This document shows, one piece after another, positions 1 through 33,913 of a stretch of 33,913 nt of DNA; within the stretch, counting starts at the first letter, position 1, and each line of letters starts with the position of its first letter. This DNA comes from Halorubrum sp. CSM-61 (GTDB lineage: Archaea > Halobacteriota > Halobacteria > Halobacteriales > Haloferacaceae). The translations under genes were made by a program, and so were the position numbers. The notes under the pieces are model-generated. The model saw only the letters and a program-made list of their open reading frames with translations, made no database searches and was not told where the DNA came from. The stretch spans positions 18,381 to 52,293 of the forward strand of contig NZ_RJJW01000005.1 of NCBI RefSeq assembly GCF_003781945.1, read 5' to 3'.

Positions 1-318
1 GGGCGGCGCAGGGGACGCAAGCACCGCAACGAGGGAGCGAACACCGTGAGCGACCGAGTGAGGCGCGCAGCGAGCGTGCGCCGTCCACAGCGGCTGGGGC
101 TTTGGAAGTGTTCACCCCAGAGTGGTCGATCACTTATAAACAGCCGACAGCAACGCCACTCGATCACTTATAAACAACCACTCCACCATATCGATATACC
201 CACTCTCGTCATCACTCAAAACCGTGTCCACACTGATCGGTACAGAAAGAGATCAGTAGCGGTGGATCTCAACGGCGTCGTTCGGGTGAATCCGCGTTCG
301 GACCCGCTGACTCCCTCG
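1..318. other. Non-coding segment at the window start
   Basis: No convincing gene is seen. An open frame runs through this stretch into the CinA gene further right, but its translation is rich in Arg, Ser and His with no recognisable domain and lacks the acidic composition of the neighbouring proteins. The first 70 bases are low-complexity, with repeated GAGCGA/GCGAGCG-type motifs. Bases 126-176 hold a pair of TATA-containing direct repeats, listed separately. The rest, up to the convergent gene end at 319, shows nothing I can name. Confidence 0.6.
126..176. repeat. Two 17-nt direct repeats, 34 bp apart, within a 7-bp inverted repeat
   Basis: TCGATCACTTATAAACA occurs at 126-142 and again at 160-176, identical and exactly 34 bp apart. 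GAGTGGT at 120-126 and ACCACTC at 177-183 form inverted arms around the pair. Each copy contains TTATAAA, which could act as an archaeal TATA box. Its function is unknown: it could be the end of a dispersed chromosomal repeat, a pair of promoters or a protein-binding site. Confidence 0.7.
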
Positions 319-582
319 TCACGCGGCGACCGGCTCGACGTCGGTGCCCACGTCGTCGGCCGATTCGTCGTCTTCGGCCGACGCGATCCTGTACAGTCCG
401 ACGAGCGCCGCGAGCACGATCACCGCGCCCTCGGCGCGCGCGGCGACGTGTACCCACTCGCGGGGCTCGGCTTCCCCGGCGTTTCGGTACAGCGCCCTCG
501 TCCACAGGCGGACGACCCGCCGCGGGACGAGCGCTTGGACCAGTCCGCCGATTCCGGCGACCAACAGCAGCAGGGCCTTCAT
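319..582 (-). CDS. Small membrane protein, 87 aa, unassigned
   Basis: The start is the ATG at 582, preceded by GGGAGGGT, a good ribosome-binding match. Upstream in-frame codons give an Arg-rich, implausible extension. The protein begins MKALLLLVAGIGGLVQ, a hydrophobic stretch that could be a membrane anchor or uncleaved signal. A second hydrophobic segment lies at about residues 50-65 (AVIVLAALVGLY), and the tail is acidic (EDDESADDVGTD). The middle is basic and aromatic with a W/ARAEG-type region, as in small conserved haloarchaeal membrane proteins, but I cannot assign a family. It is read in the same direction as the gene at 679-1224 and may share its transcript. Confidence 0.6.
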   Translation of the reverse strand: MKALLLLVAGIGGLVQALVPRRVVRLWTRALYRNAGEAEPREWVHVAARAEGAVIVLAALVGLYRIASAEDDESADDVGTDVEPVAA

Positions 583-678
583 ACCCTCCCTTCGCGGGAC
601 GGGTGCAAAAACGATGCGGCGCGCTCTCGCGACGCGGCCCGCTCTCGACGGCGGCGCGTCCCCGCGATGCGCGCGCAT

Positions 679-1224
679 TCACGCCGGCTCGGCCGCCGAG
701 AGGTAGCGCCGGCAGGTCGCGGCCGCCCACTCCCGGACCGCGGGAGCGTCAGACCACAGCAGCGCGGCGAGCCCGTCCTCGTCGAACAGCCCGACGACGG
801 CCCGATCGCCGACGAGGAGCACCCCGAGCGGGGAGTCGCCGTCGTGGCGGTACGCGTCGATCCCGCGCTCGGCCAGGACCGACCGCACCGCGGTCCCCGC
901 GGGACCGGTGAGCCGGTCCGCGGCCCGCCCGGTGAACACGAGCCGGATCGCCCGGTCCCCCCCGCCGTCAACGGCCCGATCCCCGTCGCCGCCCTCGTCG
1001 CCGTTCCCCGGCAGTCGACGCGCGAGGGCGCGATCGGCGCGAGGCACGACTCCGACGACCGCTCTCTCCGAGCCGACGAGCGCGGCGAGTCGAGCCGCCG
1101 GCCCGGGTTCGTCGCCGCGCTCGACGAGGTCGAAATCGCCGTCGAGGGGGGCGTCCCCGTCGGCGTCGACCGCTTCCGCGACCAGGTTCCGGAGGACCGC
1201 GCCGGGCGCGTCGCCGTCAGCCAT
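679..1224 (-). CDS. Haloarchaeal protein, 181 aa, possible regulator effector-like domain
   Basis: The start is the ATG at 1224 (MADGDAPGAV); the longer in-frame extension is Arg-rich and unlikely. The protein is acidic. Its N-terminal half is rich in Ala/Asp, with a flexible Gly/Asp stretch at about residues 77-90 (GNGDEGGDGD). The C-terminal half has alternating strand-like segments, SPLGVLLVGDRAVVGLFDEDG, then a helix ending in REWAAATCRRYLSAAEPA. This C-terminal layout recalls effector domains of haloarchaeal TrmB/TbsP-type regulators, but I see no helix-turn-helix, so DNA binding is not supported. The family is not certain. Its start overlaps the end of the small frame at 1217-1336 (ATGGCTGA), suggesting coupled translation. 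Confidence 0.65.
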   Translation of the reverse strand: MADGDAPGAVLRNLVAEAVDADGDAPLDGDFDLVERGDEPGPAARLAALVGSERAVVGVVPRADRALARRLPGNGDEGGDGDRAVDGGGDRAIRLVFTGRAADRLTGPAGTAVRSVLAERGIDAYRHDGDSPLGVLLVGDRAVVGLFDEDGLAALLWSDAPAVREWAAATCRRYLSAAEPA

Positions 1225-1336
1225 CCGTTCGCTCTGCGGTCTGCTCGTTGCTCTCGCCACGCTCGTCGCTCCCCTTGCCCCCGCCGCTTGCATCCTCGCC
1301 GGACGCGAAGCGGTCGTCCCAGTCGGTGTCGCTCAC
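1217..1336 (-). CDS. Candidate 39-residue acidic protein upstream of the 181-aa gene
   Basis: Reading from a GTG at 1336 gives VSDTDWDDRFASGEDA, continuing through Gly/Ser-rich sequence to EQTAERTDG and a TGA at 1217-1219. The composition (Asp, Glu, Trp, few hydrophobics) is typical of haloarchaeal proteins. The stop overlaps the next gene's ATG by 8 nt in the ATGGCTGA form usual for coupled genes, and the other frames here read as Arg/Ser/Pro noise. No domain is recognisable. It could instead be a 5' leader peptide or a chance frame in GC-rich DNA. Confidence 0.4.
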   Translation of the reverse strand: MSDTDWDDRFASGEDASGGGKGSDERGESNEQTAERTDG

Positions 1337-1395
1337 GGTCGCCCTTCGGCGCCCCGCGGCGTAAACCTCAGGGGCGTGTCGCCCGCAGGGGACGC

Positions 1396-1914
1396 ATGAC
1401 CGATTCGGCCGGCCTCGCCGCGCGCCTCAACGAACTGCTGACAGAGCGCGAGGAGACCCTCGCGACGGCGGAGTCGCTGACGGGCGGGCTCGTCGGGTCC
1501 CGAGTGACCGACGTGCCGGGCGCGAGCGCCTACTTCGACCGCGGGTTCGTGACTTACGCGTACGACGCCAAACGCGAGGTGCTCGGCGTCTCCCGCGAAT
1601 CGCTCGACGCGGACGGCGCCGTGAGCGCACCGGTCGCCGAGCAGATGGCGGCGGGCGCCCGCGACCGCGCCGACACGACGTGGGCCGTCGCGACGACCGG
1701 GATCGCGGGACCGGACGGCGGTACGGCGGAGAAGCCGGTGGGGCTCGTGTACGTCGGCGTGGCCTACGCCGCGCCGTGGGGGACGGAGGAGTCGTTCGTC
1801 CGCACGGAGCGGGTCGTCCTCGACGGCGACCGCTCCGCGGTGAAGCGGAAGGCGGTCGACGCCGCGCTGGACGCCTTGGTCCGAACGATTCGCGAGGTCG
1901 ACGCCGAGGAGTGA
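1396..1914 (+). CDS. CinA C-terminal domain protein (PncC-like nicotinamide-nucleotide amidase)
   Basis: This 172-residue protein corresponds to the stand-alone C-terminal domain of CinA. In PncC this domain deamidates nicotinamide mononucleotide to nicotinate mononucleotide, part of pyridine-nucleotide salvage. Family signatures are TAESLTGGLVGSRVTDVPGAS at about residues 26-46, holding the catalytic-type Ser in ESLTGG, then FVTYAYDAKREVLGV, and ATTGIAGPDGGTAEKPVGLVYVG at about 97-119. The usual N-terminal molybdopterin-binding-like domain is absent, as is common in short family members. I chose the ATG at 1396 because MTDSAGLAARLNELL matches the family start; the frame stays open upstream to base 46 but that part is not protein-like. 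Amidase activity is inferred from the family only. Confidence 0.9.
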   Translation: MTDSAGLAARLNELLTEREETLATAESLTGGLVGSRVTDVPGASAYFDRGFVTYAYDAKREVLGVSRESLDADGAVSAPVAEQMAAGARDRADTTWAVATTGIAGPDGGTAEKPVGLVYVGVAYAAPWGTEESFVRTERVVLDGDRSAVKRKAVDAALDALVRTIREVDAEE

Positions 1915-1939
1915 CGGCGAGAGCGGGAGAGATCCCCGG

Positions 1940-2143
1940 TCAGTCGATGTACGCGTGGCCGACGACGGCGACGAGCAGTGCGGCGACGACGATCCACGCC
2001 AGCGGCTCGGCGGCGAGCAGCCGGATCGGGCGCGTCGGAGACTCGTCGAAGCCGAACAGCGCCCCCGCCGACAGCGCGCCCGCGAACACGAGCGCGGCGA
2101 CGACGCCGGACACGCCTAAGAGCAGGGTGTCGGTCCGGTCCAT
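1940..2143 (-). CDS. Small two-helix membrane protein, 67 aa
   Basis: The protein starts MDRTDTLLLGVSGVVAALVF. It has two predicted membrane helices, at about residues 7-31 and 46-65, joined by a short loop containing FGFDESPTRPIR. It ends with the C-terminus just outside the second helix. A TATA-like TTTATATCC on the same strand lies about 21-29 nt before the ATG, the spacing expected of a leaderless haloarchaeal transcript, which supports a real gene. No family is recognised. It is the last clear gene before the CRISPR module and converges with the CinA-like gene. Confidence 0.7.
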   Translation of the reverse strand: MDRTDTLLLGVSGVVAALVFAGALSAGALFGFDESPTRPIRLLAAEPLAWIVVAALLVAVVGHAYID

Positions 2144-2163
2144 ACGTCGGATCCGCGGCGGAC

Positions 2164-2175
2164 GGATATAAACGG
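2164..2175 (-). promoter_or_regulatory. TATA box of the 67-aa membrane protein gene
   Basis: On the minus strand the sequence reads CCGTTTATATCC, with the TATA core about 23-29 nt before the ATG at 2143. That spacing predicts a leaderless transcript starting at or next to the ATG. Confidence 0.55.
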
Positions 2176-2370
2176 ATCTGCGAGAGGAGACTTCTACCGC
2201 GACCGGATGCCGGTATCAGACTTACCGACGCGAAAATCGAACGGAGATTATAGCACAGACAGATCACGGTGGAAGCGTGGATCGGAGAGTTACTAGATAT
2301 CATCTACAGATATCCACTCGTGCCTACCGCGCTGGGTCGTGGGATCGTTCCGGTTCCGTCTCGTCCGGCT
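2176..2370. other. AT-richer intergenic stretch with a possible micro-ORF
   Basis: This stretch is clearly richer in A/T than the flanking genes. It holds a plus-strand TATA-like ATTATAG at 2247-2253, 27 nt before a GTG at 2277. From that GTG a 31-codon frame (VDRRVTRYHLQISTRAY and on) reaches a TGA at 2370-2372, touching the altered CRISPR repeat. The frame uses codons rare in such genomes (AGA twice, CTA, ATA). It also contains AGATATCATCT at 2295-2305, a dyad like those in the nearby pseudo-spacer. There is no homology evidence for the frame, which could be chance. Confidence 0.3.
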
Positions 2371-2663
2371 GATGCAATCTCACACGGGGCCGTCTGTAAC
2401 TAGTCCTAAGATATTCATCTAAGATATGTGTCTAAGATTTCAATCTCACGAGGGCTCGTCTGAAACCGAGCGACTTCGGCGACCCCTGATAGTCGCCGTC
2501 GCTTCAACCCCACAAGGGTTCGTCTGAAACGGCGGAGTCGCGTCGCCCAAATCGCATCCGGGGGTGAGCTTCAACCCCACAAGGGTTCGTCTGAAACGTC
2601 CTCGGTGTGCATGATGGCGTGCTTCTGCGCCATGCTTCAACCCCACAAGGGTTCGTCTGAAAC
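2371..2663 (-). CRISPR. Short CRISPR array: 3 intact and 2 altered repeats, 4 spacers
   Basis: The 30-nt repeat, read on the minus strand, begins GTTTCAGACGAACCC and ends GTTGAAGC. Exact copies lie at 2634-2663, 2568-2597 and 2501-2530. Altered copies lie at 2437-2466 (6 differences, all transitions) and 2371-2400 (8 differences). Spacers are 2598-2633 (36 nt), 2531-2567 (37), 2467-2500 (34) and 2401-2436 (36). Unit spacing is 64-67 bp throughout, so the altered copies sit in register with the array. The leader is on the cas2 side, so altered repeats are at the old end. The array is read in the same direction as the cas operon. See the findings on the last unit, which may be more than decay. 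Confidence 0.95.
2408..2446. repeat. Three tandem 13-bp units of the form AAGAT...TCT
   Basis: AAGATATTCATCT (2408-2420), AAGATATGTGTCT (2421-2433) and AAGATTTCAATCT (2434-2446) follow each other without gaps. They run from the last pseudo-spacer into the altered repeat at 2437. Each unit is close to a dyad of the form AGAT-N4-ATCT. Such order is unusual in a spacer taken from foreign DNA. They could be binding sites or part of a terminator-like region; chance in AT-rich DNA is possible. Confidence 0.5.
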
Positions 2664-2760
2664 CATGGCAGATTCGAACGCCACAAGAGCTATACTGGCT
2701 ACATACACACAAGCGTTTCCGTCGACCCGCAATAACCCCCGATCCCCCCTGGGGTCGATG
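2664..2760 (-). promoter_or_regulatory. Leader of the short CRISPR array
   Basis: On the minus strand this 97-nt segment lines up without a gap with the segment before the first repeat of the large array at 12531-12627, about 70% identical by hand count. The best-conserved cores are GGTCGAC followed by one variable base and GAAACGCTTGTGTGT, then TGTGGCG nearer the repeat. A GC-rich near-palindrome (CCCC-N-GGGGGG) lies at the far end of both. Leaders of this kind hold the precursor promoter and the signals for Cas1-Cas2 integration. Here only 17 bp separate the leader from the cas2 stop codon. Confidence 0.85.
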
Positions 2761-2777
2761 GTCGCTGTCTGTGCTGA

Positions 2778-3038
2778 TTAGAGAAATCGCCTGTCTTCGG
2801 TAGGGTCGTCGCCGTAGACCGTTCGATCGAGGAGCGTCTCTGACGAAAGCTCGTAAATTATCACACTCTCACCGGTTATCAGGAGGTCGTCGATAGAATT
2901 TTCGAGCTTTGAGAGATCACCCTCAGTGATGTGCCCTTCGAGCACCGAGTTCTGTACGTGGGTGAGATAGCGTCGGCAGAGTTTCAACATTCGTTGAGTT
3001 CGTTCCGCCTCCATATCGTAGACCAACACGACGTACAT
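2778..3038 (-). CDS. cas2: Cas2, CRISPR adaptation protein
   Basis: Cas2 is the dimeric ferredoxin-fold subunit that holds two Cas1 dimers during spacer integration. The 86-residue protein begins MYVVLVYDMEAERTQRMLKLCRRYL; the Asp in VYDME is the conserved Cas2 residue on the first strand. It continues HVQNSVLEGHITEGDLSKLE and ESVIIYELSS, and ends TVYGDDPTEDRRFL, all typical of type I-B Cas2. I chose the ATG at 3038 because it overlaps the cas1 stop by one base (TGATG); a GTG three codons earlier (3047) is an alternative. It is the last gene of the operon and is followed at once by the short array's leader. Confidence 0.96.
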   Translation of the reverse strand: MYVVLVYDMEAERTQRMLKLCRRYLTHVQNSVLEGHITEGDLSKLENSIDDLLITGESVIIYELSSETLLDRTVYGDDPTEDRRFL

Positions 3039-4030
3039 CACCACCACCTCCGAAACGCTTCATACGGCTCGTCGGCGAGAAGGTGCTTTTTGAGCTTATA
3101 AGCCTCCAATCGCAGAAGGTACTGATAGCTCACCTTCCGATCGAGCCGGGGATGATCGACCGTCTCCTCCAGGGTTTTCTCGAACTCCCTGGTGTACGTT
3201 TTGCGACCGGATTCGGAGAGCAGACAGGCTCCGACCTCGGAGCGGAAGTCCGATTCGGAGAGCTGTTGGCGGTTGAACAGCCGGAACATCACGCGGTCCG
3301 CGATCACCGGCTTGAACAGATCGGCGATGTCGAGCGAGAGCGAATAGCGCCGCTCTCCGGGCTCGTGGAGATAGCTCACGGAGGGATCGAGTGCGGTGGC
3401 GCGGATCGCCGAGACGCAGTTGGCGTACACCAGTGAGTTACCGAACGAGACGACGCTGTTCACCTCGTCGGTCGGTGGGTCGAATCGCCGCCCCGTGAAC
3501 GGGTACTTATCCGGGAGAATCGTCGAGAAAGTTCCGTAGTACGCCTTCCGAGCGGTTGCTTCGACGCCCATTAGCTCGGACACATCGTCGGTGTCGCCCA
3601 CACGCCCGGCCGCGTCCTCGAGGGCGTCGAGCGCTTGTCGAAGGTCCCGTCCGCGGTTGTGGTAGTACGAGACGTTCGACCGCATGTTGTGAATGCTTCC
3701 GGCGACGAACTCACGAGCGATCCGGAGCCGATGGTCGCTGTCCTCGTAGGCGGAAACCTGCGCGACGACCGTCCGGCCGGACGTTTGGCCTTTTTCCGGC
3801 ATGACGGAACCGGCGTAGTAGTCCTTCCAACCGAACACGTGGGCGGCGACTCCCTCGTCGTTGAGGAACGAAACGAAGCGCGTGTTGAAGTCGATCTGTC
3901 CGTGGAGGTACACGGCCTCCGCGTGCTCGATTGGAATGTGCTTTTTATCGCCGTCGTCGGTGACGACGCGGAGCGTGTCGTCTCGTCGTTCTATCTGTCC
4001 GTCGGAAAACACGTGGTAGTTCTTATCCAT
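3038..4030 (-). CDS. cas1: Cas1, CRISPR integrase
   Basis: Cas1 is the metal-dependent integrase that joins new spacers at the leader-repeat junction. The protein has 330 residues, a normal length. The N-terminal beta-domain begins MDKNYHVFSDGQIERRDDTL. Likely metal ligands are E157 in GVEATARKAYYG, H222 in YLHEPGERRYSL and an acidic residue in SLDIADLFKP (D237, where many Cas1 proteins have Glu). The open frame extends upstream into cas4, but the ATG at 4030 gives the family N-terminus and lies just after the cas4 stop. No damage is visible, so the adaptation gene looks functional. Confidence 0.97.
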   Translation of the reverse strand: MDKNYHVFSDGQIERRDDTLRVVTDDGDKKHIPIEHAEAVYLHGQIDFNTRFVSFLNDEGVAAHVFGWKDYYAGSVMPEKGQTSGRTVVAQVSAYEDSDHRLRIAREFVAGSIHNMRSNVSYYHNRGRDLRQALDALEDAAGRVGDTDDVSELMGVEATARKAYYGTFSTILPDKYPFTGRRFDPPTDEVNSVVSFGNSLVYANCVSAIRATALDPSVSYLHEPGERRYSLSLDIADLFKPVIADRVMFRLFNRQQLSESDFRSEVGACLLSESGRKTYTREFEKTLEETVDHPRLDRKVSYQYLLRLEAYKLKKHLLADEPYEAFRRWW

Positions 4031-4032
4031 TG

Positions 4033-4644
4033 TCAACACCAGCAAAAGTCGTGATACGCACACGACGAGCAGAACGGCTTTTCGGCGGCTTCGGGCGGCG
4101 TGTCGCTCGTGACGACGCGGTGGATTCCGCGGATCGCGTCTTCCACCTTTTGGCGACGCTCGTCGTCGAGTTCGACCGGTTCGCGCGTTCGTTCGGTCGG
4201 GTGAACGAGCACGCCGTCGCGCTCGACATCCGCGAACTCCTCGAGATACCACAAGTAGTACGACAGCTGCATCGTCGCCGGTTCCACCAGCGACGAGGAG
4301 GGCTTGATCTCAACGACGCGCCCGTCCTGCAGGAGATCGAGCGACACCATCCCGAGCGAGAGGTTCTCTCGTTCCTCCTCGTAGGCCGTGTCGTCGACGC
4401 GCGTGCCGCGTACCACGGAGGGATTCTCCCGGTCGATCTCCAAATGCCGGCTGGCGAACCACAGTTCGCGCTTACAGACGACGTAATACTGCATCATCAC
4501 ACCCGTCACGCGGAAGGGGTCGTCGTCGCGCTCCCCGGCGACGGTCTCTCGAAGACGGTCGACGGGGTCCATTCTATCGAAGTCACCTCCAGCAGCGTCG
4601 GATTTTCCACCACCACTTCCACCGGTCCCGTTTGTCGGAGTCAT
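4033..4644 (-). CDS. cas4: Cas4, RecB-like nuclease of CRISPR adaptation
   Basis: Cas4 trims prespacers and helps select PAM and orientation. This 203-residue protein has C57 near the N-terminus and a C-terminal cluster C192, C195, C201 and C203 (CSSCAYHDFCWC), consistent with the family's iron-sulfur cluster. The PD-(D/E)xK core is visible as D103 in SLDLLQDG, E112-I-K114 in VVEIKPSSS, and Q126 with the following Tyr pair in QLSYYLWYL. The first 20 residues are a Gly/Ser-rich extension. Its ATG overlaps the cas3 stop (ATGA), and its stop lies 2 bp before the cas1 ATG, so the three are probably translationally coupled. Confidence 0.95.
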   Translation of the reverse strand: MTPTNGTGGSGGGKSDAAGGDFDRMDPVDRLRETVAGERDDDPFRVTGVMMQYYVVCKRELWFASRHLEIDRENPSVVRGTRVDDTAYEEERENLSLGMVSLDLLQDGRVVEIKPSSSLVEPATMQLSYYLWYLEEFADVERDGVLVHPTERTREPVELDDERRQKVEDAIRGIHRVVTSDTPPEAAEKPFCSSCAYHDFCWC

Positions 4645-7322
4645 AGGAGTCGTGCCTCCACAGAATTGTCTGGCGTGACGACCCCCTCGGTAGCGTCGAA
4701 GTAATCGTCGAACCGAGCCTGCCGGGTGTCAATGTGCAGGCGGCCATCCTCGTCGTGGGGATGGCCGTCCTCGCCGTAGACTGGCTCGCAGTGAGCGAAC
4801 AGTTCCTCCTCGTCGCGTCCGTACATCGGAACGGAGACTTGCAGCGGTTTCAGTAGCTCCGTCTTCTCTTCGACCGTTTCCCAATCGTATTCACGGTAGG
4901 CGTCTCGGAGCTCGTCGATGTGGGCTCTCTCCTCGCACGTTCGTGTGACAATAACTTCGACCGCCGGCCGTTCGTCGATCAGCGAGAGGCGCCCGAGCAT
5001 CTTGGCGTCCGCTCTCTGGATGTAGTTAAGATACTCCGGATCCCCGACTCCGCGCTCGTCGATTTTCGCGAAGTAGGACTTCACTGCAGTCCGTGTGACG
5101 GTGTGTTCGTCCATTGGCTCCCCCTCGTACACCTCGTCGAGTGCGAGCGCGGAGAGCTTCGTCAGACTGTCACCGCCGCGGTCGTACACGGCCGTCGAAG
5201 GCGTTCGCTCCCTTCCTTCCGGTGGTTCGAGAACCCAAGTTGTCACGAGACCCGTCTCGCGGTCGAACGACCGGTTGCATCGGCCCGCCGCTTGGACGAT
5301 GCTGTCGAGCGGGGCAAAGTCCCGGAACACGCGGTCGAAGCTCACATCGACGCCCGCCTCGACGAGCTGCGTCGAGACGAAGACGATCGGTAGGTTCCGC
5401 TCCGTCAGCTCGATGACGACGTCGATGAGGTGCTGACGATCCACTGGCCGGTGTCGAGTTGTGAGGTGAACGAGAAGCGGCCGGTTACCACCCCATTCAT
5501 TGAGCGTTCGCTTAACTGTCGTTTCGGGCGATACGTCGGCGGGTTTCTCAGTCACGTTCGCGAGCACGCAGTCGTACACTTCGTTGACCACGAGCGGATC
5601 GGCGTACTGCTCGACCGACTGAGTCAGTTCGCGCGCACTATCGATGGTGTTGCAGATCGAGAGGACGGACACCCCCTCGACTGCGACTTCGGCCAGCTGC
5701 TGGCCGGCACGGTCGTAATCGAGCGGTACCGGATCGCCGTCGAGTGCAGCCTCCACGGACGGGTGGAGCTCGAAGTGGACGCGATCGAGTCCCTCGTAGT
5801 ATCGTTCAGGGTCGGGAACGAGATCCGGCGTCTCGTCGTTCTCGCTTTCGGTAAACAGCTTCGGCTGGGTGGCCGTCATGGCGATTACCGTCACATTGTA
5901 CTCCTCGACGAGGAGGCGCGCAAGTCGCTCGACGAGCGCCCACCACCGGTGAGGAAGCGCCTGCGGTTCGTCGAGTACCACGACGCTATCGTAGAGGGAC
6001 GGCAGCTTCATCGACTGAACGTTTCCCGGTCCCGCGAGACTCTCGAACAGTTGCACGAACGTCGTCACGACCATCCCCGACCGCCAGCTCTCACCGAGAA
6101 TCGCCTCCGCATCGGCTCGGGCGTCGTCGGGCACTTCCTCGGGCGATCTAGGGAGCGGTACGCGCGTCTCCGAGAGGTGGTGGTCGACGGTCAACACGTC
6201 GCTGTCGACACGATCGACGTCGAATACGGACTCGCTTTCCGCAGCCACCTGGTCGATGATCGACGTGAACGGGAGCGCATACACGAGTCGTCCGTCTCCC
6301 GATTTCCGGTCGAGAACGGTCAGTCCGGCGTCGAGTCCGGTGAGTGTCTTCCCAAGCCCTGTCGGCAGCGTGAGCGTTGCGACTGAGTCGCCCGCTTCTG
6401 CGAAATCCTCCGCTCGTGAACGAACTTCTCCCCGCGCCTGTTCCCGTTTCTCGTTAAGCGAGCGGGTTCGGTCGTCGACGCCCGAGTGCTCGGTCTCCCG
6501 CTGGAGCGCCCTCACTTTCGCGTCGATCGCAGCTCGTCTCGGCGGGGACGCTCCGTACACCTCCTTCGACGGGAGGTCCACCACATTCGTCAAATGGCGG
6601 GCACTCGTCTTGTCTGCGAGTACGAGCGCGCTCCAAGTCTGGAGAACTCCGTCGTAGAACTCCTCATTCAGCTTCCACTGCGCCTCGAAGACGAGGTCGG
6701 GGGAGCTGAGCACGTGACCGCCGATATCGGTGAAGCGTTTTTGCTCGCGAGCGCAGCGCATCCAGTCACGGAACTCCTTCCACGATCCCTCACCGCCTGT
6801 CGCACGGTCGATCAGGGCGTTGGCGACGGCTGGCTCGTTCGCGTCGATGTTTGCGACCTGCTCGAAGGTCTCTTGACGAAACAGTCGGCGGAGTGGTCCC
6901 TCGTCGCGCTCGGCGGCTGCCTTGCCAACGTAGTTGGCCGTGTTCGGGAGTTGGCCATGGTGTCTCGCGACCGCGAGAAAGCCGACCAGCGGGTCGTCAT
7001 CCTCGAACCCGGCGGCGTCGAGCACGTAGTACGCCACGAGTGCACCGAGCGGCGCGTGGTGGGAGGGTCCGCCGAGATCGAGATCGTCAGCGTCGGCGTG
7101 GAGGTGCTCTTGGAACCACGTCGTGAGCTTTCCGATGTCGTGAACCCATGCGATACGTCGGGCGATGTCGACGACTGCGCTGCCGTCTGCGGTCGTCGCT
7201 CCCTCCGGAACGATCGCCTCGATCCGCTCTACGACGTCTGCGAGGTGTCCGTCCAGCGGCACGTCGGTACCGTCGCGTTCGCGAAGGTGCGACGGTGGTG
7301 CGTCGACATCGAGTCCGTTCAA
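4641..7322 (-). CDS. cas3: Cas3, HD nuclease-helicase
   Basis: Cas3 is recruited by Cascade to an R-loop and degrades the target strand while translocating. The 893-residue protein has both halves. The HD nuclease shows H26, H61-D62 (VHDIGK), H88-H89, H121-H122 (ARHHGQ) and D237 (LADKTSA). The SF2 helicase shows Walker A LPTGLGKT at 319-326, motif II DEPQ at 451-454, motif III MTATQ at about 482-486, and QAAGRCNR (motif VI). The start looks like TTG at 7322, whose last two bases lie in the cas5 stop (TTGA). It retains an N-terminal SH pair at residues 11-12, as in the Cas3 family. A GTG at 7262 is an alternative start. No catalytic residue appears lost. Confidence 0.96.
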   Translation of the reverse strand: MNGLDVDAPPSHLRERDGTDVPLDGHLADVVERIEAIVPEGATTADGSAVVDIARRIAWVHDIGKLTTWFQEHLHADADDLDLGGPSHHAPLGALVAYYVLDAAGFEDDDPLVGFLAVARHHGQLPNTANYVGKAAAERDEGPLRRLFRQETFEQVANIDANEPAVANALIDRATGGEGSWKEFRDWMRCAREQKRFTDIGGHVLSSPDLVFEAQWKLNEEFYDGVLQTWSALVLADKTSARHLTNVVDLPSKEVYGASPPRRAAIDAKVRALQRETEHSGVDDRTRSLNEKREQARGEVRSRAEDFAEAGDSVATLTLPTGLGKTLTGLDAGLTVLDRKSGDGRLVYALPFTSIIDQVAAESESVFDVDRVDSDVLTVDHHLSETRVPLPRSPEEVPDDARADAEAILGESWRSGMVVTTFVQLFESLAGPGNVQSMKLPSLYDSVVVLDEPQALPHRWWALVERLARLLVEEYNVTVIAMTATQPKLFTESENDETPDLVPDPERYYEGLDRVHFELHPSVEAALDGDPVPLDYDRAGQQLAEVAVEGVSVLSICNTIDSARELTQSVEQYADPLVVNEVYDCVLANVTEKPADVSPETTVKRTLNEWGGNRPLLVHLTTRHRPVDRQHLIDVVIELTERNLPIVFVSTQLVEAGVDVSFDRVFRDFAPLDSIVQAAGRCNRSFDRETGLVTTWVLEPPEGRERTPSTAVYDRGGDSLTKLSALALDEVYEGEPMDEHTVTRTAVKSYFAKIDERGVGDPEYLNYIQRADAKMLGRLSLIDERPAVEVIVTRTCEERAHIDELRDAYREYDWETVEEKTELLKPLQVSVPMYGRDEEELFAHCEPVYGEDGHPHDEDGRLHIDTRQARFDDYFDATEGVVTPDNSVEARLL

Positions 7323-8116
7323 CTGAACATCACCCGCCGTCCGTCCACGCGCGATGTCTCGACGTTGTGGACGCGAACCGGTTCCGCGTCCGGTGAGTAA
7401 GCCACCGACAGGAACTTCGTCGTCGTTCGTCCGCCGTCGTCGGCCGCCATGAATCCCGGCGATCGCTCGACACGAACGGGGTTCCCGGGTGCGAGTTCGA
7501 CATCGTCGACCGCCTCGATGACGACCGAGTCAACGTCCGCGTCCGCGACCTCTCCTGATTCAACATCGAACGCCCCGAGATACTCCACCTCGGCGAGATG
7601 TTCTGAGAGGCCGAGGCTCGGCGGGTAGTGGCTCGTTCCCTCCTCTAGACGGTTCCGAAGCTCCTCAAACAGCTCCGTATCGTCGAGTTGAAGGTCTATT
7701 CGGTAGGCCGGGTCGACGAGTACCTCGTAGTTGTGCTGCTGGCGTAATTCGGTCGAGTCCGGCATCGAGATACGGGCGTGCCCCCGCGTCGGAACCGTTT
7801 TCATGTCCTCCTTCGCCGTCGAGAGCGTGTTCTGTGGAAGGTTCATCGTCCGCAGTTCCTCGATCGGTTCGACTGCGATTCCGGAGCATTTGGGAGCGAA
7901 CGCGTCGTAGTAGCTGTCCCTATCGAGCCCGAGGATCGCGGCGATTATCCCCGCAATCGTTGTCCGTGGCGGAATCCGATACGTCTGTTTGACGATGTTT
8001 CCCTCGACCCGCCGAAAGTGTCCCCACTGGCCACGGAGTTCGAAGGAGAGACACTCCGCCGACTCGGAGCCGGAGTCGTCGTCGCCGTCCCAGTCGTCGA
8101 GCGAGTGCTGGGTCAT
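7319..8116 (-). CDS. cas5: Cas5, Cascade subunit (type I-B)
   Basis: Cas5 is the RAMP-fold subunit that grips the 5' handle of the crRNA and sits next to Cas8b and the end of the Cas7 backbone. The 265-residue protein has an acidic leader of about 20 residues, then the family core CLSFELRGQWGHFRRVEGN and TYRIPPRTTIAGIIAAILGLDRD. A C-terminal region includes VEYLGAFDVESG. In type I-B, crRNA cutting is done by Cas6 rather than Cas5. The ATG at 8116 shares one base with the cas7 stop (TGATG). The length and motifs suggest an intact gene. Confidence 0.94.
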   Translation of the reverse strand: MTQHSLDDWDGDDDSGSESAECLSFELRGQWGHFRRVEGNIVKQTYRIPPRTTIAGIIAAILGLDRDSYYDAFAPKCSGIAVEPIEELRTMNLPQNTLSTAKEDMKTVPTRGHARISMPDSTELRQQHNYEVLVDPAYRIDLQLDDTELFEELRNRLEEGTSHYPPSLGLSEHLAEVEYLGAFDVESGEVADADVDSVVIEAVDDVELAPGNPVRVERSPGFMAADDGGRTTTKFLSVAYSPDAEPVRVHNVETSRVDGRRVMFS

Positions 8117-9246
8117 CAGTCGTCCGCGCTCGGCATCGTCTCGGCGGCCTCGTCGTACACGTCGACCACGTCGACTGCGTCGTCGCCGACCGCGTCACGA
8201 AGCGCGTCGTGGAGTCCGTGGTCGCCCACCTCGGCGCCGGCAGTGAGGTTCTCGCCGTCGACGGTCACGTCCAGCACGTCGCTCGTCGCGACGCGAACGC
8301 GCTCGATGCGGTCGGCGTGACGGCCGAGTCGACCAACGAGATCCGTCAGATCGACCGCGAGATCCCGAACGTTCCTGATCTCGTCGACCGGCTCCGACGC
8401 CGACTCGTCGACGGAGAGATCGCGGGTGAGTCCGCCGATGTGGAACCCCTCGTCGGCGTACTCGACGCGGAGGTAGAGACGCGGCTCCTGTCCCACCTTG
8501 CTCCGGCTGATCGTCTGGTTCTTGATCGCCCGCCAGCAGAGGGTGTCGAGACGCTCGACGTCCGCGGGCGTCAGCTTCGTATCGTCCGAGCCGTGCTCAT
8601 CGACCAGTCCGTGAAACGCGATGAAGCCGTACTGGATCCGATGGTCGTCGAGGTCGAATCCCCCCTGCTCCTTGTCGGCACCGGTCGCGATGACGCTCGT
8701 CAGGCTGTTGTACTCCTCGTTCTCGGTGACCGAATGGATCGTTTTCCCCGGCGAGAACTGCACGGGCCCCGTGAAGTGGTCCGGGAGGTAGTCCTCGAAT
8801 CCCTCGTAGTTTCCTTGCATGTCCATACTCATCGTCGCCCCGAAGTATCGCACGTCGGCGGCGTCGTCGAGGAAGGCACCGAACACCTCTTCGCGCAGCT
8901 TCGCCTGTTCCTCCTCGTCGAGATCTCCCAAGTCCCACTCGTCAGGATCGAGAGATTTGAGGCAGTTCTCCAGAAGCTCCCATCGCTGGGCCTGGCTGCC
9001 CCCGTCTCCCTTGACGTTCCGAACGTACACGCCGTGGCCGTCGGCGTCGAGCTGGTCACGCAGGTAGCGTTTCAGCCGAACGTCCGTGACGATAGCCTGT
9101 TCAGTCCGAGGGTCGATTCGAGGGCGGTTCGCCCCGCTTAGGGGGTTCCCGTTCGGGTTCGCGTCGACCGCGTCGTAACAGAAAACGATCTCCGAACGGT
9201 TCTCCACGGGCTCGTACTCGTCGTCGGCGTAGGCGTGTTCACTCAT
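8116..9246 (-). CDS. cas7: Cas7, Cascade backbone (Csh2 family)
   Basis: Multiple Cas7 copies polymerise along the crRNA spacer to form the Cascade backbone. The 376-residue protein carries the Csh2-type N-terminus EIVFCYDAVDANPNGNPLSG at about residues 19-38 and a conserved RLKRYLRDQL helix. It also has RYFGATMSMDMQGNYEGF, which leads into GPVQFSPGKTIHSV, and HRIQYGFIAFHGLV. The C-terminal 80 residues are very acidic, consistent with salt adaptation. The cas8b stop falls inside its first codons (ATGAGTGA), an 8-nt overlap. The next gene, cas5, overlaps by one base, fitting coupled production of Cascade subunits. Confidence 0.95.
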   Translation of the reverse strand: MSEHAYADDEYEPVENRSEIVFCYDAVDANPNGNPLSGANRPRIDPRTEQAIVTDVRLKRYLRDQLDADGHGVYVRNVKGDGGSQAQRWELLENCLKSLDPDEWDLGDLDEEEQAKLREEVFGAFLDDAADVRYFGATMSMDMQGNYEGFEDYLPDHFTGPVQFSPGKTIHSVTENEEYNSLTSVIATGADKEQGGFDLDDHRIQYGFIAFHGLVDEHGSDDTKLTPADVERLDTLCWRAIKNQTISRSKVGQEPRLYLRVEYADEGFHIGGLTRDLSVDESASEPVDEIRNVRDLAVDLTDLVGRLGRHADRIERVRVATSDVLDVTVDGENLTAGAEVGDHGLHDALRDAVGDDAVDVVDVYDEAAETMPSADD

Positions 9247-9856
9247 CGGTGTCGGGGGTTGCGTCGTCGTCAGTCTGTTCGTCGGCCTCCTCGTCCGGGA
9301 TCCAATTATTCATGCCGTAGGCGACGCCGAGCGCGTAGTAGTAGCGCAGCTCGCTCGTGTCGATGTCCCAGCCGCCGTCACGCTCTGCACGAGGGAGCGT
9401 CTCGACGAGTTCGTCGACGACCTCGGCGTACATCGTCGAACTCATCCGGTTCTCGCGCGAGTAGACGACGTTTTTGTCGAGAACGTCGCTTGCGAGCCGC
9501 TCGATCTTCGAGCCGGTGACGGACTTGATCGAGTACTGGTCGACGAGCGTCGTCGACCGGTTCTCCGAGGACTGCTGATAGCTAGAGACCTGCCCGACGA
9601 GGACGCCGAGCAGGAACCCCCCGCGTCGCTGCGGGTTCTCGGGTGCAAGCGCCGGCGTGTCGTCGAGGAACTGTTCGAGTTTCCGTGCGCGTTTGACGGC
9701 CTTCGATCCGCCGTCGGTTCGAGCGCGCTGTGTCGTGTCGTGTTGCATCTGGGATGTCGCGTACTCCGCCGGTTTCGTCAGCGATTCGTCCTCGCCCGCC
9801 AGCAGACCTGCCGCCGCGAACGCACACAGCTGTGCGTGTTGCATCGCGACGAACAT
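9239..9856 (-). other. Possible internally initiated Cas11-like small subunit within cas8b
   Basis: Some type I systems make a small subunit (Cas11) from an internal start inside cas8. Here the in-frame ATG at 9856 (cas8b M513) has GAGGGG 9 nt upstream, a plausible ribosome-binding site, and would give 205 residues covering the helical C-terminal domain. ATGs at 9844 and 9748 (M517, M549; 201 and 169 residues) are alternatives with poorer upstream sequence. The sequence alone does not show that any of them is used. Confidence 0.3.
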
Positions 9857-11392
9857 GGACGGGAACCCCTCGTCGTCCTCGTCGCTCTCTTGGACCAGCC
9901 GGTCGGCGTACTCTTCGAGCAGGCGGGCGACGGGAATCGATCCTCCCGAAAGCGACGCGACCAGTGCCTGAATGCGGAGATCGTCCGCGGACACCGTGTC
10001 GTCGTCGTCCGGCGTCGCGAACGTCGACCGGAAGTAGTTACCGCCGGCGATCGAGCCGACCATCGCCTTCACGTCCGGACGCAGCAACGACCACTCCTCG
10101 TGTGCGGGGAGTGCCGGTCGGACATCCGGATGCGGGAGGTCTGCCTCGGCGTCGAACGCCCAGCTGGACAGGACCGCACAGTGCTCGCGAGCGAGTTCGA
10201 CCGGGTACATCAGCGAGGCGTTCATCTCGTCGCCGAACACGTCGTACCGCTTGGTCTGGTGCTGGAGCACGGCGGCGACGTAGAACTGGAGCCGATCCGC
10301 GTTCGAGATCCTGCTGTCATCGTGGGTGTATTTACTGTACATCCGCTCAACGGGGGTTAAATCACCCTCGTTGACCACCCTATACAGGGCAGTGTACAGC
10401 TTCCGCGCGTCCGTGGGCGTCGGCCGCCCGAAGAAGTACGGGAGGTAGTAGACGTTCGACTCCAGCGTGTAGTACGAACAGGCGTCGATGAACGTCGAGG
10501 CGTTCATCAGCGTGACGGCGACATCCTCCGAGACGGGATGTGACCGCCACGCCTCGTCCGGATCGAGGCCAGGAAACTTCTCCAGCTGCTTGCCGAGGAA
10601 GTAGTTCAGCGGGTCCTCGGCGGTTCCGACGGTCGGGCCGTCACGCCCCGTGACGAGGTCCGTCGCTTGACCGATGGAGTTCGTTGCCGCGTTCTTCGAG
10701 ACGAGCTTCGAGCGCTTGCGAGCGCGCATCGCCTCGTTGAACACCGTGGTCCCGCAAGACCCAGGGAGTTCGTAGTTGCCGTCTGAGTCGAGCTTGACCG
10801 CGACGGTTGTCAAGGCTGTCGTTGACCCCTCAATCTGCTTGTTCACGGCGTCGAGGATCGTCTCTTCGACGCCATCTCGCTCGCCGAGTGCCGCGAGCGA
10901 TTCGACGATCCATCCGTCCTCGTGCTCGCTGGCGGCCTCTTGGATCACTTCGTCGGCCGCCCAGTAGGTAAGCCGCTGATACAAGTATTCGGCCACCTTC
11001 TCTGGCTCCTTACCGGCACCAGTACGATGCGTGACGCTGTGGTCGAATCCCCGTGCGGCATCGTACCACGCGTGTGCGACCGCTTCCACGTCCTCCCGCG
11101 TGTAGCTCCGGAACTCGACCGGGCGGTCCGGGTCGAGTGCCGGTTCGTCGCCCGTGAGGTCGACGCGGAGGATCGCCAGGCTCTCCTGCTCCCCGAACAG
11201 GTCCGTCGACTTCTCCGGCGTGAGGTACGGCGCGAACTCGCCGCCGCCGGCGGTCGCGAGCGTGTAGAGCCGGCCGTAGAGATACTGGAGATCACGCAGC
11301 GAGGCGATCGGGCGGTCGGGGAGTTCTTCGGCGAGCTCCTCGTCGTCACTGTATGTCTCCTTGAACTCACCAGGGGTCGGAAGGAGACTCAT
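9239..11392 (-). CDS. cas8b: Cas8b, Cascade large subunit (Csh1 family)
   Basis: Cas8b recognises the PAM and stabilises target binding in type I-B Cascade. The 717-residue protein begins MSLLPTPGEFKETYSDDEEL. It has the Csh1-like order: an N-terminal region with YLTPEKSTDLFGEQ, a central SNVYYLPYFFGRPTPTDARKLY, and a helical C-terminus with RRGGFLLGVLVGQVSSYQQ and YYYALGVAYGMNNWIPD. The last feature matches the C-terminal small-subunit-like domain of Cas8b. Possible internal starts at M513, M517 or M549 could give a separate Cas11-like protein (see findings). The stop overlaps cas7, and the ATG overlaps the cas6 stop (ATGA). Assignment rests on position, length and motif resemblance. Confidence 0.93.
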   Translation of the reverse strand: MSLLPTPGEFKETYSDDEELAEELPDRPIASLRDLQYLYGRLYTLATAGGGEFAPYLTPEKSTDLFGEQESLAILRVDLTGDEPALDPDRPVEFRSYTREDVEAVAHAWYDAARGFDHSVTHRTGAGKEPEKVAEYLYQRLTYWAADEVIQEAASEHEDGWIVESLAALGERDGVEETILDAVNKQIEGSTTALTTVAVKLDSDGNYELPGSCGTTVFNEAMRARKRSKLVSKNAATNSIGQATDLVTGRDGPTVGTAEDPLNYFLGKQLEKFPGLDPDEAWRSHPVSEDVAVTLMNASTFIDACSYYTLESNVYYLPYFFGRPTPTDARKLYTALYRVVNEGDLTPVERMYSKYTHDDSRISNADRLQFYVAAVLQHQTKRYDVFGDEMNASLMYPVELAREHCAVLSSWAFDAEADLPHPDVRPALPAHEEWSLLRPDVKAMVGSIAGGNYFRSTFATPDDDDTVSADDLRIQALVASLSGGSIPVARLLEEYADRLVQESDEDDEGFPSMFVAMQHAQLCAFAAAGLLAGEDESLTKPAEYATSQMQHDTTQRARTDGGSKAVKRARKLEQFLDDTPALAPENPQRRGGFLLGVLVGQVSSYQQSSENRSTTLVDQYSIKSVTGSKIERLASDVLDKNVVYSRENRMSSTMYAEVVDELVETLPRAERDGGWDIDTSELRYYYALGVAYGMNNWIPDEEADEQTDDDATPDTDE

Positions 11393-12201
11393 CCGCCGTG
11401 TACCTCCGAAGCCGGCTCGCCGAATGGGCCCTGTTTCTCAGCGACGTTCAGGAAGCCGAGTCCGAGCCCGTTCCGCTCTCCGAGCCCGCACGAGAGCGCG
11501 AGGTTGAGGTGACGGCGGTGGTGGTCGTCGCGAACCGTGTACTGGAGTCGCCACTTGCTGAGGACGTACGTCATCGTCTGTCCCTGCGTCACCTCGACCG
11601 GTACCGCGAACGTCTTGATCAACTCGTAGCCGTCGAAGAGCTCTCCGGGCCGATCGCTGGGACCCGGAAGGTGGTCGGGTGCGTGTCGCCCGTGTTTGGC
11701 ATCGAGGTTGGACTCGATCTGCGTTCGGATCGGCTCCATGCCGAACTCCGGTTGCCAGAACGTCGCCGTGTCACCGCCGGGGTGGTCGATACCGTACTCC
11801 TCACACCGCCACGGCGGAATTCGAACGAGGAGTCCGGTCCCGCTCTCGAGGACGCCGGTGCTCCCGGGCTCGCCGACGTCGGGCTCGATCACCGAGAGAT
11901 CGTCGACCGTGAAGGGCATCTCGCCCACGTTCAGCTCGGGCGTTCGCTGGAGGTCCCGAGCCACGTGCGCGAGGAGTTCCTCGTCCGGCGAGGCGACGAG
12001 CAGCGTCCGATCGTCCCCCTCCGCCATGTCACCGGGAGGGAAAGGGTTCGAGAACGTGAAGCCCGGCGGCTCGTTCGCGTCGTGAGCGTCCTCGTACTCC
12101 GTTCCCTCGAGCGCCCGCCACACCCGTCCGCGGAGCTTGTGGTGGTACGCGTTATCGTAGGCCGCGTCAGCTCGCGCTGAGAGACGGACTACGACGCGCA
12201 T
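11389..12201 (-). CDS. cas6: Cas6, CRISPR RNA endoribonuclease
   Basis: Cas6 cuts each repeat of the precursor RNA, leaving an 8-nt 5' handle, here GTTGAAGC for intact repeats. The 270-residue protein begins MRVVVRLSARADAAYDNAYHH, the typical haloarchaeal Cas6 start. H20/H21 in the AYHHKLRG segment are candidates for the catalytic His. The C-terminal Gly-rich loop of the RAMP fold is GLGERNGLGLGFLNV at 239-253. I chose the ATG at 12201 because it begins the family motif; a TTG three codons earlier (12210) is possible. It is the first gene of the cas operon, transcribed away from the large array. Confidence 0.95.
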   Translation of the reverse strand: MRVVVRLSARADAAYDNAYHHKLRGRVWRALEGTEYEDAHDANEPPGFTFSNPFPPGDMAEGDDRTLLVASPDEELLAHVARDLQRTPELNVGEMPFTVDDLSVIEPDVGEPGSTGVLESGTGLLVRIPPWRCEEYGIDHPGGDTATFWQPEFGMEPIRTQIESNLDAKHGRHAPDHLPGPSDRPGELFDGYELIKTFAVPVEVTQGQTMTYVLSKWRLQYTVRDDHHRRHLNLALSCGLGERNGLGLGFLNVAEKQGPFGEPASEVHGG

Positions 12202-12530
12202 TTGAAACAAGTCGTCAATAGATTATGTTGTTGCAGTAGCATTTCATTCCGATTCGAGATAGTCAGGAAACCTGATAAAAATTTCCCAACTAGTATCATA
12301 TTCCCGTGTAGTTCTCTCGAAGCTCCAACCACGCTCACAGACCAGAGTGTCACAACCTCGCTCCGGGCTACCGAGTATGTTTAGGCGGGATACCCGGATA
12401 CTTCGGAACCGTGGTGTGCACCGGTGATCCGAGGTAATCTCTGCAACTGGAGACGACACGGTGTCATTGACAGTAGACGCAAAACCGTCTCAATCGTCAG
12501 CGATCGGTATCCCGAAACCCTCCGAAGTGT
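12202..12530. promoter_or_regulatory. Divergent control region between cas6 and the large array leader
   Basis: There is no convincing gene in this 329-bp stretch. The half next to cas6 is AT-rich and should hold the cas promoter. The half next to the leader holds two inverted repeats. CGGGATACC at 12386-12394 pairs with GGTATCCCG at 12506-12514, and ACTTCGGA at 12400-12407 pairs with TCCGAAGT at 12521-12528. The arms are about 110 bp apart. A minus-strand frame (12244-12459) has a Cys/Trp-containing end but no support as a gene. The short array has no counterpart of this region because cas2 lies there. Confidence 0.55.
12221..12228 (-). promoter_or_regulatory. Possible TATA element of the cas operon
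   Basis: On the minus strand CATAATC lies about 20-26 nt before the cas6 ATG at 12201, close to the position expected for a leaderless transcript. A second AT-rich TTTTTATC (minus strand, about 12274-12281) could instead serve a transcript with a leader of about 50 nt. The sequence does not settle which is used. Confidence 0.35.
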
Positions 12531-12627
12531 CGTCGACCCCCGGGGGGTTTGGTGACTATTGGAGGTCGACAGAAACGCTTGTGTGTGAGCAAGCAGTAGC
12601 CCCTCTGTGGCGCGCAAATTGGCCACA
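12531..12627 (+). promoter_or_regulatory. Leader of the large CRISPR array
   Basis: This segment directly precedes the first repeat and aligns without gaps with the minus-strand leader of the short array. Conserved cores are TATTG, GGTCGAC, GAAACGCTTGTGTGT and TGTGGCG, with a CCCCCGGGGGG palindrome at its outer edge. The last bases before the repeat are GGCCACA, against TGCCATG in the other leader. It should contain the precursor promoter and spacer-integration signals, but no strong TATA box is obvious. Confidence 0.88.
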
Positions 12628-15600
12628 GTTTCAGACGAACCCTTGTGGGGTTGAAGCCCGTGAATCTGCTCGCCGGAGGCGTTGAAAAACTGGTTTCAGA
12701 CGAACCCTTGTGGGGTTGAAGCGCCTCACCGCCGATGCCGAGTACGGATGGACCGCGGTTTCAGACGAACCCTTGTGGGGTTGAAGCGGGGTGTTGTGTC
12801 CGTGAATCGGTTGGTGAACGTGCGTTTCAGACGAACCCTTGTGGGGTTGAAGCCGAGACGCGCACGCCACCGAGATGTTTCAGGGCCGGTTTCAGACGAA
12901 CCCTTGTGGGGTTGAAGCAGCTCCATCTCCGCGACCATCGACATGAACTTGAGTTTCAGACGAACCCTTGTGGGGTTGAAGCAGCTCCATCTCCGCGACC
13001 ATCGACATGAACTTGAGTTTCAGACGAACCCTTGTGGGGTTGAAGCCTCGGAGAGGTGCGCGATCTCCCCGCCGCGCATCCCGTTTCAGACGAACCCTTG
13101 TGGGGTTGAAGCAATATCGTCGGTCTCCCACTCGTCGTCGATACCATGTTTCAGACGAACCCTTGTGGGGTTGAAGCGCCGCGAAGGGTGACGGTGTCGG
13201 TGCCGACGTTGTTTCAGACGAACCCTTGTGGGGTTGAAGCGACGTGGACAAAGTCCGGGAGTCCTGCGAGAAACAGTTTCAGACGAACCCTTGTGGGGTT
13301 GAAGCGCCCTCCCCAGCAGTGCCTGCCGGAAGTTCTGCGGTTTCAGACGAACCCTTGTGGGGTTGAAGCGCGGGCTGCGCGCAGCCCGATCAGCGCGACG
13401 ACCGGTTTCAGACGAACCCTTGTGGGGTTGAAGCCTCCACGCGCACGAGATCGTCGTCGACGTACCACTGTTTCAGACGAACCCTTGTGGGGTTGAAGCA
13501 TGTCGTAGAACATCACGCCGTCGCCGAGCTGGTCGTTTCAGACGAACCCTTGTGGGGTTGAAGCAATATCGAGGTTCGTCTCGGCACCCGGATCGGCGAG
13601 TTTCAGACGAACCCTTGTGGGGTTGAAGCCGGAACTCGCGTTCCACCTCATCGAGGAGGCCGCGTTTCAGACGAACCCTTGTGGGGTTGAAGCAGGGCCG
13701 GACGCACGAACCCCACGCGGCGGCGGCGCGTTTCAGACGAACCCTTGTGGGGTTGAAGCGACCACTCGCCGGCCGTCTGGTTGTACTCGAACGTGGTTTC
13801 AGACGAACCCTTGTGGGGTTGAAGCGGCGACCGGCCGCTGGTCTGCCTGACCGACCAGTACGTTTCAGACGAACCCTTGTGGGGTTGAAGCGACTACTAC
13901 CTCCGCGGGGAGGATGTCGACGTTGGTTTCAGACGAACCCTTGTGGGGTTGAAGCGGCGACCTCGTCGTACTGCATCCCGCGCTCGCACGGTTTCAGACG
14001 AACCCTTGTGGGGTTGAAGCTCCGAAAGCGCCGAACAGCGGTACTACATCGAGGTGTTTCAGACGAACCCTTGTGGGGTTGAAGCCCGCACTCGTCGCAC
14101 AGATGGGGCTGAGCCTCCCGTTTCAGACGAACCCTTGTGGGGTTGAAGCAGTTCGTCACGGGTGACGGTCGCGCTTCCGTCGCTGTTTCAGACGAACCCT
14201 TGTGGGGTTGAAGCGGAGTCGCCACCGTCGTCACCATCTTCGCCGTCGTTTCAGACGAACCCTTGTGGGGTTGAAGCCTCGTCGAGAACCTCGCTCCGGA
14301 CAACGGTGATGGGTTTCAGACGAACCCTTGTGGGGTTGAAGCGAGCTCCACGGCGCCGATCAGCCCCAGGAGGAGGCGGTTTCAGACGAACCCTTGTGGG
14401 GTTGAAGCCGCGGCTAGCGGGTCGTCCCGTGACCGCATGGCGGTTTCAGACGAACCCTTGTGGGGTTGAAGCTTTCACGGCTCGCCCTCCTGCTCGACGA
14501 TCACGAGTTTCAGACGAACCCTTGTGGGGTTGAAGCCCCGAGGTGTCCGCATGAGCGACCCCGACACCCCGAGTTTCAGACGAACCCTTGTGGGGTTGAA
14601 GCATCGAGAGCATGGACCTGCCGACCATCCAAAACGACAGTTTCAGACGAACCCTTGTGGGGTTGAAGCGTGGCCCCGTCGCGTCTCGAACGAGGACGCC
14701 GCAGGTTTCAGACGAACCCTTGTGGGGTTGAAGCGGGTGGGTGGGGTGGGTAGTCAAAAAGCGATACGCGTTTCAGACGAACCCTTGTGGGGTTGAAGCC
14801 GTTATAACACACGGAATGTCTACCGAAAAATCTTGTTTCAGACGAACCCTTGTGGGGTTGAAGCACCGTGCCCGACGACGGGACGGCGGTGTTCGTCGCT
14901 TTCAGACGAACCCTTGTGGGGTTGAAGCTTGCCGCCGCCCAGGTTCGCCCCGTCGAGCGTCTCCTTTCAGACGAACCCTTGTGGGGTTGAAGCGCCCGGC
15001 GCGCGGACATGGAACACCCGATCAACCGCTTTCAGACGAACCCTTGTGGGGTTGAAGCATCCCGATGATGCTGCTGACGCCGATCGTCCGGGTCTTTCAG
15101 ACGAACCCTTGTGGGGTTGAAGCGACATCGAGGACGAGGAGGTCGGCCTCTCCGACGCCTTTCAGACGAACCCTTGTGGGGTTGAAGCGGCGGTGTTCGT
15201 GCTGATGAACGTGAGCGCGAAGCTTTCAGACGAACCCTTGTGGGGTTGAAGCGTGGAGCGACACCTGGCGGTCAAGGTCGCTGTAGGCTTTCAGACGAAC
15301 CCTTGTGGGGTTGAAGCGGTGTCGACGACCGCCCACGGGTCGGAGTACCCCGCTTTCAGACGAACCCTTGTGGGGTTGAAGCAAGGAGAAGTACTTCCAG
15401 GAGCGCGGGTCGAACGTCTTTCAGACGAACCCTTGTGGGGTTGAAGCGACGTCGAGGACTACCTCGAATCGTCGAAGTACGCAGTTTCAGACGAACCCTT
15501 GTGGGGTTGAAGCCTCGTGTTCGTCATGTCGATCCGAGCCGTCGCCCGAGTTTCAGACGAACCCTTGTGGGGTTGAAGCACGGCGTCAATCACCCAAACG

Positions 15601-16885
15601 GGCGTGCAAGAGGTGTTTCAGACGAACCCTTGTGGGGTTGAAGCTCCTCTACGTAGACCTCTACGGTCTCGCCGTCCTCGGGTTTCAGACGAACCCTTGT
15701 GGGGTTGAAGCCCGCCGGATGCCCCGGTGAACAGGGGCCGGCGGAGTTTCAGACGAACCCTTGTGGGGTTGAAGCCATCCGCGGGAGCGTGGTGTTGTAC
15801 AGTACGTCTGTTTCAGACGAACCCTTGTGGGGTTGAAGCTCGGAGCCGACCGAGTAGACGACGCCGCCGGTGACGGTTTCAGACGAACCCTTGTGGGGTT
15901 GAAGCGACCACCTCGAACTCGCTCTCGAAGAGCGAGCGGTGGTTTCAGACGAACCCTTGTGGGGTTGAAGCCCCGTCTCGGTGGTCACGGTCATCGAGAT
16001 CTCTCCGTTTCAGACGAACCCTTGTGGGGTTGAAGCGCCCTCCTCCACCGTCGTCTCGGTGGTCGGGTCGGTTTCAGACGAACCCTTGTGGGGTTGAAGC
16101 CACGACGACAGCCGTCGCTGTCGCACTCGCAACGGTGTTTCAGACGAACCCTTGTGGGGTTGAAGCCGCAGCGCAGCGCGGAACGTCTGCTCGGAGGAAC
16201 GCGTTTCAGACGAACCCTTGTGGGGTTGAAGCAACCCCCGGTCGAAGACCGCGAACGACGTCACCGCGTTTCAGACGAACCCTTGTGGGGTTGAAGCGCG
16301 GGACCACGACCTTGACGTAGTAGAGCGGAAGTTTCAGACGAACCCTTGTGGGGTTGAAGCAAGATCGAACTAGACGACGAGGAGGACGGCGAGGAGTTTC
16401 AGACGAACCCTTGTGGGGTTGAAGCGACGAGGTCGTCGCGACGATCGTCGTTGCCCTCCGCGTTTCAGACGAACCCTTGTGGGGTTGAAGCACGTCGCGC
16501 TCGGGCGTCGGGATCACACTCGCGCACCGTTTCAGACGAACCCTTGTGGGGTTGAAGCGACAATGAGTAAGAGATTAAACGAGCTAAAGGCGAAGTTTCA
16601 GACGAACCCTTGTGGGGTTGAAGCCCTCCAGTACTCGACGACGTGGCTCGCGTGCTCTGGTTTCAGACGAACCCTTGTGGGGTTGAAGCTAAGGTTCCGT
16701 CGGATCACAGGACATCGAGGGCGCGTTTCAGACGAACCCTTGTGGGGTTGAAGCTCGGTCGGGATGACGTACTTCATCGCCCGTGCCGCGTTTCAGACGA
16801 ACCCTTGTGGGATTGAAGCGGCCACTCAATGGCTTGGACGGTTTCGTAGTAGATGCTTTCAGACGAACCCTTATCAGATGGAATC
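12628..16885 (+). CRISPR. Large CRISPR array: 66 repeats, 65 spacers
   Basis: By hand count there are 66 copies of a 30-nt repeat, starting at 12628, 12693, 12758 and so on to 16856. Spacers are 33-37 nt. Most copies look identical; they begin GTTTCAGACGAACCC and end TGTGGGGTTGAAGC. Nine consecutive copies, starting at 14899 through 15418, have C instead of G at position 1. The copy at 16790 has A at position 23. The last copy (16856-16885) matches only over about its first 17 bases, which marks the old end. Spacers at 12919-12952 and 12983-13016 are identical. The orientation places the leader next to the cas genes, with transcription away from them. Confidence 0.99.
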
Positions 16886-16912
16886 GTAAGGAAGGTTGAA
16901 CGAATCTATTAG

Positions 16913-16986
16913 AGCCAGGGCAGGGATTTGAACCCCGGAAGTCTCGATTACAAGTCGAGTGCATGAACCGCCCATGCTCCCCTGGC
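16913..16986 (-). tRNA. tRNA-Thr (anticodon TGT)
   Basis: A full cloverleaf folds on the minus strand over 74 nt. The acceptor stem is GCCAGGG with CCCTGGC, and the discriminator base is T. The D stem is GCAT/ATGC around GGGCGGTTC. The anticodon stem is CTCGA/TCGAG with loop CTTGTAA, so the anticodon is TGT, reading ACA and related Thr codons. The T stem is CGGGG/CCCTG around TTCAAAT. No intron is seen and CCA is not encoded. Its 3' end faces the old end of the large CRISPR array, 27 bp away. Confidence 0.96.
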
Positions 16987-17038
16987 GCAGGCGGGCGTAC
17001 TCGGTCCTCCTATGAGTGCGTGTCGCTTTCCGCGAAGG

Positions 17039-17614
17039 TCACCCGCTGTCGGCGGCGTCGTCGTGTCGCGATCCGCCGCTCGGGTCGCCGTCGTCTCCTT
17101 CTCCCTCTCCGCCCTCCGCCCCGTCGCCCGCCGCCAGCGACTTCGTCAGCTCCACGCGGTGCGGCTCGTAGCCCCGTTCCGCGTAGAACTCGCGGGCGCG
17201 GTCGTTGGCCGCGAGCGCCTCCAGCGCAACCGTCTCGGCGCCCGCCTGGCGGAGGGCTCGCTCGGCCGCCTCCAGTAGGTCGGCGCCGATCCCCTCGCCG
17301 CGGCGCTCGGGGACGACGAACAGGTTGCTCACGACCCCCCGGGTGCGGTCGCGGTCGTAGCCGCCGCGGTCGAGCGCGAACCCGACGAACCCCACCGGCT
17401 CGTCGGTCGCGTTGCCGTCGTCGCGCGCGACGAGGAGCTCGCCGGTGACGACCGAGCGGGAGACCCACTCGCGGACCGCGGCGCGGTTCCCCTCGGCGAG
17501 CAGCGTCGACCCGTGGGCCCGCTGGCCCTCCGCGAGCGCGATCCACAGGTCGGTGACCCGATCGACGTCGTCGGCGGTGGCGGGCGTGACGCACGCGGTG
17601 TCGCTGTCGGCCAT
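17039..17614 (-). CDS. GNAT-family N-acetyltransferase
   Basis: GNAT proteins move the acetyl group of acetyl-CoA to an amine; the substrate cannot be read from the sequence. The 191-residue protein begins MADSDTACVTPATADDVDRV, as many family members do. Motif A is NLFVVPERRGEGIGADLLEAA at about residues 116-136, with the RRGEGIG pyrophosphate-binding loop. Motif B is NDRAREFYAERGYEPHRVEL. The last 35 residues are a disordered Gly/Asp/Glu-rich tail, longer than usual for the family and of unknown purpose. It is the first protein gene beyond the CRISPR module, next to the tRNA-Thr gene. Confidence 0.9.
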   Translation of the reverse strand: MADSDTACVTPATADDVDRVTDLWIALAEGQRAHGSTLLAEGNRAAVREWVSRSVVTGELLVARDDGNATDEPVGFVGFALDRGGYDRDRTRGVVSNLFVVPERRGEGIGADLLEAAERALRQAGAETVALEALAANDRAREFYAERGYEPHRVELTKSLAAGDGAEGGEGEGDDGDPSGGSRHDDAADSG

Positions 17615-17700
17615 TCGGTCGGTCGTCGGCGCGCCGGGCGTTTCAGCCTACCGGCGGGCGGCGGTCCCGAGCCGAACGGGGCGGTGCGAGCGCCGCCGCG

Positions 17701-18375
17701 TCACACCTCGCGGCACTCCGGACAGACCGCCTGCCCGTTCGCGTTCACGAGGTCGGGCACGAGCGCGCCGCAGCTCTCGCAGACGCCCTGCGTCGGCGAG
17801 CCGGACGCGTCGGTCGAGGACGCCTCCACGGCGGGGTCGACGCCGCCGTCGGATCCCAGCATCGCCGCGTCCCCGCGCCGAGAGTCGCCGGTCGCGTCCT
17901 CGTCGCCGAGGGGATCGCGAGCGCCGTTTCCGGTTCGGGGCGCGCCCGCCGCTAGCACGTCGCTCGCGGTGACCACCCCGACCGCCTCGCCGTCTTCGAC
18001 GACGACGAGGCGGTCGACGCCCTCCGCGACGAGCCGCTCCTCGACGGCGGCCAGCGCGTCGTCGGGCGCGACCGCCGGGAGCGGGGGTCCCATGACCGAG
18101 CCGACCGTGAGTCCGTCGTCGTCGGCGTCGGCGTCAACGGCGTCGGCGTCAACGGCGGCGGCGTCGCCACCGTCCGCTCCGGCCTCCGCGTCGAGGAGCG
18201 CGGCGAGCGCGTCCCGGCAGCCCAGCCGCCCGACGGATTCACCGCCCCGGAGGACGACGAGGCAGTTCGTTCCCTCGTCGACCATCAGCGCCGCCGCGCC
18301 GCGCAACGGGTCCGGCTCGCTCACGCCGAGGAACTCGCGGTGCATCACGTCTCGAACCGTGGTGTCTGTTCGCAT
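17701..18375 (-). CDS. CBS-pair protein with C-terminal zinc ribbon
   Basis: CBS pairs bind adenine nucleotides and regulate partner domains. This 224-residue protein has a first CBS motif from DVMHREFLGVSEPDPLRGAA, a second around SVMGPPLPAVAPDDALAAVE and VDRLVVVEDGEAVGVVTASD, and a Cys-rich end. The end has CESCG and CPEC pairs separated by about 18 residues, a likely zinc ribbon. Between the CBS halves is a low-complexity Ala/Asp stretch (ADAVDADADDD) that looks like an expanded linker. A TATA-like CTTTTAG lies about 26-32 nt before the ATG. It is transcribed divergently from the uridine kinase gene. The ligand and partner are unknown. Confidence 0.88.
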   Translation of the reverse strand: MRTDTTVRDVMHREFLGVSEPDPLRGAAALMVDEGTNCLVVLRGGESVGRLGCRDALAALLDAEAGADGGDAAAVDADAVDADADDDGLTVGSVMGPPLPAVAPDDALAAVEERLVAEGVDRLVVVEDGEAVGVVTASDVLAAGAPRTGNGARDPLGDEDATGDSRRGDAAMLGSDGGVDPAVEASSTDASGSPTQGVCESCGALVPDLVNANGQAVCPECREV

Positions 18376-18546
18376 GGACCGAGGTTTCAGGGCGAGCGGC
18401 TAAAAGGTGCCCCCGGTATCGTTATACGTATTCCTCGCGTAGCCTGCCGATCGGCTCGAAAACGCCGGAGTTTGTCGTCTGCTCAGCCGCGCGTGCGACG
18501 ACGACGAAAAGGAGCCTTCAAACCCTCCGGCGCTCGAGTCGGAGGC

Positions 18547-19245
18547 ATGACCATTCCCTCGTTCGTGATCGGGATCGCGGGGGGGACCGGCGCGGGGAAG
18601 ACGACGGTCTCCCGGCTCGTCACCCGCGACCTCGGCGACAGCGTCACCCGCATCCCGCTGGACAACTACTACGAGGACCTCTCGCACCTGGACTTCGAGG
18701 AGCGGGAGTCCGTCAACTACGACCACCCCTCAGCGTTCGAGTGGGAGCTTCTCAGGGAACACCTCGAAGCCCTGTTGCAGGGGCAGTCGGTGCAGATGCC
18801 GCAGTACGACTTCGAGATCCACAACCGGAAAGCGGAGCGCGTCGAGGTCGAGCCCACCGACGTCATCGTGCTCGAAGGGATCCTCGCGCTGTACGACGAG
18901 GAGATAAACGACATGATGGACCTCCGGCTGTTCGTCGAGACCGACGCCGACGTGCGGATCCTCCGCCGGATCCGGCGGGACGTGATCGACCGCGGGCGCG
19001 ATCTGGAGGGCGTCATCGACCAGTACCTCTCGACGGTGAAGCCGATGCACGAGCAGTTCATCGAGCCCTCGAAGAAACACGCCGACGTGATCATCCCGGA
19101 GGGCGCCAACAGCGTCGCCGTGAACCTCTTAGAGGAGAAGCTCCGCGCCGAGGTCGAGGGCGACGCGGTCCGGAGCTGGGAGCGCGGGAGCTTGGAGGAG
19201 GAGCTCGGCGAGAAGCGCTCGCTCGACATGGACGGCGACGACTGA
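18547..19245 (+). CDS. udk: Uridine kinase
   Basis: Uridine kinase phosphorylates uridine and cytidine with ATP or GTP in pyrimidine salvage. The 232-residue protein shows the P-loop GGTGAGKT at residues 12-19. It also has IPLDNYYEDLSHLDF, the nucleoside-binding region NYDHPSAFEWELL, and VIVLEGILALYDEEINDMMDL, where family members have EGI. A later segment has RRIRRDVIDRGRDLEGVIDQYL with the lid arginines. I chose the ATG at 18547 because it is preceded by GGAGG and begins the kinase domain; the open frame extends 69 codons further upstream without protein character. It stands alone, divergent from the CBS gene. Confidence 0.96.
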   Translation: MTIPSFVIGIAGGTGAGKTTVSRLVTRDLGDSVTRIPLDNYYEDLSHLDFEERESVNYDHPSAFEWELLREHLEALLQGQSVQMPQYDFEIHNRKAERVEVEPTDVIVLEGILALYDEEINDMMDLRLFVETDADVRILRRIRRDVIDRGRDLEGVIDQYLSTVKPMHEQFIEPSKKHADVIIPEGANSVAVNLLEEKLRAEVEGDAVRSWERGSLEEELGEKRSLDMDGDD

Positions 19246-19375
19246 GTCGGGCCGTCCGAACGCGTCCCTCGGAGTCGGTGGCGGCGATCCGGCGCCGAAC
19301 GCCCTTCTTTCCTATCTCCATCGCTACCGTCGGGAGTGGCACGGCGGTCGACCGGGACCTGAGTCCGCCGCGGGA

Positions 19376-20428
19376 TCAGCCGAGGCGGATCGACTCGGTC
19401 GCGGGGTCGATCTCGACCTCACCACCGATCGGGAGCGGACACGTCGGGTACGTGTGGCCGAACTCGCAGTCGAAGACGACGGGGGCGTCCGGCGCGTACG
19501 TCGCGAGGACGTCGGCGATCGCGTCGCGCTGGCGCTCTCGATAGTCCGCCCGCCACTCCGGCGGGTGGTCCTCGACGTGCGATCGCGCGGCGGCGCGCCC
19601 CACGAGCACGCCGTCGAACCGTCCGAGGAGCCCCCGCTCGCCGAGCGCCCGCAGGTTCGCGCCGACGACGGCCGGCTTGGGGACCAGCTCGCTCGTTTCC
19701 ACGGCGAGCACGGCCCCGTCCAGCGTGTCGGGGTCGGGCAGGTAGCGGTCGGCGAGGAACTGCTCGACGAGGACCGCGTGGCAGCCGCCCCAGATCCGCC
19801 CCGAGACGGCCGCATCACCGCCGCGCCAGACCCGACCGTCGGACGGTTCGATCTCGCGCGTGGTCTCGATCGACTCAGGATCCTCCCAGTCGCCGGCCTC
19901 GTCGGTGAACACCTCCGCCTCGGTCCACTCGCCGATCGAGTCCTGGAAGAGCGCCCGCCGCAGGTACTCCTCTGTGTAGTCGAACAGTTCGCCGTCCATC
20001 GCGTATTCGAGCAGCGTCGACCCGCCGTAGTACGAGACGATCCCCTGATTCCAGAGGAACAGCGCCAGGTTCGTGTTGTCCGAGTAGCCGTAGAACCGCG
20101 TCGGGTGATCGCGGAGGACCTGCCCGTCGAGGTACGGGAGCATCGTGATCTGATCGTGACCCCCGATGTTGGCGATCACGGCCGAGACCTCCGGATCGCG
20201 GAAGGCGTCCATGACCTCCCGGGCGCGCGACTTCGGGTTGTCCGCGAGCCACTCCGGGTCGGCGGTCGCGGTCGGATACTCGGCCGGGTCGAGGTCGAAG
20301 ACCTCTCGCATGCGTTCGAGGCCGAGCTCGTAGACGAACCGGGCCGATTCGGGCGCGTTCGACGCCGGCGCCATGACCGCGACTCGGTCGCCCGGTTCGA
20401 CGGGCGGCGGCGTGACGAAGTCGGGCAT
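19376..20428 (-). CDS. LD-carboxypeptidase-like protein (peptidase family S66)
   Basis: S66 peptidases (LdcA, MccF) are Ser-Glu-His hydrolases that cleave L,D- or related amide bonds. The 350-residue protein has the nucleophile motif FYGYSDNTNL, with S116. A preceding IANIGGHDQITMLPYLD is like the family's GGYG region, and the catalytic His is likely H325 in EFGHTYPTCPLPIGG. The start at 20428 (MPDFVTPPPVEPGDRVAVMA) matches the family N-terminus; the longer in-frame extension is not protein-like. Archaea lack bacterial murein, so the natural substrate is probably something else, such as a microcin-like or acylated peptide. That is inference. Confidence 0.9.
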   Translation of the reverse strand: MPDFVTPPPVEPGDRVAVMAPASNAPESARFVYELGLERMREVFDLDPAEYPTATADPEWLADNPKSRAREVMDAFRDPEVSAVIANIGGHDQITMLPYLDGQVLRDHPTRFYGYSDNTNLALFLWNQGIVSYYGGSTLLEYAMDGELFDYTEEYLRRALFQDSIGEWTEAEVFTDEAGDWEDPESIETTREIEPSDGRVWRGGDAAVSGRIWGGCHAVLVEQFLADRYLPDPDTLDGAVLAVETSELVPKPAVVGANLRALGERGLLGRFDGVLVGRAAARSHVEDHPPEWRADYRERQRDAIADVLATYAPDAPVVFDCEFGHTYPTCPLPIGGEVEIDPATESIRLG

Positions 20429-20510
20429 GGACTGTGATCGTCGCGGCGTCGAATAACTCTTCCCCGGCCGTGGGACGCGCCCATGAAGGAGTCTGACGGC
20501 CGCAACGACC

Positions 20511-21914
20511 TCAGCGGCGCCGGCTCGCCACCCGCTCCTCGGCCGTCTCCGCGCTGACGACCTCGTAGAGCGTCGCGCGACCGCCGTCCTCCTTGGGGCG
20601 GAGCACCCGCCCGAGCCGCTGGGTGAACTCCCGCTCGCTGCCGGAGCCGGAGAGCACGACCGCGACGTTCGCGTCGGGCACGTCAACGCCCTCGTCGAGG
20701 ACGTTGGCGGCGACGACCCGGCCGTAGGTCCCTTCGCGGAAGCGCTCCAAGATCTCGCGGCGCTCCTTCGCGCCCGTCTCGGCGGTGATCGCGGGCAGGA
20801 GGAACCGCTCGGAGAGCCGGTAGACGAGGTCGGTGTGGGCGGTGAAGACGATCACCCGGTCGTCGCGGTGGCGGTCGAGGATCGACTCGAGGCGGTCGAC
20901 CTTCCGGCGCGCGTTCATCATGATCTCGCGGGCGTCCTGCTTCGCGAGGAGGGCCTCGCGGGCGGCCGGGTCGTTGCCGGAGCGCTTGACGAGCTCCCGG
21001 TAGTCGCTGCCGCTCGTGAACGTGATCCCCGCGTCGCGGACGTACTCGACGAAGGTGCCCTGTTTCGCGTCGTAGCGCTCGCGCTCGTCGGGCGTCAGCT
21101 CCACCTCGATCCGCCGGATGTCGTAGGGCGCGAGGTGGTCGCCCGCCAGGTCGTCCACGTCGAGCGCGTACACGCGGTCGCCGATCAGCTCCGCGACCGT
21201 CTCGTGGGCGCCGTCGGGGCGCTCGAAGGTGGCCGTCAGGCCGAGTCGCGCGGGCGCCGCGAGCAGGCGCGCCACGTCCCGGTACCCCTCGCCGCCGAGG
21301 TGGTGGACCTCGTCGAAGACGACGAGCCCGAAGGCGTCGCCCGCGTCCTCGGCTTTGAGATACGCCGAGTCGTACGTCGACACCGTGATCGCCTCGCGGC
21401 GCTGCTCGCCGCCGCCGAACCGCCCGATCGGCGCGTCGAACTCCGCCTCCAGCTCCCGCTGCCACTGGTCTAAGAGGTCGACCGTGGGCACCACCACGAG
21501 CGTCGGCACGCCCAGCTCGACCATCGCGCGGATCGCGATCACGGTCTTGCCGGCCCCGGTCGGCAGCTCGAGCACGCCGCGATCGCCGGCCTCGTGCCAC
21601 GCGTCGAGCGCCTCGCGCTGGTACTCCCGGAGGTCGTAGTCGGTCGAGAGGCCGTCGCCGAGCCCCGCCGCCTCCGCGGCGCGATCGCTCGCGTCCAGCA
21701 CGTGGTCCTCCACGTTCGCCCCGGCGACCTCCAGGGCCCGGCGGATCGCGCCGTAGCGGTAGGCCGGGGCGCGTCCGGTCCCCGACCGCGGATCGCTCTC
21801 GACGCCGGGGAGCGGCGGGAGCGACTCGAGGGCGTCGCCCGCGTCGGCGCCGTCCCTCCCGTCACCGGCGGCGACCCGGATCGTCCCGTCCTCGTAGGTC
21901 AGCCGGACGTCCAT
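20511..21914 (-). CDS. rad25: XPB/Rad25-type DNA helicase
   Basis: XPB-family SF2 helicases are ATP-driven DNA translocases linked to repair and transcription. In this 467-residue protein the N-terminal 90 residues form a small accessory region. Motifs are: Walker A LPTGAGKT at 117-124; VVVPTVDLLDQWQREL; motif II DEVHH at 201-205; LGLTATFERPDG (motif III); an insertion with FVEYVRDAGITFTSGSDYREL; IVFTAHTDLVYRLSER (motif IV); and QRLGRVLR at 432-439 (motif VI). The DEVHH and RED-like insert region favour XPB over other SF2 classes. A TTTTGTAA about 22-29 nt before the ATG is a plausible TATA box. The gene ends 82 bp from the LD-carboxypeptidase-like start, so the two may be cotranscribed. Confidence 0.92.
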   Translation of the reverse strand: MDVRLTYEDGTIRVAAGDGRDGADAGDALESLPPLPGVESDPRSGTGRAPAYRYGAIRRALEVAGANVEDHVLDASDRAAEAAGLGDGLSTDYDLREYQREALDAWHEAGDRGVLELPTGAGKTVIAIRAMVELGVPTLVVVPTVDLLDQWQRELEAEFDAPIGRFGGGEQRREAITVSTYDSAYLKAEDAGDAFGLVVFDEVHHLGGEGYRDVARLLAAPARLGLTATFERPDGAHETVAELIGDRVYALDVDDLAGDHLAPYDIRRIEVELTPDERERYDAKQGTFVEYVRDAGITFTSGSDYRELVKRSGNDPAAREALLAKQDAREIMMNARRKVDRLESILDRHRDDRVIVFTAHTDLVYRLSERFLLPAITAETGAKERREILERFREGTYGRVVAANVLDEGVDVPDANVAVVLSGSGSEREFTQRLGRVLRPKEDGGRATLYEVVSAETAEERVASRRR

Positions 21915-22033
21915 CGGCGGACGTTGCCGACCGACTTACAAAAGTGCAAGGAGACGCCCCGCGTTTCGACGCGGAGACGGGTCTCCGACCACCTGTCGAC
22001 GCCCCCAAGTGGTTCGCCTCGAAACGGGCGACC

Positions 22034-22405
22034 ATGAGCCTCATCGGATCGGCGATCACGTTCGCCATCGGCCTGCTCGTCGGCGGGCTGGCCATCTTCA
22101 TCGCCGCCGCGGTCGTCACCGGCACGCGCGACTACAGCCACGCCGTGTTCACGGCGCTCATCGGAGCGATCGTCTGGGGACTCACGGCCTTCTTCCTCTC
22201 GTGGGTCCCGCTGATCGGCGACTTCCTCCCGCTTCTCGCGTGGGTCTGGGTCATCCGAGCGCGCTACGGGACCTCGTGGGTCCACGCCGGGATCGTCGGG
22301 TTCGTCGCCTGGGCGTCGGCGGTGCTGGTGCTGGCGGTGCTCCCGTTCGCGGGCGTCACCGACGCGGTCGGGGTCCCCTTCGTCCGGACGCTCGGCGCGA
22401 TCTGA
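22034..22405 (+). CDS. Multi-helix membrane protein, 123 aa
   Basis: Starting at the ATG at 22034, the protein is almost entirely hydrophobic and probably has four membrane helices. These are at about residues 3-28 (IGSAITFAIGLLVGGLAIFI), 38-57, 62-78 (LIGDFLPLLAWVWVI) and 86-110. The amphipathic loop RARYGTSWVHA lies between the third and fourth. The open frame extends 30 codons upstream but encodes a polar segment overlapping the divergent helicase promoter, so the inner ATG is preferred. It resembles conserved haloarchaeal membrane proteins of unknown function, and no pathway can be assigned from the neighbours. Confidence 0.75.
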   Translation: MSLIGSAITFAIGLLVGGLAIFIAAAVVTGTRDYSHAVFTALIGAIVWGLTAFFLSWVPLIGDFLPLLAWVWVIRARYGTSWVHAGIVGFVAWASAVLVLAVLPFAGVTDAVGVPFVRTLGAI

Positions 22406-22452
22406 TCGGAGAAACAATTATACCGCCGTATCGAGTCAGCCGAGGGAGGGGA

Positions 22453-23256
22453 ATGCGCTACGTGGAGTCGATTCGGGATCCGCGGTACACGGGGGACAAC
22501 CGGTGTCTCCCGTGTACGATCGTCAACGCCGCGATCGCGATCGCGCTGGCGGCGATCGCCGCAGTCGAATCGCTCTACCTCGCGTGTGCGGTACTGGGCG
22601 TCGCGGCGGCCGCGATCGGATTGCGCGGGTATCTCGTCCCCGGCACGCCGACGCTGACCGAACGGTATCTGCCGGCGCGCGTGCTCCGCTGGTTCGACAA
22701 GGGACCGACCCCGCCGGAGAGCGCGAGCGGACCCGACGACGACGCGGGCGACCTCGACACCGAGCGGATCCTCCTGTCCGAAGGCGTGCTGCGAGTCTGC
22801 GACGACGGCGACGACCTGTGTCTCACCGATCGGGCCCGAGAGCGCTGGAACGCAGAGATCGAGTCGTACGACGGCGTCACGGCGGCTACCCTCTCTGCCT
22901 TGTCGCCCGCCGTCGAGAGGAGCAGTTCGGTTGAGATGACCACCGATCAGGCCGGCGTGGAGCTCTCGTGTGACGGGCGGTGGATCGGCCGGTGGCCCTC
23001 GGAGGCCGCGATGCGCGCCGACGCGACGGGGGCGGCCGTGCTCGACGCACACCTCCCGTGGTGGGGGGAGTCCACCGCGAAAGAGCGTTCTCAGCTCCTC
23101 ACCGGACTCCGGTTGTTCGTTCCGAAGTGCCCGACCACCGGGAGCGCGGTGTCGATGTCCGAAAACGCGGTGCCGTCGTGTTGCTCCTCACAGCAGGTCG
23201 TCGCGCTCACCTGTGCCGACGGCGAGACGATCTTCGAACAGACGATAGAGGGGTGA
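22453..23256 (+). CDS. Haloarchaeal protein with N-terminal membrane segments, 267 aa
   Basis: The protein begins MRYVESIRDPRYTGDNRCLP, with a Cys pair (CLPC) just before two membrane helices at about residues 23-60. A long cytosolic part follows, containing LLSEGVLRVCDDGDDLCLTD and RARERWNAEI. Its last 40 residues are Cys-rich (FVPKCPTT...SCCSSQQVVALTCADG). The CLPC motif and paired C-terminal cysteines suggest metal binding or disulfides, but no enzyme family is evident. A TATA-like AATTATA lies about 30 nt upstream of the ATG. It looks like a protein conserved among haloarchaea, but its role is unknown to me. Confidence 0.75.
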   Translation: MRYVESIRDPRYTGDNRCLPCTIVNAAIAIALAAIAAVESLYLACAVLGVAAAAIGLRGYLVPGTPTLTERYLPARVLRWFDKGPTPPESASGPDDDAGDLDTERILLSEGVLRVCDDGDDLCLTDRARERWNAEIESYDGVTAATLSALSPAVERSSSVEMTTDQAGVELSCDGRWIGRWPSEAAMRADATGAAVLDAHLPWWGESTAKERSQLLTGLRLFVPKCPTTGSAVSMSENAVPSCCSSQQVVALTCADGETIFEQTIEG

Positions 23257-23357
23257 GCCGCTCTCCGAGCGGGAGAGACGGCGCGGGCGGTCAGACGTTC
23301 TCCTCGGGGGACACGTCTCCAAAATTCCTTATAGTTGTTACCCCGAGTTGATACGTA

Positions 23358-23798
23358 ATGGACCCCGAGTCATCGGAAGCGGTCATCCTGCTGGTAGAGG
23401 ACAATCCGGGCGACGTTCGCCTCATCGAGGAGGCCTTCTCCGATGGCAACATCGCGAACGAACTCCACACGATCACCAATGGTCAGGCAGCGCTCGACTT
23501 CATTTACCGACGCGGCGAGTACGCGGACGCGCCCCGACCGGACGTCATCTTACTCGATCTGAAACTCCCGAGAGTGGACGGTGAAGACGTGCTACACGAG
23601 ATCAAACACCACCCCGAATTGGAGGACACCCCGGTGGTCGTCCTGACCGGAATGAACGAGGACCTCATCGAGTCCTATAACCTCGATCACGACGCGGACG
23701 AAGACGCGGTCCTCAAGAAACCGATCGACCCCCTCGAGTTCCTCGACGTGGTTCGTTCGTTCGAGGGGTTCGAGTTGGCAGTGCTACGAGCAGAGTGA
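23358..23798 (+). CDS. Single-domain response regulator (CheY-like receiver)
   Basis: Receiver domains take a phosphate from a histidine kinase on a conserved Asp. This 146-residue protein is a receiver alone, with no output domain. The acidic pair is E14-D15 (LLVEDNPGD), the phospho-acceptor D67 in VILLDLKLPRVDG, the switch Thr T97 in VVVLTGMNE, and the conserved Lys in VLKKPIDP. The NPGD and YRRGEYADAPRPD features match the Rcp1-like group found with phytochrome-type or PAS kinases in haloarchaea. No kinase lies nearby, so the partner is unlinked. An AT-rich TTATAG about 25-30 nt upstream is a likely promoter. Confidence 0.94.
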   Translation: MDPESSEAVILLVEDNPGDVRLIEEAFSDGNIANELHTITNGQAALDFIYRRGEYADAPRPDVILLDLKLPRVDGEDVLHEIKHHPELEDTPVVVLTGMNEDLIESYNLDHDADEDAVLKKPIDPLEFLDVVRSFEGFELAVLRAE

Positions 23799-23908
23799 TA
23801 GGGACGGCCTCCCGGATGCTCGATCACGGATGACTCGATCACTCGTACTGAGCGACTGCGGACGGAAGCCCCGACTACGGTGGGTTTCGACGGGCTCGGT
23901 GAGCTCGT

Positions 23909-24358
23909 CTACTCCGAGACCGTCGTCTTCACGATGCTCACCGGCGCGGTCGACTGCCGCGAGACGCGCTCGGTGACGGATCCGAGCATCCGGCGGTAGT
24001 TCCCGGAGCGGGTCTTCGACCCCATCACCGTCAGGTCGATGTCCTCCTCGTCGATGTACTGGAGAATTTCCTCGTGGGGGACCCCGTACGTCAGTCCGGT
24101 CACGGCGTCGACGCCCGCGTCGGCAGCGTGCGCGGCCACCTCCTCGAGCGCCTCGCGGCCGCGCTCCTCGAGCGTCTCGGATGCGCCCTCCGAGCCGTCG
24201 ACGAACTCGTCGCCGGAGTACGCGTTGACCACGTCGCTGTCGACGACGTAGAGCACGTGGAGGGTCGCGCCGTAGCGCTCGGCGGCGTCGACCGCGTGGT
24301 CGATCGCGCGGTCGACGCCCTTGCTACCGTCCGTGGGGAGCAGTATCCGGTCGTACAT
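23909..24358 (-). CDS. Universal stress protein (UspA family)
   Basis: UspA proteins are small nucleotide-binding-fold proteins tied to stress survival. The 149-residue protein begins MYDRILLPTDGSKGVDRAID, the typical first strand and loop. It continues TLHVLYVVDSDV, EEILQYIDEEDIDLTVMGSK, and a C-terminal GNYRRMLGSVTERVSRQSTAPVSIVK that resembles the ATP-binding glycine motif of the family. I chose the ATG at 24358; the much longer open frame upstream is antisense to the amidohydrolase gene and lacks protein character. TTTATT lies 25-30 nt before the ATG. It is divergent from the amidohydrolase gene. Confidence 0.94.
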   Translation of the reverse strand: MYDRILLPTDGSKGVDRAIDHAVDAAERYGATLHVLYVVDSDVVNAYSGDEFVDGSEGASETLEERGREALEEVAAHAADAGVDAVTGLTYGVPHEEILQYIDEEDIDLTVMGSKTRSGNYRRMLGSVTERVSRQSTAPVSIVKTTVSE

Positions 24359-24439
24359 ACGCGGAAATTTCTCCCGCCACCGAATAAATCGGTCGCCGTT
24401 TCCCGAACGCTTACCACGCTGCCACCCCCGGAATCGGCC

Positions 24440-26014
24440 ATGACCGACGCCGCGGATCGCCTGTTCGTGAACGGGGAGGTACACACGCTCGCGACCCCCG
24501 ACGAGACCCGCGAGGCCGTCGCCGTGCGGGACGGCCGAGTCGTCCGGCTCGGCCGGAGCCACGAGGTTCGGTTCCTCGAGGGCGTCGACACCGAGGTGAT
24601 CGACCTCGACGGGCGCGTGCTCATCCCCGGATTCGTCGACGCGCACACCCACCTGACGACGGTCGGGCGCTACCTCGTCCACGCCGACCTCTCGGTCGCC
24701 GACTCGCCCGACGAGGCGGTCGATCTGCTGGTGGAGCGGGCGGCAGAGATCGAAGGGGAAGACAACGACCCCGCGACCGACTGGGTGCTCGGCTACGGCT
24801 ACGACGAATCGGCGTGGGACGAGGACCGCTACCTGACCCGCGCGGACCTCGACCGCGTCTCGACGGAGCGCCCGGTCGCGGCGTTCCGCGAGGACATGCA
24901 CGTCGCCGCGGTCAACGGGGTCGTCCTCGATCGGTTCTCGGACGAATTGGCGGACGTCCCCGACGAGACGGTGCCGACCGACGACGCCGGCGAGCCGACG
25001 GGGGTCCTCTTGGAGAGCGCGATCGACCCGGTCTACGAGGCGGTCGAGCCGGGCCCGGAAGCGACCCGCCGGATCGTGGCGGCCGCGCTCGACGACTGCG
25101 CCGCGAAGGGGATCACGGGCTTTCACGACATGGTCCGGAACTCCCACGCCCCGCGCGTCTACCGCGATATGGACGCCGACGGCGAACTGACCGCGCGCGT
25201 CCGGATCAACTACTGGAGCGACCACCTCGACGCGCTGCGCGAGGTCGGCCTGTCCACGAACGCCGGCGGCGACGTGGTGCAGACGGGCGCGATCAAGTCG
25301 TACACCGACGGGAGCTTCGGCGGGCGGACCGCGCGGCTCTCCGAACCGTACGCGGACGACCCGGAGGAAACGGGCCAGTGGGTCGTCGGCCCGGAGGAGC
25401 TGACGGCGACCGTCGCGGACGCGACCGCGGCGGGCTACCAGTTCACCGCGCACGCCATCGGCGACGAGGCGGTCGACGCCGTCCTCGACGCCTACGAGGC
25501 GGCCTCCGAGACCGATCCCGGCGAGGCGCGCCACCGGATCGAACACGTCGAACTCGCCGACGATGGCGCGATCGAGCGGCTCGCGGAGACGGGCGTCGTC
25601 GCCAGCGTCCAGCCGAACTTCCTCAAGTGGGCGGGCGACGACGGGCTCTACGAGGCGCGTCTCGGACCGGAACGCACCGCCGCGACGAACCGCTACCGCG
25701 ACATGCTCGACGCCGGCGTCCAGCTCGCGTTCGGCTCCGACGGGATGCCGATGGACCCCGTACTCGGCGTGCACCACGCCGTCAACGCCCCGGCCGAGGC
25801 ACAACGGCTCGCGGTGACCGAGGCCCTGCGCGCGTACACCCGCGGCGCGGCGTACGCGGGCTTCGACGAGGACCGGTTCGGCACGGTCGAGCCCGGAAAG
25901 CGCGCCGACTTCGCCGTCCTCGACGCGTCGCCGTGGGAGGAGCCGGGGGCGATCCGAGAGATCGACGTCGCGATGACGGTCGTCGACGGCGACGTGGTGT
26001 ACGACGGGCGGTGA
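24440..26014 (+). CDS. Amidohydrolase (YtcJ-like, amidohydrolase family 3)
   Basis: This family hydrolyses C-N bonds in a metal-dependent TIM barrel; the substrate here is unknown. The 524-residue protein begins with the small beta-sandwich (LFVNGEVHTLATPDETREAVAV). It then shows the HxH metal motif in PGFVDAHTHLTTVG, DWVLGYGYDESAWDEDR typical of YtcJ-like proteins, and TGFHDMVRN. Further on come IKSYTDGSFGGRTARL, AHAIGDEAVD, HRIEHVEL, and FGSDGMPMDP with the terminal metal-site Asp. The C-terminus returns to the sandwich (EPGKRADFAVLDASPWE). Length and motif order are complete. The ATG at 24440 was chosen because the upstream extension runs antisense into the UspA gene. Confidence 0.93.
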   Translation: MTDAADRLFVNGEVHTLATPDETREAVAVRDGRVVRLGRSHEVRFLEGVDTEVIDLDGRVLIPGFVDAHTHLTTVGRYLVHADLSVADSPDEAVDLLVERAAEIEGEDNDPATDWVLGYGYDESAWDEDRYLTRADLDRVSTERPVAAFREDMHVAAVNGVVLDRFSDELADVPDETVPTDDAGEPTGVLLESAIDPVYEAVEPGPEATRRIVAAALDDCAAKGITGFHDMVRNSHAPRVYRDMDADGELTARVRINYWSDHLDALREVGLSTNAGGDVVQTGAIKSYTDGSFGGRTARLSEPYADDPEETGQWVVGPEELTATVADATAAGYQFTAHAIGDEAVDAVLDAYEAASETDPGEARHRIEHVELADDGAIERLAETGVVASVQPNFLKWAGDDGLYEARLGPERTAATNRYRDMLDAGVQLAFGSDGMPMDPVLGVHHAVNAPAEAQRLAVTEALRAYTRGAAYAGFDEDRFGTVEPGKRADFAVLDASPWEEPGAIREIDVAMTVVDGDVVYDGR

Positions 26015-26103
26015 GCGCGGTCGTCGATCGACACCCGTCCCGGAACCCCGCAAGCGCTGCCAGAAGACGGTAGTTATTAATCGTGTAGGTCCTACGCGGA
26101 GGC

Positions 26104-26355
26104 ATGGCCGAGATCGCCATCGAGTACGCCGCCGGCAGTCGCCTCCGGTCCGAGGCCGAGACCGCACGACGTCTGATCGACTCCTACCTCGGCGACCGCC
26201 CCGACGTCGACGGAGTCACCCTCGCTCCCTCCAGCGAGTCCGTGTTCTGCGTCAGCGTCGAGGGCGACCGCATCTGGTGTACGGACCCTCGCGAGTGGAT
26301 CGACGCCGTAGCGGCGGTGACCGCGGTGCGACGGCGGCTCTCCGAGGTGTCCTGA
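26104..26355 (+). CDS. Small SelW-like (Rdx family) protein without a CxxC
   Basis: The 83-residue protein begins MAEIAIEYAAGSRLRSEAET, then ARRLIDSYLGDRPDVDGVTL and SSESVFCVSVEGDRIWC. This follows the Rdx/SelW plan: strand, redox loop, helix, then a strand with GV and a hydrophobic pair ending in a W or F. Typical members have CxxC (or CxxU) where this protein reads AAGS, so the redox site appears absent. Two cysteines occur later (VFCVS and IWCTD). A TATA-like TTATTAAT lies about 25-30 nt upstream and GGAGG just before the ATG. The family link is a pattern judgement and could be wrong. Confidence 0.6.
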   Translation: MAEIAIEYAAGSRLRSEAETARRLIDSYLGDRPDVDGVTLAPSSESVFCVSVEGDRIWCTDPREWIDAVAAVTAVRRRLSEVS

Positions 26356-26441
26356 TCGGCCGCTCCGGGAGTCGGGACCGGGACCGGCGATCCGCGCCGC
26401 GGGTGCGAATTTTTATTCGGGCGGTCGCCGTTGCCCCCGCC

Positions 26442-28679
26442 ATGACCGAGACGGAGGGTCGGTGCGAGTACGTTCACGAGGACGCCGATGCGGCGCCGGC
26501 CGGCTGGGAGTGTCCCCACCCGACGGACGGCGGCGATCGGTGCGCGTTCCATCGGCCCGCGGGCGATCCGAGTCCGGAGGCGGTCACCGCGGCGTTCGAG
26601 GCGGCGGTCGCGGCCGGGGAGTCGGACCCGCGCCGGCGCCGCTTTCACGGCGCGACGATCGAGCGGCTCTCGCTTCCGGCGGGGACGTTGCTCGCCGCCG
26701 ATCGGTCTCACGCCATCGATCTCGCGGACGCGAAAGTCGGGGAGGTGGCGATCGGCGGCGCGACCGTCGGTAGCGATCTCCGGTTCGACGGTGCGACCGT
26801 CGACGGCGACTTCGAGGCGGCCGGGCTAACGTGTCTCGGCGACCTCCGCTGTCAGGCACTCCGGGCGGCGAGCGTCGACCTCGTTGAGGCGAGCGTCGAC
26901 GGCGTCGCGGACTTCGCGTTCGCGACGGTCGACGGCTCGTTCAGCGTTACGAGGGCGGACCTGGGTCGATTGGCACTCAGCGACGCCGAAATCGACGACA
27001 TGGTGAGCGCGAACCTCGTCCGGGTCGACGAGCGGACCGAACTGAACAGCGTCGCGGTCGGCGGCTCCGTCCTCGCGGCCGACGCGACTTTCGAGGGGGA
27101 GGTCCGCGCGATGGGGACGTCGGTCGACGGCGCGCTCGCGTTCACCGGCAGCACCTTCGGCGACGGGTTCAACGGGAACGACGCGAGCGCGGCCCACGGG
27201 ATGACCGTCGACGGTCCGGTCGTCTTCAAGGGCGTCACGGTCAACGGCTCGACGGACTTCCGGTACGCGACGTTCGGCGCGCCGGTCCAGTTCCACCCGG
27301 AGCAGCACAGCACCGAGACGCGGTTCGACGGCGCCGTCGACTTCGAGCGAGCGACGTTCGAGGCCGGGTTCGACTTCCGCGAGGCCGTCTTCGACGGACG
27401 GCTCTACGTCGCGGACGCGACGGTGTCCGGGAGCGGACGGCTCGACGGCGCCGAGCTCGCGCGCGGGGCGACCCTCGACCGGACGGAGACGAGCGCACCC
27501 CTCTCCGCGACCGCGACCCGGATCGGCGGTCCGCTCTCAATGGTCGACTGCGAGTTCGACGGCGCGGTCTCGATCGACGGCGCCGTCGTCGACGGCGAGA
27601 TCGACTGTAACGGCGGGGAGCGAGCCCGGGCGACGCGGTTCGGAGCGGAGCTGACGCTGGCCGGGACGGAGTGCCGGTCCGGCGTCGACCTCCGGTGGGT
27701 CGCGTGTGAGGGGCCGGTCGCCTTTCACGACCCGGAGACGGCGAGCCGGACCACGTTCGGCGACACCGTCGACGCGACCGGCGCACGCCTCGACGAGGGG
27801 ATCGACGCCCGATCCGTTCGGTTCGACCACCTCGCCGGGTTCGAAAACGTCCGGGCCGGCGGCGACGTTCGCCTCGACGAGAGCGAGGTCGGTCGCCTTC
27901 GCAGCGACGTCGCTCCGGTCGGATCGGGCGACCGGCCGACCGTGACGGCGCGACGGGCGTCGGTCGACGAGGGCCGGATCGCCCACCCCGGCGACGGAAC
28001 GGTGACGTACGACTTCGCGGACGCCCGGATCGGTCGCGTCCGGGTCGGCGCGGACGACGGGCCGGTGGAGCCGCTCGCCGCGGTTCGGTTCCTCGGAACC
28101 GAGTTCGACGGGTTCCGGTTCAGCCCCCACCACGGCCTGCTCGAATCGACCGGCTGGCGGCTCCACGACCCCGAGGGCACCGCCGACCTCCCGGAGTCCG
28201 ATCCCGGTCCGAGACGACTGGAGGCGACCTACCAACAGGCGAAGACGGGGGCCAACGCCGTCGGGGACGCGACCGCGGCCGCGGAGTTCTTCAGGCGCGA
28301 GATGCGGTACCGCCGCGCCGGCCACGCCGCGGCGGTCCGGACGAAGCGAGGCGCGGGCCGGGCCCTCGCCGCGTACGACTGGCTCGCGAACGCCGTCCTG
28401 GACGCGACCGCGGGGTACGGCGAGCGACCGGGCTGGACCATGCTGTCGTCGCTCGCCGTCGTCGTGGCCTTCGCCGGCGGGTACGCCGCGCTGGGGGTCC
28501 CGGCCGAGGTGCCGGGCGAGCTGCTGCTGTTCAGCTTCCAGAGCTTCATCACGTTTATCGTCGGCCCGGCGCCGGCGGAGTCGTTCTCGGTCCGGCTCCT
28601 CAGCTCCGCACAGGGGTTCCTCGGGGCGTTCCTCGTGGCGCTGTTCGTGTTCGCACTGACGCGGTCGGTCGACCGCTGA
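26442..28679 (+). CDS. Pentapeptide-repeat membrane protein with a channel-like C-terminus
   Basis: The 745-residue protein has three parts. The first 40 residues carry CEYVHED, WECPHP and RCAFH, a possible small zinc site. Residues from about 70 to 600 are a long run of loose pentapeptide-type repeats (A/D-x-F/V-x-G, such as FDGATVDGDFEAAGL), predicted to form a right-handed beta-helix. The C-terminus has two membrane helices at about 664-686 and 719-743 flanking SFQSFITFIVGP, placed like the pore loop of two-helix potassium channels. The usual TVGYG filter is not present. A TATA-like TTTTTATT lies about 25-32 nt before the ATG. Ion conduction is not established. Confidence 0.85.
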   Translation: MTETEGRCEYVHEDADAAPAGWECPHPTDGGDRCAFHRPAGDPSPEAVTAAFEAAVAAGESDPRRRRFHGATIERLSLPAGTLLAADRSHAIDLADAKVGEVAIGGATVGSDLRFDGATVDGDFEAAGLTCLGDLRCQALRAASVDLVEASVDGVADFAFATVDGSFSVTRADLGRLALSDAEIDDMVSANLVRVDERTELNSVAVGGSVLAADATFEGEVRAMGTSVDGALAFTGSTFGDGFNGNDASAAHGMTVDGPVVFKGVTVNGSTDFRYATFGAPVQFHPEQHSTETRFDGAVDFERATFEAGFDFREAVFDGRLYVADATVSGSGRLDGAELARGATLDRTETSAPLSATATRIGGPLSMVDCEFDGAVSIDGAVVDGEIDCNGGERARATRFGAELTLAGTECRSGVDLRWVACEGPVAFHDPETASRTTFGDTVDATGARLDEGIDARSVRFDHLAGFENVRAGGDVRLDESEVGRLRSDVAPVGSGDRPTVTARRASVDEGRIAHPGDGTVTYDFADARIGRVRVGADDGPVEPLAAVRFLGTEFDGFRFSPHHGLLESTGWRLHDPEGTADLPESDPGPRRLEATYQQAKTGANAVGDATAAAEFFRREMRYRRAGHAAAVRTKRGAGRALAAYDWLANAVLDATAGYGERPGWTMLSSLAVVVAFAGGYAALGVPAEVPGELLLFSFQSFITFIVGPAPAESFSVRLLSSAQGFLGAFLVALFVFALTRSVDR

Positions 28680-28743
28680 CGCCGCGCGTCGTCTGCCGGG
28701 GAGGAGGGGGCCGGCGGCAACCTCGCCGCGTCCGGCCGCGGAC

Positions 28744-29577
28744 CTACCGCCCGCCCTCGCGGGCGAAGACGAACTCCCGGAGGAGCTTGCCCGCCAGCGC
28801 CGCGGCCTGCCCGTCGTCGCGGTCGTTCACCTCGACGACGTCGAACCCGTCCGCCGCGGGCGCGACCGCGCGGACGAGGTCGCGGACCTCGCGCGGATCG
28901 AGCCCGAACGGCTCTTTCGTCCCGGTCCCGGGAGCGAAGCCGGGATCGACTCCGTCGATGTCGACCGAGCAGTACACCGACTCGCCGGCGAACGCGTCCC
29001 CGTCCTCTCCGCCGAAGTCGTCGATCCACTCGCGGGCGTCCTCGGGCGGCACGACGGTCACGTCGGCGTCGGCGGCGCGGTCCCACTCGGTCTCGGAGCC
29101 GGTGCGCGCGCCGACGATCACGGCGCGGTCGACGCCGAGGTCGTCGAGGGCGCGTCGGGTGACGCAGGCGTGGCTCAGCGGGTTCCCGTCGTAGGCGTCG
29201 CGTAAGTCGAGGTGGGCGTCGCAGACGACGAGCGCGTCGGGCTCGACCGCCTCGACGCCGGCGTGCGTGACGGTGTGTTCGCCGCCGAGAGTCAGGGGAA
29301 CGGCGTCGTCGTAGGTGACGCTCCGCAGTTCGGCGGCGAGGTGGTCGAGGTACGCTTCCACGTCGTCCCACGGACGCACGTCGCCGGCGTCGGCGACGCC
29401 GAGCGCGGAGAAGTCGCTGTCGGTCCTGCGGTCGTAGTCGTCGAAGGTCTCGGCGAAACGCCGGATCCGGTCCGGTCCGAACCGGGTGCCCGGCTGAAAC
29501 GTGGTCGTGGCGTCTAAGGGAGCGCCGACGACCACGTACGAAGCAGCCTCGCGGTCGGTCGTCGCTCCCGGAAACAT
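28744..29577 (-). CDS. speB: Agmatinase/ureohydrolase
   Basis: Ureohydrolases remove urea from guanidino compounds with two manganese ions. The 277-residue protein contains the metal motifs GGEHTVTHAG, CDAHLDLRDAY and SVDIDGVDPGFAPGTGT, with a substrate-region TFQPGTRFGPDRIR near the N-terminus. It begins 6 bp downstream of the aIF5A stop on the same strand. In Haloferax a similar pair has been linked to aIF5A modification: agmatine is attached to the hypusine Lys and the ureohydrolase then removes urea. The same role is likely here, but plain agmatinase activity in polyamine metabolism cannot be excluded. Confidence 0.93.
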   Translation of the reverse strand: MFPGATTDREAASYVVVGAPLDATTTFQPGTRFGPDRIRRFAETFDDYDRRTDSDFSALGVADAGDVRPWDDVEAYLDHLAAELRSVTYDDAVPLTLGGEHTVTHAGVEAVEPDALVVCDAHLDLRDAYDGNPLSHACVTRRALDDLGVDRAVIVGARTGSETEWDRAADADVTVVPPEDAREWIDDFGGEDGDAFAGESVYCSVDIDGVDPGFAPGTGTKEPFGLDPREVRDLVRAVAPAADGFDVVEVNDRDDGQAAALAGKLLREFVFAREGGR

Positions 29578-29583
29578 CGCCGA

Positions 29584-29961
29584 CTACCCGATGATCTTCC
29601 GTTGGCCCTCGTAATCGAGGTACTCGATGTTATCGTCCGAGGTGAACTCCTCGCCCTCGGGGATGCGCATCGTGAACGTGTCGTAGGTGTCTAAGTCCAT
29701 CACCTGGACTTCGTCGTCGTTGACGTTGACGACCTGGCCCTGCTTGCGCTCGATGATCGGGACCCAGACCTTCGCGTCGACCGGCTGCGAGAGCGAGCGC
29801 TTCTTGTCGTCGAAGACCCCCTTGCCCTCGACGCGCGCCTTCGCGCTCCCGTGTTTCCCGGGTTTGGCTGTGCTGTAGTGATTGATCTTGCAGGGCGCGC
29901 TGTCCATCATGACGTAGCTGCCCTCCTGCAGTTCGCGAACCTGCTTCTGCTCTCGCGGCAT
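29584..29961 (-). CDS. eif5A: Translation factor aIF5A
   Basis: aIF5A binds the ribosomal E site and helps peptide-bond formation on difficult sequences. The 125-residue protein starts [20 protein letters not shown]. It has the hypusine loop [17 protein letters not shown] with the modified Lys at K36, followed by the C-terminal OB-fold ([35 protein letters not shown]). The ATG at 29961 fits the family; the open frame further upstream encodes Arg-rich noise. The promoter and downstream agmatinase suggest a two-gene transcript. No deoxyhypusine synthase gene is in the window. Confidence 0.97.
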
Positions 29962-29983
29962 AAGCGGTACTTCCGGAGGGGCG

Positions 29984-29994
29984 GGTATAAACGG
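29984..29994 (-). promoter_or_regulatory. TATA box of the aIF5A-agmatinase pair
   Basis: CCGTTTATACC on the minus strand is centred about 28 nt before the aIF5A ATG at 29961. This is a strong archaeal TATA match at the spacing of a leaderless transcript. Confidence 0.65.
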
Positions 29995-30062
29995 TTTGGA
30001 ACGCCGTCGCGGGGGATCGGCGGTCCGAGATCGGAGGTGGGAGCTCCGGATGGACGAGCCGG

Positions 30063-30335
30063 TCAGGGGTCCATCTCGTCGACGTACTCCTCCTCGTCGG
30101 CGTCGCCGTCCGGCGGGACGAACTGCCCGGTGAGGAGGTAGCTGGCGACGAAGAGGCCGAGGAACCCGACGCCGACCGCCGCGGTCGTCCGGACGACGAA
30201 GGGAAAGTCGATCCACCAGAGCGCGCGGTCGGCGATCATCATCGCCACGACCGCGACGAAAAGCGCCTTCTGCTCGTCGGTCGGGTCGCGGACGAACCCG
30301 ACCACGTCCTCCTTGATGTCGCTGAAAAAGCCCAT
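30063..30335 (-). CDS. Small membrane protein downstream of the aminotransferase, 90 aa
   Basis: The protein begins [20 protein letters not shown], has two hydrophobic segments at about residues 24-40 and 47-67, and ends in an acidic tail ([15 protein letters not shown]). I chose the ATG at 30335 because GGAGGT lies 7 nt upstream, while the GTG at 30344 would place the ribosome-binding site on top of the start. It begins 1 bp after the aminotransferase stop, so the two genes are almost certainly cotranscribed. Its function and family are unknown to me. Confidence 0.75.
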
Positions 30336-30336
30336 T

Positions 30337-31536
30337 TCAGGCACCTCCCTCCGCTCCGAGATCGCTCGGGCTCGGGCTCTCGATGACGCGGCTCACGCGG
30401 TCGAGTCCCTCTCGAAGTTCCTCGGTCGGGAGCCCGAAGCCGATCCGGAAGCGGTCCGGGAAGCCGAACAGCCCGCCGGGCGCGAGCACGACGCTCTCTT
30501 CCTCGACGACGGCGCGACAGAACGCCTCGCCGTCCTCGAACCCGTCGGGCACCGTGACGAACCCGTTGACGCCGACCGGGTCGTACCAGTCGAGGCCGTG
30601 GCGATCGAGCCAGTCGGCGACGATCGCGCGGTTCGTCTCGGCCAACTCGCGGTTCTCCGTCAGGATGTTCGGCTCGCGTCGCCCGAGCGCCTGCTTCGCG
30701 ACGTGCTGGCCGAACAGGCTCGGCGAGATGGTGGTGTAGTCCTTCCAGCGCCACGCGCGCTCGACGACCGGCTCGGGGCCGGCGATCCAGCCGAACCGGA
30801 GCCCGGCGAGACCGTACGCCTTCGTGAGGCTCGTCGTCGAAATGCCGTGGGACCCGAAGCTCGCGACCGGCGGCCGCGGCTCCTCGGCGAGCAGGCGGTA
30901 CACCTCGTCGGCGAGGAGGTACGCGTCGCGATCGACGGCGACGTCGTAGACGGCCCGCATCGCCGCCTCGTCGTGGTACCGACCGGTGGGGTTGTTCGGG
31001 TTGTTCACGACGATCACGGCGGTGTCGTCGCGGGCGGCGTCGGCGATCGCGTCCGGGTCCAGCTCCCACTCCGGCGGCTCCAGCTCGACGCGGGTCACGT
31101 CGCCGAAGGCGTCGGGGACCGCGTGGAGCGCCTGATACGTGGGCGTGACGACGACCGCGTGGGTGCCGGAGCCGACGCCGGACGGCGGGCTCTCCGCCCC
31201 GCCTTCTCCGTCGTCCGCGCCCCCCTCCCCGTCGACGGCGCCCCCCTCCCCGTCGACGGCGCCCTCGTCGCCGAGCAGCGAGAGGAACGTCAGGAAGTTC
31301 GCCTCCTGGGTCCCGCAGGTGAACAGCACTTCGTCGGCGCTCCGGCCGTAGCGGTCGCCGACCGACGCGCGGAACTCGGGGTCGCCGTTCGTCGGGATGA
31401 CGTAGCCGAGTTTCCCGGGGTCGAGGTCGAACCGACTCGCGTCGAGCGACCGGACGCCGCTTTCGGCCAGCATGATGTCGGCCTCGTGTTCGTACTCCGC
31501 GAACCAGCGTTCGAGGCCGAACGGGTCGATGCGCAT
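30337..31536 (-). CDS. Class I/II aminotransferase
   Basis: This is a PLP-dependent enzyme of fold type I; the amino acid substrate is not evident. The 399-residue protein shows NNPNNPTG at 178-185, LADEVYRLL with D210 and Y213, and the Schiff-base lysine K239 in SLTKAYGLAGLRFGW. The late Arg in FRIGFG (carboxylate binding) is also present. Between FLSLLGDE and the strand AVVVTPTYQ (about residues 92-123) is an inserted Gly/Asp/Glu-rich stretch with three 7-residue units (GAVDGEG, GAVDGEG, GADDGEG). It is probably a flexible surface loop. The gene is divergent from the permease at 31628 and is followed directly by a small membrane protein gene. Confidence 0.92.
   Translation of the reverse strand: MRIDPFGLERWFAEYEHEADIMLAESGVRSLDASRFDLDPGKLGYVIPTNGDPEFRASVGDRYGRSADEVLFTCGTQEANFLTFLSLLGDEGAVDGEGGAVDGEGGADDGEGGAESPPSGVGSGTHAVVVTPTYQALHAVPDAFGDVTRVELEPPEWELDPDAIADAARDDTAVIVVNNPNNPTGRYHDEAAMRAVYDVAVDRDAYLLADEVYRLLAEEPRPPVASFGSHGISTTSLTKAYGLAGLRFGWIAGPEPVVERAWRWKDYTTISPSLFGQHVAKQALGRREPNILTENRELAETNRAIVADWLDRHGLDWYDPVGVNGFVTVPDGFEDGEAFCRAVVEEESVVLAPGGLFGFPDRFRIGFGLPTEELREGLDRVSRVIESPSPSDLGAEGGA
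31201..31263. repeat. Three 21-bp tandem units inside the aminotransferase gene
   Basis: Near-identical 21-bp units, including GCCCCCCTCCCCGTCGACGG on the plus strand, encode the 7-residue repeats GAVDGEG, GAVDGEG and GADDGEG at residues 92-112. The first two units look identical, suggesting recent slippage. Copy number may vary between strains without breaking the frame. Confidence 0.8.
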
Positions 31537-31627
31537 ACCCGCTTTCGGGCGGGCGCGAGGTTAGGTGCTACGGTCCGTCCGGAACGCCACCCGCAACGAC
31601 TTTTGCCGGCGGACGCGAGTCCCGACT

Positions 31628-32662
31628 ATGCTTCTCAACCGGGGGCGGCTACTCGGCGCGCTGCTCGTCGTGTCGGCCGCCCTCGCCGCGGTCGTGCTGG
31701 CGGAAGTGCTGCGGACCGTCGTCTTCGCGGTCACCGTCGCGTACGTCCTGTACCCGGTCCGTCGGCGGCTCGTCGGTCGGGGCCTGTCCCGCCGGATCGC
31801 GTGCGTCGTCACCACCGTCGTCGCCTTCGTCGCCGCCGTGCTCCTCGTGGTCCCGCTGTTCTACGTGCTGTATCGGCGGCGATCGGAGCTGATCGAGATC
31901 CTCGGACAGATCCCTGACGCCGTCCCGATCAGCGTGGGCGAGTTCGAGTTCGTCATCGAGACGGTGCCGTACGTGGCGGCCGCCGAGGTCTGGCTTCGGC
32001 AGGTCGCGCTGGGGATCGCGGCCGCGGCGCCGCGGCTCGTCTTGGAGCTCGTCGTCTTCACGTTCCTCGTGTACGGGATTCTCTACCGGCCGAGGGCGGT
32101 CGAAACCGCCGTCTTCGGCGTGGTCCCGCCCGAATACCACGACATCCCGACCCGGCTCCACGAGCGGACGCGGGAGACGCTGTACTCGATCTACGTCCTG
32201 CAGGCGGCGACGGCGGCGGGGACGTTCGTCCTCGCGTTCGCGGTGTTCCGGATCCTCGGTTACGGCTCGCCGGGGCTGTTGGCCGTCATCGCCGGGGTTC
32301 TCCAGTTCATCCCCGTCGTCGGGCCGAGCGTCCTCGTCGTCGCGCTCGGGGCCGGTGACCTCCTCGTCGGCGAGACCGGACGGGCGATCGCCGTGCTGGT
32401 GATCGGCCTCGTCGTCATCGCCTTCCTTCCCGACGCGGTGATCCGAACCCAACTCGCCGACTGGACCGGGAGGATCTCACCGGGACTGTACTTCGTCGGC
32501 TTCGTCGGCGGCATCCTCACGCTCGGCGCGATCGGACTCATCGTCGGTCCCCTCGTCGTGTCGCTGCTGCTCGAAGTGATCGACATGCTCTCCGAGCGCG
32601 GCGCGGCGGCGGACGGCGTCGAGGAGGTCGGAGGTCGGGCGATCGACGATGAAACGCGGTAG
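31628..32662 (+). CDS. AI-2E family membrane permease
   Basis: The AI-2E exporter family (TqsA/YdiK/PerM type) are membrane proteins with about seven or eight helices; some members move small molecules or sodium, and the substrate here is unknown. The 344-residue protein opens with two hydrophobic helices (LLGALLVVSAALAAVVLAEV and on) and PVRRRLVGRGLSRRIACVV. It has the usual polar central region with PEYHDIPTRLHERTRETLYS. It then shows the diagnostic GVLQFIPVVGPSVLVV and ISPGLYFVGFVGGILTLGAIGLIVGPLVV segments near the C-terminus. I chose the ATG at 31628 over the extended frame, which overlaps the divergent aminotransferase's control region. Confidence 0.92.
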   Translation: MLLNRGRLLGALLVVSAALAAVVLAEVLRTVVFAVTVAYVLYPVRRRLVGRGLSRRIACVVTTVVAFVAAVLLVVPLFYVLYRRRSELIEILGQIPDAVPISVGEFEFVIETVPYVAAAEVWLRQVALGIAAAAPRLVLELVVFTFLVYGILYRPRAVETAVFGVVPPEYHDIPTRLHERTRETLYSIYVLQAATAAGTFVLAFAVFRILGYGSPGLLAVIAGVLQFIPVVGPSVLVVALGAGDLLVGETGRAIAVLVIGLVVIAFLPDAVIRTQLADWTGRISPGLYFVGFVGGILTLGAIGLIVGPLVVSLLLEVIDMLSERGAAADGVEEVGGRAIDDETR

Positions 32663-32780
32663 AACCGGTCGGACCGACGCGACGCGAGTCTCGACTCCCG
32701 CCGCCGACTCCGTCTGGTATCCGACTTCGAGGGCGCCGTCCGACCTGCGGATTCAAGTCCGTGGCCTGCCACGTCGACGC

Positions 32781-33551
32781 ATGGCAGGACCGGACCCCGC
32801 CGAACTCCGGCGGGTCGTCGACGCGTTCCCCCCGGCGCCCGACGGCGACGACGCCGCCGACCGCGTCGACGACCTACTCGACGGGACGTACGGCAGGCTG
32901 ATCGGCGAGTGGTACCCCGATCTCGCGGCGCTGACCGAGTCGTACGCCGCGGGCGACGTCCTCCGCGAGGACGTGCTCGAACACGTCGAGGGGGTGCCGT
33001 CGTTCCGGCTCTCGGACGGCGCCGCGCCGCTTCCGGAGCGGCGGCGCGCGCTCGCGGCGGCCGACGAGACGGCCGCCGAGGTGACCGAGATCGCCGGCTG
33101 GTACGCGACGCTGCGGTCGATGCTCGACGACGACCCCGACGACCTGACCCGCGGCGAGCTGCTGCTCCACGGCTTCGGCTACGTGCTCGCGCACGGGCTC
33201 TTCCTCGGCGCGTCGTCGCCGAGGCGAGTCGTCCGGCGGCTCCGGCTGGCGTACCGCTCGGTCGGCGTCGACATCGACGAGACCGAGAGCGAGGCAGGCG
33301 CCGAGCGGACGACGTTCACCTGTCCGTACCGGAACGCGGGGTCCCGGATCTACGGCGAGAAGTGGGTGTGCCACGAGAAGCTCGACCGCGTGGACGACGG
33401 GTACGTGACCTACCTCGAGGAGCGGGGGATCGACTACCAGCGGCCGCGGGGCTGCGACGAGGGCGAGCGGTGCTACTCCACCGTCGCGCGCGACGGTCCC
33501 GAGCTGTGGTGGCCGAAGACCGCTCCGGCGGCGATCGGGGGCCGCTCGTGA
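32781..33551 (+). CDS. Unassigned protein with a Cys-rich C-terminal region, 256 aa
   Basis: The protein begins MAGPDPAELRRVVDAFPPAP and is mostly helical and acidic in its first 170 residues, with LLLHGFGYVLAHGLFLGASS as a hydrophobic helix. The last 80 residues contain TFTCPYRNAGSRIYGEKWVC and later GCDEGERCYSTV, giving four cysteines that could bind a metal or form a redox site. I do not recognise the family. The start is the ATG at 32781; the extended upstream frame is Arg/Ser/Thr-rich and unlikely. Its stop overlaps the GTG of the following methyltransferase (GTGA), suggesting a joint function or at least joint translation. Confidence 0.75.
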   Translation: MAGPDPAELRRVVDAFPPAPDGDDAADRVDDLLDGTYGRLIGEWYPDLAALTESYAAGDVLREDVLEHVEGVPSFRLSDGAAPLPERRRALAAADETAAEVTEIAGWYATLRSMLDDDPDDLTRGELLLHGFGYVLAHGLFLGASSPRRVVRRLRLAYRSVGVDIDETESEAGAERTTFTCPYRNAGSRIYGEKWVCHEKLDRVDDGYVTYLEERGIDYQRPRGCDEGERCYSTVARDGPELWWPKTAPAAIGGRS

Positions 33552-33913
33552 CCCGGGACCGTCGCGGGTCGCGGTCGACGCGGACGAGGTCGCAGTCGGA
33601 CTCCGGCGAGGAGTCGCCGCCGGCCGACGACGAATCGGAACCCGTGGCACACCGGATTCAGCGCGGCTACGCCGCGTGGGCGCGGGTCTACGACTGGTTC
33701 GCACGGGCGACCGCCTCGGTCGGGGGCGTGCGAGCGGGGTGCGTCCGGGCGCTCGATCTCGACCCCGGCGACACCGTCGTCGAGTTCGGCTGCGGTCCCG
33801 GCGTCAACGTGCCGGCGCTGCGCGAGGCGGTGGGCCCGACCGGACGCGTCGTCGGCGTCGACCTCACCGGCGCGATGCTGGAGCGAGCGCAGGGGCTCGC
33901 CGAGCGGCGGGGG
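33548..33913 (+). CDS. SAM-dependent methyltransferase, 3' end outside the window
   Basis: The first 122 codons are visible, from a GTG at 33548 that overlaps the previous stop. After a basic then acidic leader of about 35 residues comes HRIQRGYAAWARVYDWFARA, typical of UbiE/class I methyltransferases. It is followed by motif I VVEFGCGPGVNVPALREAV and motif II VVGVDLTGAMLERAQGLAE, the SAM-binding core. The C-terminal substrate region lies beyond the window, so the substrate cannot be judged. The start could lie later, at the GTG before AHRIQRGY (33644), which would remove the low-complexity leader. Confidence 0.85.
   Translation, partial: MTRDRRGSRSTRTRSQSDSGEESPPADDESEPVAHRIQRGYAAWARVYDWFARATASVGGVRAGCVRALDLDPGDTVVEFGCGPGVNVPALREAVGPTGRVVGVDLTGAMLERAQGLAERRG

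What the first reader, a model, noticed from the sequence alone, without database searches (positions are those of the whole stretch)
2371..2466. Altered repeat pair flanking an AT-rich pseudo-spacer: array decay or a CreA-like crRNA mimic?
Seen: read on the minus strand, the copy at 2437-2466 ends ATTGAAAT, still a good type I-B handle. Two of its changes improve the repeat hairpin: a G-T wobble becomes G-C, and an A-C mismatch becomes G-C, giving ACGAG-CC-CTCGT. The copy at 2371-2400 also keeps a short stem (ACGG-CC-CCGT). Both copies share the same bases at two positions that differ from all intact repeats. Simple neutral decay would not be expected to strengthen the stem. Known: haloarchaeal CreTA modules use a degenerate-repeat crRNA mimic (CreA) that directs Cascade to repress a toxin RNA. 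Inferred: this unit could be such a mimic. I found no convincing match of the pseudo-spacer 5' end to a nearby promoter, so old array decay remains the simpler explanation.
Basis: partly seen in the sequence, partly recalled or inferred. Interest (0 to 1): 0.6.

Follow-up and report, generated by a model that had tools for sequence, protein, structure and literature searches.

The report
Old tail of a CRISPR array
This is the worn, oldest end of an ordinary archaeal CRISPR array, holding a spacer that resembles repeated sites in front of a plasmid partition gene; no evidence was found that it is a guide RNA that silences a toxin.

Summary
The two altered repeats are real and at the stated places, but they are the leader-distal end of an ordinary five-repeat type I-B array next to cas2 in a Halorubrum genome. 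Such worn terminal repeats are the rule: 12 of 17 assessable related arrays end in a repeat with at least two changes. Half of the changes in the copy at 2437-2466, including the stem-strengthening T-to-C, are standard or trailing repeat states in congeners. The second 'strengthening' change would close a 2-nt loop and adds no stability. The two bases shared by both copies also occur together in the last repeat of the other array in the window. The AT-rich pseudo-spacer is explained. Its 13-nt period and CTTAGA core match iterons upstream of a family of haloarchaeal plasmid parA genes, including one on the host's own contig C16. It is therefore most likely an old spacer taken from a plasmid partition site. 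The seed with a TTC PAM has no target in the host genome with 0 or 1 mismatch. The unit has no TATA box of its own and is not conserved in 52 congeneric genomes. The CreA-like reading is not supported. Ordinary, with a tidy explanation; low interest.

The parts
2664..2777 (-). leader of the small array, between cas2 and the first repeat
   Evidence: local alignment to the leader of the big array over 93 nt next to the first repeat, same distance
2634..2663 (-). intact repeat 1 (leader-proximal)
2568..2597 (-). intact repeat 2
2501..2530 (-). intact repeat 3
2467..2500 (-). 34-nt GC-rich spacer before the altered pair; no TATA box
2437..2466 (-). altered repeat 4: A12G, T17C, G21A, G23A, G29A, C30T against the local consensus
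2401..2436 (-). AT-rich 36-nt spacer CTTAGACACATATCTTAGATGAATATCTTAGGACTA, three CTTAG cores 13 nt apart, resembling parA-upstream iterons
2371..2400 (-). altered repeat 5, leader-distal end of the array (8 changes; handle ATTGCATC)
2778..12210 (-). type I-B cas operon: cas6, cas8b (TM1802 family), cas7, cas5, cas3, cas4, cas1, cas2
12628..16885 (+). second, 66-repeat array with the same repeat; its last repeat (16856-16885) is also degenerate and carries A21 and A23

Best explanation
The unit is the leader-distal, oldest end of a small but genuine type I-B CRISPR array (leader, three intact repeats, two worn repeats) in a Halorubrum genome. The worn repeats carry a mixture of older repeat states (C17, A21, A23), which are standard or trailing states in relatives, and private neutral changes. 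Such repeats persist because diverged terminal repeats recombine poorly with the rest of the array. The AT-rich stretch between them is an ordinary spacer, taken long ago from the 13-nt-period iteron region upstream of a haloarchaeal plasmid parA gene, probably the partition/operator site. Shown: array layout, related leader, repeat states in relatives, resemblance to parA iterons above all controls, and absence of a CreA-type target. Inferred: that the spacer came from such a plasmid (the exact protospacer was not found), and that the worn repeats now give little or no mature crRNA.
For: In-register spacing of 64-67 nt with three intact repeats, and a leader related to that of the big array. 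The last repeat of the other array in the window is worn too, with the same A21 and A23. 12 of 17 assessable related arrays end in a repeat with at least 2 changes, and several show two or three worn repeats in a row (G024, G043, G053); the last repeats of G040 and G024 also end in AAAT. C17 is the canonical state in G024, G032, G063 and others, and C17 with A21 in G030. Spacer: a blind search of 293 haloarchaeal genomes with CTTAGANACATATCTTA at up to 1 mismatch gave four places other than the array itself. Three lie directly upstream of parA genes: own C16, G215 and G292. All 18 parA loci at 73% identity or more that were tested match the spacer above shuffles: in 14 of them no shuffle of 300 reached the match, and in the other four 1 to 12 did; distant parA genes (53% or less) mostly match at shuffle level. 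Core spacing in 48 parA regions peaks sharply at 13 nt. Among 69 spacers this one matches parA regions best (26 of 33; next 22; shuffled copies at most 22). Worn terminal repeats are described as usual in PMC8047081.
Against: No perfect protospacer was found: the best full-length match is 28 of 36, and exact scans of viral contigs and genome contigs found nothing. No iteron site with a TTC PAM and a full seed match was found. A gapped similarity of the spacer to the array's own distal flank (2295-2314) is not explained.
Confidence: 0.9

Rival explanations
1. CreA-like antitoxin: the worn-repeat unit makes a crRNA mimic that guides Cascade to repress a nearby toxin RNA.
For: Two diverged repeats flank a non-standard spacer near a type I-B cas operon, as in published creA genes (PMC8501985); the handle ATTGAAAT is fairly well kept.
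Against: No TTC plus seed target with 0 or 1 mismatch in the genome and none in the window. No local TTC plus seed pair with a repeat-like handle in the intergenic regions, apart from the array repeats themselves. No own promoter visible. Not conserved in the genus. The spacer has another source.
Confidence: 0.02
2. A retained self-directed guide: the spacer's partial match to the iterons of the resident C16 parA region lets Cascade bind there without cutting and tune partition or copy number of that plasmid, the worn repeats making the unit stable.
For: The C16 iterons match at 25 of 36, with one seed mismatch in the best two sites. Diverged repeats stabilise units against recombination (PMC9458426).
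Against: The sites have TAT instead of the TTC PAM seen at the HRTV-4 and HRTV-28 protospacers, and each has a seed mismatch. The spacer matches other parA loci better (28 of 36) than the host's own (25 of 36).
Confidence: 0.03
3. The pair is not part of the array but a chance or ectopic repeat pair.
For: 6 and 8 changes against the consensus.
Against: Exact array spacing, orientation and position at the distal end; worn repeats of the same kind end related arrays.
Confidence: 0.02
4. The spacer came from another AT-rich element (virus or chromosome) and only resembles parA iterons by low complexity.
For: No exact protospacer known.
Against: Shuffled copies of equal composition reach at most 22 of 33 against 26 of 33, and a blind pattern search found parA upstream regions in three of four places.
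Confidence: 0.05

Closest known systems
Degenerate terminal (leader-distal) repeats of CRISPR arrays
   Same: Position at the trailer end, changes concentrated in the last one or two repeats, spacing kept, 3' end altered (PMC8047081).
   Different: Nothing of substance; two worn repeats in a row rather than one, as also in G024, G043 and G053.
CreA of haloarchaeal CreTA modules (Halobacterium hubeiense, Haloarcula hispanica)
   Same: Two diverged repeats around a spacer-like stretch beside a type I-B cas operon.
   Different: No seed target with PAM, no visible promoter, no CreT candidate found, inside an array; the two repeats share 22 of 30 bases, against 11 to 19 of 30 in published haloarchaeal creA genes (PMC8501985).
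Iterons upstream of haloarchaeal plasmid parA genes
   Same: 13-nt period, CTTAGA/TCTAAG core, high AT content.
   Different: The unit is a 36-nt spacer inside a CRISPR array, not beside a parA gene.

Membership tests
Leader-distal end of a type I-B CRISPR array | in register with intact repeats, at the end opposite the leader | tested here: met
   spacing 66, 64, 67, 66 nt; leader at the cas2 side, related to that of the big array
Leader-distal end of a type I-B CRISPR array | terminal repeats degenerate in related arrays too | tested here: met
   12 of 17 assessable related arrays, plus the big array of the window
Leader-distal end of a type I-B CRISPR array | spacer from a mobile element | tested here: inconclusive
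   resembles parA-upstream iterons of haloarchaeal plasmids well above controls; exact protospacer not found
CreA (CreTA) | seed (1-5, 7-11) matches a promoter of a neighbouring toxin next to a TTC PAM | tested here: not met
   no 0- or 1-mismatch site in the genome; 12 at 2 mismatches against 30 for the reversed control
CreA (CreTA) | own promoter, outside an array | tested here: not met
   preceded by a GC-rich spacer without a TATA box, inside an array (read by eye, no archaeal promoter model available)
CreA (CreTA) | two divergent repeats with kept handles | tested here: inconclusive
   two divergent repeats, handles ATTGAAAT and ATTGCATC; this also fits ordinary worn repeats
CreA (CreTA) | Cas6-processed small RNA and Cascade-dependent repression | not testable with these tools
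   needs RNA sequencing and genetics
CreA (CreTA) | linked CreT toxin | not tested
   no candidate seen; without a target promoter there was no anchor for a search

The most novel reading that the evidence does not exclude
A retained old spacer between recombination-proof worn repeats makes a crRNA whose partial match to parA iterons guides Cascade to bind, not cut, the partition site of a resident megaplasmid.
Probability: 0.03. Interest if true: 0.6.

Novelty: already known. Interest (0 to 1): 0.15.

Why it matters
It removes a plausible CreTA candidate. It also shows two pitfalls for such searches: a 'stem-improving' change can be an older repeat state that is standard in relatives, and a low-complexity 'pseudo-spacer' can be a normal spacer from an iteron array. 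The by-product, a widespread 13-nt iteron family upstream of one clade of haloarchaeal plasmid parA genes, is a good candidate for the partition site of these plasmids and could be tested directly.

Tried and rejected
A CreA target in the window and genome: none. Local handle-plus-seed pairs around the intergenic regions: only the array repeats themselves. Protospacer by blastn in phages and plasmids: chance-level hits only, in unrelated phages and a clostridial plasmid. Exact scans of viral contigs and genome contigs: nothing. Conservation of the distal end in 52 congeners: only canonical repeats and two short chance matches. The stem argument was tested by folding and random mutation: from the local consensus, 1 to 2.4% of mutants reach the same local stem energy, but from a C17 or C17+A21 ancestor 9 to 17% do, and the congener canonical repeat already has it. 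No paper describing iterons upstream of haloarchaeal parA genes was seen in the one search made for it.

Full report
What is there. The window carries a complete type I-B cas operon on the minus strand, cas6 to cas2, between two CRISPR arrays with the same 30-nt repeat GTTTCAGACGAACCCTTGTGGGGTTGAAGC. The big array (12628-16885, + strand) has 66 repeats; the small one (2663 down to 2371, - strand) has three intact and two altered repeats. The own genome has no other close copies of the repeat. The small array has a leader related to that of the big array over 93 nt at the same distance from the first repeat. The pair in question therefore lies at the leader-distal end.

The repeats. The changes described are real. 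However, T17C, the change that turns a G-T pair into G-C, is the canonical base in congeners G024, G032 and G063 and in the G009/G033/G023/G031 group; G030 has C17 and A21 as standard; A23 occurs in the penultimate repeat of G063 and in the penultimate repeat of the window's own big array; the last repeat of that big array has A21 and A23 together. So three of six changes in 2437-2466 are older or allelic repeat states. The remaining changes are A12G, G29A and C30T. A12G would close a loop of two bases and changes the computed stem energy by nothing (-2.6 with and without it, and -2.6 in the congener canonical repeat); an A12G change is also seen in the last repeat of G028. An ending in AAAT is also seen in the last repeats of G040 and G024. 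Overall folding is weaker than canonical, and about 55% of random mutants fold as well. In 2371-2400 the normal stem is broken.

Worn last repeats are the norm. In 17 assessable arrays of relatives (the G053a and G049 arrays were left out because they run close to a contig end, and implausible 13-mismatch extensions were ignored), 12 end in a repeat with at least two changes, and several have two or three changed repeats in a row. A review describes this as usual and as possibly stabilising against recombination (PMC8047081).

The pseudo-spacer. Read on the minus strand it is CTTAGACACATAT-CTTAGATGAATAT-CTTAGGACTA, with three CTTAG cores 13 nt apart. A search of the own genome found its 18-nt start with two mismatches at contig C16, directly upstream of a ParA gene. 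That region holds further CTTAGA/TCTAAG units. A blind pattern search of 293 haloarchaeal genomes found four places besides the array; three are directly upstream of parA genes (own C16, G215, G292). The number of places (5 in all) is no more than for the reversed control pattern; what is telling is where they lie. Collecting parA loci by protein, all 18 tested loci at 73% identity or more match the spacer above shuffles: in 14 of them no shuffle of 300 reached the match, in the other four 1, 7, 11 and 12 did. Seventeen of the 18 hold exact CTTAGA/TCTAAG cores; L074 has only diverged ones. Distant parA genes, with other iterons, mostly match at shuffle level. Core spacing over 48 parA upstream regions peaks at 13 nt (86 cases; next 26 nt with 18). 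Against these regions the pseudo-spacer scores 26 of 33, the other 68 spacers of both arrays at most 22, and composition-matched shuffles at most 22. The best full-length match is 28 of 36. The source is therefore most likely the upstream region of a plasmid parA gene; the exact protospacer is not in the collections searched. The two clearest virus protospacers of the big array (HRTV-4 and HRTV-28) carry a TTC PAM; none of the parA sites listed with at most one seed mismatch does.

CreA test. The published defining features are a seed of positions 1-5 and 7-11 matching next to TTC at the toxin promoter, and Cas6-processed diverged repeats (PMC8501985). The exact seed pattern TTC-CTTAG-N-CACAT has no site with 0 or 1 mismatch in the own genome and fewer 2-mismatch sites than the reversed control (12 against 30). 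No local handle-plus-seed pair exists near the cas operon apart from the repeats. The unit has no visible promoter of its own and is not conserved in 52 congeneric genomes. The two repeats share 22 of 30 bases, more than the 11 to 19 reported for haloarchaeal creA genes. The unit should not be filed as CreA.

How it works. Most likely it no longer does much: it is an old spacer whose flanking repeats have drifted, kept because diverged terminal repeats are hard to delete by recombination. If Cas6 still cuts the first altered repeat, a crRNA against a plasmid partition site would result; that is ordinary immunity, not regulation. A regulatory role on the resident C16 plasmid is not excluded but unlikely (TAT instead of TTC, seed mismatch). 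That C16 is a plasmid is itself an inference from its ParA gene.

Left open. A gapped similarity between the spacer and the distal flank at 2295-2314 (score reached by 3 of 2000 shuffles of the flank, but by 20 of 1000 shuffles of the spacer) does not include the seed and is unexplained.

Noticed in passing
L068, L069, L071, L073, L076, L081, L096, L134, L142, L148 and others, about 260 bases upstream of parA: A family of 13-nt-period iterons with core CTTAGA/TCTAAG upstream of one clade of haloarchaeal plasmid parA genes; candidate partition site or operator. Other parA clades have different iterons.
   Followed up: partly
2295-2314: Gapped similarity of the distal flank to the pseudo-spacer (AGATATCATCTACAGATAT against AGATATTCATCTAAGATAT); unexplained, seed not included.
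   Followed up: partly
12919-12952 and 12983-13016: The same spacer stands twice in a row in the big array (duplication).
   Followed up: no
14899-15447: Nine consecutive repeats of the big array share the same first-base change (C instead of G), a block from one variant repeat; the same first-base change occurs in G032.
   Followed up: no
15580-15614 and 16492-16528: Spacers of the big array match haloviruses HRTV-4 (4 mismatches) and HRTV-28 (5 mismatches), both with a TTC PAM.
   Followed up: yes
L066 around 1440-1560: A cluster of the same iterons in G246 without this ParA within the fetched 3 kb.
   Followed up: partly
126-179: Two near-identical 20-nt copies of TCGATCACTTATAAACARCC 34 bases apart, not examined.
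   Followed up: no
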